The notes below the pieces were generated by a model, which saw nothing but the letters and a program-made list of their open reading frames with translations, did no database searches and was not told the origin of the DNA. Positions 1 through 64,000 of a stretch of DNA of 64,000 bases are shown here, one piece after another. A program made the translations under genes and the position numbers. Position 1 is the first letter of the stretch, and each line of letters starts with the position of its first letter. The DNA is from Vulcanimicrobiota bacterium (GTDB lineage: Bacteria > Vulcanimicrobiota > Vulcanimicrobiia > Vulcanimicrobiales > Vulcanimicrobiaceae), in contig PMOS01000005.1 in the NCBI GenBank assembly GCA_003161435.1, positions 1 to 64,000 of the forward strand. The letters run 5' to 3'.

Positions 1-170
1 CTGTACGACGGCTGACGTTGATACGCCGGCGACGACTGGTTGTACGACGGCTGACGATACGCCGGCGACGACTGGTTGTACGACGGCTGACGATACGCCG
101 GCGACGACGACTGGTTGTTGTATGACGGCTGACGATACGCCGGCGACGACTGGTTGTACGTCGGCCGCGC
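1..170 (-). repeat. in-frame tandem repeats encoding YNQSSPAYRQPS units
   Basis: About four copies of a 36-48 base unit (core on the plus strand gtacgacggctgacgatacg) lie inside the coding frame of the preceding protein. Each encodes a YNQSSPAYRQPS-like dodecapeptide, with one copy lengthened by NQSS/S insertions. The copies are nearly identical, so length variation by slippage or recombination is likely. The array runs off the left edge. Confidence 0.85.
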
Positions 171-1706
171 CGTGCCGCCCGCCGTGATCGTGCGCGTCCC
201 GTCGATCGCGGTAACGCCGCTGCCGCGCGTCGCGCCGAAGCGCGACCATGGGTCGTTCGATCCGCGCCCCGCCGGTGCGTAGTTCGTTTGCGCCGGAGCA
301 CGGTACGGCACCGTCGAAGCCTGCGCGCGCTGCACGTTACCCGTGTTCCCCGCGAACGAACGCTGCGTGAACGACGACCGGACCGCGAGGTTCGCGGGAG
401 CCGAACGATCGGTGAAACGCAGGTTCGCCTGTGACGGCACGACCGGCACCGCACCGCGGACGACTTGCGCCGAACGAAATTGCGTCGACGTCATCACGGA
501 CGGATGATCGAAGCGGCCTTGGACGAAGCGCTCGTGGTCCACGAACGTGGCGCCGTTGAAGAGCGCGTTGCGGTAAACGTGCGGGGCGCCCACGGCGACG
601 TCGACCGTCCTGTTGTTGAAGCCGCGGCCCCACCAGGGATGGAACGGCTCGAACGGCGCGAGTGGAACCCAGCCGATGTTGCCGAAACCGATGCCGATTC
701 CGCCGCCTCCGCCGAAGCCGACGAAAGCGACCAGCGCGGGTTGCCACAGGGCGACGGCGGCGCGCGGCCCGGGATACCAAGCCCAGCCGTAGGACGCGCT
801 GTGAAACCAGCGACCGTAGTGATATGGGGCCCAGCCCCACGGCTCGGCTCCGACCCACGTCCAACCGTAGGAACCTTCAAACACCCAGCGGCCGTCGCGG
901 TACGGCGCCCAGTCGGCGCCGACGTTCGAAGGCACCCACACCTGGCCGTACGCGTTGTCGGGGACCCAGCGCCCGCTGGCGTCGAGATCGGCGACGCCTT
1001 GCACGCCGGGGCTCACGTACGCGCTCGAGGTGGAAGCGAGGCCGCGCATCTCTTGACCGTCGCGGTCACGATTGAAGTTGTCGAAATCGTCGACCGCGAC
1101 GGCTTCGACGGTCTGCACGGACGGGCTGGAAGCCGGTCCCTGCGCGAGCAGGGCGCTGCCCTCGGTGACGACCTGATTACCCTGCGGCATCACCACTTCG
1201 GCCCGGCCCGACCGCACGGTGAGCAGCGTGTGCCCATCGGGGTCCACCGTGACCCGATAACTCCCGGTGTCGAGCGGGTGAATCGAGACGGACGGCGTGT
1301 CGATGTCGTTCTCACCGTCGGTTCCCTGCAGCAGGCGCAGCTCGATCGTGCCTTGCGCGAGCTGGACTTGGCGATTACCGGGATCGAGACGCGTAAACCG
1401 CATCTGCACGTTGTCGCCCAAGCGCACGGTCGACGCACCGTCGAACTGCACTTCGGCATGCGAAGCGTCACCGGTCGTGACGTAGTCCTCCGCCAACACC
1501 GGCGCGTTGACCGCCGCGTCGATCGGCGCGGAAGAGTCGCCGCGCTGCACCGCGACCGACCCATCGATGAGGCTGATCCGCGCGACGCCGACACCGCCTT
1601 GGTCGTCGCCGTCCGCGCGCGCGGCGAGCGGCGCCGCGAGGGGAAGGGAGAAAGCGGCCACCGCGATGAGCAGCGCTGTCGGTCGCCGGGAGAACAATGA
1701 ATGCAT
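1..1706 (-). CDS. exported FecR/DUF6600-type protein with repeat tail (partial, 3' end outside window)
   Basis: The frame stays open from ATG at 1706 to the left edge, so the C-terminus is missing. An SD-like CCGGAGCGG lies just upstream of the ATG. Residues 1-32 look like a signal peptide ending near AARAD. Residues about 40-200 resemble a FecR-type beta domain (SLIDGSVAVQRGD, RLGDNVQMRFTRLD). Residues about 245-370 carry Trp/Tyr/Gly-rich units (YGWTWVGAEPWGWAPYHYGR) typical of DUF6600 proteins, followed by a Gly-rich stretch. The C-terminus is low-complexity Gln/Ser/Tyr/Pro repeats. Its function is unknown; an envelope or surface role is inferred from the export signal and composition. It is divergent from the exported protein at 1855. 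Confidence 0.75.
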   Translation of the reverse strand, partial: MHSLFSRRPTALLIAVAAFSLPLAAPLAARADGDDQGGVGVARISLIDGSVAVQRGDSSAPIDAAVNAPVLAEDYVTTGDASHAEVQFDGASTVRLGDNVQMRFTRLDPGNRQVQLAQGTIELRLLQGTDGENDIDTPSVSIHPLDTGSYRVTVDPDGHTLLTVRSGRAEVVMPQGNQVVTEGSALLAQGPASSPSVQTVEAVAVDDFDNFNRDRDGQEMRGLASTSSAYVSPGVQGVADLDASGRWVPDNAYGQVWVPSNVGADWAPYRDGRWVFEGSYGWTWVGAEPWGWAPYHYGRWFHSASYGWAWYPGPRAAVALWQPALVAFVGFGGGGGIGIGFGNIGWVPLAPFEPFHPWWGRGFNNRTVDVAVGAPHVYRNALFNGATFVDHERFVQGRFDHPSVMTSTQFRSAQVVRGAVPVVPSQANLRFTDRSAPANLAVRSSFTQRSFAGNTGNVQRAQASTVPYRAPAQTNYAPAGRGSNDPWSRFGATRGSGVTAIDGTRTITAGGTARPTYNQSSPAYRQPSYNNQSSSPAYRQPSYNQSSPAYRQPSYNQSSPAYQRQPSY

Positions 1707-1799
1707 GAACCGCTCCGGATGAAGGGATAGGCTGAGTGTAGAACGCCGGGACACCGAGCGGAAGTTCTTCCGGCGGTTGCCTTAGCGTACTTTAATCCG

Positions 1800-1826
1800 A
1801 GCCCAATCATGTTATCATGTTGGGCT
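1800..1826. promoter_or_regulatory. inverted repeat between divergent genes
   Basis: Arms AGCCCAA(T)CATG and CATGTTGGGCT surround TTAT, so the stem is 11 bp with one bulged T. It sits 29 bases before the ATG at 1855, in the only intergenic space between two divergent exported-protein genes. It could be an operator dyad or an mRNA hairpin. No U-run follows on either strand, so it does not look like an intrinsic terminator. Confidence 0.45.
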
Positions 1827-1854
1827 GTCGATACTTTGAGCGAGGAGACCTCAC

Positions 1855-2382
1855 ATGGTGAACCTTCGTCTCGCCGTACTGGCGCTTGCCTTTGCCCTGC
1901 CGGCCGCTCCCGTTTGTGCCCAGGGTCTTTCGTCGTTGGCGCCGGCCGACGAGTACTTCGGTCACTATCGTCTCAGCGTGCTCGGGATCGCGAATTCGAT
2001 TCGCGACTCCGGGAACCGGATCGACGAGGGTAACGTCGGGTCGACGCTCGACGGGCCGCTTATGTTCGCTACCGACGCGATACGAGCGTGGGAGAAGCAG
2101 TATCCGCGCGATCCGTGGATCGCCCGCGATCTGTTCGCGATGCAGGTCGTCTACCTGCGCGTGCGGAGTCCGCGCGGTCTCGACCTGGCCCGCTCGACCG
2201 AGGCCTGGCTGGTCGCCGACTATCCGAACACGCGCGAGGCCACCGACGCTCAGATCGCCCTGGCCGACGCGACCTCCGGGGACGAGTTCCGCCCGACCGG
2301 CTACGCCGTGCTCCGCTCGAGCGGCGGCGGCGAGGCCTGGGAGCGCTTCGCAGCGCTCAGAGCGCCGCTCCCGCCCCATTAG
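1855..2382 (+). CDS. small exported protein, unknown function
   Basis: This 175-residue protein has a clear N-terminal signal peptide (hydrophobic residues 4-20, Ala-rich cleavage site near VCAQG). The ATG at 1855 has a good SD (GAGGAGA, 6-base spacing). The mature part is soluble, helix-rich and acidic, with no motif I can assign (for example WEKQYPRDPWIARDLF). Its stop at 2380-2382 directly abuts the stop of the convergent phaC. I do not recognise a family; a periplasmic protein is the most that can be said. Confidence 0.75.
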   Translation: MVNLRLAVLALAFALPAAPVCAQGLSSLAPADEYFGHYRLSVLGIANSIRDSGNRIDEGNVGSTLDGPLMFATDAIRAWEKQYPRDPWIARDLFAMQVVYLRVRSPRGLDLARSTEAWLVADYPNTREATDAQIALADATSGDEFRPTGYAVLRSSGGGEAWERFAALRAPLPPH

Positions 2383-4062
2383 TCACGAGCGTTCTAGGAC
2401 GTAGGTTCCGGGCGCGTCCGCGAGCGGCGCGTAGCGGTGGCTGCCGGTGGCGGCGGGCGCGTCGACTTGCTCGGGTGAGCGCTCCGCGAGCCACGCCGTC
2501 CAATCAGGCCACCACGAGCCTTCGTGTTTGGGCGCGGCGGCAAGCCACGCGTCGGGGTCGGACGGGTTGGGCGTCCCGGGCGCCGCACCCCACCAGACCG
2601 CCTTCTTCTTCGCGGGCGGGCTGATGATGCCGGCGATGTGGCCGGACGCGCCCAGCCGGAAGGTCGTCGCACCGCCGAGCAGCCGGGTCATCGCATAGAC
2701 CGAGCGCCACGGCGCGATGTGGTCTTCCTGGGTCGCCACGCAATAGGTGTCCAGCTCGATCCGGCGCAGGTCGATCGGCACGCCGTCGACCTCGAGCGCA
2801 TCGGGCTTGACGAGGTTGTTCGCGACGTACATCTGGCGCAGGTAGTACGAGTGCGTCGCGCGCGGAATGCGCGTCGCATCGCTGTTCCAGTAGAGCAGAT
2901 CGAAGGCGGGCGCGTCCTTGCCGAGCAGATAGCGGTTGACCGCAACCCCCCAGATCAGGTCGTTGGCGCGCAGCATGTTGAACGTGTCGCCCATCTCGCG
3001 TCCACCGAGCACGCCCGCTTCGTTCATGCGCTGCTCGATCGACTCCAGCGCTTCCTCGGTGAGAAACGCCATCACCTCGCCGGGATCGCTGAAATCGACC
3101 AGCGCGGCGAAGAACGTCGCGCTGTTGACCAGCCGGCTGCCGGTGCGCGCGAGATAGGCCAGCGCCGTTGCGAGCAGCGTGCCGCCGATGCAATAGCCGA
3201 TCGCGTCGACATCGGCGCTGCCCGCGATCTCTGCGGCGACGGTTGCCGCGGCGACCGGGCCGAGCTTCAGATAGTCGGCCCAGGTCATGTCGGCGAGCGA
3301 TGCGTCCGGGTTGCGCCACGAAACCACGAACGTATTGCGCCCAGCGTCGGTCGCGTACTTCACGAAGCTGTTCGCCGGCTGTAGATCGAGGATGTAGAAC
3401 TTGTTGATCCACGGCGGGACGATGACCAGCGGACGTGCATAGACACGCGCCTGCGTGGGCGCGTACTGGATCAGCTCGATCAGCGCGTTGCGGAAGACCA
3501 CCTTGCCCGGCGTCGTCGCGACGTTCGTCCCGACCTCGAACGCCGACTCGTCGACCAGCGCCGGACGTCCCGCGTTGTCGCGCGCGTCTTCGAGCGCGTT
3601 CTCCATGCCGCGCCGGAAATTTGCGCCGCCGCTGCGCAGCGTCTCTTCGAGCACGTCGGGGTTGAACCACGGCACGTTGGTCGGGCTCATCGCGTCGGTG
3701 AATTGCTTGGCGAAGAACTTCACCCGCCGGCGCGTCGCCTCGTCGATGCCTTCGGCCTGGTCGATCGAGTCGAGCACCGCTTTGGCGGACAGCAGATAGG
3801 CTTGTTTGAGGGCCGAGAAGTATGGGTTCGACGCCCAAGCGGCGTTGGCGAATCGGCGATCGCCCGGCTGCGGTTCGATGATTGCTGCGCTCGGTCGATC
3901 GCTCGCGAGCGCCGTCGCTTCGCCGGCCGCGACGTCGGTGAAGGCCTTGGCGAATTCGGCCTGCGCCTCGAGCAGCGCGCCGGGCGAGGTCATCATCGCG
4001 CGCCAGACGTCCATCGACATCGCGCCGACACCGAGCGGATCGAACGGGTTCTTGGAGCTCAT
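2383..4062 (-). CDS. phaC: class I poly(3-hydroxyalkanoate) synthase PhaC
   Basis: This enzyme polymerises (R)-3-hydroxyacyl-CoA, typically 3-hydroxybutyryl-CoA, into storage polyester on granules. The lipase-like box GYCIGG (about residues 289-294) holds the nucleophilic Cys. The acid and base of the triad appear in ATQEDHIAPW and GASGHIAGIISPP near the C-terminus. An N-terminal PhaC_N-type region precedes the alpha/beta hydrolase core. About 559 residues is slightly short for class I (around 590). I chose ATG 4062 (MSSKNPFDPL); an upstream GTG at 4086 would add eight residues, and neither has a strong SD. No phaA, phaB, phaP or phaR lies adjacent, but a 3-hydroxybutyrate dehydrogenase is at 43145. 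Confidence 0.93.
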   Translation of the reverse strand: MSSKNPFDPLGVGAMSMDVWRAMMTSPGALLEAQAEFAKAFTDVAAGEATALASDRPSAAIIEPQPGDRRFANAAWASNPYFSALKQAYLLSAKAVLDSIDQAEGIDEATRRRVKFFAKQFTDAMSPTNVPWFNPDVLEETLRSGGANFRRGMENALEDARDNAGRPALVDESAFEVGTNVATTPGKVVFRNALIELIQYAPTQARVYARPLVIVPPWINKFYILDLQPANSFVKYATDAGRNTFVVSWRNPDASLADMTWADYLKLGPVAAATVAAEIAGSADVDAIGYCIGGTLLATALAYLARTGSRLVNSATFFAALVDFSDPGEVMAFLTEEALESIEQRMNEAGVLGGREMGDTFNMLRANDLIWGVAVNRYLLGKDAPAFDLLYWNSDATRIPRATHSYYLRQMYVANNLVKPDALEVDGVPIDLRRIELDTYCVATQEDHIAPWRSVYAMTRLLGGATTFRLGASGHIAGIISPPAKKKAVWWGAAPGTPNPSDPDAWLAAAPKHEGSWWPDWTAWLAERSPEQVDAPAATGSHRYAPLADAPGTYVLERS

Positions 4063-4153
4063 CGGGGCGTGGGAGCTTCGCGGCACGGGGCACGGCGCCC
4101 CCGGAGGCCACCGCTTTCACACTTTTTTCATGGCCAGAGCGAAGCTGATAGAC

Positions 4154-5251
4154 ATGACTACGCATGTATTTCGCGCGGCCGCCGGCGCACTCGTTGCGAT
4201 GCTGGCGACGGGTTGCAGCGGCGGAGGTGCCTCCGCCCCTCACGTCAACACCGGAACCGCGTTCCCGGCGATCCTTTCGAGCCTGCACACGCAAACGACG
4301 ATCGGGTCGACCGTCGATCCCGGGCCGGGTACCGGCGCCGGCGACCAAAACCCCTACGGTCTGGCGATCGCGCCCGTGAGCGCGGGCAAGATCACCGCGG
4401 GCGACCTCGTCGTCTGCAACTTCAACGACGCCGCCAACGTGCAAGGCAACGGCACCACCATCGTCGTCCTTCACCCGACGCCCGGCGCGACGCCGGTGCG
4501 CGTCGCTCAGAGTCCGTCGCTGAAGGGTTGCGACGCGCTCACGCTGGACGGCACCGACGCTATCTACACGGCCGACTTCGTTGCCAACGACGCGCCGATC
4601 TTCGCGCCGACCGGAGCGCTCACTTCGGCCAACGGCAACGCCGCCTGGTCCGGGCCGTTCGGGGCGATCTTCAGCCCCACCGCGAGCCCGATCGGCAGCG
4701 CATCGGTCTTCGAGTCCAACGCGACGAGCGGGACCGTGAGCCGCATGGACGTCGTGGGCGGCGCCGTCGCGAGCGTCGAGACGATCGCCACCGGCTTCAC
4801 GCCGAATACCGGCGTGCCGGGCAGTATCGCCGGACCCTCGGGGCTCACCTACGATCCGAGCTCCGACCAGCTGTACGTGGTCGACGGCGGCGCGAATCGC
4901 CTGGTCGCGTTCACCCACGCCTCCTCGATCCCCGCCAATGGGATCGTCGTCGGAACGGCGGGTTTCACCGGACCTTCGGCGGCCAACGCCCGCATCGTTT
5001 CGGCGAACGCCGCGTTCAACGCACCGGTGAGCGCAGCGCTGCTGGTGAACGGCGACGTCATCGTCGGCAACACGGGCAACAACAATATGCTCGAGTTCAC
5101 GCCGGCCGGCGTCCTCGCCGCGACCAAGAACGTCGATTCCGGCAATCCGGGCGCGATCTTCGGAATCGTCGCGACCGGAACGACGCCGGCCAACCAGAAG
5201 ATCTATTTCGACGACGACAACGCGAACGCGGTCGTGCTGATATCGCAGTGA
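4154..5251 (+). CDS. putative lipoprotein with NHL/beta-propeller-like repeats
   Basis: The product of about 365 residues begins with a short lipoprotein signal, hydrophobic residues then the lipobox LATGC (Cys about residue 21) followed by SGGG. The body has repeated blocks such as GPSGLTYDPSSDQLYVVDGG and LVNGDVIVGNTGNNNMLEFTPAG, as in NHL or SMP-30-like propellers. It is probably an envelope-anchored binding or scaffold protein; no catalytic motif was found. ATG 4154 puts the lipobox at the normal distance, and a start at 4130 (MARAKLID) is possible. The frame is open further upstream, but that part is antisense to phaC. Confidence 0.75.
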   Translation: MTTHVFRAAAGALVAMLATGCSGGGASAPHVNTGTAFPAILSSLHTQTTIGSTVDPGPGTGAGDQNPYGLAIAPVSAGKITAGDLVVCNFNDAANVQGNGTTIVVLHPTPGATPVRVAQSPSLKGCDALTLDGTDAIYTADFVANDAPIFAPTGALTSANGNAAWSGPFGAIFSPTASPIGSASVFESNATSGTVSRMDVVGGAVASVETIATGFTPNTGVPGSIAGPSGLTYDPSSDQLYVVDGGANRLVAFTHASSIPANGIVVGTAGFTGPSAANARIVSANAAFNAPVSAALLVNGDVIVGNTGNNNMLEFTPAGVLAATKNVDSGNPGAIFGIVATGTTPANQKIYFDDDNANAVVLISQ

Positions 5252-5256
5252 TCTCT

Positions 5257-5270
5257 CCGTAGTTCTACGG
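5257..5270 (+). terminator. short perfect hairpin after the lipoprotein gene
   Basis: CCGTAG-TT-CTACGG begins five bases after the lipoprotein stop. The stem is 6 bp with a 2-base loop and no U-run follows. It may be a weak terminator or a processing hairpin separating the lipoprotein gene from the operon starting at 5307. Confidence 0.3.
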
Positions 5271-5306
5271 ACGCCGAAAGGGTGGCCCGGCCGCTACCGT
5301 GGGTGC

Positions 5307-6428
5307 ATGGAGCGGATCAGGCATCTTCCCTCGCCGCCGGCGCCGGCCGGCGGTGACGACGACGACCCGGCGACCTACGAGCGAAACGTCGAGAACTTCA
5401 TCGGAACGGTGCGCGTCCCGGTCGGGCTCGCCGGGCCGCTGAGGATCGACGGCGGAGCCGCCGGCGGCACGTATTTCGTGCCGCTCGCGACGACCGAAGC
5501 GGCACTGGTCGCCTCGTACAGCCGCGGCGCACAGCTGATCACCCGCGCCGGCGGTTGCACGGCGCGCGTGCTCGACGCGCGGATGCGCCGCGCCCCGGTG
5601 CTCGTCTTCGACGACCTGCGCGCGACGATGCTCGCCGCGGCGTGGGTGCGCGCGAACGTCGAGCGCCTGCGCACCGTGGCCGAAGCGACCTCGCACCATG
5701 CCAAGCTGCTGGCGATCGAGACGGCGATCGAGGGCAACCACCTGTACCTCGATTGCGCGTACGAGACGGGTGAAGCGGCCGGTCAGAACATGGTGACGTT
5801 CGCGACCGCGGCCTTGTGCGCCGAGTTTGTCGCCGGCGCACCGGTTCGACCCCGCTCGTACGCCGTCGAGTCGAACGCCTCGGGCGACAAGAAGGCCACG
5901 GCGCAGGCGCTGACGGCGACGCGCGGCCGGCGCGTCTGCGCGGAGGTGACGATCCCCGCCGCGCTGCTCGAGGCGCGGCTCCGCGTGACGCCCGAGATGC
6001 TGGCCGCGTACTGGCGGGTCGGGGCGGTCGCGGCGACGATGACCGGGACGATCGGGATGCAGGGGATGTACGCGAACGCGCTCGCGGCGTTCTACCTCGC
6101 GACCGGTCAGGACGTCGCATGCGTCGCCGAATCGGCGGTGGGGATCACGCGGCTCGAGGTGGCGCACGACGGCGCGCTCTACGCCTGCGTGACGATGCCC
6201 AACATCGTCGTCGCCACCGTCGGCGGCGGCACGGGCTTGCCGACGCAGCGCGCCGCGACGCGCATGCTGGCGCGCGACGGTGTGCCGCCGACCGCCGACG
6301 CGCTGGCCGAGATCGTCGCCGCCGTCACGCTGGCCGGCGAGATCTCGCTGACCGCATCGTTGTGCGCGCACGAGTTCTCGGCCGCGCACCAGCGCTTCGC
6401 GCGCCGCGGCCCAGGGATCCCGGCATGA
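5307..6428 (+). CDS. HMG-CoA reductase, class I-like
   Basis: This enzyme should reduce 3-hydroxy-3-methylglutaryl-CoA to mevalonate with NAD(P)H. Family landmarks appear in order: ENFIGTVRVPVGLAGPL (about 30-45), ATTEAALVAS with the catalytic Glu (about 61-70), EAAGQNMV, SGDKKAT with the catalytic Lys (about 192-198), MPNIVVATVGGGTGLPTQ (about 297-314), and a C-terminal His in AAHQRFAR (about 360). At 373 residues it is the catalytic domain alone, with no membrane anchor. It is the first gene of an eight-gene operon, and its TGA overlaps the next ATG (ATGA, 6425-6428). No SD precedes ATG 5307. No other mevalonate-pathway gene is in the window, so the true substrate is not proven. Confidence 0.88.
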   Translation: MERIRHLPSPPAPAGGDDDDPATYERNVENFIGTVRVPVGLAGPLRIDGGAAGGTYFVPLATTEAALVASYSRGAQLITRAGGCTARVLDARMRRAPVLVFDDLRATMLAAAWVRANVERLRTVAEATSHHAKLLAIETAIEGNHLYLDCAYETGEAAGQNMVTFATAALCAEFVAGAPVRPRSYAVESNASGDKKATAQALTATRGRRVCAEVTIPAALLEARLRVTPEMLAAYWRVGAVAATMTGTIGMQGMYANALAAFYLATGQDVACVAESAVGITRLEVAHDGALYACVTMPNIVVATVGGGTGLPTQRAATRMLARDGVPPTADALAEIVAAVTLAGEISLTASLCAHEFSAAHQRFARRGPGIPA

Positions 6429-7333
6429 ACCGCTGGCTCGTCTACGCGCGCGAGCGCTTCCCGCTCGCGCAGAACGGCGCGCTGATCGCGGCGTTCAGCG
6501 CGTCGGCGATCGCGTTCTCCGCGCTCGTCCGCGGCGCCGGTCACTTCCCCGCGTGGTATCTCGTCGCAGCAGGCTTCGCATCGTCGTTTCTGATGTTCGC
6601 GCTGCTGCGCATCGCCGACGAGTTCAAGGACGCCGGCGACGACGCGCGCTGGCGCCCCTACCGGCCCGTACCGCGTGGCCTGGTGACGCTGCGCCAGCTC
6701 GCGTTCGCCGGCGCGATGTGCATGGGGCTGCAACTCGCGATCGCGCTGGCGGTGAACGTGCGGCTCGTCCCCGAGCTTTTCATCGTGTGGGCGTGGTTCG
6801 GGTTGATGAGCGCGGAGTTCTTCGCGCGCGGCTGGCTGCGCGCGCATCCGGTCGTCTATATCGCGTCGCACATGCTGATCGTCCCGCTGATCGACTGGTA
6901 CGTCTCGTCGTTCGACTGGCTGGTGGCGGGTGTTCCCGCGCCCAGCGCGCTGGGCTGGTTCCTGGCCGTGACGTTCCTCAACGGGCTCGTCGTCGAAGTG
7001 GGGCGCAAGATTCGCGCGCCGCAAGACGAGGAACCCGGTGTCGAGACGTACACCGCGCTGTGGGGCCGCCGCGGCGCGATGCTGGTGTGGGGCGGCGCGA
7101 TCGCCTGCAACGTCGCGCTGGCAACGATCGCTGCCGCGCATATCGGTTTTGCGCGTGTCGACCTCGCGATCTTCGGAGCGCTCGCGCTCGGCGCGGCAGC
7201 GTGCGGCGTCATGTTTCTGCGATCGCGGCGCGCCGGCAGCGGCCGTCGCATCGAGCAGATGACCGGCGCTTGGACGCTCGGATCGTACCTCTTCCTCGGC
7301 ATCGTTCCGCTCGGAGTACACGTGCTGCAATGA
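6425..7333 (+). CDS. UbiA-like membrane prenyltransferase
   Basis: This 302-residue protein is almost entirely hydrophobic, with about 8-9 membrane segments. It has a first acidic motif ADEFKDAGDD (about 62-71) followed by RPVPRG, matching the Asp-rich Mg-prenyl-diphosphate site of the UbiA superfamily (NDxxDxxxD..RP). A weaker second site is RKIRAPQDEEPG (about 198-209). UbiA enzymes join a polyprenyl chain to an acceptor inside the membrane. The acceptor here is unknown, though the flanking HMG-CoA reductase and lipid-alcohol kinase suggest an isoprenoid product. It overlaps both neighbours by ATGA. Confidence 0.75.
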   Translation: MNRWLVYARERFPLAQNGALIAAFSASAIAFSALVRGAGHFPAWYLVAAGFASSFLMFALLRIADEFKDAGDDARWRPYRPVPRGLVTLRQLAFAGAMCMGLQLAIALAVNVRLVPELFIVWAWFGLMSAEFFARGWLRAHPVVYIASHMLIVPLIDWYVSSFDWLVAGVPAPSALGWFLAVTFLNGLVVEVGRKIRAPQDEEPGVETYTALWGRRGAMLVWGGAIACNVALATIAAAHIGFARVDLAIFGALALGAAACGVMFLRSRRAGSGRRIEQMTGAWTLGSYLFLGIVPLGVHVLQ

Positions 7334-9810
7334 TCTTCTCTTCAACCTTGGCCGCATGCGGCATCATCTTCCCCGGTGACGCCGCCGCCGCCGATCGTGG
7401 CCGGGTCGGCGGGAAAGCCGCCGGACTCGCGCGACTGCGCGACGCGGGCTGCGACGTACCGGCCTGGTTCGTCGTGACGCCGGCGTGCTGCGACGACGAC
7501 GGCGTGCTCGACGCGCTGGCGCGGATCGTCGCGGACGGCGACTGCGGCGACGCGCAAGGCGCGACCTTTGCGGTGCGCTCTTCGGCGCTCGTCGAAGACG
7601 GCGCGAACGCCTCGTACGCGGGGCAGTTCGAGAGCCGGCTGTTCGTCCCGCGCGACGGCGTGCTCGAGGCGATCGCTCGCGTTCGCGCTTCGGCCGGCAG
7701 CGATGCCGCACGAGCGTACGCAGGCAGCTCCGACATCGCCGCAATGGCGGTCGTCGTGCAACGCATGGTCGACGGCGAAGCCGGCGGGGTCGCTTTCGGC
7801 GTCGATCCGGTCGACGGGAGCGACGTCGTCGTCGTGACGGCGGCATATGGTCTGACGTGCGGCGTCGTCGACGGCGACCTCGTCGTCGATACGTGGCGGG
7901 TCGAGCGCGACGGCACGATCGGCACGCGCACGATCGCCGAGAAGGACCGCATGCACGTGCGCGCACCCGGCGGAACGACGGCCGTCGCCGTCGATGCGCC
8001 ACTGCGCGCGCGCCCGGTGCTCGGCGACGATGCGGTGATCGCGATCGCGTCGTTGGTCCGCCGAATTGCGAATGCGGCCGGCACGCCGCAAGACGTCGAG
8101 TTCACCGTGCGCGACGGACGGCTCTGGGCGTTGCAAGCGCGGCCCGTCACCGCGATCGCACCGGCGAGGATGCCGGTCGCCATCTGGGACGACAGCAACA
8201 TCGCCGAGAGCTACGGCGGTGTGGTCGGAGCGCTCACCTACTCGTTCGCCCGGCACGCGTACGCCGGCGCGTACCGCTCCTTCTTCCGCCTGGTCGCGGT
8301 GCCGCGAACGACGATCGACGCGCACGCCGAGACGTTCGAGGGGCTCGTGGGGCGGATCGAGGGCCGGATGATGTACGACCTGGTGCACTGGTATCAGATG
8401 CTCGCGCTGCTCCCGGGCTACCGGCTCAACCGCCGTTTGATGGAAGAGATGATGGGCGTGCGCGAGGCGATGCCGGTCGAGGTCGCCGACGCGATCGCCC
8501 GTGACTGCCGGCGCGGCCGGGCGCGCGACGCCGCGATGCTCGCGAGAACCACGTTCGCGTTGACCGTCGCCGCCGCGCGGCTCCCACACGAGATCGCGCG
8601 CTTCCACACGCACGTCGCGGCGACGCTCGCGGGCGCGCCCGAGCTCGGACGCGCTTCGCTCGTCGAGCTGGCGCGCGAGTACCGACGGCTCGAGAGCGCA
8701 TTGCTCGACCGCTGGAACGTGCCGATCGCCAACGACTTCTTCGTGATGCTTTCGTTCGGGTTGCTCAAGCGCGCCGCCGAAACGTGGTGCGGCGACGCGT
8801 CCTTGGCACCGGCACTGCTGACCGGCAGCGGCGGGATGCTCAGCGCCGAGCCGGCGCGCGCCGTGCAGCTTCTCGCCGCGCTCGAGTCGGACGGCGACCG
8901 GCTCGGCTTCGAGCTGGAGATCGGCGCATATCTCGCTCGCTTCGGCGATCGCTGCGAGAGCGAGCTGAAGCTCGAAAGCCCGACGCTGCACGACGACCCG
9001 CGTCCGCTGTTCGAAGCGATCGCGCGGCTGCGCGGCACGAACACGGCGACGCCGGAGCACGTTGCGCGCGACCTGCGACGCGACGCCGAGCGGCGCGCGC
9101 ACGATGCACTGCGCAACCACCCGCTGCGCGCGCTCGCGTTCGCGCGACTCGTTGCGTGGGCGCGCGCGCGGATCGTCGCGCGCGAGAACCTGCGCTTCGA
9201 GCGCACGCGCGTGTTCGGCCACGTGCGGCGCATCGTGCTCGCGATGGGCGCCGTGCTGGTGCGGCGCGGTGCGCTCGACGATGCGCGCGACGTCTTTCAC
9301 CTGACCGTCGACGAATTGCTGGGGTACGTCGAAGGGACGACTGCCAGCCGGGACCTGCGCGGGCTCGCGGCGGTGCGCCGCACCGAAAGCGCGCGTTATG
9401 CGGCGGCGCCGGCGCCGCCCAACCGCTTCGCGACCCGCGACCTGCCGGTCGCGCCGCCGGCGTCCGTTTCGCCGGCCGGCGACGACGGCGCGCGCAGCGG
9501 CACACCGTGCTGCCCCGGCGTCGTGCGCGGCCGTGCCCGCCTCGTGCGCGATCCGCGCGAGACGCTGCTCTCCGGGGAGATCCTCGTCGCCGAGCGCACC
9601 GATCCGAGTTGGGTCGTCCTCTTTCCGGCCGCCGCGGCGATCCTGGTCGAGCGCGGGAGCCAGCTCTCGCACGCGGCGATCGTGTCGCGCGAGATGGGGA
9701 TCCCGTCGGTGGTCGCGATCCGCGGGCTGATGTCGTGGCTGCACGACGGCGACCTGGTCGAGCTCGACGGAGCGACCGGCGTCGTCCGCCGGCTGGACGA
9801 AGCAGTATGA
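7330..9810 (+). CDS. PEP-synthase/rifampin-phosphotransferase-like dikinase
   Basis: At 826 residues this has the three-part plan of rifampin phosphotransferase and PEP synthase. An N-terminal ATP-grasp (about 1-290) shows GGKAAGLARL, FAVRSSALVEDG, VVVQRMVDGEAGGVAFGVDP and LWALQARPVT. A helical middle domain (about 300-710) shows NIAESYGGVVGALTYSF. A C-terminal swivelling phosphohistidine domain (about 720-826) shows RGSQLSHAAIVSREMGIPSV with the transfer His near 780. Such enzymes cleave ATP to AMP and Pi and pass the beta-phosphate to a small acceptor. The length fits RPH (about 865) as well as PEP synthase (about 790). Inside a prenyl operon, a lipid or metabolite hydroxyl is a likely acceptor (inference). 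Confidence 0.8.
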   Translation: MIFSSTLAACGIIFPGDAAAADRGRVGGKAAGLARLRDAGCDVPAWFVVTPACCDDDGVLDALARIVADGDCGDAQGATFAVRSSALVEDGANASYAGQFESRLFVPRDGVLEAIARVRASAGSDAARAYAGSSDIAAMAVVVQRMVDGEAGGVAFGVDPVDGSDVVVVTAAYGLTCGVVDGDLVVDTWRVERDGTIGTRTIAEKDRMHVRAPGGTTAVAVDAPLRARPVLGDDAVIAIASLVRRIANAAGTPQDVEFTVRDGRLWALQARPVTAIAPARMPVAIWDDSNIAESYGGVVGALTYSFARHAYAGAYRSFFRLVAVPRTTIDAHAETFEGLVGRIEGRMMYDLVHWYQMLALLPGYRLNRRLMEEMMGVREAMPVEVADAIARDCRRGRARDAAMLARTTFALTVAAARLPHEIARFHTHVAATLAGAPELGRASLVELAREYRRLESALLDRWNVPIANDFFVMLSFGLLKRAAETWCGDASLAPALLTGSGGMLSAEPARAVQLLAALESDGDRLGFELEIGAYLARFGDRCESELKLESPTLHDDPRPLFEAIARLRGTNTATPEHVARDLRRDAERRAHDALRNHPLRALAFARLVAWARARIVARENLRFERTRVFGHVRRIVLAMGAVLVRRGALDDARDVFHLTVDELLGYVEGTTASRDLRGLAAVRRTESARYAAAPAPPNRFATRDLPVAPPASVSPAGDDGARSGTPCCPGVVRGRARLVRDPRETLLSGEILVAERTDPSWVVLFPAAAAILVERGSQLSHAAIVSREMGIPSVVAIRGLMSWLHDGDLVELDGATGVVRRLDEAV

Positions 9811-10871
9811 ACGCGCTCCGCTACGCGCAGTGCTGGGAGGACGCGGACGTCCTCGTCTCCGCCCTGGCAGTCCGGCCGGGCGGTACGTACGTCGCGATCG
9901 CATCGGCCGGCGACAACGCTCTGGCGATGCTCGCCGCCGGTCCGGCGCGAGTGATCGCGATCGAACGGGAGCCCGCCCAGCTCGCTGCGCTCGGACTGCG
10001 CGTCGCGGCGTACCGCGCGCTCGCCCACGGCGAGCTGCTCGCGCTGATCGGCTCGCGCCCGCACGACGATCGGCTCGGCCTCTATGCGCGCTGCCGGCCG
10101 GCGCTCGACGACGACGCGCGTGCGTACTGGGACGCACGCCCCGGCGCGATCCGCGCCGGCATCGGCGGCGCCGGCCGCTTCGAAGGGTACCTCGCGCTGT
10201 TCCGCACCGCCGTGCTGCCGCTGATCCATTCGCCGAGCACGGTGCGCGAGCTGCTTGCGTGCGACGACGCCGAGCGTGCGCGCTTCTATGACGAACGGTG
10301 GGACAGCCTGCGCTGGCGCTTGGCGTTCCGCACCTTCTTCGCGCGGCCGGCGATGAGCGCGCTCGGCCGCGACCCACGCTTCTTCGCGCAGGCCGACGGC
10401 CCGGTATCGCAGCGGTTGTTGGCGCGAATCGCGCGCTCGCTGCGCGACGACGACGCCGGCGCGAACCCGTACCTGCGCTGGATCCTGACCGGCGCGCACG
10501 GCGCCGCGCTTCCGCTCGCGCTGCGCGCGGAGTCGTTCGACGCGATCCGCGACAACCTGGACCGGCTCGAAGTCCGCCGCTGCTCGCTCGAAGAGTTCGC
10601 CGACGGTTACGACGGCCCGGCGATCGACGGCTGGAATCTGTCCGACGTCTTCGAGTACCTCGACGAAGCGTCGTACGAAGCGTTGCTGGCGCGCATCGCG
10701 GCGGCATCGTCGCCGCGCGCGCGGTTGGCGTACTGGAACATGCTCGTGCCGCGCCGCCGCCCCGAGTCGCTGGCCTCGTTCTTGGCCGCGCGCGAGGACA
10801 TCGCCGCGCCGCTGCGCGCGCGCGACCGCGTCCCGTTCTACGGCGACTTCGTCGTGGAGGAAGCACGATGA
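9807..10871 (+). CDS. BtaA/DUF3419-like SAM 3-amino-3-carboxypropyltransferase
   Basis: The 354-residue protein has the DUF3419/BtaA signature near its start (LRYAQCWEDADVLVSAL, family form YxQxWEDP), a SAM-binding-like strand-loop (YVAIASAGDNALAMLAAGP, about 30-50), and LSDVFEYL near the C-terminus. BtaA transfers the 3-amino-3-carboxypropyl group of SAM to diacylglycerol, the first step to the betaine lipid DGTS. There is no BtaB-like N-methyltransferase domain fused or adjacent, so a non-methylated homoserine ether or another acceptor is possible. It overlaps both neighbours by ATGA in the eight-gene operon. Confidence 0.75.
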   Translation: MNALRYAQCWEDADVLVSALAVRPGGTYVAIASAGDNALAMLAAGPARVIAIEREPAQLAALGLRVAAYRALAHGELLALIGSRPHDDRLGLYARCRPALDDDARAYWDARPGAIRAGIGGAGRFEGYLALFRTAVLPLIHSPSTVRELLACDDAERARFYDERWDSLRWRLAFRTFFARPAMSALGRDPRFFAQADGPVSQRLLARIARSLRDDDAGANPYLRWILTGAHGAALPLALRAESFDAIRDNLDRLEVRRCSLEEFADGYDGPAIDGWNLSDVFEYLDEASYEALLARIAAASSPRARLAYWNMLVPRRRPESLASFLAAREDIAAPLRARDRVPFYGDFVVEEAR

Positions 10872-11521
10872 TCGTCGCCTTCGCCGCCGCCGCGGCCATC
10901 CTCGCGCTGCTCGTCGGCGGTATCGGCATGCTGGCGCTGCGCTTCCGCTGGGAACCCGAAGCGGCGCGCAAGGGCTCGCACGTCGCCGTCGGCCTCGCCT
11001 GTCTGCCGTTGCCGCTGCTGTTCGCCGACGCGACGCCGGTGATTGCGCTCGCTGCCGTCGCGTGCGCCGGGTTGGTCGCCTTGCGCGCGGTGCCGGCGTT
11101 GCGCGCGCGGTTCGGCTGCGCGCTGCACGGCATCGCGCGCGCATCGCTGGGCGAGTTCGCGTTCGTCGCCGGCGTTGCGCTGGCGTTCGTCCTCGCGCAC
11201 GGCGATTTCGCGGCGTACGCGGCGGCGATCCTCACGCTGACCCTGGGCGACACGGCGGCCGCCCTGATCGGACGGCGCTTCGGCCGCCACCCGTATGCGA
11301 TCGGCCGCGCGCGCAAATCGGTCGAAGGCTCGTGCGCGTTCTTCGCCGTCGCCGCGCTCGTTTGCGCACTCGTGCCCGGCGCCGCGAGCATCGCCGCCGT
11401 TGCGGCGTTCGCGCTTGCGACGACGCTGGCCGAGGCGTTCGCCGGCGACGGGCTCGACAACGCCGCAATTCCGCTCGCCGGCTTGCTGGCGTTGCGCCTC
11501 TTCACGGGAGTTTCTCCATGA
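10868..11521 (+). CDS. phytol/dolichol kinase-like CTP-dependent lipid kinase
   Basis: This 217-residue membrane protein has about six or seven hydrophobic helices. It carries the signatures of the SEC59/VTE5/DGK1 CTP-dependent lipid-alcohol kinase family: RKGSHVAVGL (about 35-44), GDTAAALIGRRFGRHPYAIG (about 126-145) and RKSVEGSCAFF (about 148-158). Members phosphorylate polyprenols, phytol or diacylglycerol. The related CDP-archaeol synthase and CdsA enzymes are a weaker alternative. In this operon it would plausibly activate or salvage a prenyl alcohol. It overlaps both neighbours by ATGA. Confidence 0.75.
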   Translation: MIVAFAAAAAILALLVGGIGMLALRFRWEPEAARKGSHVAVGLACLPLPLLFADATPVIALAAVACAGLVALRAVPALRARFGCALHGIARASLGEFAFVAGVALAFVLAHGDFAAYAAAILTLTLGDTAAALIGRRFGRHPYAIGRARKSVEGSCAFFAVAALVCALVPGAASIAAVAAFALATTLAEAFAGDGLDNAAIPLAGLLALRLFTGVSP

Positions 11522-12417
11522 CCACTCTGCACATCGAAAGCTGTGGTCCGGACGCGACGATGGAGCATCGCCGCAACGGCGCGGTGCTCGCCCGCGCTTC
11601 GCTCTGGCACCGCGTGACGCCGTTGCACGGCGGACGCCGCGTCGGCTTCGTCGGCGAGGTCGAGTCGCACGACGACGACGCGTTGACCGCGCTGCTCCAG
11701 GGCGCGGCTGCACAACTGCGCGCGGCAGGGTGCGAACTCGCCGTCGGCCCGGTCGACGGCGACACCTGGCACCGTTATCGGCTCGTCACGTGGAGTGACG
11801 GCACGCCGCCGTTCGCACTCGAGCCGTTCTCACCGCTCGAGGCGAGCCTACCGTGGACGAAGGCCGGCTTTGAAGCGCTGGAGACGTATGCGTCGTATCG
11901 CGATGACGCGCTGGCCGAACGCGATCCGCGCGTCCCCGTGCTCGCCGCGCGGCTGCGCGACGCGGGCGTCACGGTGCGGGCGCTCGACCTCGATCGCTTC
12001 GACGACGAGCTCGCGCAGATTCACGCGCTCGCGCTGCGCGGCTTCCGCGACGCACCGCTGTTCGCCCCGATCGGCTTCGAGGCGTTCGCCGCATTGTACC
12101 GTCCGCTCGCGCCGCTGCTCGACCCGCGCCTGTGTCCGGTCGCGGAGCTGAACGGGCGCATCGCCGCGGCGCTGTTCGCGCTGCGCGATCCACGCGCGCC
12201 CGAGGCCGTCGTCCTCAAAACGGTCGTCCGCGACGCCGACCGGCGGTTGGCCGGCGTCGGCTTCGTGCTCACCGACGCGTCGCGCACCGCGGCGCACGCG
12301 CTGGGAGCGACGCGCGCGATCTCCGCGCTGCAGCATGACGGCAACGTCGCGCGTTCGCTCGCCGGTCGGGCGATCGTCTTCCGCCGTTACGCCGTCTTCG
12401 CCAAGGAGCTGTCATGA
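11518..12417 (+). CDS. GNAT-like putative acyltransferase
   Basis: The 299-residue soluble protein has a two-lobed layout. The N-terminal half includes RRVGFVGEVESHDDDALTAL and an Ala-rich helix with AVGPVDGDTWHRYRLVTW. The C-terminal half includes AELNGRIAAALFALRDP and ends RAIVFRRYAVFAKEL. This resembles large GNAT-fold proteins encoded next to acyl-CoA ligases, but the acetyl-CoA-binding Q/RxxGxG/A motif is not clear. It is translationally coupled (ATGA) to the kinase upstream and the AMP-binding enzyme downstream, so an acyl transfer role in the same pathway is a reasonable inference. Confidence 0.5.
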   Translation: MTTLHIESCGPDATMEHRRNGAVLARASLWHRVTPLHGGRRVGFVGEVESHDDDALTALLQGAAAQLRAAGCELAVGPVDGDTWHRYRLVTWSDGTPPFALEPFSPLEASLPWTKAGFEALETYASYRDDALAERDPRVPVLAARLRDAGVTVRALDLDRFDDELAQIHALALRGFRDAPLFAPIGFEAFAALYRPLAPLLDPRLCPVAELNGRIAAALFALRDPRAPEAVVLKTVVRDADRRLAGVGFVLTDASRTAAHALGATRAISALQHDGNVARSLAGRAIVFRRYAVFAKELS

Positions 12418-13985
12418 ACGTCACCGAGATCTTGCGCGCGCGAGCCGCCGAACACCCCGACCGTCCGGCGCTGCTCGACGCGGCCGCCGGCTCGGCGCTG
12501 ACCTACGCTCAGCTCGACGCCGCGAGTGGACGCGTCGCTGCCGCCTTGCGAGCGCGCGGATTGCGCCCCGGCGAGACCGTGCTGATCCTCCATCCGGTCG
12601 CGACGGAGCTGTACGTCGCGTTGATCGGCGCGCTGCGCGCCGGGCTGGTTCCGGCGATTCCACCGGCCGGTGCCGGCCGCGACGCGCTCGCGCGCTGCGC
12701 TCGGATGCAGCCTCCGCGTGCCGTCCTGGTCGGCGGGATCGGCTGGGCCGCGCTCGCCGCCGTTCCGGCGCTACGGCGTGCCGTTCGCTTGTCCACCGTA
12801 TCGACGCCGTTCGCGTACGGCGTCTTACCTGCGAACGCCGTTGCGACCGCTGCGATCGAGCCGCGCGACGACGACGATCCCGCGATGCTGACCTTCACCT
12901 CGGGCAGTACCGGCGAACCCAAAGCGCTGGTGCGCTCGCACGGCGTCGCGCGCGCGCAGGTCGACGCGCTGGCGCGCGCGCTCGACCTGGACGGTGCGAC
13001 ATCGCTGTGCACGATGCCGATCGTATTGCTCGCCGAGCTGGCTGCCGGCGCGACGTGCTTTTTGCCGGGACTCGATCTGCGGCATCCCGCTCGCGTCGAC
13101 GGTGCGCTGCTCGCCGAGCGACTGCGTGCGCACGACGTCGAACGGATCGTCGCCTCGCCGGCGCTGCTGGCGAACCTCGCGTCGGCGCTGAGGGGTCGCG
13201 GCGACAGGCTGCCCGCATTGCGCACCGTCGCCTCCGGCGGCGCACCGGTGATGCCGCCGCTGGCCGACGCACTCCGCGCCGTCGCGCCGAACGCGCGCAT
13301 CCTCGCCGTCTACGGCAGCACCGAGGCCGAGCCGATCGCACGGCTCGACGCGGCCGACGTCACGCCGTCCGATCACGCCGCGATGCGCGCGGGTGCCGGA
13401 CTGCTCGCGGGTACGCCGTGCGGTCCCGGTGCGGTGGCGATCGTCGTGCGCGCTGCCGGTTCGGTCATCGGACCGTTCGACGACGACGACGACGACGTCG
13501 AACGGCACGCGCTCGCAGCCGGCGCCGTCGGCGAGATCGTCGTCTGCGGACCGCAGGTCGTGCCGCACTATCTGGACCGCGCCGCCGACGCGACGACGAA
13601 GATCCGCGCCGGCACGCGCAGCTGGCACCGCACGGGCGATTTGGGCTACCGCGACGGCGACGGTCGCCTCTGGCTGGTGGGCCGCGCGACGGCGACGATC
13701 GACGACGGACGCGGCATCGTCGAGCCGTTGCGCGTCGAGTGCGCCCTCGCGTATCTGCCCGGCATCGCACGCAGCGCGATCGCCGGCTGCGACGGCGCGC
13801 GCATTTTGGTGGTCGAGCCGGTCGCCGGGCAGGCGGTCGACGAGCGCGCGATTCGCGCCGCGCTGGCGTTCGTCGACCTGGACCGAATCGTCATCGCGCC
13901 CGTTCCGGTCGATCCGCGGCACGAGGCGAAGGTCGACTACGCGGGACTGCAGCGGCTCGCCGGCCGGTACGCGCGTGCATCCTGA
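12414..13985 (+). CDS. AMP-forming acyl-CoA ligase-like enzyme
   Basis: The 523-residue protein belongs to the ANL superfamily. It has the P-loop-like LTFTSGSTGEPKAL (about 159-172), an aromatic/STE motif YGSTEAEPIARLD (about 301-313) and a hinge-like HRTGDLGYRDGDGRLWLVGR (about 405-424). The C-terminal lobe is reduced, and the usual catalytic Lys motif appears only as RHEAKVDYAGL near the end, so adenylation may need checking. Relatives activate fatty or aromatic acids as acyl-AMP and acyl-CoA. Its place in the operon suggests it supplies the acyl unit used by the GNAT-like neighbour. Confidence 0.75.
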   Translation: MNVTEILRARAAEHPDRPALLDAAAGSALTYAQLDAASGRVAAALRARGLRPGETVLILHPVATELYVALIGALRAGLVPAIPPAGAGRDALARCARMQPPRAVLVGGIGWAALAAVPALRRAVRLSTVSTPFAYGVLPANAVATAAIEPRDDDDPAMLTFTSGSTGEPKALVRSHGVARAQVDALARALDLDGATSLCTMPIVLLAELAAGATCFLPGLDLRHPARVDGALLAERLRAHDVERIVASPALLANLASALRGRGDRLPALRTVASGGAPVMPPLADALRAVAPNARILAVYGSTEAEPIARLDAADVTPSDHAAMRAGAGLLAGTPCGPGAVAIVVRAAGSVIGPFDDDDDDVERHALAAGAVGEIVVCGPQVVPHYLDRAADATTKIRAGTRSWHRTGDLGYRDGDGRLWLVGRATATIDDGRGIVEPLRVECALAYLPGIARSAIAGCDGARILVVEPVAGQAVDERAIRAALAFVDLDRIVIAPVPVDPRHEAKVDYAGLQRLAGRYARAS

Positions 13986-14838
13986 CTACACGCACGCGCT
14001 GCGGCGCTACGAAGCGCTCGCGCGGCGCGACGATGCGACGATCCATCCGCAGGGCGGTTCGATTCTGCTCGAACGCGGACGCCCGGCGGCGCGCGCGGTG
14101 GTGCTGCTCCACGGCTTGACGGCCAGCCCGATGCAATGCGGCGCGCTCGCGCGGTGCCTGCACGCCGCCGGTGACGCAGTGCTCGTCCCGCGCCTGCCCG
14201 GGCACGGCGCGCGCGACCGGCTGACGCCCCAGCTGCGCGACGTACGCGCGCACGAGCTGATCGAAGCCGCGCACGAAGCGCTCACGATCGCGCGCGGGCT
14301 CGGCACGGCGGTGACCGTCGCGGGCTTCTCGCTCGGCGGCTTGCTCGCCGCGTGGCTCGCGCAGCACGAGTCGTTCGAACACGCCGTCGCGATCGCGCCG
14401 TTTCTCGGCGTGACGTGGCTCCATCGCCGCGCGACGCCGGCGCTCGTCGCCACGCTGCGCGCGCTGCCGAACGCGTTCTTGTGGTGGGATCCGGTGCTGC
14501 GCGAGCGGCTGATGCCCGAGTACGGCTACCCGCGCTACCCGACCCACGCGATCGCCGAGGCGCTCGGCATCGCGACCTCGCTGGCGGGAATCGCGCGGTC
14601 GACGGCGCCCCTGACACGGCGCATCACGCTCGTGACCAACTCGGGCGAAACCGCCGTCAACAACGCCGCGGCGCGCGATCTCGCGGCGCTGTGGCACGCC
14701 CACGGCGCGGGCGACGTGCGCCTCGATCGCCTTCACGGATTTCCACCCTCGCACGACGTGATCGACCCGCTGCGCCGCGCCGGCCTCGCGGCCCGCGCGC
14801 ATCGCGTCCTCTTCCCGATCCTCCACGGGGCACGCTAG
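13975..14838 (+). CDS. alpha/beta hydrolase, last gene of the prenyl operon
   Basis: GTG 13975 overlaps the end of the ligase gene by 11 bases and gives 287 residues; no better start is visible. The fold is recognisable from VVLLHGLTASPMQCGAL (oxyanion HG), the nucleophile elbow GFSLGG (about 117-122) and a late His in DRLHGFPPSHD (about 250-260). It resembles monoacylglycerol-lipase or carboxylesterase-type hydrolases. A lipid-ester trimming or editing role is inferred from context. The operon ends here, and the 131 bases to the convergent GNAT gene hold nothing I recognise. Confidence 0.75.
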   Translation: MHPDYTHALRRYEALARRDDATIHPQGGSILLERGRPAARAVVLLHGLTASPMQCGALARCLHAAGDAVLVPRLPGHGARDRLTPQLRDVRAHELIEAAHEALTIARGLGTAVTVAGFSLGGLLAAWLAQHESFEHAVAIAPFLGVTWLHRRATPALVATLRALPNAFLWWDPVLRERLMPEYGYPRYPTHAIAEALGIATSLAGIARSTAPLTRRITLVTNSGETAVNNAAARDLAALWHAHGAGDVRLDRLHGFPPSHDVIDPLRRAGLAARAHRVLFPILHGAR

Positions 14839-14969
14839 CGCGACCGCCGCCCCCGCACGCCGGCGGCACGGCCCGGGCGTAGCATCGCGCCATGAGCCTG
14901 GATCGTACGCGCCCGGCGTACCGCGAACGTGCGGGCCTGGATCGCCGGCGCGCGTCGCGCGGTCCGCCG

Positions 14970-15785
14970 CTAGCGCAGCTGCACGCGCATGCGGCGTTGC
15001 CGCGCGATCGGCTCCCAGAACGGGCTCGAGGAGAGTGCTCCGTCGAGCGGCCCGCCCGGCGGCTCGTTGATCAGGGTGAGGTCGTGCGGGGCGAGCTGCG
15101 CGTCGAGCGAGCCGACCAGCGCCTCTGCCGCGGCTTCGTCCTGCGCGCCCGCGTCGAGCAGCAACGGGCCGCGCGGGCCTCCGAGCCGCACGAATGCGTA
15201 TGCCGACGGCGCCTGTTCGGCGCCGACCGTGACCGTCACGAACGGAGCGGCCATCGCGACGCTGCGCGGCTCGCGCTGCCAGCAGGTCGCGGGACGCCGC
15301 GCGATCGCGGCGACATCGGCCGCGTCCCGCGGAGCCTCGGAGAGCACCCCGCATGCGGCGGTCCCGGCGATGCTGCGCTGCTCGCGGCGCCAGGCGACCA
15401 GCTGGCCGACCTGCTCGAAGCCGCCGCGCTGGTAGATGGCGATCGCCGCGCCGTTGTTCTCGAGCACCTCGAGCTCGACGCTCGCCGCGTTCTCCTCGCG
15501 CGCGATCCGCAGCGTGTCGAGGACGCACACCGTTCCCATCCCCGCCCCGCGGGACCCCGGCACGACGCCGAATCCGCCGATCCACGCGCGGTCGCCGCGA
15601 AACGCGAGCAAGGCGAACGCCACGAGGGCGCCGTCGACCGTCCAGCGCGGCGACCGCGCAAGATCGATGTCGTTACGCGCAACGTGATCGGCGAACCAGG
15701 CGTCGGTCATCGTTTCGGCGTCCCCGTACACCTCGCCGCGCATGCAGGTGCGCACGTCGGCCGCGGTCACCCGGTTGTCGATCAC
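14970..15785 (-). CDS. GNAT-family N-acetyltransferase
   Basis: The GTG start at 15785 overlaps the hydrolase stop as GTGA, giving 271 residues. The GNAT core is near residues 40-140: IGGFGVVPGSRGAGMGTVCV contains the acetyl-CoA pyrophosphate loop (R-G-A-G-M-G), followed by VELEVLENNGAAIAIYQRGG, the typical motif B. The C-terminal half (about 145-271) is an extra domain with no clear motif. It is the last gene of the benzoate-ligase transcript (ligase, hydrolase, GNAT). Its substrate is unknown. Confidence 0.75.
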   Translation of the reverse strand: MIDNRVTAADVRTCMRGEVYGDAETMTDAWFADHVARNDIDLARSPRWTVDGALVAFALLAFRGDRAWIGGFGVVPGSRGAGMGTVCVLDTLRIAREENAASVELEVLENNGAAIAIYQRGGFEQVGQLVAWRREQRSIAGTAACGVLSEAPRDAADVAAIARRPATCWQREPRSVAMAAPFVTVTVGAEQAPSAYAFVRLGGPRGPLLLDAGAQDEAAAEALVGSLDAQLAPHDLTLINEPPGGPLDGALSSSPFWEPIARQRRMRVQLR

Positions 15786-16567
15786 GACGCGGTGCGAAGT
15801 GACTCGACGAACGATGCGACGCGGTCGAGCACCAGCTCCGGTGCGTCGCGATGCGGGTTGTGTCCGGCGCCCGGCACGAGCAGCGTCTGCGCGTTCGGCG
15901 TGCGCGCGACGATCGCGTCCAGTTGCGCGATCGTGCCGTACTGGTCGGCGTCGCCTTGGATCAACAGCACCGGACACCGCACGCGCGAGGCGTACGGTTC
16001 GATGTTCCAGTCGCGAAAGCGAGGGTCGAGCCAGATGTCGTTCCAGCCGGCGAAGGTCGCGTCGGCGTCGGCGTGATGGCGGGCGAGCTTGGACGGCAGG
16101 TCGGTCGTTGCGAAGGCGATCTTGGCCTCGGCGATGCTGCGCACGGAGATATCCTCGACGAAGACGTGCGGCGCTTCGAGCACTAGCGCCCGCACCGCGG
16201 TTGGGTGCACGCCGGCGTAGATCAGCGCGATTGAGGCGCCGTCGCTGTGCCCGAACAGCACGGGACGCTCGATCATCATTTCCGCGAGCAGCCCGGGGAG
16301 CACGACCTCGGCTTCGTGGTGCATGTAGTCCGGCTCGCGCCGTTCGCGCAGCACTTCGGACCGCCCGTAGCCGTAACGCGAATACGCGACCATGGTGCGG
16401 CCCGTGCGCTCGGCGAGACGTTGCGGCAGATCGCGCCACAATGACACCGAGCCGAGCCCCTCGTGCAGCAACACGATCGCCGGTTGCGCCGGATCGCCGT
16501 CGTAGCGCACCGTTTCCAGCCGCTTTCCGTCGACGATGAGCGCGCGCGCAACGGGTTCGCGCGTCAT
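15782..16567 (-). CDS. alpha/beta hydrolase of the benzoate cluster
   Basis: The 261-residue enzyme has AIVLLHEGLGSVSLWRDLPQ (oxyanion region), YSRYGYGRS, the nucleophile elbow GHSDGAS (about 99-105), an acid in LLIQGDADQYG and the base in GAGHNPHRD. Its ATG overlaps the benzoate-CoA ligase stop (ATGA). Comparable hydrolases, sometimes called lactone hydrolases, occur in other box clusters; they may act on the ring-cleavage or lactone products or as a CoA-ester safety valve. The exact substrate is not shown by the sequence. Confidence 0.8.
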   Translation of the reverse strand: MTREPVARALIVDGKRLETVRYDGDPAQPAIVLLHEGLGSVSLWRDLPQRLAERTGRTMVAYSRYGYGRSEVLRERREPDYMHHEAEVVLPGLLAEMMIERPVLFGHSDGASIALIYAGVHPTAVRALVLEAPHVFVEDISVRSIAEAKIAFATTDLPSKLARHHADADATFAGWNDIWLDPRFRDWNIEPYASRVRCPVLLIQGDADQYGTIAQLDAIVARTPNAQTLLVPGAGHNPHRDAPELVLDRVASFVESLRTAS

Positions 16568-18105
16568 GCGCGGTCGCGGGCGCGCAACACGTGTCGCTGG
16601 ATCTTTCCCGTCGCGGTCTTGGGCAGCTCGGGGACGAACTCGATCCAACGCGGATACTTGTACGGCGCGAGCCGGCTCTTCACGTGCACTTTGAGCATGT
16701 CCGCCAACGCATCGCTCGGCTCGGCTCCCGGCTTGAGGACGACGAAGGCCTTCGGTTTGATCAGGTCTTGCTCGTCGGCCAAGCCGATCACCGCGGCTTC
16801 GAGCACCTGCTCGTGTGCGACCAGCGCCGACTCGACCTCGCTGGGCGAAACCCAATTCCCGCTGACCTTGAGCATGTCGTCGACGCGGCCGCAGTAGACG
16901 AAGCAGCCGTCCTCGTCCTGCCGGTACTTGTCGCCGGTGCGCGTCCACTCGCCGGCGAACGTGCTGCGCGTCTTCTCGCGATTGTTCCAGTAGTAGGCGG
17001 CCGATGTCGGGCCCGAAACTTCGAGCTCGCCGAGCTCGCCCGGTACGACGTCGCGACCGTCCTCGCCGACGATGCGCGCGCGATAGCCCGGCACCGGCAC
17101 GCCGGTCGTGCCGTACTTCACCGCGCCGGGCCGGTTGGAGACGAAGATGTGCAGCATCTCGGTCGAGCCGATCCCGTCGACGATCTCGACACCGAAGCGC
17201 GCCGTCCAGTTCTTGCCGATCTCTTCGGGAAGCGGCTCGCCGGCGGACGTGCACAGCCGCAGCGCGACCTCGTCGCGCGACGGCAGATCCGGCTGCACGA
17301 GCAGCGAACCGAACAAGGTCGGCACGCCGCAGAAGATCGTCGGCCGCCGATCGCGCAAGATCGCGCCGACGGCCGCCGGCGTCGCGCGCGCGGCGTGCAG
17401 CACCGCGGTCGCGCCGACCGACATCGGAAACGTCAGCGCGTTGCCCAAGCCGTACGCGAAGAACAGCTTCGCGGCCGAGAAAACGACGTCGCTCTCGTCG
17501 ATGCCGAGCACGCCTTGCGCGAACAGCTCGGCGGTTCGAACCAAGCTCGTCTGGAGGTGGACGGTCCCTTTCGGCCGGCCGGTCGAACCCGACGAGTACA
17601 GCCAGAAGCAGACGTCGTCAGGTCCCGTCGCCGCGGCGTCGACGAGCGGCGTCGCGCGCGACATGAGCTCGGCAAGCGTGGTCTGCGTTCCGGCGTAAGT
17701 GCCGCGCGGATCCGAAACGATGATGCGACCGTTCCAGGTCGCCAACCGTGCAGCTTCTTCGTAGTGCGCCGCGAGCTCGGCCGAGACGATCGTGATTTTG
17801 GCCCGGCTGTCGGCGAGAATGTACGCGTAATCGGCCGGCTGAAAAAGGGTGTTGACCGGAATCGGCACGATGCCGGCTTTGATCGCGCCCAGAAATACCG
17901 CCGGAAAGTCGATCGTGTCGAGCAATCCGAGCACGATCCGCTGCTCGGGGTGGATCCCCAACTCCAACAATGCGCCGCCGGCACGGTCGACGCGCTCGGC
18001 CAACTCGCCATAGGTGTACTCGCCGCCGTCGTCGATGAAGGCGGTCTTCTGCGCGCGCGCCGGCAGGTTGCGCTCGATGAGATCCGCCGCGGCGTTATAG
18101 GGCAT
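16564..18105 (-). CDS. benzoate-CoA ligase family protein
   Basis: This ANL-family ligase should activate benzoate with ATP and CoA to benzoyl-CoA, the entry step of the box pathway. It has FWLYSSGSTGRPKGTVH (AMP-binding loop, about 170-185), FFAYGLGNALTFP as in benzoate-CoA ligases, DGIGSTEMLHIFVSN, TGDKYRQDEDGCFVYCGR and the catalytic Lys in LPKTATGKIQRH. Length is about 513 residues from ATG 18105 (MPYNAAADLIE); a GTG at 18180 would add 25 poorly conserved residues. It is divergent from the small LuxR-type gene at 18210, leaving about 100 bases for promoters. The aromatic acid specificity is inferred from family and context. Confidence 0.9.
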   Translation of the reverse strand: MPYNAAADLIERNLPARAQKTAFIDDGGEYTYGELAERVDRAGGALLELGIHPEQRIVLGLLDTIDFPAVFLGAIKAGIVPIPVNTLFQPADYAYILADSRAKITIVSAELAAHYEEAARLATWNGRIIVSDPRGTYAGTQTTLAELMSRATPLVDAAATGPDDVCFWLYSSGSTGRPKGTVHLQTSLVRTAELFAQGVLGIDESDVVFSAAKLFFAYGLGNALTFPMSVGATAVLHAARATPAAVGAILRDRRPTIFCGVPTLFGSLLVQPDLPSRDEVALRLCTSAGEPLPEEIGKNWTARFGVEIVDGIGSTEMLHIFVSNRPGAVKYGTTGVPVPGYRARIVGEDGRDVVPGELGELEVSGPTSAAYYWNNREKTRSTFAGEWTRTGDKYRQDEDGCFVYCGRVDDMLKVSGNWVSPSEVESALVAHEQVLEAAVIGLADEQDLIKPKAFVVLKPGAEPSDALADMLKVHVKSRLAPYKYPRWIEFVPELPKTATGKIQRHVLRARDRA

Positions 18106-18209
18106 CGGCCGCCAGTTCCGGATCTCGGGCCCTTTTCCATCGCCCGGACCGGCAATCCGAGGGCTTTCCCGGATACGCACGGAGATGATGTCGCGCTAGC
18201 ATCGCGGAG

Positions 18210-18437
18210 ATGAACCGCTTCGATCGGGTGTCCGCCCCGCGCGACTTGGCACCGTTGTCGCGGCGGGAGAGAGAGGTTGCCATGCACGTCTTCGCGGGCC
18301 TCGACAACCGTGAAATCGCCGACGCGCTCGGGATCAGCGAGAAGACCGTGGAAGCCCACCTTCGATCGGCCTTCACCAAGCTCGGGCTGCGCTCGCGAGC
18401 ACAGCTGGCCGCTTATGTGGCGCGTTCGAGCGAGTGA
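18210..18437 (+). CDS. stand-alone LuxR-type HTH protein
   Basis: This 75-residue protein is little more than a LuxR C-terminal HTH: LSRREREVAMHVFAGLDNRE, then IADALGISEKTVEAHLRSAF, which is the recognition helix region. An SD-like GCGGAG precedes ATG 18210. There is no receiver or sensor domain, so it may act as a free DNA-binding protein or by pairing with another regulator. Its last 25 bases overlap the 3' end of the convergent large LuxR ATPase gene, and it is divergent from the benzoate-CoA ligase, whose promoter it might control. Confidence 0.75.
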   Translation: MNRFDRVSAPRDLAPLSRREREVAMHVFAGLDNREIADALGISEKTVEAHLRSAFTKLGLRSRAQLAAYVARSSE

Positions 18438-21175
18438 GCACGCGTCTGAGACAGGGCGGCCGCCAACTGCGTGCGCGACGACACGCGAAGCTTGGCGTAC
18501 GCCGCCGAAAGGTGCTGCTCGACCGTCTTCGGGGATATCCCCAACGACTGCGCGATCGTCCGATTCGACTCTCCGCGCGCGACGAGCGCCGCAACTTCTC
18601 GTTCGCGGAGCGACAAGAGCGCGGTCGGCCCCGGGTCTCCGTTCGCCGGCGCGCGCGCTTCGCGCGCCGCCAGGCGGCGCAAGCCCCGCATGTGCCCCAT
18701 CACCCGGTAGAGCTCTGCCGCCTCGGCCCCTCGCCCCGCGATTTCGAGCGCTTCCGCTTCGAGCGGCTTCCAGCCGATCGTGTTGAAGAGCGCGGCGGCG
18801 ACGCCGGCCTGACGCCGCGCCTGTTCCTCTCGTCCGTGCCGCTGGTCGATCAGCGCATCGACCATCGCGATCGTCGCCGCACACAGCGCATTCCCCCGCG
18901 GCCGGCGCACGTGAGCGGCGATCTCGGCGATGCGCGCGAGATCGTGTTCGGCGCCGCACCGCGCGGCGACGAAGAGAAACGTCTCGCACAGATACGGGTG
19001 CTCGATTCGCTGAAGCGCGCCGTGCAGCAGGGCGCGTGCTTCGGTGAGGCGCCCTCGTTCCGCGAGCAAATCGGCGGACGCGCCGACGATGTTGCCGATG
19101 TTTTGACTCTGTCCGCTAGCCAGCGTGACCTCGACGAGATCTTCGCTATAGGCGGCGTCGGCGAACGCGTCGTCGGTGAGCGCGAGACCCGTCCAGATCG
19201 CGGTCGCGTTCGAGGTCGCGTCGCTCATCGCCCAACCGCCGGCGGCAATCGCCGATTCTGCGAGCCGCTTCGCCTCGGGCAGATCGCCGCCGAGAAAGCG
19301 CTGATACGCGAGGCCACTCAGAGCGAACGGAAGATAGGTGAGCGAGCCGCTGGAAAGCGCGCGTCGCAGCCAGCCCTCCGCAAGCTTCATCTCGCCGGTG
19401 GCAACGGCGCAATCTGCGGCGTTGTGCAAGGCCGTGAACGCGGTGTCGTCGCCCTGCTCGGCCTCCGCGAGGTAGAGCAAGGCTTCTTCCTGCCACCCGT
19501 CGTCGCCGTCGATCGCGAGCGCGCCCATTCGCGCTTGATGGTAGAACGGAGCGACGCCATGCGCCTCGGGCCGGACGATCGTTCCGAGAGCTCGCAACGC
19601 TTCACCGGTTTCGAGCCGAAAGAGATGGTAGAGCGCTAGCCGTGCCGCGGCGATGTCGCGCAAGGTTTCCGAGCCGCCACGCGAGAGGATTTCGATCGCC
19701 TTCGTCGCCATCGAGATCGCGCCCGAGGTGTTGCCGTGCACATAATGCAGCACCGCCAGTTGTAACGCGAGCGTACCGGCATCGTCGACATCGCCGGCCG
19801 CCGTGGCCAACTCGAGCGCCTCGCCGTACGCGCGGCGCGCGCCGTGCGCGGATCGGCTCAAGTGCAGGCTGTCGCCGAGCTTGCGGAGGAGCCGGCGCCG
19901 TGTCGCTTCGGGCAGCGACGCCGCATTCACCGCCGTCGCGCGTTCGTACTGGTGAGTGGCGTCGGCATACGCGTGGAGCGCGAAGGCGTGGTCGCCCGCC
20001 GCCTCGGCGTAGTGCACCGCTTTTTCGACGTCGTGCGACTCGAGCGCATGATACGCGAGTTCGGTGCGATAGCCGGCGCGCTCGGCGTCGGGGAGCGCTT
20101 CGAGCACGGCGAGGATCCGCGCGTGCAGCGGGCGGCGCTCCAACGCCAACAACTCTCCGACGATCGCTTCGCGCGTCAGCGCATGCCGAAAGCGAAGCCG
20201 CCGTGTGTCGTCCGGCTGCTCGACGATGAGCCCGGCATCGCGAGCGCGGCGGAGCGTCGCGAGCAACTCGTCCCGATCGACGTCGACGAGCTTGCACATC
20301 AACTCCACGTCGAAGCTCCGCCCGAAGACCGCGGCATGGAGCAAGCGGCTACGATCGCTCGCGGGAAGTATCGCGAGGCGATCGCGGATCACGGCGGTGA
20401 CCGAAAGAGGCAGCGACGCCGTCCCCCCAGGACTGCGCTCGATGGTGTGCTTGACCAGTTCTTCAAGAAAGAACGCATTGCCGTCGGCGCGGGCGACGAG
20501 TTCGTCGACCAGCCGCGCTTCGGCCGAATCGGCACCGATTGCACCGGCGGCAAGCGCGCGGGCGTCACGCTGCGCAAGCGGCGGAAGATCGATCGCCGTG
20601 ACGTTGGGCAATCGCACCAGCCGCGCGATCGTCGCGACGAACTCGTCGCTCTGACCGAGCGCCTCCGAGCGATAAGTAGCGACCACCAGCAGCCTCGATC
20701 CACGGCAGGCGCGAGCGAGGTACGCCAGGAGCGCCAGCGTCCCGCTGTCTGCGAAGTGCAGATCTTCCAAATACAGCAGCGTCGCGCGCTTGGTGGCCCA
20801 CGCATCGAGCGCGCGCCGAACGTCATCGAACAACGCCCGCACCGCCGCTTCGCCGTGGATTACCGCCGGAGGTGCGACCGACAGCCGCCGCGCGATCTCC
20901 GGAGCCCATCCCCCGAGCATCGCGATGAACGGCGCGAACGGCACCGGCGCGACGTCGTTGCACTCGCCGGCACCGAAGACGTTGGGACGCAGCGGGAGGG
21001 TGCGGCGGAACTCCGCCAGCAGCCGGGACTTCCCGACGCCGGCCTCGCCGCCGACCAAGACGAACCGCGGGCCGCTCGCAGTCGCTTTCCGAGCCGCGGC
21101 GAGCGCGGCCAACTCGCGTTCCCGCCCCACGAACGGAACCGGAACGACCGTACGGTCTGCCCGCGGCGTGCTCAC
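18413..21175 (-). CDS. large ATP-binding LuxR-family (LAL/STAND) regulator
   Basis: This 920-residue regulator has an N-terminal AAA/STAND ATPase. VGRERELAAL is followed by Walker A GGEAGVGKSRLL (about 40-51) and a Walker B-like LLYLEDLHFADSG (about 133-145). A long helical TPR-like middle (about 350-820) follows. The C-terminus is a LuxR HTH (LSLREREVAALVARGESN, SPKTVEQHLSAAYAKL, about 850-905). LAL proteins sense a ligand with the repeat region and activate transcription when ATP-bound. It starts at GTG 21175 with no visible SD. The neighbouring boxR is divergent, 80 bases away, so it may regulate the benzoate genes, but this is inference. Confidence 0.88.
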   Translation of the reverse strand: MSTPRADRTVVPVPFVGRERELAALAAARKATASGPRFVLVGGEAGVGKSRLLAEFRRTLPLRPNVFGAGECNDVAPVPFAPFIAMLGGWAPEIARRLSVAPPAVIHGEAAVRALFDDVRRALDAWATKRATLLYLEDLHFADSGTLALLAYLARACRGSRLLVVATYRSEALGQSDEFVATIARLVRLPNVTAIDLPPLAQRDARALAAGAIGADSAEARLVDELVARADGNAFFLEELVKHTIERSPGGTASLPLSVTAVIRDRLAILPASDRSRLLHAAVFGRSFDVELMCKLVDVDRDELLATLRRARDAGLIVEQPDDTRRLRFRHALTREAIVGELLALERRPLHARILAVLEALPDAERAGYRTELAYHALESHDVEKAVHYAEAAGDHAFALHAYADATHQYERATAVNAASLPEATRRRLLRKLGDSLHLSRSAHGARRAYGEALELATAAGDVDDAGTLALQLAVLHYVHGNTSGAISMATKAIEILSRGGSETLRDIAAARLALYHLFRLETGEALRALGTIVRPEAHGVAPFYHQARMGALAIDGDDGWQEEALLYLAEAEQGDDTAFTALHNAADCAVATGEMKLAEGWLRRALSSGSLTYLPFALSGLAYQRFLGGDLPEAKRLAESAIAAGGWAMSDATSNATAIWTGLALTDDAFADAAYSEDLVEVTLASGQSQNIGNIVGASADLLAERGRLTEARALLHGALQRIEHPYLCETFLFVAARCGAEHDLARIAEIAAHVRRPRGNALCAATIAMVDALIDQRHGREEQARRQAGVAAALFNTIGWKPLEAEALEIAGRGAEAAELYRVMGHMRGLRRLAAREARAPANGDPGPTALLSLREREVAALVARGESNRTIAQSLGISPKTVEQHLSAAYAKLRVSSRTQLAAALSQTRAHSLERAT

Positions 21176-21255
21176 CGTGGCGATATTCGCTACTCACCGG
21201 AAGCCGCCCGGGCCGGTCGCCACGCCTCGGGCAGCGGAGCCGGACAGGAACGATA

Positions 21256-22161
21256 GTGCAGTTGGCGCGTATTCGTCGCACTGTGCTCGAGCATGCCGGC
21301 GCAAGCGACGACGGGGCCTTCTTGGCCGCAGTGGGCGCGCGCGTGCGGGAGCTGCGGGCGCGGCGCGGGATGACGCGCAAGATTCTGGCCAAAGACTCGG
21401 GCGTCTCCGAACGCTATCTCGCGCAACTCGAGGGCGGGCACGGGAATGCGTCGCTGTCGATCTTGCGGCGCGTGGCCCGAGCGCTGGACGTGCCGCTCGA
21501 AGCGCTGGTGGCCGGCGCGCCGGAACCGTCGTTCGAGCTGACGCAGACGATCGAGCTGCTGCGGCGGCTCTATCCGGAGCAATTGACCGAAGCGCGCGCG
21601 CTGCTGCTGCAGGCGTTCGACGCCGCCGCTGCGGTAGGCCGAAACGAACGCATCGCGCTCGTCGGGCTGCGCGGCGCGGGGAAGACGACGCTGGGGACGA
21701 TGTTGGCCGAGCGGCTGGGCGTGCCGTTCGTCGAGCTCGACCGCGAGATCGAGCGTGTCAGCGGGGTCGCGCTCGCGACGATCTTCGACTTTTACGGTCA
21801 AGCGGGGTTCCGTCGCTTGGAACGGCGCTGCCTCGAGCAGGTGCTCGATCAGCACCCGCGCTTCGTCCTGGCGACCGGCGGGAGCCTCGTTTCCGAGGCG
21901 GCGACGTTCGAGCGCCTGCTCGAGACGTGCAGGACCGTCTGGCTCCAGGCGACCCCCGTGGAGCACATGGCGCGCGTCGTCGCGCAGGGCGACATGCGGC
22001 CGATGGCCGGCAACCGCGAGTCGATGCAGGATCTCCAGCGCATCCTGGCCGGTCGCGAGCCGCTCTACCGGCGGGCCGACGCCGTCGTCGACACCAGCGG
22101 CCGGCCGGTCGAGCAGAGCCTGGACGCCCTCCTCACCGCAGCCACGCAAGCTGTTATATAG
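21256..22161 (+). CDS. boxR: BoxR/BzdR-type benzoyl-CoA-responsive regulator
   Basis: This 301-residue regulator has an XRE-type HTH (about 28-82; SGVSERYLAQLEGGHGNASL) joined to a shikimate-kinase-like domain (about 130-300; GLRGAGKTTLG Walker A, ELDREIERVSG, FRRLERRCL, ATGGSLVSE). That fusion is diagnostic for BzdR/BoxR, which repress benzoate genes and release DNA on binding benzoyl-CoA. The start is GTG 21256 with AGGAA seven bases upstream. It precedes boxC and boxB in the same direction. No shikimate kinase activity is expected. Confidence 0.9.
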   Translation: MQLARIRRTVLEHAGASDDGAFLAAVGARVRELRARRGMTRKILAKDSGVSERYLAQLEGGHGNASLSILRRVARALDVPLEALVAGAPEPSFELTQTIELLRRLYPEQLTEARALLLQAFDAAAAVGRNERIALVGLRGAGKTTLGTMLAERLGVPFVELDREIERVSGVALATIFDFYGQAGFRRLERRCLEQVLDQHPRFVLATGGSLVSEAATFERLLETCRTVWLQATPVEHMARVVAQGDMRPMAGNRESMQDLQRILAGREPLYRRADAVVDTSGRPVEQSLDALLTAATQAVI

Positions 22162-22164
22162 TTC

Positions 22165-22192
22165 TTGTATGAGCGGTTAGATGCAGTATAGT
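22165..22192 (+). promoter_or_regulatory. candidate box promoter with TGCA half-site
   Basis: TTGTAT (22165-22170), a 16-base spacer and TATAGT (22187-22192) form a plausible sigma70-like promoter just after boxR. A TGCA at 22182-22185 is followed by N6-TACA. As I recall, BzdR/BoxR operators contain TGCA-based direct repeats, so this could be the BoxR site. Only one perfect TGCA is present. Confidence 0.45.
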
Positions 22193-22225
22193 ACACTTCA
22201 CATCGCCCCGCCCGAGGAGAGCCCC

Positions 22226-23902
22226 ATGGTCACGATCGATCCGCCTGCCGAGCCGGGGCTGGTCACGTTCGATACCGCGCCCGAGAGCTATCGTCACTGG
22301 AAGCTGAGGGTCGACGGGCGCGTCGCGACGCTGGCGCTCGACGTCGACGAAGACGCCGGGATCCGGCCGGGCTATAAGCTCAAGCTCAACTCGTACGACT
22401 TGGGCGTCGACATCGAGCTGCACGATGCGCTCAACCGGATTCGCTTCGAGCATCCGCAGGTCGCCTGCGTCGTCGTCACGAGCGCGAAGGACCGCTCCTT
22501 CTGCGCCGGGGCGAACATCTACATGCTCGGCACGTCGTCGCATCACTGGAAAGTGAACTTCTGCAAGTTCACCAACGAGACGCGAAACGGGATGGAAGAT
22601 TCCAGCCGCAACGACGGCCTGCGCTTCGTCGCGGCGGTGAACGGTGCATGCGCGGGCGGCGGTTACGAGATCGCGCTCGCGTGCGACGAGATTCTGATGG
22701 TCGACGACCGTTCGACGGTGGTTTCGTTGCCCGAAGTGCCGCTGCTCGGGGTGCTGCCGGGGACCGGTGGCCTCACGCGCGTGATCGACAAGCGCCAAGT
22801 CCGGCGTGACGTCGCCGACCTGTTCTGCACCAACGCCGACGGGGTGCGCGCCGAGCGCGCGAAGGATTGGAAGCTGGTCGACGCGATCGCGACGCCCTCG
22901 GAGTTCACGGCGCTCGTGCGCGACCGCGCCGCGGCGCATGCCGCATCTTCGACGCGCGACGCCGACGCGCTCGGCATCGCGCTGCGACCGCTCGAGCGCA
23001 CGATCGACGCCGCCGGTTATCACTATGCGCACGTCGACGTTGCGTTCGACCGCGCCGCGCGCAACGCGACCCTTACCGTTCGCGCGCCGGGCGAACCGCA
23101 ACCCGAGGATGTCGACGCAATCGTCGCCGCCGGCGATGCGTGGTGGCCGCTGGCGCTCGCGCGCGAGCTCGACGACGCGATCCTCATGCTGCGCACCAAC
23201 CAGCCGGAGCTCGGGCTCTGGCTGTTGCGCACCGCAGGCGACACGGATGCGGTGCTCGCCGTCGACCGCACGCTGCTGGCACATCGCGATCACTGGTTGG
23301 TCGCGGAGACGATCGGGCTGTTGCGGCGCACGCTGGCGCGGCTCGACGTCACCTCGCGCAGCCTGTACGCGATCGTCGACGGCGGCTCGTGCTTTGCCGG
23401 GACCCTGCTCGAGTTGGCGCTTGCGGCGGATCGCACGTACATGCTCGCGCTGCCGGACGACGGCGACGGTGCGCCCACGATCGCGCTGAACGAGGCGAAC
23501 CTCGGCCTCTATCCGGCCGTCAACGGGCGCTCGCGCCTCGCGGTTCGCTTCGACGGCGATCCGGCTTTGCTCGCGGCGGCGACAGCGTCGCTCGGCCGGC
23601 GGTATGACGCGCAGGCCGCGCTCCACGCCGGACTCGTCACCGTCGCGCCCGACGATCTCGATTGGGACGACGAGATTCGGCTCGCGCTCGAGGAGCGCGC
23701 GGCGCTCTCGCCCGACGCGCTGAGCGCGATGGAGGCGAACCTGCGCTTCCCCGGCGCCGAGACGCCGGAAACCAAGATCTTCGGCCGTCTTTCGGCCTGG
23801 CAGAACTGGGTGTTCTACCGGCCCAACTCCACCGGCGAGCGCGGTGCGCTCAAACTCTTCGGCAGCGGCACGAAGCCGCAATTCGACCAGGAACGAGTGT
23901 AA
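22226..23902 (+). CDS. boxC: benzoyl-CoA-dihydrodiol lyase BoxC
   Basis: BoxC opens the 2,3-epoxybenzoyl-CoA ring hydrolytically, giving 3,4-dehydroadipyl-CoA semialdehyde and formate. The 558-residue product is a double crotonase-like protein with VVTSAKDRSFCAGANIYMLG (oxyanion hole 1) and NGACAGGGYEIALACDEI (oxyanion hole 2) in the first half, then a degenerate second unit containing DGGSCFAGTLLELALAADR. ATG 22226 is chosen because GAGGAGAG lies seven bases upstream and the longer frame would start inside the promoter. BoxB follows after five bases. Confidence 0.92.
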   Translation: MVTIDPPAEPGLVTFDTAPESYRHWKLRVDGRVATLALDVDEDAGIRPGYKLKLNSYDLGVDIELHDALNRIRFEHPQVACVVVTSAKDRSFCAGANIYMLGTSSHHWKVNFCKFTNETRNGMEDSSRNDGLRFVAAVNGACAGGGYEIALACDEILMVDDRSTVVSLPEVPLLGVLPGTGGLTRVIDKRQVRRDVADLFCTNADGVRAERAKDWKLVDAIATPSEFTALVRDRAAAHAASSTRDADALGIALRPLERTIDAAGYHYAHVDVAFDRAARNATLTVRAPGEPQPEDVDAIVAAGDAWWPLALARELDDAILMLRTNQPELGLWLLRTAGDTDAVLAVDRTLLAHRDHWLVAETIGLLRRTLARLDVTSRSLYAIVDGGSCFAGTLLELALAADRTYMLALPDDGDGAPTIALNEANLGLYPAVNGRSRLAVRFDGDPALLAAATASLGRRYDAQAALHAGLVTVAPDDLDWDDEIRLALEERAALSPDALSAMEANLRFPGAETPETKIFGRLSAWQNWVFYRPNSTGERGALKLFGSGTKPQFDQERV

Positions 23903-23907
23903 CCCAG

Positions 23908-25332
23908 ATGTCCATCGACTACGGCGAACGGATCCCCAACAACGTCGAGCTCGGCTCGAACCGCACGCTGCAGCGCGCGCTCGAACAGTGGCAGCCGGCG
24001 TTCCTGAGCTGGTGGAAGGAGATGGGGCCGACCGATTTCAACGCGGCCGACGTCTACTTGCGCACCGCGATTTCCGTCGACAGCAAAGGCTGGGCGAACT
24101 ACGGTCACGTGCGAATGCCGGACTACCGCTGGGGGATCTTCCTGGCCGAGCCCGAGCACGACCGCCGCGCGGGGTTCGGCGACGACTTCGGCAACCCGGT
24201 TTGGCAGCAGGTTCCCGGCGAGCATCGCAGCACGTTGCGACGGCTGATCGTAACGCAAGGCGACACCGAGCCCGCGTCGGTGGAACAGCAGCGTTTGCTC
24301 GGCCACACCGCGCCGTCGCTCTACGACCTGCGCAATCTCTTCCAGGTGAACGTCGAGGAAGGCCGTCACTTGTGGGCGATGGTGTACCTCTTGCACGCGT
24401 ACTTCGGGCGCGATGGACGCGAGGAAGCCGAAGAGCTGCTCGAACGACACTCCGGCGATCCCGACAAACCGCGCATCCTGACCACGTTCAACGAGCCGAT
24501 CGGCGACTGGCTGTCGTTCTTCATGTTCACCTTCTTCACCGATCGCGACGGAAAGTTTCAGCTCAAGTCGTTCGCGGAGTCGAGCTTCGACCCGCTCGCC
24601 CGCACCTGCCGCTTCATGCTCACCGAAGAAGCGCACCACATGTTCGTCGGTGACACCGGGATCTCGCGCGTCACCAAACGCACGCTCGAAGTGATGCGCG
24701 AGTTGGGAACCGATGAGCCGGGCGCGATCCGCCGCGCGGGCGCGATCGACTTGCCGACGATTCAGCGCTATCTCAACTTCTGGTTCAGCTCGTCGCTCGA
24801 TCTGTTCGGCTCCGAAGCCTCGTCGAACGCGGCGGCGTACTTCGCACAAGGCGTCAAGGGGCGGCCTGACGAGAAGAAGTACGACGACCACGTAGCGCGC
24901 GACACGACGTTCGAGCTCGACGTCCCCGACGGTGCGGGTGGCGTGCGCATCGAGAGCGTTCCGTTGCGCAACGCCATGAACGAGGTCGTGCGCAACTCCT
25001 ACGTCGAGGACTGCCTGCGAGGTCTGGCGCGCTGGAACCGGCTCATCGAAGCGGCCGGGCACGCCTTCCGCTTCGCGCTGCCGAGCACGCGCTTCCGGCG
25101 CACCGTCGGCAACTGGGCCGGCGTCGCGACCGATCTGCAAGGCCGCCCGATCCCGCAGGCGGAGTACGATGCGAGCATCGTGTCGTGGCTGCCCAGCACC
25201 GACGACCGCGCGTTCATCGCCAGCCTGATGCACCGCGTCATCGAGCCGGGCAAGATGGCCGCTTGGATCGCGCCACCCGAGAAAGGCATCAAAGACCGCC
25301 CGCTCGACTACGAGTACGTCCGGCTTGCCTGA
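23908..25332 (+). CDS. boxB: benzoyl-CoA 2,3-epoxidase subunit BoxB
   Basis: BoxB is the di-iron oxygenase component that turns benzoyl-CoA into 2,3-epoxybenzoyl-CoA using O2 and electrons from BoxA. The 474-residue protein carries the expected ferritin-like ligands: Glu121, Glu151 and His154 (EEGRHLWA), Asp212, Glu241 and His244 (LTEEAHHMF). The spacing matches my recollection of the Azoarcus enzyme with an offset of one. No boxA reductase is found in the window. The next gene starts inside its last codons. Confidence 0.93.
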   Translation: MSIDYGERIPNNVELGSNRTLQRALEQWQPAFLSWWKEMGPTDFNAADVYLRTAISVDSKGWANYGHVRMPDYRWGIFLAEPEHDRRAGFGDDFGNPVWQQVPGEHRSTLRRLIVTQGDTEPASVEQQRLLGHTAPSLYDLRNLFQVNVEEGRHLWAMVYLLHAYFGRDGREEAEELLERHSGDPDKPRILTTFNEPIGDWLSFFMFTFFTDRDGKFQLKSFAESSFDPLARTCRFMLTEEAHHMFVGDTGISRVTKRTLEVMRELGTDEPGAIRRAGAIDLPTIQRYLNFWFSSSLDLFGSEASSNAAAYFAQGVKGRPDEKKYDDHVARDTTFELDVPDGAGGVRIESVPLRNAMNEVVRNSYVEDCLRGLARWNRLIEAAGHAFRFALPSTRFRRTVGNWAGVATDLQGRPIPQAEYDASIVSWLPSTDDRAFIASLMHRVIEPGKMAAWIAPPEKGIKDRPLDYEYVRLA

Positions 25333-25786
25333 CGAAGGCGAACCGTTTCGCGGGCGAACGCACCGGGCGCACACGCGCGTGCGGTTCGGCGACACGGATG
25401 CGGCCGGGATCGTCTTCTATCCGACCTTCTACGTGTGGTTCGACGTGGGCACGACCGGGCTGCTGCGCGCGGCGGTCGGCGAGCTGCTCGAACCGGACGG
25501 CACGATGCGCTGGCCGGTGCCGATCGTCGACAGCGGCGCTCGGTTCAGCGCGCCGCTGTACTTTGATGACCTCATCACGATCCGTTCTACCGTGACGGCG
25601 ATCGGCCGAACGTCGTTTCGCGTCGAGCATGTCGTCTCACGCGGCGAGACGGAGGTCGCGCGCGGGTTCGAGGCTCGCGTGCTGATCCGTCACGACGGAG
25701 GCCGCCTCGCCCCCGCAGCACTTCCGCAGGAGTTGCGCGACGCTCTGGCCGATGGTGCTGCGTCCTCCGAAGAGGAGCTCGCCTGA
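25325..25786 (+). CDS. hotdog-fold acyl-CoA thioesterase
   Basis: The 153-residue protein is of the 4-hydroxybenzoyl-CoA thioesterase type. VRFGDTDAAGIVFYPTFYVW (about 19-38) contains the active-site Asp. The start appears to be TTG 25325, overlapping the end of boxB by eight bases; no ATG or GTG is better placed. In a box operon such an enzyme probably hydrolyses benzoyl-CoA or dead-end CoA esters to release trapped CoA. Substrate preference is inferred from context. Confidence 0.85.
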   Translation: MPDEGEPFRGRTHRAHTRVRFGDTDAAGIVFYPTFYVWFDVGTTGLLRAAVGELLEPDGTMRWPVPIVDSGARFSAPLYFDDLITIRSTVTAIGRTSFRVEHVVSRGETEVARGFEARVLIRHDGGRLAPAALPQELRDALADGAASSEEELA

Positions 25787-25835
25787 GCCCGCATGCCCAA
25801 CCGTGCCCACGCCATTTTAGGAGGTAGTTCGTAAC

Positions 25836-27104
25836 ATGATCTCCCGTCGTTCGCTATTGGCCGGCGGCGCAGCCGCCGCGGCCGCCGCAGCCGCTCCGCG
25901 TTTTACGCTCGCCGCCGGTCCCGCCGCGACGGTGAAAATCGGCTTCATCGACTCCTACAGCGGAGTGTTTTCCGACATCGCCGCGATCCACAAGGTCGGC
26001 GCCGAGCTCGCGCTGGCCGATATGAACGCGAAGAGCGGACGGGCGAAGTTCGAGTTCGCCTATGCCGACGATGCGTCGAAGCCGGCCGTCGCGACCACCG
26101 AGGCGCGCCGTTTGGTCGGACAAGAGAACGTCGACGTCCTGTTCGGCCTTACGTCGTCGGCGAACGGGTTGGTGATGACCTCACTGTGCAACGAGCTGGG
26201 CGTCTTCATGCTGGAGCTTGGACCACAAGACTCGTCGATCACCGGCTCAAAAGCGGGCAAGCTGGTCTATCGCTTCTCGCCCAACAATCACATGGCATTG
26301 CGCACGCTGGCGACTCGCGTGCTCGCGCTGGGCAAGAAGTGGTACTTCATTCAGGCCGACTACGCGTTCGGCAAAGACGCCTATACCGAGCTGTCGGCGA
26401 TCTTGGCACGCGCGGGCGGCACCGAGATCGGGCATGACGTCGTCAAGCTGGGCACCAGCGACTTCTCGTCGAACCTCACCAAGGCACGCAACAGCGATGC
26501 CGACGTGCTCATGCTGGCGAACAGCGGCCTCGACGCCGCCAACGCGTGCAAGCAGTTCGTCGACTTCGGCCTGGGCAAGAAGTTGAAGCTGGCCGGGATC
26601 AATTTGGAGGACTTCTACTACAAGGCCGTCTCGCTCGACTCGATCGTGGGGACGACGTTCCCGGTAGCTTGGAGCCCGACGTGCTGCGACGAAGCCCGCA
26701 AGCTCACCGCCCGTTTGAAGAAGTCGGTCAACGGCCCGATCTCCTGGCGGCACTACTTCGGCTACGTCGGCGCGACGTCGCTGATGCAGCGCATCGCCGG
26801 CGCGGGGACGACCGACGCCCAAAAGCTGGCCACTGCGTTCGAGAACTACTCGTTCGACGCGTACAAGCCCAGCAAGTCGACCTTTGAGGGTTACGACCAC
26901 CAGCTTTCGCAGGATGTCTTCGCCGGCTCGGTCGTCTCGTCGAAGACGTTCGCCAAGACGCAGTTCATGTTCGAAATCGTCGGCGAGGTCGCGGCGTCGG
27001 ACTCCGACGGCGGCCCGAACTCGCCGTGGGCGCGCGACGCGAAGACCGCAATGGCCGCCGAGACGATCGCGTCGCGTCCCAACTACACGCCCAAGACGTT
27101 TTAG
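25836..27104 (+). CDS. ABC transporter substrate-binding protein (aromatic/branched-chain type)
   Basis: This 422-residue periplasmic binding protein of the Leu/Ile/Val type (Peripla_BP_6) has a Tat-like leader (SRRSLLAGG followed by an Ala-rich core). The mature part starts VKIGFIDSYSGVFSDIA and includes DVLFGLTSSANGLVM and YFIQADYAFGKDAYTEL. An excellent SD, GGAGGT, precedes ATG 25836. Proteins of this type next to box genes usually bind benzoate or related aromatic acids. The permease and ATPase genes of an ABC importer do not follow, so partners must be elsewhere. Confidence 0.88.
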   Translation: MISRRSLLAGGAAAAAAAAAPRFTLAAGPAATVKIGFIDSYSGVFSDIAAIHKVGAELALADMNAKSGRAKFEFAYADDASKPAVATTEARRLVGQENVDVLFGLTSSANGLVMTSLCNELGVFMLELGPQDSSITGSKAGKLVYRFSPNNHMALRTLATRVLALGKKWYFIQADYAFGKDAYTELSAILARAGGTEIGHDVVKLGTSDFSSNLTKARNSDADVLMLANSGLDAANACKQFVDFGLGKKLKLAGINLEDFYYKAVSLDSIVGTTFPVAWSPTCCDEARKLTARLKKSVNGPISWRHYFGYVGATSLMQRIAGAGTTDAQKLATAFENYSFDAYKPSKSTFEGYDHQLSQDVFAGSVVSSKTFAKTQFMFEIVGEVAASDSDGGPNSPWARDAKTAMAAETIASRPNYTPKTF

Positions 27105-27115
27105 GTCGCGTGGGG

Positions 27116-27922
27116 ATGGCTCTCGATCCGTCGCTGCTGCTCTTCGTTCCGGCCGACCGGCCCGAGCGCTTCGGCAAAGCGCTCGGGTCGGGGGCGACCG
27201 GCGCGATCCTCGACCTCGAGGACGCGGTTTCGCCCGATCGCAAGGCGTACGCGCGCGAACAGGTGCAGGCGTTTCTGGATGCCTACGACGACCTCGCGCA
27301 CGTCGCGGTGCGGATCAATCCGGCCGACACGCCGGACGGCCGGCACGATCTCGCGATGCTCGCCGGCGCGCGCCGTCCCGGCGCTCTGGTGGTACCGAAA
27401 GTTGGGGAAGCGGGCGACTGCGGACGGGTGAGCGACGTCGTCGGCGATCTGCCGCAGATCGTGTTGATCGAGTCGGCGCGCGGGCTCGCGCACTGCGAGA
27501 CGATCGCCCTCGCTCCGCACGTTCTCGCGCTCGCTTTCGGCCCGTACGATCTGGCCGCGGAGCTGGGCGGCGTCACCGACGTCGACGTGATGCTGCCGCA
27601 TCGCGCGCGGGTGCTGGTCGCGGCGCGCGCCGCCGCGCGCTGGGCGATCGACGGCCCGTCCCGCGAGTACGGCGATCCTTCGATCCCCGCCCGCGACGCG
27701 GATCACGCGCGCCGGCTCGGCTACGACGGCAAGCTGTTGATCCATCCCTCGCAGATCGCACCGGTGCGCGCCGCGTTCGCGCCGTCGGCCGAAGACGTCG
27801 CCTATGCGCGCCGGATCGTCGCAGCGGCGCAGCGATCGAACCCCGCCGTGCTCGACGGCACGATGATCGATCCACCGATCATCATCGCCGCCGAGCGCAT
27901 CCTCCGCCGCGCCGAAGGCTAG
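27116..27922 (+). CDS. CoA-ester lyase of the HpcH/CitE family
   Basis: The 268-residue TIM-barrel protein has LLFVPADRPERFGKAL, AILDLEDAVSPDRK (metal-binding acidic motif, about 32-45), VRINP, LIESARGL and YDGKLLIHPSQI, typical of the citrate lyase beta-like/citramalyl-CoA/malyl-CoA lyase group. Such enzymes split or hydrolyse 2-hydroxydicarboxylic CoA esters. ATG 27116 has GGGG just upstream. It is probably co-transcribed with the binding protein. A CaiB-type CoA-transferase (29306) and a MaoC hydratase (34127) nearby could form an itaconate/citramalyl-CoA route with it. Confidence 0.85.
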   Translation: MALDPSLLLFVPADRPERFGKALGSGATGAILDLEDAVSPDRKAYAREQVQAFLDAYDDLAHVAVRINPADTPDGRHDLAMLAGARRPGALVVPKVGEAGDCGRVSDVVGDLPQIVLIESARGLAHCETIALAPHVLALAFGPYDLAAELGGVTDVDVMLPHRARVLVAARAAARWAIDGPSREYGDPSIPARDADHARRLGYDGKLLIHPSQIAPVRAAFAPSAEDVAYARRIVAAAQRSNPAVLDGTMIDPPIIIAAERILRRAEG

Positions 27923-27924
27923 CG

Positions 27925-27946
27925 GCTCGAACGCAACTGTTCGAGC
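27925..27946 (+). terminator. hairpin after the CoA-ester lyase gene
   Basis: GCTCGAA-N8-TTCGAGC lies three bases after the stop codon and is followed by ACTTTG. The stem is 7 bp and the U-run is weak. It is placed to end the box transcript; the convergent gene's stop is at 28023. Confidence 0.4.
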
Positions 27947-28022
27947 ACTTTGCGCAAACGCACCTAAGCGCCGGGGATGCTCGAAACCGAGCGACGGAGC
28001 TCGCGATCGCCGGACTCCGAGA

Positions 28023-28640
28023 TCACGGCGGAGCGGAAATCACCGGGTTCGCTGGGAGAGTGTAACTGATCAGTTCGGTCTCGTATTTTTCGCCGGAGTT
28101 ATCGGAATATTTGAACTTCGCGATCCAACCCAGGGACGGTGCATACCAAACCATCATGGCACCTTCCCATCGATTGCGGTCGGCCGACGAGTTCCAGCGG
28201 ACCACGTACGTGTCGATCGGCTTGCTGTCGATTGTCAGGGTTTCGGTACCAATGACCGTCACGTCGTCCTGCCACGAGTCTGCGTTGGTCGGACTGTACC
28301 GGTGGTAGCGCACATGCTTTCCGACGGTCAGCGGCCAAATGCCATCGTATGCCGCGCGGTCAACGGGGCGAAGATATTCCGGCGGCACGTTGTTGAAGAA
28401 AAACCCACTGCGCGGCTTGCCGTCAAGCGTGTATGTTACGGAAGAGCCTTCGGACTTGCTCACTACGAGAATATGCGTTCGTTGATCCCGGCGAAAGTGA
28501 AACTCGCTTCCGGGCTGTGCGATGCTGAGTGGGGCAGGCGCCAAGACTGATCCGTCGGCGAGTACCGGAATCGCTGGATGGACCAGAACGAGAGCTGCGA
28601 AGACCGGCGCCATTGCGGCGGCCCAACGTATCTGTAACAT
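28023..28640 (-). CDS. exported protein with DUF3108-like body, unknown function
   Basis: From ATG 28640, preceded by the SD GAGGAACG, the product has 205 residues. Residues 1-28 form a signal peptide ending near VLADG. The mature domain is beta-rich, with RTHILVVSKSEGSSVTYTLD, VGKHVRYHRYS, TLTIDSKPIDTYVVRWNSS and VWYAPSLGWIAKFKYSDNSG. The last blocks resemble the way DUF3108 or LolA-type domains end a strand ladder ('VWYAPxLG.xxK'), but I cannot assign it firmly. The longer upstream frame is not needed. It stands alone. Confidence 0.7.
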   Translation of the reverse strand: MLQIRWAAAMAPVFAALVLVHPAIPVLADGSVLAPAPLSIAQPGSEFHFRRDQRTHILVVSKSEGSSVTYTLDGKPRSGFFFNNVPPEYLRPVDRAAYDGIWPLTVGKHVRYHRYSPTNADSWQDDVTVIGTETLTIDSKPIDTYVVRWNSSADRNRWEGAMMVWYAPSLGWIAKFKYSDNSGEKYETELISYTLPANPVISAPP

Positions 28641-28732
28641 GGCGTTCCTCGTACTAAACAGAGCCGCGGTCGTATTAGCATCTTTGTCAACGGATCCGTG
28701 ACCGATTAGGGCGCCGCGCCGGAGCTTCGCGG

Positions 28733-29221
28733 TTAGGCGCCGGGTACGGCGACCGGTATGTCCTTGATCGGCGCGCCGCCGGCGGCGGCGGTGGTCCCGA
28801 GCGTGCTGGTCGCCGACTTCAGCGTTTGAACGTCGGTCGGCGAGAACTGCCCGTTCTTGAAACGTTGACCGATCGATCCCAACGACCCCATGAGGGTCGC
28901 GACTCCGCCCGACATCTTCTGCAAGAGCGGGTCCTTGCTCGTTTGCGCGATCTTCTCGGCGACGCGCACCTCGTGATAGGCGAAGAGCGTAGCGATCCCG
29001 GCTTTTACGATCGTTGCCGTGCGGTGCGGGGCGCCCGGGTCGAACAGGTGCTCCTCGTACGGCTTCATCACCCAATGGTGGAAGCAGAAGAACGCGACCC
29101 CGAGATGCGCGACGAAACGGGTCTTGTCGAGAAAGGCCTGCGCCGGCCGCGGAACGGCAACGAACAGGCTGAATATCACGACGACCGCGATCGCAGCCGC
29201 CGGAAAGCGTCGGGAAGTCAT
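28733..29221 (-). CDS. exported protein of unknown function
   Basis: The 162-residue protein has a signal peptide (hydrophobic residues 8-24, cleavage near PAQAF). A conserved-looking segment AHLGVAFFCFHHWVMKPYEE comes next, then a helical region with a Gly/Ser stretch (GGVATLMGSLGSIGQRF) and an Ala/Thr/Gly-rich tail. The His/Trp/Pro cluster in FFCFHHWVMKPY might bind a cofactor or metal, but this is speculation. I do not recognise the family. Confidence 0.65.
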   Translation of the reverse strand: MTSRRFPAAAIAVVVIFSLFVAVPRPAQAFLDKTRFVAHLGVAFFCFHHWVMKPYEEHLFDPGAPHRTATIVKAGIATLFAYHEVRVAEKIAQTSKDPLLQKMSGGVATLMGSLGSIGQRFKNGQFSPTDVQTLKSATSTLGTTAAAGGAPIKDIPVAVPGA

Positions 29222-29305
29222 ACGCCGGTGCTGTTGGAGAAGGCGGTGCCACGTCCTGCGTCACGTGCGCGTCTTTGGAAAGCGAGGAGCGATCCGGCGG
29301 CGACC

Positions 29306-30541
29306 CTAAGCGCGGTCGTCGCGCGCGCCGAAGGCCCCGCCTTCGCGCAATTCGGCGACGTGCGCCGGATCGTAACCGAGCACGTCACGCAGCACGGATT
29401 CGGTGTGCTCGCCCAGCCCCGGCGCACGGCGGTGGGTTTCCACCGATTGACCGACGCGCACCGGGCTGGCGATCCAACGCGCGCGTCCGAATGCGGGATG
29501 TTCCGTTTCGGCGACGAGCGCGCGCGCTGCGGTCTGCGGATCCGCAAGCGCCGCCCGCACGTCGTTGATCGGTCCGCATGGCACGCCGGCCGCGGTGAGC
29601 GTCGCAATCCAGTCGCCGGTCGTGCGCGTCGCGAGAACCTCCTGCAGCGTCGACGCGACCAGCTCGCGGTTCGCGCGCCGCGCCGCGAATCCGGCGAAGC
29701 GCGGATCGTCGCGCACCGCAGCGATGCCGAGCGCCTCGACCAGCCGCTGCCAGAACTTTTCCTTCGCGCACACGACCACGATCCAGCCGTCTGCCGTGCG
29801 GAAGTTCTGGAACGGCACGATCGACGGGTGCGCCGAGAACGGCAGCCGCTCGGGCTCGTAGCCGCCGTCGTCGGCCAGCGTCCAGGCTGCGACGTAGGTC
29901 AGCATGCTCATCGCGGTGTCGAACAGCGACGTGTCGCAGTCGCATCCCATCCCGTCTCGCCGCGCGGCGTGCACGCCGGCCAGCAGCGCGAGCGCGGCGA
30001 CCAAACCGCCGCTGTAGTCGACGAGTGATAGTCCCGACTTGGTGGGCGGCCCGGCCGGATCGCCGGTCAGCGACTGCCAACCGGCCAAGCCTTGCAGAAT
30101 GTAGTCGTAGGCCGGCTCGGCGCGACGTGGACCGGTCATTCCGAAACCGCTCAGTGAGACGCAGACGATCCGCCGGTTCACCTGCGCCAAATCCGCGTAG
30201 GTGAGACCGAGCTTAGCCGGGATGTCGCCACGCAGGTTGGAGTAGACCGCGTCTGAGACGCGCACGAGGTCGTGGAAGACGGCGCGACCGGCGTCGTTCG
30301 CAAGATCGAGCGCGACGCTGCGCTTGTCGTGGTTGAACGCCTCGAAGAACAACGAGTCATCGCCCGACTGATACGGCGGCACCGCTCGGCCGACGTCGCC
30401 GCCGCTGCGCACGTCCTCGATCTTGATGACGTCCGCGCCCAGCTCGGCCAGATGGACGCTGCCGAACGGCCCCGCACCGTATTGCTCGACGGCGATCACG
30501 CGCACGTCGTCGAGCGGGCGAGGGCGCGTCGTTTTGCTCAT
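29306..30541 (-). CDS. class III (CaiB/BaiF) CoA-transferase
   Basis: The 411-residue enzyme shows family III landmarks: RVIAVEQYGAGPFGSVHLAE, ADVIKIEDVRSGGDVGRAVP, NHDKRSVALDL, VSLSGFGMTGPRRAEPAYD and GGLVAALALLAGVHAA. It transfers CoA between organic acids. The substrate is unknown, but citramalyl/itaconate/succinyl-type acids fit with the nearby CitE-like lyase and MaoC hydratase. ATG 30541 (MSKTTRPRPL) is chosen; the frame is open further upstream but runs antisense to nothing conserved. Confidence 0.88.
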   Translation of the reverse strand: MSKTTRPRPLDDVRVIAVEQYGAGPFGSVHLAELGADVIKIEDVRSGGDVGRAVPPYQSGDDSLFFEAFNHDKRSVALDLANDAGRAVFHDLVRVSDAVYSNLRGDIPAKLGLTYADLAQVNRRIVCVSLSGFGMTGPRRAEPAYDYILQGLAGWQSLTGDPAGPPTKSGLSLVDYSGGLVAALALLAGVHAARRDGMGCDCDTSLFDTAMSMLTYVAAWTLADDGGYEPERLPFSAHPSIVPFQNFRTADGWIVVVCAKEKFWQRLVEALGIAAVRDDPRFAGFAARRANRELVASTLQEVLATRTTGDWIATLTAAGVPCGPINDVRAALADPQTAARALVAETEHPAFGRARWIASPVRVGQSVETHRRAPGLGEHTESVLRDVLGYDPAHVAELREGGAFGARDDRA

Positions 30542-30600
30542 CCCCGGCAGCTGTCGCAGCGCCTGCTCTTGCTCCTGCGCCGCGCCCACCCGGGGCGCAC

Positions 30601-32121
30601 TCAGATGAATACGTGCAGCGACGGCCACACCGCGGCGATCGGTTCGCGGATCCCACGGCAGATCGCGATCGGGAGGTCGTGCTCCCAGCCGATCGCCCAG
30701 CGCGAGCGCACCCTCGCCACGACCGTCCGCGTGGCGTAGAGATGCTTTGCCGAGAAGCACGTCCCGCCGATCTGCAGGACCACGTTGCCGCTGTATCCTT
30801 TCGGGCCCCACTCCCAATACTGGTTGTGGACGCCGATCACCGGGACGTCCGGCGTGAAGAACGCGACCGCCGATGCCTCACCGTAGTTCGACCCCAAGAC
30901 GACTGCTTGCGCGCGGTCGGCCGGCGGCAGCCCGTCGTAGACGCGCTTGACCGCCTCGGCGAGCTCCGGCCAACCGTGCATATCGGCCCAGTCACCGGGC
31001 AACGTTACGGTTTCGCGGTCGTGCTCGGTGGCGAGCACGTCGTGCGGGAGGTGCAGCAAAGCGTTGACGCGCGCCGCGTAGACGACGAACGTCTCCTCGG
31101 GCAGAATCGGCAGCGACATGGGTAGGAACGCCAACCCGAAGACAGCCGCGTAGACGACCACTGCGGCGCGCACCACGCTCGCGCGCCGCGTCCACGCTTC
31201 GATCGGCACCGCGCCGGCCGCGATGAGGATCGGATAGATCGCCGCCGGATAGTAATGCTTGCCGTGAAAGAGCAGCATCTCGCCGATCAGGACGATGAAC
31301 GCGATCCCCAAGAAACGAAACTGCGGCGCGCGCAGCAGCCAGATCAGGCCGATGATCCACACCGGCGCCAAGAACGGTATGGTGATGATGATCTCTTGGA
31401 CGAAGTAGAGCAACGGACCGGGGATGATGTTCTTGTCGTTCTGCCCGTTCTCCAACAGCTCGAGCATCGGGAAACCGTGGTGCCACTGCCACAGCAAGTT
31501 GGGCAGCGCGATCAGCACGGCGACGCCACAACCGGCGGCGAACCAGCGCCCGAACAGCACCTTGCGGGCCGGCGTGACGAGCAGTCCCGCGAGCAGCGCC
31601 GCGAAGAAGAACAACACGCTGTACTTGCTCTCGAGAGAGATACCGGCGACGGCCCCGACCGCCAGCCACCAGCGCGGATCGGCGCCCTGCGTCAAGCGCA
31701 CCACGAACAGCGCCATCAGCGGCCACGTCCACAGACCAACTTCGTCCGTCCCGACTTTTCCGCCGAACGCCGATAGCACCCCGGTGAAGGCGACGACGAT
31801 CGCCGCGAGCGTCTGCGCGAAGATCCCGCCGCCGAACGCAGTGACGAGCCGGCACGTGGCGAACACGCCCGCCGCGGCGAACACCGCCGGAACCGCGCGC
31901 AAGAGGACCAGTGAATGACCGAAGAGTTGCGTCGCAGCGGACATGAGCGGAACGAGCGGCGGCTGATCGACGTAACCCCAGTCCGGATGACGACCGCAGA
32001 TGATGAAGTACAACTCGTCGCGGAAGAAGCCGTAGTGCGGGTTCGCGACGAGGTGCAGCACGAAGGTCGCAATCGCCGCGATCCACGGGACCAGAACGGC
32101 ACGGTCGTTAGCGTGAGTCAT
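30601..32121 (-). CDS. GT39/ArnT-like membrane glycosyltransferase
   Basis: The 506-residue polytopic protein has about 10-12 membrane helices. The first periplasmic loop contains YGFFRDELYFIICGRHPDWG with the acidic pair typical of the PMT/ArnT (GT-C) superfamily, followed by YVDQPPLVPLMS. Later, KVGTDEVGLWTWPLMALF, SLESKYSVLFF and FHGKHYYPAAIYPIL are also standard. These enzymes move a sugar from a polyprenyl-phosphate donor to a periplasmic acceptor. The C-terminal domain (about 350-506) is soluble. The acceptor is unknown. Confidence 0.85.
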   Translation of the reverse strand: MTHANDRAVLVPWIAAIATFVLHLVANPHYGFFRDELYFIICGRHPDWGYVDQPPLVPLMSAATQLFGHSLVLLRAVPAVFAAAGVFATCRLVTAFGGGIFAQTLAAIVVAFTGVLSAFGGKVGTDEVGLWTWPLMALFVVRLTQGADPRWWLAVGAVAGISLESKYSVLFFFAALLAGLLVTPARKVLFGRWFAAGCGVAVLIALPNLLWQWHHGFPMLELLENGQNDKNIIPGPLLYFVQEIIITIPFLAPVWIIGLIWLLRAPQFRFLGIAFIVLIGEMLLFHGKHYYPAAIYPILIAAGAVPIEAWTRRASVVRAAVVVYAAVFGLAFLPMSLPILPEETFVVYAARVNALLHLPHDVLATEHDRETVTLPGDWADMHGWPELAEAVKRVYDGLPPADRAQAVVLGSNYGEASAVAFFTPDVPVIGVHNQYWEWGPKGYSGNVVLQIGGTCFSAKHLYATRTVVARVRSRWAIGWEHDLPIAICRGIREPIAAVWPSLHVFI

Positions 32122-32197
32122 CGACCTATGCGTAGCTTGTTACGACACGGCACGGCAACGAGCGCGGGACGAGCGGGACCTCTTCGTGACGAGCGGG

Positions 32198-32953
32198 TCA
32201 GCGCAGCAAGTCGGGGCGCTTGGCGGCGTAGCGGCGGCTCCATCCGATCTCGGTTCCGTCGCGCAGAACGAGCTTCTGATCGCCGTGGAACCAGGGGTGG
32301 ACTTCGGCGATCTCGTCGATGTTGACAACGTGCGAGCGGTGGACGCGGGCAAAGGCCGCCGGATCGAGACGCTCCTCCATCGAGTCCAGCGTTGCGCGCA
32401 GCGCGTACGCGCCGCGGCGAGCGTGCACGACGACGTCGTTGCCGTCGGCTTCGAGCCGCACGATCTCTCGGACCGGCACGTAGAACGAACGCTCCCCGTC
32501 CGGAACGAGCAGCCGGCGCGCATACCGGTCGTCGCCGCGCAGCCGCGCGATCAGCTCGGCGACCTGCGCGGTCGTTCCGCTTTCGTCCGGCGCACGAACC
32601 GCCGAACGCGCCCGCGCCAGCATTCGATCGAACCGCTCGCGATCGAACGGCTTGAGCAGATAGTCCAGCGCGTCGAGCTCGAACGCCCGGACCGCGTGGC
32701 GATCGAACGCCGTGACGAAGACGATCCGCGGCGCTCGCTCTTGCGCGGCCAGCGTCTCGGCGACCCGCACACCGTCGAGGTCGGGCATCTGCACGTCGAG
32801 GAAGACGACGTCAGGCCGTGTCGCCGCGATCACGGCGAGCGTCTCCGTTCCGGTGCGCGCTTCGCCGACCAGCTCGATCCCGTCGGAGTCGCGCAAGAAG
32901 CGCGCCAGCTTGCGGCGCGCCGGCGCCTCGTCGTCGGCGACGACGACCCGCAC
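32198..32953 (-). CDS. LytTR-family response regulator
   Basis: GTG 32953 overlaps the kinase stop by one base and gives 251 residues. The receiver domain (about 1-120) has VRVVVADDEAPARRKLARFL, the phospho-acceptor Asp in VVFLDVQMPDLDG, and the switch and Lys region in IVFVTAFD and LLKPFDRERF. The LytTR DNA-binding domain (about 150-250) has FYVPVREIVRLEADGNDVVV and FARVHRSHVVNIDEI. It pairs with the LytS-like kinase immediately upstream. Targets are unknown. Confidence 0.92.
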   Translation of the reverse strand: MRVVVADDEAPARRKLARFLRDSDGIELVGEARTGTETLAVIAATRPDVVFLDVQMPDLDGVRVAETLAAQERAPRIVFVTAFDRHAVRAFELDALDYLLKPFDRERFDRMLARARSAVRAPDESGTTAQVAELIARLRGDDRYARRLLVPDGERSFYVPVREIVRLEADGNDVVVHARRGAYALRATLDSMEERLDPAAFARVHRSHVVNIDEIAEVHPWFHGDQKLVLRDGTEIGWSRRYAAKRPDLLR

Positions 32954-34047
32954 TACGCGGCTCCCGCCTCGGAGAACGGAAAGCGCAACGTCACGCACGT
33001 TCCGCCCGCCGCGCGGCCGGCGATGTCGAAGGTCGCGCCGCCATCGTAGAGCGCGTGCAGGCGCGACTCGACGTTTGCGATCCCGTGCCCGCGGCGGACG
33101 ATGCCGCCGCCGAGCCCCACGCCGTCGTCGGCGACCGAGATCACGGTCGTCTCGCGGTCGCGCCCGATGTCGACGGTGATCGCGATCGCCTCGCGCTCAC
33201 CCGCCATCCCGTGGCGGATAGCGTTCTCTAGGAGCGGTTGCAAGACCAGAAACGGGACGAGCGCGTCGCGCGCGGCGGGGTCGACGTGCACCTCGAAACG
33301 CAGCGCACGCTCGAGCCGAGCCGTCATCACGTCGACGTACATCCGCTCGACGTCGAGCTCGTCGTCGAGCGGCACTTGCTGCGCGTCGCTGGCGAGCACG
33401 GTGCGCAGAAACTCGCTCAGCCGGGCGAGCATCGCGTCGGCGCGGCGCACATCCTCGTACATGACCGACGAGATCGCGTTGAGGGCGTTGAAGAGAAAAT
33501 GCGGTTGGAGCTGGAGCCGCAGGTTCTCCAGCGTCGCTTGCGCGAGCTGCCCACGCAACTCGGCCGCCGCCAGTTCGGCCTTGCGCGCGCGTTCCTCGCG
33601 GGCGATGAAGTAGACGATCGCGCATGCGACGGCGTAGTCGACCAGGTCGTTCGACGCTTCCATCGGGTAGCGCCAGAACATGTTGCCGTAGTCATAGGCC
33701 CCCATCCCGAACAGCGGGGAGAGCACGGTGCGGCTGAGGTCCATCAACGTCGTGTGCAGCACGGTGTACGCAAGCGCTCCGGCGAGCTGCGCGAGCGCGG
33801 CACGTTGCCAGCCCGCGCGACTCCACGGAAACCGCCGCGAGACGCCGACCACGATCGGGACGATCACGATCGCGGTCACGACCCCGGTGAGCTGCTCGAA
33901 GACCCGTTGCGGGGCAGTTCCGGGCAGATGACGCGCGAGATCGTCGAGATAGCGATAGAGAAACGAGAACAGGCCGATCGCGACGAACAGCGGGATCAGC
34001 TGAACGGTCAACGGGAGGCGGCGCGTCTGCATCGGTCCCCCGGTCAT
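32953..34047 (-). CDS. LytS/YehU-type sensor histidine kinase
   Basis: The protein of about 364 residues has four hydrophobic helices (about 10-150), a His_kinase domain with QLQPHFLFNALNAISSVMYE (His near residue 192), and a HATPase region with LQPLLENAIRHGMAGE, ADDGVGLGGG and GHGIANVESRL. The sensor part has no recognised ligand domain. I use ATG 34047 (MTGGPMQTRR); ATG 34032 is also possible, with GGGGGA only three bases upstream. It forms one transcript with the LytTR regulator. Confidence 0.9.
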   Translation of the reverse strand: MTGGPMQTRRLPLTVQLIPLFVAIGLFSFLYRYLDDLARHLPGTAPQRVFEQLTGVVTAIVIVPIVVGVSRRFPWSRAGWQRAALAQLAGALAYTVLHTTLMDLSRTVLSPLFGMGAYDYGNMFWRYPMEASNDLVDYAVACAIVYFIAREERARKAELAAAELRGQLAQATLENLRLQLQPHFLFNALNAISSVMYEDVRRADAMLARLSEFLRTVLASDAQQVPLDDELDVERMYVDVMTARLERALRFEVHVDPAARDALVPFLVLQPLLENAIRHGMAGEREAIAITVDIGRDRETTVISVADDGVGLGGGIVRRGHGIANVESRLHALYDGGATFDIAGRAAGGTCVTLRFPFSEAGAA

Positions 34048-34126
34048 AGCAGCGGCGGCGGCCGGGGTCAACTCCAGCGTGACGAGCGGAGTCCGGGGCG
34101 TGTTGAGCGGGTCACCGGTGTCGCCG

Positions 34127-34618
34127 CTACGCGGGCGCTACGGAATCGCGCGGATCGTGACCTTGCTTGTAGACCATGAAGGTGCGCTCGTAGGAGATCA
34201 CCGTCTTGCCGTCCTGGTTGACGCCGGTCGTGCGCGCGGTGACGATCCCCATGTCGTGGCGCGAACCCGACTCGCGCTTGGCGAGGATCTCGCTCGACGC
34301 GTAGATCGTGTCGCCGATGAACACCGGGCTGGGCAGCTTGATGTCGTTCCAGCCCAGATTTGCCATCACGTGCTCGCTCAGGTCCGAGACGGAGAGCCCG
34401 ACGGCGAGCGAGAGCGTGAAGCACGAGTTCACCAGGATCTTCCCGAACGGCGTCTTGGCCGCCAGGTTCTCGTCGAAGTGGATCGGGTTCGTGTTCAGCG
34501 TGAGCATCGTGAAGAGCGTGTTGTCGGTTTCGGTCACGGTGCGCCCGAGGCGATGGCGATAGACGTCGCCCACCTCGAAGTCCTCGTAGTATCGTCCGAG
34601 CCAGCCGTCCTTCTTCAC
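34127..34618 (-). CDS. MaoC-family enoyl/itaconyl-CoA hydratase-like protein
   Basis: The 163-residue hotdog protein has YYEDFEVGDVYRHRLGRTVT, FTMLTLNTNPIHFDENLAA (the hydratase Asp/His region), GKILVNSCFTLSLAVGLSV, PVFIGDTIYASSEIL and GVNQDGKTVISYERTFMVY. This pattern is that of the MaoC group that includes the mycobacterial Rv2499c type and itaconyl/mesaconyl-CoA hydratases. It starts at GTG 34618. It may work with the CitE-like lyase (27116) and the CoA-transferase (29306), but it is not in the same operon. Confidence 0.85.
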   Translation of the reverse strand: MKKDGWLGRYYEDFEVGDVYRHRLGRTVTETDNTLFTMLTLNTNPIHFDENLAAKTPFGKILVNSCFTLSLAVGLSVSDLSEHVMANLGWNDIKLPSPVFIGDTIYASSEILAKRESGSRHDMGIVTARTTGVNQDGKTVISYERTFMVYKQGHDPRDSVAPA

Positions 34619-34842
34619 CCCTGGCGCGTTCGCGGCGTCCGATGGGCTCCCTCGGCGGCGCCCGGCACTTGGGGCCCCCGCCCGTAAACAAAATCACATT
34701 TTCTGCCGATGCAACCGAGGAGTCGGGAGCGCGGTCTCTGAAGGTGACGCCCCAACATCCCGGCTCTTGACGGCACGCGAGTGCCTCGAACCGGCCTCTC
34801 GCCCCGTCGAGGAGCGACGGAGCGCTTCCCATCTAAGGCGCA

Positions 34843-36762
34843 ATGGAACTACACGACGCGACGCCGGCCGTTACAACACGGCCGCGACGTCGCCCAGCGC
34901 TCGACACCGTTCGGCCCGCCCGCCCACGGGCACCGCACCTTCGCCCCTATCAAGTCGAAGCGCAACAAGCTATCCTCGAGCACCGCGCGCGCGGCGTGCG
35001 AACGCAACTCGTCTCGCTGGCGACCGGCCTCGGCAAATCGGTCATCATCGCGACGCTGCCCAAGCTGCTGTCGCTGCGGCCCGGCGACGTCACGGTCGTC
35101 GTGGCCCACCGGGACGAGCTCATCGAGCAGCTCGTCGACAAGTTCCGCGTCGAGAACCCGGAAGCGCTGATCGGCGTCGAGAAGGCCGAGCGGCGCGCGT
35201 CCGACGAGTGCAACATCGTCGTCGCGACCGTCCAGACCCTCGCCGAGAAGCGGCTCGAGGAGTTCGTCGCGCGGTTCAAGCGCCGCATCTCGCTGTTCGT
35301 CATCGACGAAGCCCACCACGCGGCCGCACCCTCGTACCGCGCCATCGTCGACGCGGTGCTGGCGCAGCGGCCCGAGGCGATGATCCTCGGCTTCACCGCC
35401 ACGCCCAACCGCGGCGACGGTGTCCGGCTGGTCGACGTCTTCGAGAAAATCGTCTACACGATGGACGCTCGCAAGGCGATCGACGCCGGCTATCTGGTGC
35501 CGGTGAAGTCTTATGCGGTCGCGACCGGGACCAACCTCGACGACATTGCGTCGCGGGGCGGGGACTTCGTCATCGGCCAATTGGCTGCGGCGGTCAACAC
35601 CGTCGACCGCAACAAGCGAATCGTCACCGCCTACAAGCAGCACACGCCCGGGCTCAAAGCGCTGGTCTTTACCGCCTCGGTCGAGCACGCGCGCGACGTG
35701 GCCGAAGAGTTCGTGGCGTACGGCGTCAACGCCGAGTGGGCGTCGGGCGAGACGCCGCGCGACGAGCGCGAGCGGATCGTGCGCGAGTTCCGCGGCGACG
35801 GGATCGACGTGCTGGTCAACTGCGGCCTGTATCTCGAAGGCTTCGACGTCCCGTCGGTCCAGGTGATCCTCAACGCGCGCCCGACCAAGTCGACGACGCT
35901 GTACACGCAGATCACCGGCCGCGCGCTGCGCCCGCTCGACGAGATCGCGACCCCGCTGTCGAACACGAACTCCGCGCTCGAGCGCCGCGAGCTGATCGAG
36001 AAGTCGACCAAGCCGGCGGCGATCGTGGTCGACCTCGTCGATCAGGCGCAACGCCACCAGCTCGTCACCGTGCCGTCGCTGTACGGTCTCCCGCCGCACA
36101 TCGACGCGCAGGGTCAGATGACCGCGCAGGTCGCCGACAAGTTCGAAGAGCTGTTGCGCCGCGATCCCAAGCGGGCCGCGAAAGTGCGCAGCGCCGAAGA
36201 GATCGAAACCGCCCTGGTCGAGATCGATTCGTTCGCCGCACCGCGCGAGATCAAGCCGACGTTCCAGCCGATCGACCCCGAAAGCCATTGGCGGATGGAG
36301 ATGCCGCCGCAGCGGACCGCGTACGACCGCAAGGGCCGCCCGATCGCCGACTTCTCACGCCGCTGGGATCAGTGGGTCGCCGAGGCACGGCGCGTCGCAC
36401 CGCACGAGGACGCCGAACGCTTCGCCGGCCGCATGCTCGACGTGAACCCCAAATCGGTGCGCTGGGAGCGGCGCCGCATCGAGGTGAAGCGCGACGGCGA
36501 CAAGTTCGTGACGCTGTATTCGACCGACGACCTGCCCGAGCGCGTGATCGAAGTGGGATCGTCGCTGGTCGGCCTGCTCGGCAGCGCATACCAACGCGTC
36601 GACGAGATGCTCGCCGGCTACGCGCAGATCCCCGCCAAGCCCGCGGCGGCACGGCCGCCGGCGAACGGCAACGGTGCGGTGCACGCCGCGCCGGCCGCCG
36701 ACAAGAGCGGTGCCGCCGGTCGCCGTCGCCGCGGACGCCGAGCGCGAGCTCGCAAGGCGTAG
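34843..36762 (+). CDS. DEAD/DEAH-box SF2 helicase
   Basis: The 639-residue helicase has a Q-like PYQVEAQQAILE, Walker A LATGLGKSVIIATL (about 59-72), VVAHRDELIEQL (Ia), Walker B/DEAH in FVIDEAHHAAAPSY, motif III GFTATPNRGDG, motif IV LVFTASVEHARDV, motif V DVLVNCGLYLEGFDVPSVQ and motif VI QITGRALRPL. It resembles type III restriction-like ResIII helicases used in repair or RNA work, without a nuclease. The tail (about 590-639) is low-complexity and ends in Arg/Lys (GRRRRGRRARARK), probably for nucleic acid contact. No methylase or restriction partner is nearby. The 224 bases upstream are relatively AT-rich near 34685-34705 and may hold its promoter. Confidence 0.88.
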   Translation: MELHDATPAVTTRPRRRPALDTVRPARPRAPHLRPYQVEAQQAILEHRARGVRTQLVSLATGLGKSVIIATLPKLLSLRPGDVTVVVAHRDELIEQLVDKFRVENPEALIGVEKAERRASDECNIVVATVQTLAEKRLEEFVARFKRRISLFVIDEAHHAAAPSYRAIVDAVLAQRPEAMILGFTATPNRGDGVRLVDVFEKIVYTMDARKAIDAGYLVPVKSYAVATGTNLDDIASRGGDFVIGQLAAAVNTVDRNKRIVTAYKQHTPGLKALVFTASVEHARDVAEEFVAYGVNAEWASGETPRDERERIVREFRGDGIDVLVNCGLYLEGFDVPSVQVILNARPTKSTTLYTQITGRALRPLDEIATPLSNTNSALERRELIEKSTKPAAIVVDLVDQAQRHQLVTVPSLYGLPPHIDAQGQMTAQVADKFEELLRRDPKRAAKVRSAEEIETALVEIDSFAAPREIKPTFQPIDPESHWRMEMPPQRTAYDRKGRPIADFSRRWDQWVAEARRVAPHEDAERFAGRMLDVNPKSVRWERRRIEVKRDGDKFVTLYSTDDLPERVIEVGSSLVGLLGSAYQRVDEMLAGYAQIPAKPAAARPPANGNGAVHAAPAADKSGAAGRRRRGRRARARKA

Positions 36763-36802
36763 CGTTTCGGAGATGGGCGCCGGCGCGCAACGCCCTTCGG
36801 TG

Positions 36803-38431
36803 ATGAGCTCAGCCCGGGTCGTCGTCGCGCTGTTGACGGCATCGCTGCTGCTGCTCGGCGCTTCGACGCCGGCGCCGACCGTGGCGCGCCACCCCTGGAC
36901 CGATCCCGGTCACCTGCGCATCGGAGCGTTGCGCACGCTCGACAACCTCAACCCGCTCCTCTCCGGACAGGCCGCGACGAGCGACATCGCGCAGTTCGTG
37001 TTCAGCGGTCTGATCCGATTCGACGACCGCGGCGAACCGATTCCCGACGCCGCCCAGAGCGTGCCGACGCGCGAGAACGGCGGCATCAGCGCCGACGGCA
37101 AGACGATCACCTATCATCTGCGGCCGGACGTGCGCTTCTCCGACGGCAAGCCGCTGACGGCGGACGACGTCGTCTTCAGCTGGCAGCAGGTGATGAACCC
37201 GCGCAACAACGTCCCGTTCCACTTCCCGTACGACCAAGCCGAGAGCGTCACGGCGAAAGATCCGCGCACCGTCGTCGTGCGATTGCGGGCCGCGTCGGCG
37301 CCGTTCGTCTCCGACTTCTTCCGCTGCGGCGTGCAGGGCGCGATCCTACCCAAGCATCTGCTCGACGGAAAGCCGGATCTCAATCACGATCCGTTCGACA
37401 ATGCGCCCGTCGGCAGCGGCCCGTTCATGGTCGAGCGCTACGAGACGAACTCGGTCATCGAGATGGTGCCCAACCCGTATTGGTTCGGCGGAAAGCCCGG
37501 CCTGCGCCGCGTGACGTACCGCATCATCCCCAGCGAGAACACCTTGCTCGTCTCGCTGCGCACCCACGAGATCGATTTCTACTTCGGCGCACCCGAGCAG
37601 CAATACCGCGATCTGCGCACGCTGCCCGGCGTGACGACGAGCGCCAACCCGTCATCGCAATTCGAGATGGTCGCCTTCAACGGCGGCCGCGCGCCGCTCT
37701 CCGATCTACGCCTGCGCCGCGCTCTGTCGACGGCGATCGATTGGCGGACGCTCGCGCGCACGATCTACCTCGACGTCGACCTGCCCGACTGGGGCGACAT
37801 GTTTCCGCGCTCGTGGGCGTACACCGCGCAGCCCGACCCGACACCGTACGATCCGGTCAAGGCGCGCGCGATGCTCGACGCCGCCGGTTGGAAGCCGGGA
37901 CCGGACGGGATCCGGACCAAGGACGGACACCGCCTCGAGCTCGAGATGTCGACGGTGGCGGGCGTGATGACGCGGCAGAACGCCGAGGTCGTGATCCAAC
38001 AGCAGTTGCGCGCCGTCGGCGCCGACGTGCTGGTGCACAACGCGCAGGCCAACCTGCTGTTCGCGCCGATCGGGGCCGGCGGGTTGTTCGCCGGCGGCAA
38101 GTACGATCTTGCGATCTACGCTTGGACGAAGAATCCCGACCCCGACGACAGTCAGACCGCGGGGCCCGAGTATCTTCCGCCGAATGGCGCGAACTACTCA
38201 CGCGTCGTCGATGCGCAGCTTGGGGCCCTGCAACATCGCGCGAACGCGGTCTACGACCACGCGGCGCGCAAGCGGTTGTACGCCGCCGTCGAGCGACGCC
38301 TGGGCGAGGTGCTTCCTTACCACACGATCGTCTGGCGCGCGAACGTGAACGCCTGGAACGACGATCTGCACGGCGTTCGCCCCGCGCAATCGATCAGCGA
38401 CTTTTGGAACGCCGGCTCCTGGACGCTTTGA
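36803..38431 (+). CDS. peptide/oligopeptide-type ABC solute-binding protein (SBP_bac_5)
   Basis: The product of about 542 residues has a signal peptide (ARVVVALLTASLLLLGAST) and an SBP_bac_5 body: LRIGALRTLDNLNPLLSG, AQFVFSGLIRFDDRGEPIPD, TYHLRPDVRFSDGKPLTADD, VGSGPFMVERYE, IVPNPYWFGGKPGL-like and LRRALSTAIDW. It binds peptides or other solutes for a Dpp/Opp-type importer; permease and ATPase genes are absent here. The start is uncertain: ATG 36803 gives a normal signal peptide, while ATG 36773 would add ten residues and has GGAG touching it. Confidence 0.85.
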   Translation: MSSARVVVALLTASLLLLGASTPAPTVARHPWTDPGHLRIGALRTLDNLNPLLSGQAATSDIAQFVFSGLIRFDDRGEPIPDAAQSVPTRENGGISADGKTITYHLRPDVRFSDGKPLTADDVVFSWQQVMNPRNNVPFHFPYDQAESVTAKDPRTVVVRLRAASAPFVSDFFRCGVQGAILPKHLLDGKPDLNHDPFDNAPVGSGPFMVERYETNSVIEMVPNPYWFGGKPGLRRVTYRIIPSENTLLVSLRTHEIDFYFGAPEQQYRDLRTLPGVTTSANPSSQFEMVAFNGGRAPLSDLRLRRALSTAIDWRTLARTIYLDVDLPDWGDMFPRSWAYTAQPDPTPYDPVKARAMLDAAGWKPGPDGIRTKDGHRLELEMSTVAGVMTRQNAEVVIQQQLRAVGADVLVHNAQANLLFAPIGAGGLFAGGKYDLAIYAWTKNPDPDDSQTAGPEYLPPNGANYSRVVDAQLGALQHRANAVYDHAARKRLYAAVERRLGEVLPYHTIVWRANVNAWNDDLHGVRPAQSISDFWNAGSWTL

Positions 38432-38438
38432 CGAGCGA

Positions 38439-38702
38439 CTAGCCGGTCGTTTGGATGATGTCGTCGATCGCGTACGGCCCCGCGGCGCGGTTGAACCAGC
38501 CGAGCAGAAAGCCCAACAGTGCGGCGTCGTCGACCAATCCCAGCAGTGGGATGTCACCGAGGACGTTCAACGGCGACAGGATCAGCAGCGCGCCGAGTAA
38601 CGCCATGATCTTGAAGCGTTTGGGGACGCGCTCGTCGCGGGCGAGCCGCCATGCCCGCAAGATCGTGCGGCGTGAGGTCAACAGCAGTCGCAGCAGTCCC
38701 AT
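38439..38702 (-). CDS. YkvA-type DUF1232 small membrane protein
   Basis: The 87-residue protein starts at ATG 38702 behind a strong SD (AGGAG, six-base spacing). It has a basic N-terminus, then ALLGALLILSPLNVLGDIPL and LLGLVDDAALLGFLLGW, the IPD...DD core of DUF1232. These proteins sit in the inner membrane; their function is unknown. Its stop lies eight bases from that of the convergent binding-protein gene. Confidence 0.85.
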   Translation of the reverse strand: MGLLRLLLTSRRTILRAWRLARDERVPKRFKIMALLGALLILSPLNVLGDIPLLGLVDDAALLGFLLGWFNRAAGPYAIDDIIQTTG

Positions 38703-38838
38703 GTGAACTCCTAACGCCCCCGCGAGCCCGATGTTTCGGCCGCCGGCCGGGCAGGGCGAGCATCCGGCCGCCCGGGACCTGGCGGCCTGCACGATGAGAA
38801 GAAAAGGCTAGCCGGCGAGGGCGGTAAAGTGAGCGAAC

Positions 38839-40455
38839 ATGGCTAGCTCCCGCCGCGCCGCCGTGCAACCTGTCGGTGCCGCCGAGTTGGATCAAGCGCG
38901 CGCTGCCTGGGATGCGGGCGAATACGGCCGTGTTCTGGAGCTTACCGAGTCGGACCGGTTCGACCGCCGAGAAGATCGCATCCCCGCGGCTATTCTCCGT
39001 GCGCGCGCACTCCTGGCGCTGGACCGCCCAGCCGAGGTCGCAGCGTCGCTCGAGCGCGCAAGAAAAGAAGCAAAGGGAGTCGAGGAAACGGTCCTCGTTC
39101 AAATGCTCTCCGGGGCAGCGCTGACGCGGACGAATCGCCGCGAACGCGGTGAAGCGTTACTCGACGAGACATCGGCCCTAGCGGCCCGCGGTCCCGCCCG
39201 CCTCGTCCCGGAGGTCGCGTATTATCGGGCTCTGAGCCGCTGGAGCGCGCACCGCCTGGACGAGGCCGAAGCGATCGTCGAAGCCGTTCTGGCCCAGGCA
39301 ACCGACGTCGTGCGCTCGCGATTGCTGCAATTGCTCGGCTGGATCGACGTTCGCCGCGAGAACTACGGTGCGGCAGCGCAGCAGTTCACCGCGGCGCTGG
39401 AAGCGCTCGACAAAGCGCGCCATCCCGACGTCATGGGACGCGCCCGCGTTCTCCAAGCACTCGGCATCATCGCCGCGGAAACGATCGACCTTCGACTCGG
39501 GCGGCTCGTGCGCCGCGAGTACGAGAGCTTTGCCTGGACCGATGACACGCGAATCGAGCGCTTCTACGCGCTGGAGAACCTGACGTGGCTGTCGCTGCTG
39601 GATGGGGATATCGGCCGCGCCTGGGACGAGCGGCAGCTCGCGCTCACGCTGACGATCAACAGCGGGCACCACGCCAGCGCGCTGATCAGCGCCTCGCGTA
39701 TCGCCGGCATCGTCGGTGATCGTTACTCCGCGTCGCGCTATTTGGAGCTCGCCGGCGCGCTGCTGCTGCGCGGCGACCAGGTCGATCTCGACGTCGATCG
39801 GCGGCTCGTGATGCTGTCGTTCGTCGTCGCGGTTCCGCTCGCCGACCTGGCGACCGCGCGCAAGTTGATGGCTCTGTACGATCGAACTTGGCCCCGCCGC
39901 ACGGACATGCTCGCCTTCGAGGGTGATCGCAGGGTCGAGGCGTACGAGCTTCACGCGCGTGCCGAGATCGCGCTGGCCGAAGGCCGCAAGCGCGAAGCGG
40001 TCGATGCGTTCGAGCAGTCGATCGATCTCTGGATGCGTCTCGGCTACCGGTTGCGCACGGCAATCGTCGCCGGCGATCTTCGCGCCGCCGCCGGCGAGCG
40101 CCGCTGGGCGCAGATCGGCCTCGATGCGCTGCGTAACGCCCCGAATGCGTGGTTTCGCGCCGCGTTGGAACGGGGCAGCAGCGGAGACGACCCGCTTTCC
40201 AAACTCACGCCGGCGGAGCGGCGCGTATTGTCGGAGCTCTGCAAAGGGAAAAAGGCGCGCGAGATCGCCGATGAGTTCGGCCGCAGCTTCAACACGATCA
40301 ACAACCACACGCGCGCGGTGTTCGCAGCGTTCGGCGTACAAACGCGCGCCGCGCTGGTCGCCGAGTGCGCCAAGCTCGGCATCCTCGGCGACCAGAGTCC
40401 AGCGCGCCCAGCGGCGCGCGCAGGGATCAATGGCCCGGGGGGCCCCCACCGTTGA
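38839..40455 (+). CDS. TPR-domain LuxR-family transcriptional regulator
   Basis: The 538-residue regulator is mostly helical repeats of TPR type (about 15-440; units such as RARALLALDRPAEVAASLER and LLQLLGWIDVRRENYGAAAQ) and ends with a LuxR HTH (LTPAERRVLSELCKGKKARE, FGRSFNTINNHTRAVFAAFG; about 455-520). There is no receiver or ATPase domain, so the TPR array is the likely sensor for a peptide or protein partner. A convergent gene for a small exported peptide overlaps its 3' end by 29 bases. Confidence 0.85.
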   Translation: MASSRRAAVQPVGAAELDQARAAWDAGEYGRVLELTESDRFDRREDRIPAAILRARALLALDRPAEVAASLERARKEAKGVEETVLVQMLSGAALTRTNRRERGEALLDETSALAARGPARLVPEVAYYRALSRWSAHRLDEAEAIVEAVLAQATDVVRSRLLQLLGWIDVRRENYGAAAQQFTAALEALDKARHPDVMGRARVLQALGIIAAETIDLRLGRLVRREYESFAWTDDTRIERFYALENLTWLSLLDGDIGRAWDERQLALTLTINSGHHASALISASRIAGIVGDRYSASRYLELAGALLLRGDQVDLDVDRRLVMLSFVVAVPLADLATARKLMALYDRTWPRRTDMLAFEGDRRVEAYELHARAEIALAEGRKREAVDAFEQSIDLWMRLGYRLRTAIVAGDLRAAAGERRWAQIGLDALRNAPNAWFRAALERGSSGDDPLSKLTPAERRVLSELCKGKKAREIADEFGRSFNTINNHTRAVFAAFGVQTRAALVAECAKLGILGDQSPARPAARAGINGPGGPHR

Positions 40456-40582
40456 TCGAGCCGCCGGAACCGTCGTCGGAGGTCGTCACGGTCGGCGCGG
40501 AACCGGCGTGGCCCGGCCGAGCGGTCGCGAACCCGGTCGTGAGCGCCAAAGCCAGCGCCGCGATGATGAATACTATGTGCAT
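40427..40582 (-). CDS. small exported peptide (51 aa), unknown function
   Basis: ATG 40582 has a textbook SD (AGGAGG, four bases before the start). The 51 residues begin with a strong signal peptide (MHIVFIIAALALALTTGFAT, then ARPGHA) and leave a mature part of about 25 residues rich in Gly, Ser, Thr and Asp (TTSDDGSGGSINGGGPPGH). It is convergent with, and overlaps, the TPR-LuxR regulator. A secreted signal or structural peptide are both possible; neither is shown. Confidence 0.6.
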   Translation of the reverse strand: MHIVFIIAALALALTTGFATARPGHAGSAPTVTTSDDGSGGSINGGGPPGH

Positions 40583-40728
40583 CGATCCTCCTGCGGTGCG
40601 CGTCGCAAATGCGGCGCGTATGCAAGAGATGCCATGACCAGCTCACGCTGCGCCTTGCGAAGGTGTGAACGGAGCATGAACTCGGCCGAAAGGGGCGTCG
40701 AGCGCGGAAAAAACCGTCGTTCGCCGAC

Positions 40729-41241
40729 CTAGATCTGACGCGACGCGTAGAACCGCAGGTCGATCCGCGCGTGATTCGCGTCGACGGTAAGGATCGCGTA
40801 CGAGTACAGCGGGTTCAGCCGCTTGTCGGTCGGCGAGCCGGGATTTGCGATCAGCCGGCGGCCGTCGCGTGCGACGGAGGGCCGATGACTGTGGCCGAAC
40901 AGGATCACGTCCGCTTCGTCTTCGGCGAACGCCTCGAGCGCCCGCGACTTCGTCGTCCCCTGTCTGCCGTCGCCGTGAATCATCCCGACGCGAACCCCTT
41001 CGACGAGCACGACCTTGCGCCGGCCGAAACGCTCGCGCAGCTCCGTACCGTCGTTGTTGCCCGCGACCGCATCGAACGGCGCGATCGCCTCGAACAGCGC
41101 CACCGCGAGCGGGTCGGTCAGGTCACCGAGATGCAAGATGCGCGTCACGCCGGCACGTTGCAGCCCGCGCACGAGCGCGCGCGGCAGCGCGCGCCCGAAG
41201 CGCGGGAGATGGGTATCGCTGACGACGCCGATCTTGATCAC
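40729..41241 (-). CDS. YfcE/MJ0936-type metallophosphoesterase
   Basis: The 170-residue enzyme has all metal-binding motifs of the small calcineurin-like group: GVVSDTHLPRFG, LHLGDLTD, GNNDGTE, IHGDGRQG and FGHSHRPS. It hydrolyses phosphodiesters (2',3'-cNMP or similar) using a two-metal centre. Its ATG overlaps the stop of the 62-residue ORF upstream (ATGA), so the two are probably translated from one mRNA that begins at the leader near 41581. Confidence 0.9.
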   Translation of the reverse strand: MIKIGVVSDTHLPRFGRALPRALVRGLQRAGVTRILHLGDLTDPLAVALFEAIAPFDAVAGNNDGTELRERFGRRKVVLVEGVRVGMIHGDGRQGTTKSRALEAFAEDEADVILFGHSHRPSVARDGRRLIANPGSPTDKRLNPLYSYAILTVDANHARIDLRFYASRQI

Positions 41242-41426
41242 GCACGTACGGTACCCGGTTCGTCGTCGAGCGCCACCGCTACGACGGTGACGGCCTTCGC
41301 GAGCGCGTACACCGCGACCGCAACGTCTCGGCGCAGCCGGATGCCGCGCGCGTACGCGAAGTCGCGCGCGATGGCCTGGTGCCGGTCGCGGACCAGCACG
41401 GCCAAGACCTGCTGGGTGATTGGCAC
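41238..41426 (-). CDS. small ORF (62 aa) downstream of attenuator-like hairpin
   Basis: GTG 41426 is preceded by GGAGG seven bases upstream, but that SD is the 3' arm of a terminator-like hairpin. The product is a helical Ala/Val/Arg-rich peptide (VPITQQVLAVLVRDRHQAIA at the N-terminus). Its stop overlaps the phosphoesterase start as ATGA, which supports real translation. I do not recognise a family. Confidence 0.5.
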   Translation of the reverse strand: MPITQQVLAVLVRDRHQAIARDFAYARGIRLRRDVAVAVYALAKAVTVVAVALDDEPGTVRA

Positions 41427-41427
41427 G

Positions 41428-41452
41428 AAAAAACCTCCGTTTGGTGCGGAGG
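41428..41452 (-). terminator. intrinsic terminator/attenuator overlapping an SD
   Basis: Read on the minus strand, CCTCCG-N7-CGGAGG is followed directly by TTTTTT, a standard intrinsic terminator. The GGAGG of its 3' arm is also the SD of GTG 41426. With a short leader ORF 35 bases upstream this looks like a transcription attenuator, possibly with translational occlusion. Confidence 0.75.
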
Positions 41453-41485
41453 CTTCATCAGAACCGACGTGCCGAAAAGGTCAGG

Positions 41486-41581
41486 TCAGCGTGATGCAAC
41501 CTCCAAGAATGTGAAACCAGAACGCGAAACGACGTGCATCGCCATTCGCGTGGGGATGAAAACAGGACCAAGTCGATTCAT
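41486..41581 (-). CDS. putative 31-aa leader peptide
   Basis: ATG 41581 has a strong SD (AAGGAGA, seven bases away). The peptide begins MNRLGPVFIPTRMAMHVVSR and ends with FTFLEVASR at TGA 41486-41488. It lies between a plausible promoter and the intrinsic terminator at 41428-41452, the arrangement of an attenuation leader. No run of a single regulatory amino acid is present, so if it is a ribosome sensor, the signal is not simple amino-acid starvation. Confidence 0.5.
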   Translation of the reverse strand: MNRLGPVFIPTRMAMHVVSRSGFTFLEVASR

Positions 41582-41631
41582 AAGCGTTCTCCTTTCTGCC
41601 GAACCACGGCAAACGCGGTACGGAAGTTGAC

Positions 41632-41659
41632 CGTATCACGCCGCGCACTGCGAAGTCAA
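41632..41659 (-). promoter_or_regulatory. candidate promoter of the leader transcript
   Basis: On the minus strand TTGACT (41659-41654) and GATACG (41637-41632) are 16 bases apart. The first T of the -35 box is the last base of the insertion-sequence target repeat, so the element sits immediately upstream of this promoter. Confidence 0.4.
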
Positions 41660-41675
41660 CACCACATTCTGTCAT
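41659..41675. repeat. left 17-bp direct repeat (target duplication)
   Basis: ACACCACATTCTGTCAT is repeated exactly at 43096-43112, bracketing the insertion sequence. It is best read as a 17-bp target-site duplication. Confidence 0.8.
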
Positions 41676-41726
41676 ATTGGCGCAAAATAGAAATGTCCCC
41701 AATCTCGGCAAAATAGAGATGTCCCC
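41676..41726. repeat. left terminal inverted repeat
   Basis: The left end reads ATTGGCGCAAAATAGAAATG and continues with TCCCC, then a second copy AAAATAGAGATGTCCCC. It matches the reverse complement of the right end (GAAAGCGCAACGTAGATTTG...) with mismatches and two gaps. Confidence 0.75.
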
Positions 41727-41749
41727 TCGGGGTGGCGCAAGGGCGTTCC

Positions 41750-43060
41750 ATGAGGAGCGACCTGCTCGCGATGACCACCGAGGAACTGCGGCGCTTACGA
41801 GCGATCCATCGGCTCGCAGCCGGTACCACCACCCAGGCTCGGATAGCAGCCGAACTCGGGTTGAGCGCACGCCAGGTCAAGCGCCTCTGGCGAGCGTTTC
41901 GGAGGGACGGGGAGCGGGGTCTGGTTTCCGGCCATCGCGGTCACGCCTCGAACCGACGCCGGGATCCGGCGCAGCTCAAACGCGCGATCGACATCGTTCG
42001 AGAGCACTACGCGGACTTTGGACCGACTCTCGCGTCCGAGAAGCTACGCGAACGTCACGCGCTCGACATCAACCGCGAATCGCTACGCGCTGCAATGATT
42101 GCCGCCGGCCTGTGGAAACCCCATCCGAGGCGGCGAACGCTGCACCCGCCACGCGAACGGCGAGCGTGCTTCGGCGAGCTCGTGCAGATTGACGGCTCGC
42201 CTCACGCATGGTTCGAGCAACGCGGACCGCGTTGCACTCTTCTGGTGTTCATCGATGACGCTACCAGTCGGTTGGGAGCACTTCACTTCACACCCGCCGA
42301 GACGACTGCAGGCTACTTTCTGGCAGCGCGCCAGTACTTCGAACGCCACGGATTACCGCAAGCCTTCTATAGCGATCGGCTCAACGTTTTCCGTATCAAC
42401 CTCGAAACCGTCAACGGCGACATGACTCAATTCGGACAAGCCATGGACCGGCTTGGCGTCGAGCTGATATGCGCCAATTCACCACAAGCCAAAGGACGCG
42501 TAGAGCGGGCAAACCGTACGCTTCAAGATCGGCTCGTGAAAGAGCTTCGCCTGGCCAACATCTCCGACATTGACGCCGCAAACACGTTCGCGGTTACCTA
42601 TATCGAAGAACATAATGCGCGATTCGCCGTCGCAGCCCGCAAGAGCGAAGATGCTCACCGCCCAATCGTGAGCGACGACCTCAACCGTATCCTCGTTGGT
42701 CGTCGCACGCGAAAACTCACCAAAGAGATGCTCTTTCAAGACCGCAATATCGTGTACCGCGTCACCACAACGCAGCGGAGACTCGTCTTCCCTCACGCAC
42801 TGATCGAAGTACTCGAATCACCCAACGGCGAGATGCTCGTCGAACGGAACGGCGCCTCGCTTACGTTTGAACTCGTTCACCGCCGCGATACCGCCCGCAT
42901 CCACTCCGCAAAGACCTTGAACGAGCATCTCGACGGCCGGCGCACCCAGGCTAAAGACCAACCAAAGAAAGCCCATGCCCCAGACCGAAAGCACCCCTGG
43001 CGCCTCGAAAAAGAGGCCGACGTCCACCGTGCTCTGGCCCGCTCAAGGGGACACTTCTAA
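41750..43060 (+). CDS. IS1202/ISNCY-family DDE transposase
   Basis: The protein of about 436 residues has an N-terminal HTH (TTQARIAAELGLSARQVKRL), then an rve-type DDE core. The first Asp is in ELVQIDGSPHAWFEQRGPRC, the second in FYSDRLNVFRINL, and the Glu in SPQAKGRVERANRTLQ. The DGSxHxWFE and FIDDATSRLG motifs are typical of ISNCY/IS1202 transposases. No frameshift is visible, so it appears intact. ATG 41750 is used; GTG 41732 and ATG 41771 are alternatives. The stop lies within the right inverted repeat. Confidence 0.88.
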   Translation: MRSDLLAMTTEELRRLRAIHRLAAGTTTQARIAAELGLSARQVKRLWRAFRRDGERGLVSGHRGHASNRRRDPAQLKRAIDIVREHYADFGPTLASEKLRERHALDINRESLRAAMIAAGLWKPHPRRRTLHPPRERRACFGELVQIDGSPHAWFEQRGPRCTLLVFIDDATSRLGALHFTPAETTAGYFLAARQYFERHGLPQAFYSDRLNVFRINLETVNGDMTQFGQAMDRLGVELICANSPQAKGRVERANRTLQDRLVKELRLANISDIDAANTFAVTYIEEHNARFAVAARKSEDAHRPIVSDDLNRILVGRRTRKLTKEMLFQDRNIVYRVTTTQRRLVFPHALIEVLESPNGEMLVERNGASLTFELVHRRDTARIHSAKTLNEHLDGRRTQAKDQPKKAHAPDRKHPWRLEKEADVHRALARSRGHF

Positions 43061-43095
43061 ATTGCAGGACGGGGACAAATCTACGTTGCGCTTTC
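43047..43095. repeat. right terminal inverted repeat
   Basis: In reverse complement it reads GAAAGCGCAACGTAGATTTG, then TCCCC, then a second motif TTTAGAAGTGTCCCC. It pairs with the left end at 41676-41726. Confidence 0.75.
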
Positions 43096-43112
43096 ACACC
43101 ACATTCTGTCAT
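43096..43112. repeat. right 17-bp direct repeat (target duplication)
   Basis: This is an exact second copy of ACACCACATTCTGTCAT found at 41659-41675. Confidence 0.8.
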
Positions 43113-43144
43113 CCCGAGCTTGAATTCCGTCAGCCCGAGCACGA

Positions 43145-43942
43145 TCAATGGGCGGACCAGCCTCCATCGATCGGCACCGGGGCGCCCGTGATCGAGATGG
43201 CGAAATCGCTGCAGAGGAACGCGCACAGTGCGCCGACCTCGGACGGCTCGATGAACCGCTTCGTCGGCATCGCCTCGAGGAAGGCGCGCTCGAGCGCTTG
43301 TTCCTCGGTGATCCCGCCGCCGAACGACTCCGCGAGCTGCGGCGCCTGGCCGCGCACGAGGTCGGTCATCACCGCGCCCGGACAGATCGCGTTGACCGTG
43401 ATGCCGTGCTCGGCGCCTTCGAGCGCGCTCGCGCGCGTGAGTCCCACCACGCCGTGCTTGGAGGCGACGTAAGCGATCTTGTACGGCGATGCGATCAGTC
43501 CGTGGACGCTCGCGATGTTCACGATTCGGCCGCCGCCGCGCCGAACGAGATGCGGCCAGGCGGCTTTGGTCGCGTAGAAGACGCTGTCGAGGTCGATCGC
43601 GCGCACGTTGGCGTACTTGTCGTCGGGAAAGTCGGCGATCGGCGAGACGAACTGCACGCCGGCATTGTTCACCAGGATGTCGAGGCCCCCGAAGTCCTTC
43701 GCTGCGGCGTCGACCGTCGCTCGAATCGCGGCGGGGTCGCGCACGTCGCACGCGTACGCGCGCGCCGTGACGCCATGCTGTGCCGTCAGGTCGCTCGCGG
43801 TTTCGGTGGCTCCGGCGTGATCCAAATCGACCACGGCAACGTGCGCGCCTGCTTGCGCGAGAGCCTCGGCGCACGCGCGACCGATCCCTCGGGCGCCCCC
43901 GGTCACCACGCTCACGCGGTCACGCAATTCGATTCGTAGCAA
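43145..43942 (-). CDS. bdhA: 3-hydroxybutyrate dehydrogenase (SDR family)
   Basis: The 265-residue short-chain dehydrogenase has VVTGGARGIGRACAEAL (Rossmann Gly motif), VVDLDHAG, NNAGVQFVSPI, IVNIASVHGLIASPYKIAYV with the Ser and YxxxK (YVASK) catalytic residues, and a C-terminal IDGGWSAH. The segment SVHGLIASPYKIAY is characteristic of NAD-dependent D-3-hydroxybutyrate dehydrogenases, which oxidise the monomer of PHB to acetoacetate. It starts at TTG 43942 with GAGGAGGG about ten bases upstream. It is functionally linked to phaC at 2383. Confidence 0.88.
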   Translation of the reverse strand: MLRIELRDRVSVVTGGARGIGRACAEALAQAGAHVAVVDLDHAGATETASDLTAQHGVTARAYACDVRDPAAIRATVDAAAKDFGGLDILVNNAGVQFVSPIADFPDDKYANVRAIDLDSVFYATKAAWPHLVRRGGGRIVNIASVHGLIASPYKIAYVASKHGVVGLTRASALEGAEHGITVNAICPGAVMTDLVRGQAPQLAESFGGGITEEQALERAFLEAMPTKRFIEPSEVGALCAFLCSDFAISITGAPVPIDGGWSAH

Positions 43943-43976
43943 GGTCGTCGTCCCTCCTCACGAAGGAGATTGCCTC

Positions 43977-44885
43977 GTGGGTACTTTGATCCTGTCCAAC
44001 GTCGCTCGCTCGTTCGGCGACGTCGTAGCAGTGCGCGATGTTTCGTTCACCGTTCCGGCCGGCACCACGTTCGGGCTGCTCGGCCCCAACGGCGCCGGCA
44101 AGACGACGACGATGCGCATGATCCTCGGCATCCTCGTCCCCGACGGCGGGACGGTGACGTGGGACGGTGCGCCGGTCGACTACGAGATTCGCCGGCGCTT
44201 CGGATACTTGCCCGAAGAACGCGGACTGTACGGCAAGCTCAGGGTGCGCGAGCAGATCGCCTACTTCGGGCGATTGCACGGAATAATTCCGCCGGACGAT
44301 GCAAAGCGCGCCGCCGCTTGGATCGAGCGACTCGGTTTGGGTGCCTACGCCGATCGCCCGTGCGCCGAGCTCTCGAAGGGGAATCAGCAGAAGGTGCAGA
44401 TCGCGTGCGCGGCGCTGCACGGCCCCGAGTTGCTCGTGCTCGACGAGCCTTTCTCGGGGCTCGATCCGGTCAACGCGGAGACGCTGCTCGAGCTCCTGCG
44501 CGGCCTGCAGCGAGGCGGCGCGACGCTAATCCTCTCGTCACACCAGATGTGGCAGCTCGAGGATCTGTGCGAGTCGTTCGGCGTCATCGCCGGCGGGACG
44601 GTGCGCGCCGGCGGAACGCTGCCGGAGCTGCGCGCGTCGTGGCCGACGCGCATCGTCGAGGTCGAACCGGTCAGCGATGCGTTGCGCGACGTGCTCGACG
44701 CGACGCCGGGTGCGAAGCGCTTGCCGCAGGGCGATCGGCCGACGCTCGCCTACGAGGTGCCGTCGGACGCCGATACCGCGGGGCTGCTGCGGCGCCTCGT
44801 CGCAGCCGGCGACGTGACGCGGTTCGAGCGCGTCGAGCCGAGCCTGCGCGACATCTACTTGCGGGCAATCGGGGCGGCCGCGTGA
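43977..44885 (+). CDS. NatA-like ABC transporter ATPase
   Basis: The 302-residue ATPase has Walker A GLLGPNGAGKTTTMRMIL (about 34-51), signature ELSKGNQQKVQIA (about 134-146), Walker B ELLVLDEPFSGLDP, and the switch His in LILSSHQMWQLE. A C-terminal extension (about 220-302) matches the accessory domain of NatA-type exporters. GTG 43977 has AAGGAG eight bases upstream. It is coupled to the permease by a GTGA overlap. Confidence 0.92.
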   Translation: MGTLILSNVARSFGDVVAVRDVSFTVPAGTTFGLLGPNGAGKTTTMRMILGILVPDGGTVTWDGAPVDYEIRRRFGYLPEERGLYGKLRVREQIAYFGRLHGIIPPDDAKRAAAWIERLGLGAYADRPCAELSKGNQQKVQIACAALHGPELLVLDEPFSGLDPVNAETLLELLRGLQRGGATLILSSHQMWQLEDLCESFGVIAGGTVRAGGTLPELRASWPTRIVEVEPVSDALRDVLDATPGAKRLPQGDRPTLAYEVPSDADTAGLLRRLVAAGDVTRFERVEPSLRDIYLRAIGAAA

Positions 44886-46108
44886 ACGCGACCGCGGTCG
44901 TGTTCCACGCCGAGTTCAAGCGCCGCGTCACGTCGCGCCCCTACCTGGTGGCGACGGTGATCGGCGCGCTCAGCGTGATCCTGCTCGCGCTCCTGCCGAA
45001 GCTGTTCGGCTCAGCGCTGGGCCCCGACGCAAACCACATCATCCTCGTCGGCGACCCACGCTTGACGTCGGTCGCCGCGAAGTTGCTCGCCAAGGACTTT
45101 ACCGTCGCTGCGAGGCGCACGGCGTTGGTCGGAACGCCCGACAGTGCCTATCTCGAGGCACACGGCAGGGTCGCCGCGGTGGCGGTCCTGGGCCGTGACG
45201 GTGAACGGTTGCGCGTCCTGATCTACGCCCGCGATCCGTCGGCGTTCGGCGGCGCGTTCGGCCGAGACCTCGCACCGCTGCAGATCGCATTCTCGACCGG
45301 AATGTCGGTCGCCGACATTCAACGGCATGCCGTCGTCGCGGTCGAGGTGCGCGGCGTCGGTGGGCGCTTCAGCAACGCATCGGCGGCGAACACGGCCAAA
45401 GGGATCGCCTACCTGTTCATCATCTTGCTGTACGTCGCGATCTTGCTGAACGCTCAGGCGATCATGGCGTCGGTCGCGGAAGAGAAGACCAGCCGCATCG
45501 CCGAGCTGCTGGTCGCCACGATCGACCCGGCCCAACTGCTCACCGCCAAGGTGCTCGCTTCCGCGGCGACCGGCGTCATCCAACTGGCCGTCTGGATCGC
45601 CGCCGGTGGCGCCGCCGGCGGCGCAATCGTGGGCATCTTCGGCGAAAGCTCGAGCAGCGGCGTCCCGCTCGACCTCGGTCCGATCGCGCTGCCGCCGGGC
45701 GAGATCCTCACGCTGGTCGCGTTCTTCCTCGTCGGCTTCGTGCAGTACGCGGTGCTCTACGCGGCGGCCGCATCGCTGATCAACCGCACCGAAGATCTCG
45801 GTGCGGTCGCTGGACCGCTGGTAGCCCCCGTCGTGCTCGGCTTCGCGCTCGCGCAGTTCGGTGTGCTTGCGCCGAACTCGGCGGCGGTCGCGATCTTCTC
45901 GCAGATCCCGTTGTTGGCGCCGTTCGTGATGTTCGCGCGGATCGCGGTCGCGAGTGTCCCGGCCTGGCAGATCGTCCTTTCGCTCGTCGTCAACCTCACC
46001 GTAGCGGTCGCGCTCGCGTGGCTGTCGGGAAAGATCTACCGCGTCGGACTACTGCTGTACGGCCGCCCACCGTCCTTCGCCCAAGTCATGAAGATCCTCC
46101 GCACCTGA
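44882..46108 (+). CDS. NatB-like ABC transporter permease
   Basis: The 408-residue protein has one N-terminal helix (about 22-40), a large extracytoplasmic domain (about 45-165) and a C-terminal bundle of about five helices with IMASVAEEKTSRIAELLVAT, the conserved NatB/ABC-2 motif. With the ATPase upstream it forms an exporter of the Na+ or drug efflux type. The substrate cannot be read from the sequence. It starts at GTG 44882. Confidence 0.9.
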   Translation: MNATAVVFHAEFKRRVTSRPYLVATVIGALSVILLALLPKLFGSALGPDANHIILVGDPRLTSVAAKLLAKDFTVAARRTALVGTPDSAYLEAHGRVAAVAVLGRDGERLRVLIYARDPSAFGGAFGRDLAPLQIAFSTGMSVADIQRHAVVAVEVRGVGGRFSNASAANTAKGIAYLFIILLYVAILLNAQAIMASVAEEKTSRIAELLVATIDPAQLLTAKVLASAATGVIQLAVWIAAGGAAGGAIVGIFGESSSSGVPLDLGPIALPPGEILTLVAFFLVGFVQYAVLYAAAASLINRTEDLGAVAGPLVAPVVLGFALAQFGVLAPNSAAVAIFSQIPLLAPFVMFARIAVASVPAWQIVLSLVVNLTVAVALAWLSGKIYRVGLLLYGRPPSFAQVMKILRT

Positions 46109-46110
46109 GT

Positions 46111-46135
46111 GTGTTCGCGCAAAGTGCGCGAACAC
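46111..46135. terminator. 10-bp perfect hairpin after the ABC exporter operon
   Basis: GTGTTCGCGC-AAAGT-GCGCGAACAC lies just after the permease stop and between convergent genes. There is no U-run; the long stem may still act as a bidirectional terminator. Confidence 0.55.
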
Positions 46136-46141
46136 TCGCGT

Positions 46142-46158
46142 TCGGCCCTTCGGGCCGA
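46142..46158. terminator. second hairpin between convergent genes
   Basis: TCGGCCC-TTC-GGGCCGA lies six bases beyond the first hairpin. It probably helps block read-through into the diguanylate cyclase gene. Confidence 0.45.
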
Positions 46159-46180
46159 TCCGCCGACAAACACCCAACGC

Positions 46181-48100
46181 TCAAGTGGCGGCGGTGGCGT
46201 GGCCGACGGCGGTGCGGTCGCGGCCTTCGCCCTTGGCTTCGTACAGCGCCCGATCGGCCTGATCGACCAGCGAAGCGGGGAGCTTGCCGAGCTCGGGTAT
46301 CATCGCCGCAACGCCGACGCTGACGGTGACGACGCGGTGCTCGCTGCGCTGGTGCAGGATCCCCTCGCCGCGCACCGCGACGCGTGCCGACTCGGCGACG
46401 GCGAGGGCGTCGGCGAGCGTGCAGCCGGGGAGCAAGATCACGAACTCCTCGCCTCCGAAGCGCGCGACCATGTCGTAGGTGCGCCGGACGACGCGCGCGA
46501 TCGCCGAGGCGACTCGCGCCAGAACTTCGTCGCCCAGCAGGTGTCCATGCGAGTCGTTGTACGCCTTGAAACGGTCGATGTCGATCAGCACGACGGCGAG
46601 GCTCGTATGGCTGCGCGCCGCACGCCACCACTCGCTCTCGAGCTGCTGCTCGAACGCGCGCCGGTTCCACAGACCGCTCAAACTATCGCGCAGCGCGACC
46701 GCCTCGAGCTCGTCGCGTTCACCTTGTAGCTCTTCGGCGCGGATCGTCGTCCCGCGGATGTGCTGCGAGAGCGCCACCGACAGGAACAGCGCCTCCCACG
46801 CCGCGCTCAGGGCGGCGGCGATCGTCGCCCACGAGCTGTCGGGGATGAGCCCGTTTCGCGCCGACGTATCGAGCACGATCCCCACGATGCCGCCGGCGAA
46901 CGCGATGCAGTAGTAGCGCGCGAGCGGCGTCCCGACCCGTCGCCACAGCGCGACGCCGGACGCCAACATCACGACCAGGAACGCGCCGCTCGCGATCGGA
47001 TCGAGCCAGGGCAGCAGGTGGACAGCGTCGAGCAGGTTCGGACACACCACGTAGACCGTGGCGGAGAGCACTACCGCCGCGTAGGTCACGCGGACGAGCT
47101 TCCACAGCTTGGGATCGGCCGACGGCAGGTGAAGCAGCGAGCGGCTGAAGCCGACGACGAGCGCCAGGTACGCGAGGTACGTCAGATAGATCAGCGGATC
47201 GTAGGGCAACAGCCCGTGGATCGGCGTGATGCGCGACATGGCACCGGACACGACCAGCTCGTACGCAGCGAACGCGATCATCGCGGCGGCGTACCAGGCG
47301 AAGGTCCGATCTCGAACGCTCAGCGCGAGGATCAGGTTGAGGAAGCCCAGCGCGAGCATGATCCCGATGGTGAAGACGAACGCCAGCAGCCGGCCGATCT
47401 CGGCCGGGCGGTTGTAGGCCAGGACCCACGACTCCGGGCGCACCGCAAACTGACCGAAGCGATCGATGCGCGTCACGACGCGGACGTAGATGCTGCCGCC
47501 GCGCAGCGCGCCCTGCGGAAGCCGCACGACGAGACCCGACGACGCGACCGGCTCGATCGCAAACGGCAGCGGCCCCTCGAACCGAGCGTGCTGAATCTGC
47601 CCGCTCGGCGTGACGTAGAACAGATCGGCGCGGCTCACGTGCGCGGAAAGCTCGACGTACCACGGCTCGTTCTCGACTGCGCGCGGCGTGAGCCGAAACC
47701 AGATCGTCGACGGATCGAACAACCCGAGCCCGCCGGCCGGCGCCAAGGTCGACGCGGGTTGAAATTGATCGCCGCGCCGCCGGGCGTCATCGAGCGTCCA
47801 GCTGCCGCCGGGATCGCGCAGGTATTCGGTCTGCGGCCAGACGTCTCCGAAGCCCACGACGTTGCCGGCCGGAAAGGCCGCTGACGCGGAACCAGTCGAC
47901 ATTACGAGCAACAAGACGAACAGCAAAGCGATGCGTAACACGGGTCGTAGTTGATGTACCCAGGCGGCGTTATTGTGTGCGAAACTGCGACCGGCCGCAC
48001 GTAAAGTCTGCGACAACCGCGGGACCTTCGAATCTTGTTCTGAGCCGTCGCCGCGAGTACGGTGAGACGCGATGGGCAGCGATCTCATTTTCAAGATCAT
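46181..48100 (-). CDS. 7TMR-type membrane diguanylate cyclase
   Basis: The product has an N-terminal export/anchor helix (LRIALLFVLLLVMSTGSAS), a periplasmic 7TMR-DISMED2-like domain (PSTIWFRLTPRAVENEPWYV), seven membrane helices (about 235-430) and a GGDEF domain. The GGDEF part has LRDSLSGLWNRRAFEQQL, VVLIDIDRFKAYNDSHGH, the active-site FGGEEF and an inhibitory RxxD (RTYD) upstream of it. It makes c-di-GMP in response to a periplasmic or membrane signal. The start is uncertain: 48100 is the longest, but TTG 48016 with GAAGG eight bases upstream is attractive and would avoid the small ORF at 48072. Confidence 0.88.
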   Translation of the reverse strand: MILKMRSLPIASHRTRGDGSEQDSKVPRLSQTLRAAGRSFAHNNAAWVHQLRPVLRIALLFVLLLVMSTGSASAAFPAGNVVGFGDVWPQTEYLRDPGGSWTLDDARRRGDQFQPASTLAPAGGLGLFDPSTIWFRLTPRAVENEPWYVELSAHVSRADLFYVTPSGQIQHARFEGPLPFAIEPVASSGLVVRLPQGALRGGSIYVRVVTRIDRFGQFAVRPESWVLAYNRPAEIGRLLAFVFTIGIMLALGFLNLILALSVRDRTFAWYAAAMIAFAAYELVVSGAMSRITPIHGLLPYDPLIYLTYLAYLALVVGFSRSLLHLPSADPKLWKLVRVTYAAVVLSATVYVVCPNLLDAVHLLPWLDPIASGAFLVVMLASGVALWRRVGTPLARYYCIAFAGGIVGIVLDTSARNGLIPDSSWATIAAALSAAWEALFLSVALSQHIRGTTIRAEELQGERDELEAVALRDSLSGLWNRRAFEQQLESEWWRAARSHTSLAVVLIDIDRFKAYNDSHGHLLGDEVLARVASAIARVVRRTYDMVARFGGEEFVILLPGCTLADALAVAESARVAVRGEGILHQRSEHRVVTVSVGVAAMIPELGKLPASLVDQADRALYEAKGEGRDRTAVGHATAAT

Positions 48101-48182
48101 CGAGCTAGGCTGCTGGATGCTGCTGGCGCAAATTGCGATCGGCTGCGTCGCGCTGGCGCTCTACACACACCCCGTACTGTAG
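48072..48182 (+). CDS. possible 36-aa membrane peptide
   Basis: ATG 48072 (SD-like GGTGAG) opens a 36-residue ORF, MGSDLIFKIIELGCWMLLAQ and onward to YTHPVL, with a single hydrophobic helix. It is divergent from the cyclase and followed by a strong hairpin at 48209. Too short for certainty. Confidence 0.35.
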   Translation: MGSDLIFKIIELGCWMLLAQIAIGCVALALYTHPVL

Positions 48183-48208
48183 ACCGGCGCCGCTCGGCAG
48201 AGACCAGG

Positions 48209-48250
48209 ATCCTCGCGGCGCCGTGCGCCCGGTCGGGGCGCCGCGAGGAT
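48209..48250. terminator. 14-bp perfect hairpin, terminator of the minus-strand pilus operon
   Basis: ATCCTCGCGGCGCC and GGCGCCGCGAGGAT are perfect inverted arms around a 14-base loop. The hairpin starts 11 bases after the stop of the TadE-like gene. No U-run; the stem is unusually strong. Confidence 0.55.
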
Positions 48251-48260
48251 GCTGTTGCGA

Positions 48261-49450
<1,190 letters not shown>

Positions 49451-49454
<4 letters not shown>

Positions 49455-50476
49455 GAAGAGCATCCCAACGCGGTGTCGGGCTCCGGACCGCTTTGCGGCC
49501 GGATCGGCACGGCGTTCCACCAGCCCAGGTAGGCGGTGAACTCGTTGTTGTAGATGCCGAACGTGTAGCCGTTCGAGATCGTGTTCGCGACCGAACCGTT
49601 ACCGGCGAAGTCCACCGCGTACCAGTCTTTGCCCGAACCGTCGCCGGCGTCTTCGGTGCTGCCGGACGGAAGCTCCAGCGGTTGGTAGTAGGCCTGCGTC
49701 CACGGATTGGTGAGCGAGCCCGGTTGAAACCAGTCCTGCTCCATCATGACGGCCGTGGCAGCGGCGCGCGCGATGACCCGATGCGGCGCGGGATGAAAGT
49801 TGAACAGCGAAGGGACCGGTGACGGCACGTCGGCGCAGACCGCGACTTCGACCTCGACGGGGTCCAGCGACCCGTTGAGGGTGCCCGACGGCGTCATGTG
49901 CCCGCCGAGCGACGGCTTGATGAACGCGCGCGCATCCATTTGCACGCCGTACACGGGCGTGCGGCCGCCATAGGCGACCAACGCGTAGCCAAAGGCGCAG
50001 TCGCCGCCGCCTTGCTGGCCGCACTGCGTCTTGAGATCGGCCAGCAGGGCGTATGCATCGCTGCTCATGGTCGTCGCGTCCATGTTCGCGGTCACGCGAT
50101 CCAGCATGATGACCTCGTTGTTGTAGCGAGCGACCGCCTTGAGATACTGCGCCTCCAACGACACGTAGCGGGCCAGGCAGGAGTTGTCCGCCGTGCAACC
50201 GCCGTCACCGTAGGCGGTGAGCTCGAGCGCGTAGAGGATCTCCCGGATGCGGTACTCTTCGACGGCGGTGGCGTAGAGGACCATCGACATCTCGTTGAAC
50301 TGCTGCGTCTGCAAGGCGACGATCGACTGGGCCGCGGCGTCGGCGGCGTTCTGCGCGCGGACCTGCCAGCGCACCATGTCGGAGTAGCGCACGACGGCCA
50401 TCGTCACGATGAGCATCGCGACGATGCCCATCGCCCAGACCGGAAGAACCTGGCCGCGCTGGTAATGTCGGTTCAC
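49451..50476 (-). CDS. TadG-like pilus assembly protein
   Basis: The 341-residue protein starts at GTG 50476 (GTGA overlap with the previous stop). [20 protein letters not shown] is the single N-terminal helix, and [20 protein letters not shown] is the hallmark 'NAADAAA' segment of TadG/putative Flp-related proteins. The rest is a large periplasmic region with paired Cys residues ([18 protein letters not shown]). It is part of the five-gene minus-strand pilus operon. Confidence 0.8.
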
Positions 50477-51453
50477 GGTGCACCCGCTCCCGGGTTGAGC
50501 GGATATGTTCCCGGCACGTAGCCGGGCGCCGGGAAACCGCCCTGCTGTGCCGAGTCCCATGAATAGACTTTGGAGATGGTCTGCGCCGGGTCGGTGTGGT
50601 TGAGGTACTTCTGAGCGTTCTGGCGGTTCGCCGTCGTCGCGATGTTCGGTGCCCAGGTCGCCAAATCGGCGGAGATCTCGGCATAGACGTTCTGGTGGTA
50701 GAGCGTCTCCCAAAACACGGCCTGGTTCTCCGGCGCGATCCCGTTCGGGCTGCGGCCCCAGTTCTGGACGTCGAGATACTCGGCCATCCCCAGCGCGAGA
50801 AACTCGACGGCCGTCGGGCAACCGTTCCACGCGTTGGCCAAGTTCGGGTCGGGCGCGACGGGGCAGAACTGCATGTAGTTGAACCCGCCGAAGTACGGCG
50901 GCGTGTTCTCGCCTTGCGAAAAGTAGTCGGCAGCAGCCGCGAACGACGCCTGGGTGCCGAAGTCGTTGCCGCCGATGTTTCCGTGCACACCGGTTTCCTG
51001 GAACGAAGGCTCGACGCCGATGCCGGTGACCGTCATGACGCTGCCGCCGAAGATGCTCACCGGATCGATGTTGGTGCGGGTCACCGTCGAGATCGTCTGC
51101 AAGGGCTGGATCAACGAGGCTCCGCCGTGACGGTTGCCCGTCTGGCTGAAGCCGTAATTCGGCAGCGTCACGGCCGGCGGCGCGTACGTCTGGGGCGTGA
51201 TCGTCGTGTCGCCCGTCGCGTTGCGCGGGAACACGGTCTGGGTGGCGGCGTTCGGATCGAGCTGCGTAGCGACGCCGGGATACGTCTGCTTGAGGCCGGT
51301 TTCGTGGGCGTTGAAATATGCTGCGCCGTCGGCGGAGACTTGTTGGTAACCGACCACGGCGATGCGGATCGCGCCGATCACGACCATGAGCAGCAGGGTC
51401 AGCACGAGCGCCGTCTCGGGCAGTGCGGCCCCGCGCTGGTGGTGCCGGATCAT
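50473..51453 (-). CDS. TadE/F-like pseudopilin
   Basis: The 326-residue protein begins MIRHHQRGAALPETALVLTL, a TadE-like RGxALxE prepilin segment with one transmembrane helix, followed by a long extracytoplasmic domain without clear motifs. Its ATG overlaps the Flp pilin stop by ATGA. It probably assists pilus biogenesis in the same manner as the neighbouring TadE/G-like proteins. Confidence 0.78.
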   Translation of the reverse strand: MIRHHQRGAALPETALVLTLLLMVVIGAIRIAVVGYQQVSADGAAYFNAHETGLKQTYPGVATQLDPNAATQTVFPRNATGDTTITPQTYAPPAVTLPNYGFSQTGNRHGGASLIQPLQTISTVTRTNIDPVSIFGGSVMTVTGIGVEPSFQETGVHGNIGGNDFGTQASFAAAADYFSQGENTPPYFGGFNYMQFCPVAPDPNLANAWNGCPTAVEFLALGMAEYLDVQNWGRSPNGIAPENQAVFWETLYHQNVYAEISADLATWAPNIATTANRQNAQKYLNHTDPAQTISKVYSWDSAQQGGFPAPGYVPGTYPLNPGAGAP

Positions 51454-51644
51454 GGCGGTGTCTCCCCGGACGTCGTCATCAATTGGCCGTCGTAGCTCAG
51501 ACCCTGCGTCGTGGCGTCACCGAATGCAGCCAGCGCGAGCACGGCCACGACGGAGAACGCGGCCAGGACCAAGGCGTACTCTACCAGGGTAGCGCCGTCG
51601 TCGTTGACCAACATCTCGCGCAGCAAGGCCGTCGCGCCCATCAA
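51450..51644 (-). CDS. flp: Flp-family type IVb pilin
   Basis: The 64-residue prepilin has the Flp signature NDDGATLVEYALVLAAFSVV, with cleavage expected after the Gly of DDG and Glu+5 retained, followed by a hydrophobic helix. Its start overlaps the cpaC stop (ATGA). It is one of three Flp paralogues in the window and the only one on the minus-strand operon. Confidence 0.85.
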   Translation of the reverse strand: MMGATALLREMLVNDDGATLVEYALVLAAFSVVAVLALAAFGDATTQGLSYDGQLMTTSGETPP

Positions 51645-53050
51645 CGCACGATGACGTCCGGCGTCATGACGAACACCACGTCGGTGTCGGTCTTTTGATA
51701 GTTCGTCGAGCGGAACAACTTGCCGAGGATCGGCAGGTCGCCTAGGAGCGGGATCTTGTTGATGTTGCGCGTCTCGATCCGCCGCAGCAGGCCGCCCATC
51801 ACGACGCTCTCGCCGTCGCGGGTGACGATGTCGGTCGACAGCTTGCTCGTCTTGAGGGCCGGAACGACAAATCCGTTGAGCGTGATGCCGTCCGCGAAGT
51901 CGAGGTCGGAGACTTCCGGGGCGATCTTCGTCTCAACGGTTCCGTTGCCAAGCAGCGTCGGCGTCATCAGGAGTTTGACGCCATATTCCTTGAAGACGAT
52001 GCTGATCTGGCCGAGGCCGGTCGAGAACGCGTACGGGATCTCGCCGCCGACGAGGAACGAAGCTTCCTGGCCCGGTGACGTCACCAGGTTCGGCGCGCTC
52101 AGAACGCGCGCGTGGCCGCTCTGGACGATCAGGTCCAGCGTCGGTGCGAGCCGCGTGAGCCGGAAGAACGGCTGGATGCTCAGTGCGGGGCTGGTCGACG
52201 CGCCGGGCTCGATTGCGACGTAGCTGGGGTTGCCGATCGTGTAGGTTCCCGGATTGTTCGGATCGGGCGTCGCGCCTTGCAAGTGGATGCCCAGCTGCTT
52301 GAGCCCGGTCTTGTCGATCTCGAGAATGTTGACTTTGATGGCGATTTGCGTCGTCGTCTCGGTCGACAGCCGGTCGATGATCTTCCCTTCGGCGGTGAGG
52401 TTCCGTCCGGCGAGGCTGCGCACGCGACCGAGCACTGCTTCGGCGTCGGCACGATCGTGAACCGAGCCGCCGACGACGATGTTGCCGTTTCCGTCCCCTT
52501 CGACGCGTACGTGCGAGGTGAGCGGATCGCGAGCCAGAGCCGAGTGCAGCTCGCCCAGCGGATCCGCCACCGTGACGGCGTTGACGAACGAAACCTTCTT
52601 GTCTTTAGCGTAGACGGCGAAACGGCTCAGGACGTCATTGACGTGCAGTTGTTGGGTGTTGTCGGCGACCGCGCCGCGCACGAGGATGGTGCCGGGCGCT
52701 TGCGAGACGGTGATACCGGGCATGTCGAGCGCTTGCCGGATCGCCTGCTCGATAGCGTCGAGGCCGGGATCGGTGACCACGACCTCATAATCCATGCGGC
52801 CCGCAGCGGCCCACACGGTGACGGTCGTTCTCCCGGGCGACTTGCCGTTGATAAGCAATTGGCCGCCGGTCGGAACGACGCCGGCGATACCGGCATCACC
52901 GACGGCGACACGAGTCATACCGGGTGCAACGATCGACGCCGAGGCGCCGACCCCAAGCGAGAGCAAGTGCTCCTGGGCTCGTGCGGGGGCGGCGGCGGAA
53001 AGAAGGACGGCTGCGGTAAGCGCAGCCGCCGCGGAGCGGTGCACGTTCAT
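51641..53050 (-). CDS. cpaC: Flp pilus secretin CpaC/RcpA
   Basis: This outer-membrane channel for the Flp pilus has 469 residues. It has a signal peptide (cleavage near PARAQ), an N-terminal pilus-assembly domain (GDAGIAGVVPTGGQLLINGK), a BON-like region (about 110-200) and a secretin C-domain (about 235-469) with VLSAPNLVTSPGQEASFLVG, EIPYAF, FKEYGVKLLMTPTLLGNGTV and VVMGGLLRR. Its presence implies a diderm cell. It is the first gene of the minus-strand pilus operon. Confidence 0.92.
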   Translation of the reverse strand: MNVHRSAAAALTAAVLLSAAAPARAQEHLLSLGVGASASIVAPGMTRVAVGDAGIAGVVPTGGQLLINGKSPGRTTVTVWAAAGRMDYEVVVTDPGLDAIEQAIRQALDMPGITVSQAPGTILVRGAVADNTQQLHVNDVLSRFAVYAKDKKVSFVNAVTVADPLGELHSALARDPLTSHVRVEGDGNGNIVVGGSVHDRADAEAVLGRVRSLAGRNLTAEGKIIDRLSTETTTQIAIKVNILEIDKTGLKQLGIHLQGATPDPNNPGTYTIGNPSYVAIEPGASTSPALSIQPFFRLTRLAPTLDLIVQSGHARVLSAPNLVTSPGQEASFLVGGEIPYAFSTGLGQISIVFKEYGVKLLMTPTLLGNGTVETKIAPEVSDLDFADGITLNGFVVPALKTSKLSTDIVTRDGESVVMGGLLRRIETRNINKIPLLGDLPILGKLFRSTNYQKTDTDVVFVMTPDVIVR

Positions 53051-53075
53051 CGAACGCAGTATGACACGCCACCCC

Positions 53076-53087
53076 CGCGTTAACGCG
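53076..53087. promoter_or_regulatory. 12-bp perfect palindrome between the divergent pilus operons
   Basis: CGCGTTAACGCG lies 26 bases upstream of cpaC in the 138-base divergent region shared with the gene at 53189. It could be an operator for a regulator controlling both arms. Confidence 0.35.
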
Positions 53088-53188
53088 TCAACGCTCCGCT
53101 CACATTGCGCTAATTTTCAAGTGACAACCTTCACAGCGGGGCACCAAGGGACTAGACTGCGTCTGCCGGCCCACCTCTGGGAGAACGT

Positions 53189-53884
53189 ATGTCTTCGCTA
53201 GCACGCCTCGCAATCGCCCTCGTCTTCATCGCCACGACGGCCGCCCCCGTCGCGGCTCAACCAATCGGAACGCCGCTGGCGCGACTTGCGGTACAGGACG
53301 GGTATACGTACGCGTGGCTGTCCGACGAAGGCGGCGTTCAACTCTCAAAGCCGGGCGTCGTCATCGAATTCCGAGCTGGCCAGACGCTTTACCGCGTCGG
53401 TGATCGGGTTTTTGCTGCCGACGTACCGCCGTACTACAACGGGAGCGATCTCGTCGTAAGTGCGTCGGTCGCCGAGCAACTGGCGCGGATCGCGCAAGCG
53501 TATCCGATCGTCACGCCGCCACCAGCGCCGCCGGCTCCGGCGACGTCTGGTACCGGCGCGCTCACGGTGGAGGCCCGGATCGCGCACGGCATGGAGGCTG
53601 TCGCGATCCGTGGTCACGGCCCAGCGAACGTTCCCATTACGGTGACTCTGACCGGCGAGATCTCCCGAGATCTTCCGGTCGTCGTCCTCTCGCGCACGGC
53701 TGCGCGCACCGCCTCCGACGGCACGTACTCCGTGATCATCGGAATCGCGGCCGGGCCGCCACGCGGCAGCACCATCGTTGCGACCGTGACATCACTGACC
53801 GGCATCACACCCGGCAGCGCACGGTTACAGATCGATCGACCGAGTCCCAACGTGGATTCGCCGCTCGACGCGGATCCGCAGTAA
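53189..53884 (+). CDS. exported protein heading the plus-strand pilus operon
   Basis: The 231-residue protein has a signal peptide (cleavage near PVAAQ). The first mature domain (about 28-105) contains VVIEFRAGQTLYRVGDRVFA and resembles the copper-amine-oxidase N-terminal-like 'stalk' domain. A Pro/Ala linker (about 110-122) leads to a beta-sandwich-like domain (AVAIRGHGPANVPITVTLTG form). A periplasmic accessory role in the pilus is inferred from position only. Confidence 0.65.
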   Translation: MSSLARLAIALVFIATTAAPVAAQPIGTPLARLAVQDGYTYAWLSDEGGVQLSKPGVVIEFRAGQTLYRVGDRVFAADVPPYYNGSDLVVSASVAEQLARIAQAYPIVTPPPAPPAPATSGTGALTVEARIAHGMEAVAIRGHGPANVPITVTLTGEISRDLPVVVLSRTAARTASDGTYSVIIGIAAGPPRGSTIVATVTSLTGITPGSARLQIDRPSPNVDSPLDADPQ

Positions 53885-53899
53885 TTGCGGAGATCGCCG

Positions 53900-54073
53900 A
53901 TGACGCAATCGCTCGTTCCCTTCTTGCGCGACGACGACGGGGCGACCCTCGTCGAGTACGCAATGGTCGTCGCCTTCGTCGCGTTGGTTTGCGTCGCCGC
54001 AGTCTCGATGTTCGGCGGCCCCATCACCTCCGCGTTCTGGAGTTTCGATTCGAAGCTCTCCACTGGCTCGTAG
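53900..54073 (+). CDS. flp: Flp-family type IVb pilin
   Basis: The 57-residue prepilin contains RDDDGATLVEYAMVVAFVAL, the standard cleavage site and hydrophobic helix. ATG 53900 is chosen because GGAG lies seven bases upstream. The C-terminal part is short (FWSFDSKLSTGS). A second Flp gene follows after 52 bases. Confidence 0.85.
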   Translation: MTQSLVPFLRDDDGATLVEYAMVVAFVALVCVAAVSMFGGPITSAFWSFDSKLSTGS

Positions 54074-54125
54074 ACGCTACGGCCGCCCCCACCCAAAACC
54101 AAACCAAACCGAAAGGAATCCACCC

Positions 54126-54296
54126 GTGTTCACCACTCTGAGTTCGATGCTCCGCAACGACGAAGGCGCGACCCTCGTCGAGTACTCCTTGGTCGTTGCA
54201 CTCATCGCGGTCGCCGCGATCGTCGCCATGACGGCGCTCGGCACCAGCGTCAAGGGTCTGTTCACCAGCATGAGCGGCCAGCTGAACGCCGCCTAA
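54126..54296 (+). CDS. flp: Flp-family type IVb pilin
   Basis: GTG 54126, with AAGGAA about eight bases upstream, encodes 56 residues: LRNDEGATLVEYSLVVALIA followed by a helix and the tail LFTSMSGQLNAA. It is likely the major pilin, given its canonical length and sequence. It lies between the other plus-strand flp and cpaA. Confidence 0.88.
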   Translation: MFTTLSSMLRNDEGATLVEYSLVVALIAVAAIVAMTALGTSVKGLFTSMSGQLNAA

Positions 54297-54318
54297 TACC
54301 AACCGGCGGATTGCGGAC

Positions 54319-54840
54319 ATGTTCTTCACCGTCATCTTGGTGATCGCGTGCGCAATCGCAGCCGTAACCGATCTCGCGACGCGGCGGGTCCCGAACGTTC
54401 TCACGTTCGGCCTTGCCGCCGTCGCGATAATCGGATCCGTGCAGCACGGACTCATCGCGCTGCCGTTCGCTCTGATCGCTTATAGCGCGCTTCTCCTCGT
54501 CGGTTCGGTCGTGTATGGACGCGGCTGGTTCGGCGGCGGCGACGTCAAGCTGTTGGCAGCCGGTGCGATCTGCGCGGGCTGGCCCGGCGCACTGACCTTC
54601 TTCCTTGCAACCGGGCTCGCCGGCGGCGCACTGGCGCTGCTCGAACTGGCCCGCGCAGGGCGGTTGACGACCTCACTTTCGCTGCTCGCATCGGCAGCAG
54701 CATCCGGCGGTTTCGGCCGCGGCATCACCCTCGACCCTGAACGGCGGCGGCTACCCTACGCCATCGCCATCACCGTCGGAGCACTCACTTTACTCGCCTC
54801 GGAGACCTTCGCACCATGGTTGCAGCTCGTCCGCGTCTAG
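54319..54840 (+). CDS. cpaA: CpaA/TadV prepilin peptidase
   Basis: The 173-residue A24-family membrane protease has the two catalytic Asp sites: VTDLATRRVPN (about 17-27) and GGGDVKLLAAGA (about 73-84). It lacks the N-methylase domain, as usual for TadV, and would cleave Flp leaders after the Gly. Its 3' end overlaps cpaB by 25 bases. A second A24 peptidase is encoded at 59483. Confidence 0.88.
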   Translation: MFFTVILVIACAIAAVTDLATRRVPNVLTFGLAAVAIIGSVQHGLIALPFALIAYSALLLVGSVVYGRGWFGGGDVKLLAAGAICAGWPGALTFFLATGLAGGALALLELARAGRLTTSLSLLASAAASGGFGRGITLDPERRRLPYAIAITVGALTLLASETFAPWLQLVRV

Positions 54841-55691
54841 ACCGTCGTTCGACGACACTGATCATCGCAGCGATCCTAGCGCTCGGGACCGGGTTGCTGA
54901 CGTTCAACTATCTCACGACGATCGGCCGAAGCCGAACCGCCGTGGTCGCACCGCGCCCGGTGCTCATCGCCGCGCGCGACATCCCGGCGCGCGTGCAGAT
55001 CACCGGCGACATGGTCACGACCTCGATTCGTCCCGGTGATGCGATCGATCCCGATGCGCTCAACGCGCCGGGGCTCGCCATCGGCCGGACCGCCGCCGTC
55101 TCGATGCCGGCCGGCAGCACGATCACGACATCCAAGATCATGTCCGCGCAGGCCCAGACGCTTGAAACGCGCGTCCCGCGCGGGATGCGCGCGATCGCGA
55201 TTCCGATCGACCGCGTCAAGGGCGTCGGCGCACTGATCCAGCCCGGCGACCACGTCGACATCATCGCGGTGACGGCGCCGCGGCAAAACCAGCAGCCGGT
55301 CGCGGCGACGATCTTGCGCGACGTGCCGGTGCTCGCCATAGGCACCACCCTCGAGACGCCCAGCGGCGCAACCCCGTCGCCGGACGCGAGCCAGACGGTA
55401 TCGCTCGCGGTCACGCCGTCTCAAGCAAAGCTTCTCACGCTGGTCGACCTCAACGCGACGCTGCGGCTCTCGCTGCGCGCGCCCAGTGACGATCGCAGCG
55501 GCAACAAGCCGATGCTCGGCGAACCGATCGACCTGTCCGTGCCTGCCGCGCAGCGCGTCGCCGCGCCGGCTGCGCCGGCCCCGGCCGTCGCCGCACCGGC
55601 AGCGCCCGCTGCGCGTGCCCCCGCTCCCGCGCAGGCCCCGCACCGGTCCGGTGTCGAGGTCATCAACGGCGATAAGGTCGTCCAGCAATGA
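54816..55691 (+). CDS. cpaB: Flp pilus assembly protein CpaB/RcpC
   Basis: The 291-residue protein has one N-terminal membrane helix, a SAF-type domain (ARDIPARVQITGDMVTTSI, about 52-70) and the RcpC core (PRGMRAIAIPIDRVKGVGAL, QPGDHVDIIA). The tail (about 245-280) is Ala/Pro-rich, then GVEVINGDKV. CpaB connects the inner-membrane platform to the secretin. Its stop overlaps the start of the fusion gene by ATGA. Confidence 0.9.
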   Translation: MVAARPRLDRRSTTLIIAAILALGTGLLTFNYLTTIGRSRTAVVAPRPVLIAARDIPARVQITGDMVTTSIRPGDAIDPDALNAPGLAIGRTAAVSMPAGSTITTSKIMSAQAQTLETRVPRGMRAIAIPIDRVKGVGALIQPGDHVDIIAVTAPRQNQQPVAATILRDVPVLAIGTTLETPSGATPSPDASQTVSLAVTPSQAKLLTLVDLNATLRLSLRAPSDDRSGNKPMLGEPIDLSVPAAQRVAAPAAPAPAVAAPAAPAARAPAPAQAPHRSGVEVINGDKVVQQ

Positions 55692-57787
55692 GCGCCAACG
55701 TCGCCGTCGTCATCGGCGCAAAGGGCGGCGCCGGCGCGACGACGCTCTGCGTCGACGCGATCTCACGGCTCTCGAAGAACGCGGACGTCGCGCTCGTCGA
55801 CGGTGACTTGGTCGCGCGCCGCGCGATCGCGGTGCTGCTCGACAAGGTTCGTGCGCTCGACGGCGCGCGCACGACGCCGAACATCGCGTCGATCGAAGAC
55901 GGTCGCATGACCATCGTCGAGCTGACGGCCACCTTTGACGGCGGCTTCACCATCAAGCCGCCCGACGTGCTGGCGCTGGCCGAAGACTTGGTCGCCCGCA
56001 AGTCGGTCGTCGTCGTCGACGCGCCGCAGCCATTCGCCGCCGCCGTCCGTCCGTTCGTGTCCTTGGGCCGCCGCTTCATCCTGGTCGTCGAACCGTCGGT
56101 TCTTGGTTTGACCAGCGCGCGCGTCGCTCAACTGGAGTTCGAGCGCTTCGGCATCGCCAAAGAGCGGCTCGACGTCGTGGTCGTCACGCGCGATCCGCGC
56201 AATGCGCTGCCGCGCGGGCGCGTCGAGTCGGCGCTCGGTACCAAAGTCTCGGTCGAGATCCCGCCGAGCGCCGATCGCCGCTACGAGCGCGCGCTCGAAG
56301 CGTTCGCGGAGCTGTGCGCGACGCCGTCACCGTTCACCGAAAGCCTCAGGTTGTCACCGTCGTCGCAAGCACCGGTCGGCGATCGCCGCCTGGGGCCGCG
56401 CCGCCCGCCGGACCAGAAGGTCGTTCCGCTCGTCGCAGCGCCCAAAGAGGGTGCGTCGAACGGGAAGCCGACGCGCATGGCGATTCCGGTCACCCACAAG
56501 TTCGACGCGCTCAAGACCGAGATCCACGAAGAGCTCGCCAAGCGCGTCGATCCGACCAAGATGACGCGCGCCACCAACGAGCAGGCGAAGGTCGCCGAAT
56601 TGCGCTCGCAGGTCGGCGAGATCGTCAGCGAGTTGCTGCACGGCCACCGTGATATCGGCTCGGCCGAAGAGGCGGCCCGGCTCAAGCTCGAGATCGTCGA
56701 CGAGGCGATCGGACTGGGCCCGCTCGAGGACCTGCTGCGCGAACCGGACATCAGCGAGATCATGGTCAACGGCCCGCAAAACATCTTCATCGAGCGCAAC
56801 GGCCGGATCGAGCGCACCGCCAAGGAATTCACCAGCGACAAGCACCTCCGCGCGACGATCGAACGCATCATCGCGCCGCTCGGGCGCCGGCTCGACGAAG
56901 CGCAGCCGATGGTCGACGCGCGACTGCCCGACGGCTCGCGCGTCAACGCGATCATCGAGCCGCTCTCGCTCAACGGCGCGACGATGACGATCCGCCGCTT
57001 CGGCACGCGCCGCATGACGTCGGCCGACCTGATCACGCTGGGCGCCGCCGCTCCGGAGATCCTCGATTTCCTGCGGGCCGCGGTCGAAGCGCGCCTGAAC
57101 ATTATCGTGGCCGGCGGAACGGGCTCAGGGAAGACGACGTTCTTGAACGTGCTCTCGAGCTACTTGCCGGTCCACGAACGCATCGTGACGATCGAAGACG
57201 CGGCCGAGCTGTCGCTCGACCAAGATCACGTCGTGCGCCTGGAAGCGCGACCGCCGAACATTCAAGGCGCCGGCGAGATTCGCATCCGCGACCTCGTTCG
57301 CAATGCGCTCCGCATGCGGCCCGATCGCATCATCGTCGGCGAGTGCCGCGGCGGCGAAGCGCTCGACATGTTGCAAGCGATGAACACCGGCCACGACGGC
57401 TCGCTCACGACGATCCACGCGAACAGTCCGCGCGACGCACTCTCTCGCTTGGAAACCCTGGTGCTGATGGCAGGCTTCGACCTTCCGGTACGAGCGATCC
57501 GCGAGCAGGTCGCGGGTGCGGTCGACATGATCCTCCAGCTGACGCGCATGCGCGACGGCACGCGCAAGCTGACCAGCGTGTGCGAGGTCGTCGGCCTCGA
57601 AGGCGACGTCGTCACGACCCAGGAGATCGCGCGCTACGATCAGCGCGGCGTCGACAAGGACAACAAAGTCCGTGGCAGCTTCATCTTCACCGGCGTGCAG
57701 CCGATGTGCCTGGGCAAGTTCCAGGAATACGGCATCACCTACGACGTTCGCGGCCTGTCCGAGCTGGAGCGCGTTGCATCGTGGTAA
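55688..57787 (+). CDS. TadZ-TadA (CpaE-CpaF) fusion ATPase
   Basis: The 699-residue protein joins two pilus ATPases usually encoded separately. Residues about 1-205 are a MinD/ParA-like TadZ domain: GAKGGAGATTL keeps the signature Lys but has Ala in place of the P-loop Lys, as in other CpaE proteins, and VVVVDAPQPF is Walker B-like. A charged linker (about 210-260) leads to CpaF: FIERNGRIERT, Walker A GGTGSGKTTFLNVL (about 476-489), Walker B RPDRIIVGECRGGEALDMLQ and HDGSLTTIHAN. CpaF powers pilus extension; TadZ positions the machine. No frameshift or stop separates the halves. Confidence 0.9.
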   Translation: MSANVAVVIGAKGGAGATTLCVDAISRLSKNADVALVDGDLVARRAIAVLLDKVRALDGARTTPNIASIEDGRMTIVELTATFDGGFTIKPPDVLALAEDLVARKSVVVVDAPQPFAAAVRPFVSLGRRFILVVEPSVLGLTSARVAQLEFERFGIAKERLDVVVVTRDPRNALPRGRVESALGTKVSVEIPPSADRRYERALEAFAELCATPSPFTESLRLSPSSQAPVGDRRLGPRRPPDQKVVPLVAAPKEGASNGKPTRMAIPVTHKFDALKTEIHEELAKRVDPTKMTRATNEQAKVAELRSQVGEIVSELLHGHRDIGSAEEAARLKLEIVDEAIGLGPLEDLLREPDISEIMVNGPQNIFIERNGRIERTAKEFTSDKHLRATIERIIAPLGRRLDEAQPMVDARLPDGSRVNAIIEPLSLNGATMTIRRFGTRRMTSADLITLGAAAPEILDFLRAAVEARLNIIVAGGTGSGKTTFLNVLSSYLPVHERIVTIEDAAELSLDQDHVVRLEARPPNIQGAGEIRIRDLVRNALRMRPDRIIVGECRGGEALDMLQAMNTGHDGSLTTIHANSPRDALSRLETLVLMAGFDLPVRAIREQVAGAVDMILQLTRMRDGTRKLTSVCEVVGLEGDVVTTQEIARYDQRGVDKDNKVRGSFIFTGVQPMCLGKFQEYGITYDVRGLSELERVASW

Positions 57788-58641
57788 ACGCTCTGCCGTT
57801 CGCCATCGTTCTGGGTGTCATCGGAACGATGGCGTTTACGGTATACGCGGCATGGAGCCGTATCGAAGGCTACCTGGCGAAGTTCGTCGGGAGCTTCGCG
57901 GCTGATCTCGACCGCGCGGGTTTGCGCACCCCGGCCGAACGGCTCGGCGCGATCGTCGCGACGGTCACCGTCGTCATGTGGCTGGTGGCGGTGATCGCCC
58001 TGCGTCCCGACCCGCTTCGCGCGATCTTGTTCATCCCGATCTCTTTCGCGCTGACCGCGCTCGGGTTTCGCTTCTGGATCAAGCGCAAGGTGAAGAAACG
58101 GCTCAGAGCGTTCGACGAGCAGCTCGAGCTGGCGCTCCGCCTGATCTCGAGCGGACTGCGCGTCGGCTTGAGCTTGCGGCAGGCTCTGGTGCTCGTCACC
58201 GAAGAGCTGGCCGACCCGGCCCAAACCGAGTTCAGCCGCGTGATCGCGCGCTCGAACATCGGCGTGCCGATGGACGTCGCGTTGGACGATCTTGTGCGGC
58301 GCGTGCCCAGTGAAGAGCTCGCGATGATGGTCGACGCGATTCAAGTCCAGAGCAAGACGGGCGGCAACCTCGCCAAGATCCTCGACCATCTCGCCAGCAC
58401 GATCAAAGGCCGCCGCGCCATCATGCGCAAGATCGCGGCCCTCACCGGCGAGGCGACGTTGAGCGGCTGGGTGATCGGGCTGTTGCCGGTCGGAGTCGGC
58501 GCGTTCATCATGATCGCGCAGCCGCCGATGCGCGCCGCGCTGCTCAATACCGCGATCGGCCATGTCAGCATCATCGCCTTCTGCGTGCTCGAAATCCTGG
58601 GCATCGGCGTGATTCGCGCCATCATGAAAATGGACATATGA
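57781..58641 (+). CDS. tadB: TadB inner-membrane platform protein
   Basis: The 286-residue T2SF-type protein starts at GTG 57781, overlapping the fusion gene by seven bases. It has helices at about 5-25, 60-80, 85-105 and 225-285, and the F-domain LELALRLISSGLRVGLSLRQ with VQSKTGGNLAKILDHLA. TadB and TadC form the membrane core that the CpaF motor drives. Confidence 0.88.
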   Translation: MVNALPFAIVLGVIGTMAFTVYAAWSRIEGYLAKFVGSFAADLDRAGLRTPAERLGAIVATVTVVMWLVAVIALRPDPLRAILFIPISFALTALGFRFWIKRKVKKRLRAFDEQLELALRLISSGLRVGLSLRQALVLVTEELADPAQTEFSRVIARSNIGVPMDVALDDLVRRVPSEELAMMVDAIQVQSKTGGNLAKILDHLASTIKGRRAIMRKIAALTGEATLSGWVIGLLPVGVGAFIMIAQPPMRAALLNTAIGHVSIIAFCVLEILGIGVIRAIMKMDI

Positions 58642-59486
58642 TTCTCACCGTCACCATCATCGCGCTGCTCTTCGCCGGCGCGCTCTTCGCGGTCGGTTTC
58701 GCGGTCGTCGACCGCGGCGACGACATGAGCCGCCGCTTGGCGGAGCTCGATCCATTTCCGGCCGAAAACGCGCGCAACGACAAGATCGTTCACTCACTGG
58801 TCGACGCGAAGCAGCAGGTGGTGCTCGCCGGTCGCTTCGCGGAAGCGGGCTGGTACAAGACGACCATCATCACCTTCACGCTGACCCGCTTGGGCGTCGC
58901 CGTCGCGATGGGCGCGGCCGGGGCGCTGGTGAGCGCGCTGATTCATGCGCCGCTGTTCATCATCGCAGGAGCCACGCTCATCAGCGCGATCGTCGGGTTC
59001 ATCGCACCGTCCTTCGTGCTCGACAATGCGGTGAAGTCACGCAAAGTGCAGATCGCTCGCCGCATCCCCGATCTGCTCGACATGGTGTCGACGACCGTCG
59101 AAGCCGGCACCGCGCTCAACGGCGCGCTGGCGGTCGCGGTCACGCGCATGCAGGGTCCGCTCTCCGAGGAGTTCCGGATGACCCTCTCGGACATCCGGGT
59201 CGGGATGCCGCGCGTCGACGCGCTCACCGCGCTGGCACGGCGCGTCAAGCAGGTCGATCTGTCGAGCGTCGTCACGGCACTCGTCCAGACCGAGCGTTTG
59301 GGCGGCAACGTCGCGCACGTGCTCGACGAGCTCGCCGAAGAGGCGCGCAATCGGCGCATGAGCCGCGCCGAAGAGGCGGCGGCGAAGCTGCCCGTCAAGA
59401 TGGTGATTCCGATGGCGTTGTTCATGCTGCCGGCGCTGTTCGTCATGATCTTCGGGCCGGTCGCCGCGGAGATGATGAACAAATGA
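58638..59486 (+). CDS. tadC: TadC inner-membrane platform protein
   Basis: The 282-residue protein starts at an ATGA overlap with tadB. It has an N-terminal helix, two helices near 80-135, the T2SF segment IPDLLDMVSTTVEAGTALNG and VQTERLGGNVAHVLDELAEE, and a C-terminal MVIPMALFMLPALFVMIFGP helix. It pairs with TadB. Confidence 0.9.
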   Translation: MILTVTIIALLFAGALFAVGFAVVDRGDDMSRRLAELDPFPAENARNDKIVHSLVDAKQQVVLAGRFAEAGWYKTTIITFTLTRLGVAVAMGAAGALVSALIHAPLFIIAGATLISAIVGFIAPSFVLDNAVKSRKVQIARRIPDLLDMVSTTVEAGTALNGALAVAVTRMQGPLSEEFRMTLSDIRVGMPRVDALTALARRVKQVDLSSVVTALVQTERLGGNVAHVLDELAEEARNRRMSRAEEAAAKLPVKMVIPMALFMLPALFVMIFGPVAAEMMNK

Positions 59487-60094
59487 TCTCGATTCTCTTC
59501 TGGTGCGTCGTCTTTGCCGCGCTCGGAGCCGTCGGGATCTACACCGCGCGCTACGTGTGCGCCGGCCAGACGCCTCCGCCCGACGGGCCGCCGGCGGGCA
59601 AGGTTTCGACCCGCGTGCTGATCGTCGCGAACGCCCTGCTCGGCGCGTTCGCCGCGATGCGCGGGCTGCCGCCGCAGGGGCTGGCCATCGTCGCGCTCGC
59701 GTGCGGCGTGCTGACCGCGATCTGGGTCGCCGACGTCGAGCTGGGCATCATCCCCGACGCGTTCACCCTGGCCCCGCTGGGCGCACTGCTGCTCGCGGCG
59801 GCGCTGAGCGGTCACTGGTACGTCGCTATCGTCGCCGTCGTCCCGGCGTTGCCGTTCGCCGTGCTCGCCTGGCGGTCTCATGGCCTCGGTTTGGGTTGGG
59901 GCGACGTGAAGCTCGCGGCGCTCGGCGGTCCGCTCATCGGGGTCCAAGGCGCGCTCATCTTCTTCGCGCTCGGCTGCACGGCGGCGGTGATCGTTGCGCG
60001 CGCGCGCGGGATCAGCGGACGACCCGTCGCCTTCGGTCCGTACCTCGCGACCGCGATCGCGCTCCCACTCGCCTTGTTGCCGCAGACCTTCTAG
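59483..60094 (+). CDS. second A24 prepilin peptidase
   Basis: The 203-residue membrane protein has the A24 Asp motifs VADVELGIIPDAFT (about 92-105) and LGWGDVKLAALGG (about 139-151). It starts at an ATGA overlap with tadC. Like CpaA it has no methylase domain. It may process the TadE/G-like pseudopilins while CpaA processes Flp, or the reverse. Confidence 0.85.
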   Translation: MISILFWCVVFAALGAVGIYTARYVCAGQTPPPDGPPAGKVSTRVLIVANALLGAFAAMRGLPPQGLAIVALACGVLTAIWVADVELGIIPDAFTLAPLGALLLAAALSGHWYVAIVAVVPALPFAVLAWRSHGLGLGWGDVKLAALGGPLIGVQGALIFFALGCTAAVIVARARGISGRPVAFGPYLATAIALPLALLPQTF

Positions 60095-60104
60095 TGTCCC
60101 GCTG

Positions 60105-60455
60105 ATGGCGATCCTGCGCAACCGGTCGACCGGCGCCGTCCTGGCGGAGAGCATCGCCTTCGCGGTGCCGCCGCTGCGGCACGTCGTCGGCCTGCTGCTC
60201 GGCAGCGGCTACGAGATCGCCGAGAACATCTGGCTCGAACGGTGTCGCGGCGTGCACACGCTGGGACTGCGCTCCGACGTCGATGTCGTGTTCCTCGACG
60301 CGTTCGGCCGCGTGCTCGCGTGCTGCCCCGGCGTGCCGCCTGATTGTCCGAGCGTCGCCTACTCCGACGCCCGCGCGACCTTGAAACTTTCGCCGGGTTC
60401 GCTGGCGCGCACCGACGTGCTCGTCGGTGACGTCCTCATACTCGACGAAGCCTGA
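60105..60455 (+). CDS. DUF192-family protein
   Basis: The 116-residue protein, from ATG 60105, has ENIWLERCRGVHTLGLRSDV and VVFLDAFGRVLACCPGVPP, matching the DUF192 core (CxxxHTxxMRxxxDVVFLD...). DUF192 proteins are small, mostly of unknown function, and common near Tad loci. It is the last gene of the plus-strand pilus operon, and its stop abuts the convergent regulator's stop. Confidence 0.82.
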   Translation: MAILRNRSTGAVLAESIAFAVPPLRHVVGLLLGSGYEIAENIWLERCRGVHTLGLRSDVDVVFLDAFGRVLACCPGVPPDCPSVAYSDARATLKLSPGSLARTDVLVGDVLILDEA

Positions 60456-61952
60456 TCAACCTCGGCTGACGAGCCGCATCGAGTGCTGCTCTTCGCGCTG
60501 CGCGACCGCCGCTCCCGAGCACCGGCGCGCGCGCCCTGCCGCGGCGTCTAACTGCTCCGCGCGGCGCGCGATCCACGGCGCCGGCAGTTCGTCTTCCAGC
60601 AGCGGCGCAGTGCACAGTGCCACCGCGGCAGCCCACGCGCTATGCGCGCGCGGGCTGTCGCCGGCGAGCTCCGCTTCTGCCGCGCGTGCGACCTCCGCTT
60701 CGAACGCGTACAAGTCGCACGTCACGTGCTCCATGTCGAAGGTGACCCAGCCGTCCGCGACGCGGAAGTAGCGGTCGACGTGTTCGCGGCCCGCGCAGCG
60801 ACCGATAGCGCTGCGAATCATGCTGCACGATGTGCGCAGCCCTTGACTGCGCGAATCGCGGTCGGCGCGCGGCCAGAATGCGTCGAACAGCTCGCCGCGC
60901 GTCGCGCGGCCGCCGGGCGCCAGCGCCAAGTACGCGATGATCTGCCGGTCGCGACGCCGGCTGAAGCGCACTTCGGTTCCGTGGACCAGCATGCGGAACG
61001 AGCCGAACAGCGTGAGCGTCGCCGATTCTCCGGGCGGCGCGTCATCGCGGCGCAATCGCGCGCGCGCGACGTCGCGACCCCCGGCGGCGACAACCGGATT
61101 GAGCAGCGGACGACCCTCGACGACGTCGACGAACAGTCCGCCGCTGGCGAGCTCGGACAGTTGCGCCGGCGTCGCGCGCAACGGCTCGGCGAGGACCATC
61201 GTCAGCAGCGCCGCATCGTGCGGCGCGGCGACCTGCAACATCCGCTCGACGATCGAGGTAACGACGGCGCCGCCTCCGTTGCGCCAATCTTTCACCGCAT
61301 CGGCGAGCGGCAACGGCCCGGGCCGCGCCGAGCGCACCGTATCGGCGAGCGCGGTCGCCCAGCCGTTGGTCATCTGTAGCGCGAGCTCGATCTCCGGCGG
61401 CGTAAAGGAGACGCCGTTGGCCTCACACAGCCGCCGCAGCTCGTCGGCATCGAACCGAAACAACGCGGGATCGGAGATGCGACCGAACGGTCCCACCACT
61501 TCGCGCATGCTGGCGCCGCGTGCCGTCACGACGAAGCGCGTCGTGTCGGGACCGTGCGCAACGGCACGGTGCAACAGCTCGCGCGCCTCGGCGGATATAT
61601 CGTCGGCTTGGTCGACGATCACGACCTGCGCCGCCGTCGAGCTGGGAAACGCGGCGACCGACGATCCGGTCGCCGCGGCGAACAACCGCTCGAAGGCTTC
61701 GGTGCCGCAGCCCGGCGGGAGGTCGATCCAGCGCACGGTTTCGCTGCAGGCGCGTGCCCAGATCACCAACGCCGTCGTCTTGCCCGCTCCGGCCGGTGCT
61801 TGCAGCGTGCGAACGCGCTCGCCGGCGTGCGCCGCCAGCCAGGCCTCGACGGCACGGCGACGCAGCGCGTCCCGAGCGATCTTCGGGAGCCCCGCCGTGG
61901 CCGTCGAGAAGACGTCCAGCCAGCGCGGTGCCCGTACTTCCGCATCCTGCAG
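60456..61952 (-). CDS. STAND-ATPase/SARP-type regulator with apparent CTG start
   Basis: The frame is open from 61988. The first ATG/GTG/TTG is TTG 61769, but a start there would lose Walker A (LQAPAGAGKTTALVIWA). CTG 61952 has GGAGG nine bases upstream and gives 498 residues, close to the 501 of its paralogue at 62018. It carries a P-loop ATPase (Walker A about 53-60, VVIVDQADD Walker B-like) and a C-terminal SARP/OmpR-like winged helix (LTLFGSFRMLVHGTEVRFSR, IIAYLALAPGGRATRGELFD). It likely controls transcription in response to ATP and an unknown signal, perhaps of the pilus genes. Confidence 0.75.
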   Translation of the reverse strand: MQDAEVRAPRWLDVFSTATAGLPKIARDALRRRAVEAWLAAHAGERVRTLQAPAGAGKTTALVIWARACSETVRWIDLPPGCGTEAFERLFAAATGSSVAAFPSSTAAQVVIVDQADDISAEARELLHRAVAHGPDTTRFVVTARGASMREVVGPFGRISDPALFRFDADELRRLCEANGVSFTPPEIELALQMTNGWATALADTVRSARPGPLPLADAVKDWRNGGGAVVTSIVERMLQVAAPHDAALLTMVLAEPLRATPAQLSELASGGLFVDVVEGRPLLNPVVAAGGRDVARARLRRDDAPPGESATLTLFGSFRMLVHGTEVRFSRRRDRQIIAYLALAPGGRATRGELFDAFWPRADRDSRSQGLRTSCSMIRSAIGRCAGREHVDRYFRVADGWVTFDMEHVTCDLYAFEAEVARAAEAELAGDSPRAHSAWAAAVALCTAPLLEDELPAPWIARRAEQLDAAAGRARRCSGAAVAQREEQHSMRLVSRG

Positions 61953-62017
61953 CGTCTTGGTCCTCCGTGGACGCGTCGCCGGCCGAGTTCAGCCGCTGAC
62001 GAACCCCTGTAGAAGAA

Positions 62018-63523
62018 CTATCGGCCGCCCAATGCCGCCTGGTGAGCAGTCGGCGGTTGCTTGAAGCCCGGAATCGGTCGCATCGGGAAGCGCCGCGGGA
62101 CCCGCGAACGCGCCGCGTCGGCCAGAACGGCATACTCCGCGGCCATCGGCTCGATCCATGAGGCCGACGGCTCACCCGCCAGCAGCGGTGCTGCGTAGAT
62201 CTTCGAGGCCGCGCTCCAGTGGGTGCCCGCCAAGACCTCGTCGTTTCGCGCCTCGGCGGCGGCCGCGAGGTTGACGTGCGATTCGAAACGATGGGCCGAG
62301 CTGATCACCGCTTCGAAGCGCAGGCCGACCGTGTCGCCGACGGTGACGAAATAACGTTCGACCCCGTCCGCCCCGGCAGCGCGTGCGATCGCACCGCGGA
62401 TCGCGCTGAGAGCGGTGCGCAGACCCTGCGCGGCGAGCTGCCGGTCACCGTCTTTCCAGAAGGCGTCCAACAGCTCGGCGCGAGTCGCCCGGCCGTTCGG
62501 CTGCAACGCGAGAAATTGTACGATCTGCGCCTCGCGGCGGCGCGCGAAGCGAACCTCGCGCTCGTTCACGACCATCCGGAAACGCCCGAACATGTCGAGC
62601 TGCGCCGGCGCGATTTCGTCGGGCGTGAGCCCCGTCGCCCAGGTCGCGCCGAGCATCGTCGCGACGACTGGGTTCGGGCGCAACGCGTCGCCCAACCGGT
62701 CGACGAACAGCCCGGCCTGCTCGAGGGCGACCAGATCGGAGATCGCGGGCTCCTCGGGCGAGCCGAACACCCGACGGAATGCCTGCGCGTCGGACGGGCT
62801 GGAGCGTTCCGTCGCGCGGTCGATCAACTCGCTGACCGCGCTCTTCTCGGCGGCGAACCAGCCGGGATACGCTTCGATCAACGGGACGCCGCGCTCGCGA
62901 GCAGCGCGAACCGCGCCGGTGACCGCGACCGCCCAACCACCGGTCGCGCGGTGCAAGCGCGCACAGTCGAGGGGTGTCCAGCGTACGCCGAGCGAGTCGG
63001 CGAACAGCGCGATCTCATCGGCGCCGAACAGCAGGTGTCCGAGCGGCGCGGTGGCGACCAACCCGCGCGATTCGGGGAGCCGGACGTCGATCGCGATCCG
63101 CGAGCGAACGAGGTAGACGAACGTCACCGTGTCGGGCGCGAAGGCGCACAGGTTGGCCAGAAACGCGCGGCCGCTCGCGTCGGCGTTCTCGAGCTCGTCG
63201 ATGACGACGCTCGAGCGCAGGCGCTCCTCGCCGGAGGCTTCGACGTCGCGCAGAACGTGGGCGATCCGGTCGGAGAGCGACCGCGCGTCGCTGCCGGCGG
63301 GGACCGTCAGCCATCCGACCTTCGCCGGTTGTTGCTGCGCCCAGGCCAGCGTGGTGGTCGTCTTCCCGCTGCCCGCGGGCGCGACGACGAGGCGTAACGG
63401 CGTGTCCGCGTGCGCGTCGAGCCAGGCGGCGTAGCGGGAGCGGAAGAGGGTGGGACCGCCGGGCTCTCCGCGGAACGTCGGTTCCAACGGACCGTCGCCC
63501 GTCGCCAAACGTTCAGAGGTCAT
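62018..63523 (-). CDS. STAND-ATPase/SARP-type transcriptional regulator
   Basis: The 501-residue paralogue of the preceding gene starts at ATG 63523. It has Walker A APAGSGKTTTTLAWAQ (about 49-64), a Walker B-like VVIDELENAD, then a helical region, and a C-terminal winged helix of SARP type (LDMFGRFRMVVNEREVRFAR, IVQFLALQPNGRATRAELLD, about 318-360) with a BTAD-like end. MalT-like ATPases of this build act as ATP-dependent activators. The pair lies between the Tad locus and a membrane protein gene. Confidence 0.82.
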   Translation of the reverse strand: MTSERLATGDGPLEPTFRGEPGGPTLFRSRYAAWLDAHADTPLRLVVAPAGSGKTTTTLAWAQQQPAKVGWLTVPAGSDARSLSDRIAHVLRDVEASGEERLRSSVVIDELENADASGRAFLANLCAFAPDTVTFVYLVRSRIAIDVRLPESRGLVATAPLGHLLFGADEIALFADSLGVRWTPLDCARLHRATGGWAVAVTGAVRAARERGVPLIEAYPGWFAAEKSAVSELIDRATERSSPSDAQAFRRVFGSPEEPAISDLVALEQAGLFVDRLGDALRPNPVVATMLGATWATGLTPDEIAPAQLDMFGRFRMVVNEREVRFARRREAQIVQFLALQPNGRATRAELLDAFWKDGDRQLAAQGLRTALSAIRGAIARAAGADGVERYFVTVGDTVGLRFEAVISSAHRFESHVNLAAAAEARNDEVLAGTHWSAASKIYAAPLLAGEPSASWIEPMAAEYAVLADAARSRVPRRFPMRPIPGFKQPPTAHQAALGGR

Positions 63524-63535
63524 CGCCTTAGGTCC

Positions 63536-64000
63536 TTACCCGGTTGGGACTGAAGTCCCATTTAATCTCACGACATCTTTACGGTGCAGAGGAAGAAACC
63601 GAGCGGCCGTCACGGCGAGCCCGAGCAACACGAGTTCGGCCGCCCACGTCACCATTCGCGCCGGCACCGTCGCGATTCGGAAGGCGGCCGAATCGACCGC
63701 GATCCCGATCGCCCACGTCTGCTCGGCCAGCGCGGCTGCGGGCGGCGGTACGATGGCGACGGGGTGCAGCGGATGGATCAGGTGCGCGAGAAGCAGCGCC
63801 AGGCCGATCAGGAAACCGCAGAACGCCGCCGCGAATCCGGCGACGGCCAACAGGCGCCACGGCGACGGCTTACGCCATTCGCCGGCCGCCGCCGCGAGCG
63901 CGAAGCCCGGGCCCCATTTCAGCGACATCAACGACACCCACGGGATCGCGACACCGTAGACGGCGGCCCGCGCCAGGCGCGGCGAGGTCCCCAGGCTGCA
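63536..64000 (-). CDS. membrane protein, partial (5' end outside window)
   Basis: The frame is open to the right edge without a stop, so the N-terminus is missing. The visible 154 residues have four hydrophobic segments: around AVYGVAIPWVSLMSLKWG, LLAVAGFAAAFCGFLIGLAL, a Pro-rich loop, and MVTWAAELVLLGLAVTAARF. The tail is HRKDVVRLNGTSVPTG. No family is recognised. A shorter ORF starting at 63937 exists inside it but is unlikely to be the true start. Confidence 0.6.
   Translation of the reverse strand, partial: CSLGTSPRLARAAVYGVAIPWVSLMSLKWGPGFALAAAAGEWRKPSPWRLLAVAGFAAAFCGFLIGLALLLAHLIHPLHPVAIVPPPAAALAEQTWAIGIAVDSAAFRIATVPARMVTWAAELVLLGLAVTAARFLPLHRKDVVRLNGTSVPTG

What the first reader, a model, noticed from the sequence alone, without database searches (positions are those of the whole stretch)
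5307..14838. Eight-gene operon joining HMG-CoA reductase, UbiA, an RPH-like dikinase, BtaA-like transferase and a phytol-kinase-like enzyme
Six successive ATGA overlaps and one 11-base overlap tie eight genes into one translational unit. The family mix is odd: mevalonate-forming reductase, membrane prenyltransferase, ATP-to-AMP phosphotransferase, SAM aminocarboxypropyl transferase, CTP lipid-alcohol kinase, GNAT-like protein, ANL ligase and hydrolase. I know of no described pathway with this set. A parsimonious reading is assembly of a prenylated lipid or small molecule bearing a homoserine-derived or acyl group.
Basis: partly seen in the sequence, partly recalled or inferred. Interest (0 to 1): 0.88.

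Follow-up and report, generated by a model that had tools for sequence, protein, structure and literature searches.

The report
Undescribed seven-gene lipid-making gene cluster
A run of seven enzyme genes, found in the same order in bacteria of many different phyla, seems to build an unknown fat-like molecule, and it contains a relative of the cholesterol-pathway enzyme HMG-CoA reductase that has probably been given a different job.

Summary
The eight overlapping genes at 5307-14838 are real. Seven form a cassette conserved far beyond this Eremiobacterota genome: HMGR-UbiA-RPH-DUF3419-PhK-GNAT-ANL. Of 78 non-Eremiobacterota loci fetched by the DUF3419 protein (17 named phyla), 37 hold all seven, on one strand, in only two orders. 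A complete copy lies on a Roseinatronobacter plasmid. The eighth gene, the hydrolase, is not part of it. The catalytic residues checked are kept. The HMG-CoA reductase is probably not the mevalonate enzyme: 46 of 46 aligned copies carry Glu where human HMGR has Ser684 and none has a basic residue at the Lys735 position; none of 42 cluster-HMGR genomes has an archaeal-type HMG-CoA synthase over cut-off, and 27 of 42 also lack HMG-CoA lyase over cut-off. Dxr of the MEP route is in 39 of 42. One relative has a thioester-reductase-like protein where HMGR-UbiA usually sits. Best reading: a mobile pathway for an N-acylated lipid carrying a SAM-derived aminocarboxypropyl group, HMGR being repurposed as an acyl-thioester-to-alcohol reductase. 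Product and step order are inferred. The open-access paper searches found no description.

The parts
5307..6428 (+). HMG-CoA-reductase-family protein (373 aa), class I type with altered substrate pocket
   Evidence: PF00368 335.9 bits; below the NCBIfam equivalog cut-off, 286.2 vs 441.8; catalytic E29, K195, D269, H361 kept, Ser684 position is E188
6425..7333 (+). UbiA-family membrane transferase (302 aa)
   Evidence: PF01040 35.1 bits, cut-off 34.2; DExKDxxxD motif in 33 of 33 aligned rows, first Asp of the usual second motif absent
7330..9810 (+). RPH/PEP-synthase-like ATP-dependent phosphotransferase or ligase (826 aa): ATP-binding, middle, and mobile His domain
   Evidence: PPDK_N 175.4 and PEP-utilizers 81.6 bits; His781 in 67 of 67 aligned rows
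9807..10871 (+). DUF3419 (BtaA-like) protein, presumed S-adenosylmethionine aminocarboxypropyl transferase, own subfamily (354 aa)
   Evidence: PF11899 200.6 bits; 46-58 % identical to 79 of the 80 kept loci, 84 % to same-genus L022; rhizobial plasmid hits 27-30 %, and 35.4 % over one short S. meliloti piece
10868..11521 (+). phytol-kinase/dolichol-kinase-like CTP-using membrane kinase (217 aa; median about 440 aa over the relatives found, with a second membrane domain)
   Evidence: Arg34, His38, Asp128, Lys150, Gly154 in 68 of 68, Lys35 and Glu153 in 67 of 68; lengths; relative L023 folds confidently, best PDB match CDP-DAG synthetase 4q2g, probability 0.96 but E 0.053
11518..12417 (+). tandem-GNAT N-acyltransferase (299 aa)
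   Evidence: AlphaFold pLDDT 93.8; best PDB matches are tandem GNATs 7q3a and MshD
12414..13985 (+). ANL adenylating acyl ligase, nearest NCBIfam model PRK09274, then OleC (523 aa)
   Evidence: PF00501 166.7 bits; NF006754 309.8 bits, below cut-off 478; key residues of the adenylation motifs kept in 49-55 of 55 aligned rows
13975..14838 (+). alpha/beta hydrolase, in the operon but not in the conserved cassette
   Evidence: Abhydrolase_1 35 bits; beside 1 of 80 fetched loci, same genus

Best explanation
A horizontally spread seven-gene cassette that builds a membrane-associated, N-acylated lipid carrying an aminocarboxypropyl (homoserine-type) group. Shown: the seven genes recur together in many phyla, often overlapping, and keep the catalytic residues checked. 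Inferred: (1) the HMGR-family enzyme is a repurposed NAD(P)H reductase that takes an acyl thioester other than HMG-CoA down to a primary alcohol; (2) the CTP-using membrane kinase and the ATP-to-AMP phosphotransferase activate alcohols as phosphates; (3) the UbiA enzyme transfers the activated chain to an acceptor; [quoted passage not shown] (5) the ANL ligase activates a fatty or related acid and the tandem GNAT puts it on the amine. Some relatives add an MMPL or ABC exporter, so the product may be exported.
For: Order: of 78 loci outside the phylum, 37 have all seven on one strand, 27 in the window's order and 10 as GNAT-ANL then HMGR-UbiA-RPH-DUF3419-PhK; no counted core gene lies on the other strand; neighbours overlap in 42 of 71 (RPH-DUF3419), 40 of 65 (DUF3419-PhK) and 36 of 53 (GNAT-ANL). 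Among 84 loci clustered, no other gene family was shared by more than 9. Catalytic residues kept. HMGR: Ser684 position Glu 46 of 46, Lys735 position not basic 46 of 46; of 42 cluster-HMGR genomes 0 have HMG-CoA synthase over the TIGR00748 cut-off, 39 have Dxr, 15 have HMG-CoA lyase over cut-off. L098 has a thioester-reductase-like SDR (PF07993 170.4 bits; TIGR01746 114.6, below cut-off 213) that abuts RPH (8-base overlap or 7-base gap by choice of start). PhK-UbiA fusion in L027 (UbiA part 28 bits, cut-off 34.2). MMPL genes beside L025, L027, L074 (over cut-off) and an ABC ATPase and MacB-type permease beside L088 and L023. In two cyanobacteria HMGR-UbiA(-RPH) lie elsewhere in the genome.
Against: No substrate or product is known; the step order is guesswork. 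Fifteen of 59 genomes have the DUF3419 gene but no HMGR, so the reductase step is dispensable or replaced. 15 of 42 cluster-HMGR genomes, the window's among them (254.7 bits, cut-off 246), have an HMG-CoA lyase, so leucine-derived HMG-CoA could exist there. Arg or Lys stands next to the Lys735 position in 37 of 46 and might take its place. Of two non-cluster HMGRs of the same phylum, both share the Gln at Met657 and one (L012) also lacks a basic residue at Lys735, so only the Glu is special to the cluster in this comparison. The L098 reductase is a single case. UbiA and PhK distances follow the other genes poorly. PhK is weakly placed.
Confidence: 0.4

Rival explanations
1. The HMGR does make mevalonate, from HMG-CoA of leucine breakdown, and mevalonate itself is a building block: ANL activates it and GNAT attaches it to the aminocarboxypropyl amine, as SidI and SidF do for fungal siderophores (recalled).
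For: Catalytic Glu, Lys, Asp and His are in 46 of 46; HMG-CoA lyase over cut-off in 15 of 42 cluster-HMGR genomes, all 10 Eremiobacterota searched among them; loss of Lys735 and Met657 is also seen in a non-cluster HMGR, L012.
Against: Glu at Ser684 in 46 of 46; 27 of 42 genomes have neither HMG-CoA synthase (TIGR00748) nor lyase over cut-off; clusters without HMGR keep GNAT-ANL.
Confidence: 0.2
2. RPH acts as a PigC/RedH-like ligase and the product is a small signal or pigment rather than a membrane lipid.
For: RPH scores about equally with RedH, PigC and rifampin phosphotransferase models; a verrucomicrobial variant has a PigE-like aminotransferase and a second PPDK-like protein; distant Streptomyces relatives stand beside AfsA-type genes.
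Against: All those scores are below the equivalog cut-offs and below the scores of uncharacterised PRK06241 models; two membrane enzymes, and lipid-type exporters in some loci, point to a lipid.
Confidence: 0.2
3. A variant of betaine-lipid synthesis: the DUF3419 enzyme modifies diacylglycerol and the rest only adjusts it.
For: DUF3419 family match 200.6 bits.
Against: 27-30 % identical to most rhizobial DUF3419 hits; no methyltransferase among the 25 recurring families printed, whereas the Sinorhizobium gene is followed by a methyltransferase-like frame (read by eye); does not explain HMGR, UbiA or RPH.
Confidence: 0.08
4. An ordinary isoprenoid-supply operon of the mevalonate pathway.
For: HMGR and UbiA next to each other.
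Against: 0 of 42 cluster-HMGR genomes over the HMG-CoA synthase cut-off; mevalonate diphosphate decarboxylase convincing only in 4 Chloroflexota (one below cut-off) whose genomes show no cluster-type HMGR; Dxr in 39 of 42.
Confidence: 0.03

Closest known systems
Betaine-lipid synthase BtaA (DUF3419)
   Same: Same Pfam family; SAM aminocarboxypropyl chemistry expected
   Different: 27-30 % identity to most rhizobial hits, different conserved motifs, no BtaB-like gene among the recurring families printed
Class I HMG-CoA reductase
   Same: Fold family and four catalytic residues
   Different: Ser684 to Glu, Lys735 to Met/Val/other, 42 hosts without HMG-CoA synthase over cut-off
Rifampin phosphotransferase, PigC and RedH
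   Same: ATP domain, middle domain, mobile His domain in that order
   Different: Below all equivalog cut-offs; substrate unknown
Phytol kinase and UbiA transferase of tocopherol phytol salvage (VTE5, VTE2; recalled)
   Same: CTP-type lipid-alcohol kinase beside a UbiA transferase; PhK-UbiA fusion in L027
   Different: UbiA second Asp motif changed; no quinone-ring genes among the recurring families printed
OleC beta-lactone synthetase / PRK09274
   Same: Nearest adenylating-enzyme models
   Different: 202 bits against a cut-off of 900 (OleC), 309.8 against 478 (PRK09274); no other Ole family noticed among the recurring families printed

Membership tests
HMG-CoA reductase (mevalonate-forming) | PF00368 and catalytic Glu, Lys, Asp, His | tested here: met
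   335.9 bits; each residue in 46 of 46
HMG-CoA reductase (mevalonate-forming) | Ser684 and Lys735, HMG-carboxylate binding in the human enzyme (role recalled) | tested here: not met
   Glu 46 of 46; Lys735 position not basic 46 of 46. In the 5 printed alignments to solved class I enzymes Ser is there in 5; Lys falls on this column in 3 and one column later in 2 (8ecg, 7uli), a column also without basic residues in the cluster
HMG-CoA reductase (mevalonate-forming) | HMG-CoA synthase in the same genome | tested here: not met
   TIGR00748 over cut-off in 0 of 42; PF01154 one weak partial match over cut-off, 26.5 bits, in G140
HMG-CoA reductase (mevalonate-forming) | Turns HMG-CoA into mevalonate | not testable with these tools
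   needs an enzyme assay
Betaine-lipid synthase BtaA | DUF3419 domain | tested here: met
   200.6 bits
Betaine-lipid synthase BtaA | BtaB methyltransferase partner beside it | tested here: not met
   no methyltransferase among the 25 largest shared families of the 84 loci clustered; not searched genome-wide
UbiA prenyltransferase | PF01040 and two Asp-rich motifs | tested here: inconclusive
   35.1 bits, cut-off 34.2; first motif 33 of 33, second altered to GRK with a later invariant Glu
RPH/PigC/RedH-type PEP-synthase-like enzyme | ATP-binding, middle and mobile His domains with catalytic His | tested here: met
   PPDK_N 74-276, PEP-utilizers 749-817; His 67 of 67
Phytol/dolichol kinase (CTP-dependent) | Family profile or fold match | tested here: inconclusive
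   no profile match for the kinase family; fold nearest CDP-DAG synthetase but E 0.053
Mevalonate pathway operon | Other pathway genes in host or cluster | tested here: not met
   decarboxylase convincing only in 4 Chloroflexota of 59, one below cut-off; 5 more ring at 24 bits or less
OleC beta-lactone synthetase | NCBIfam OleC cut-off | tested here: not met
   202 bits against 900

The most novel reading that the evidence does not exclude
A new class of exported aminolipid found across some 18 bacterial phyla, made by a seven-enzyme pathway in which an HMG-CoA reductase homologue has been turned into an acyl-thioester-to-alcohol reductase feeding a kinase-UbiA chain-transfer step, and a BtaA homologue supplies a homoserine-type head that is then N-acylated.
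Probability: 0.3. Interest if true: 0.9.

Novelty: categorically new. Interest (0 to 1): 0.8.

Why it matters
A conserved, apparently mobile biosynthetic unit with no known product, present in cyanobacteria, proteobacteria, Verrucomicrobiota, Planctomycetota and others, would add a pathway and probably a lipid class. It would also show HMG-CoA reductase, among the most studied enzymes, serving a non-mevalonate role. All seven genes occur in named strains (Methylomonas sp. SURF-1, Natronospirillum operosum G-116, Desulfobulbus rhabdoformis DSM 8777) and on a plasmid, which makes the question directly testable.

Tried and rejected
Considered and rejected or lowered: mevalonate supply (no HMG-CoA synthase over the TIGR00748 cut-off, Dxr in most hosts); DUF92/VTE6 as the second PhK domain (one weak match, 15.7 bits, in 1 of 5 scanned; fold search gave no support); the hydrolase as a core gene; a replacement reductase upstream of UbiA in the other HMGR-less clusters (none seen by eye in the ORF lists); promoter and terminator scan (0 promoters; 1 terminator-like site where shuffles gave 4.2 on average); Rfam (no match). 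PF01154 alone was misleading: it missed HMG-CoA synthase in two Chloroflexota that TIGR00748 found, so TIGR00748 carries the claim. The Chloroflexota HMGRs of G151 and G168 proved to be of another class and served as no control for the pocket. Distance correlation over 31 loci: HMGR-UbiA, UbiA-PhK, UbiA-ANL and PhK-GNAT did not exceed the largest of 200 permutations, the other 17 pairs did. The DUF3419 tree is weakly resolved (33 of 76 inner branches open), and more than one change per phylum is no proof of transfer. Papers: searches listed no description of the cluster; only open-access PMC is held; I saw listings and abstract starts, passages of PMC10491745 and one passage of PMC11868695.
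Full report
Observation. The eight genes are as described: six ATGA overlaps and one 11-base overlap on the plus strand. Pfam and NCBIfam confirm HMGR, UbiA, PPDK_N with PEP-utilizers, DUF3419, AMP-binding and alpha/beta hydrolase. The phytol-kinase-like and GNAT-like proteins have no useful profile match in the window; of three GNAT relatives scanned, one (L050, 30 bits) passes the Acetyltransf_1 cut-off. The GNAT model is confident (pLDDT 93.8) and matches tandem GNATs such as 7q3a and mycothiol synthase. A relative of the kinase (L023) also folds confidently (pLDDT 92.0); its best match is the CDP-DAG synthetase 4q2g at probability 0.96 but E 0.053, and none of its 185 matches reached E 0.001.

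Conservation. Within the phylum, 13 of 149 genomes have a match to the DUF3419 alignment at E up to 0.001, and 10 of these are strong, E 1e-100 or better. Leaving out the two Eremiobacterota loci, 78 remain from 17 named phyla (2 rows unplaced). Counts: HMGR 50, UbiA 63, RPH 71, DUF3419 78, PhK 65, GNAT 58, ANL 55 of 78, many contigs being cut short. All seven occur in 37 of 78, from 9 phyla, in only two orders: 27 in the window's order and 10 with GNAT-ANL in front. No counted core gene is on the opposite strand. The hydrolase occurs beside 1 of 80 loci, the same-genus L022, and beside the clusters of G006, G007 and G008. In two cyanobacteria (G165, G166) HMGR-UbiA, with RPH in G166, lies on another stretch than the DUF3419 gene. 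A complete cluster lies on plasmid NZ_CP121116.1 of Roseinatronobacter sp. S2; its HMGR runs across the record start and was matched from both ends at 49 %. The annotation there reads UbiA family, PEP/pyruvate-binding, DUF3419, hypothetical, hypothetical, AMP-binding. A tree of 79 DUF3419 proteins needs 32 changes of phylum label where 16 is the least possible and shuffles average 51.7: partly clustered by phylum, with Rhodothermota, Bacteroidota, Latescibacterota, Gemmatimonadota and Actinomycetota mixed in one starred clade. With the plasmid copy this suggests, but does not prove, horizontal spread. Over the 31 loci with all seven genes full-length, 17 of 21 gene pairs correlate in distance above the largest of 200 permutations and 4 do not.

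Enzyme state. RPH: catalytic His 67 of 67. DUF3419: W, E and D of WED, and N, L and S of NLS, 82 of 82 each. PhK: Arg34, His38, Asp128, Lys150 and Gly154 68 of 68. ANL: key motif residues 49 to 55 of 55. UbiA: D-E-x-K-D-x3-D 33 of 33, while the second motif reads GRK with a later invariant Glu instead of DxxxD.

HMGR. All four catalytic residues are in 46 of 46. The Ser684 position is Glu in 46 of 46; the Lys735 position is Met 33, Val 5, Phe 2, Ala 2, Ile 2, Thr 1, Leu 1, with Arg or Lys one residue earlier in 37; Met657 is Gln and Pro693 is Ala in 46 of 46. That Ser684 and Lys735 hold the HMG carboxylate in the human enzyme is recalled. In the five printed alignments to solved class I enzymes Ser stands at its place in five; Lys falls on the column in three and, by gap placement, one column later in two, where the cluster also has no basic residue. 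Two HMGR relatives outside the cluster in the same phylum (L012, L013) keep the Ser, but both have the Gln at Met657, and L012 has Ile and L013 Arg at the Lys735 position; so in this comparison only the Glu marks the cluster.

Host metabolism, in 59 genomes chosen among carriers of the DUF3419 gene (HMGR-less ones taken on purpose). HMGR in 44; two of these, in the Chloroflexota G151 and G168, are of another class and not cluster genes, leaving 42. HMG-CoA synthase: PF01154 in 2 of 59 at E 0.001, one over cut-off (G140, partial, 26.5 bits); TIGR00748 over cut-off only in G168, with G151 at 246 bits on a contig end and the HMGR-less G157 at 159 bits (cut-off 353); 57 of 59 ring at E 0.001, most weakly, probably as ketoacyl synthases. 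So 0 of the 42 pass TIGR00748. In the 14 control genomes, the five with HMGR are all among the seven that ring with PF01154. Mevalonate diphosphate decarboxylase is over cut-off in three Chloroflexota and at 111.7 bits in a fourth, G151; five more ring at 24 bits or less. Dxr occurs in 52 of 59 and in 39 of the 42. HMG-CoA lyase is over cut-off in 24 of 59 and in 15 of the 42, so 27 of 42 show neither HMG-CoA synthase (TIGR00748) nor lyase over cut-off. The window's own genome has a lyase-like gene just over the cut-off, so HMG-CoA may exist there. Most of these genomes are drafts, so single absences prove little.

Variants. Fifteen of the 59 genomes have no HMGR match at all. In L098 a thioester-reductase-like SDR (NAD_binding_4 170.4 bits; TIGR01746 114.6 bits, below its cut-off) abuts the RPH gene, with an 8-base overlap or a 7-base gap by choice of start, where HMGR-UbiA usually stand. 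In L027 PhK and UbiA are fused, the UbiA part scoring 28 bits against a cut-off of 34.2. One exporter family groups 6 and an ABC ATPase family 9 of the 84 clustered loci; Pfam gives MMPL over cut-off in L025, L027 and L074 (the L098 piece is below, 18.6 bits), ABC_tran in L088 and FtsX/MacB in L023. Phosphatidylserine-decarboxylase-type genes follow in L098 (157.9 bits) and L027 (160.8 bits). In the Verrucomicrobiota L068 a PigE-like aminotransferase, a second PPDK-like enzyme and a SnoaL-like protein sit between RPH and DUF3419.

Mechanism. The recurring gene set, two integral membrane enzymes, adenylation plus N-acyltransfer, and lipid-type exporters in a minority point to an amphiphilic, N-acylated product with a SAM-derived aminocarboxypropyl group. 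A thioester-reductase-like protein in the place of HMGR-UbiA in one relative, the Glu in the pocket and the missing HMG-CoA synthase together favour HMGR as a reductase of some other thioester. The order of steps and the chain are not shown. That BtaA transfers aminocarboxypropyl to make betaine lipids is in the passages read of PMC10491745.

Verdict. A real, widely conserved cassette, not found described in the open-access papers searched. Each enzyme belongs to a known superfamily, but the combination and probably the product fit no described pathway known to me.

Noticed in passing
L012:3317-4429 (G006) and L013:5166-6359 (G017): A second HMGR-like subfamily in Eremiobacterota outside the cluster, about 40 % identical, with Ser kept at the Ser684 position but Gln at Met657; no pathway neighbours obvious by eye.
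   Followed up: partly
L017:7865-12190 and L018:8883-11299: Order-level relatives carry a class II-like HMGR with what look by eye like mevalonate-pathway neighbours, so the mevalonate route seems to occur in this order separately from the cluster.
   Followed up: no
L148 (Streptomyces durmitorensis plasmid) and L149 (S. clavuligerus plasmid): Distant RPH relatives (about 32 %) beside an AfsA-related gene and an isoprenylcysteine-methyltransferase-type gene: another PEP-synthase-like context worth a look.
   Followed up: no
L068:4610-9890, L072, L093, L094: Verrucomicrobial neighbours: PigE-like aminotransferase with a long extra domain (L068), second PPDK-like protein, SnoaL-like protein beside the DUF3419 gene.
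   Followed up: partly
L076:3732-4478: Formyltransferase-like gene (Formyl_trans_N 71.8 bits) between HMGR and a divergent ANL-UbiA-RPH set.
   Followed up: no
L027:3690-5957: The MMPL exporter beside this cluster also matches the sterol-sensing domain (32.8 bits).
   Followed up: no
window 2383-4086: Divergently oriented PHA-synthase-like gene upstream of the operon (PhaC_N 227.6 bits).
   Followed up: partly
window 16564-18180: Minus-strand ANL ligase downstream (AMP-binding 249.6 bits), by eye of benzoate-CoA-ligase type.
   Followed up: no
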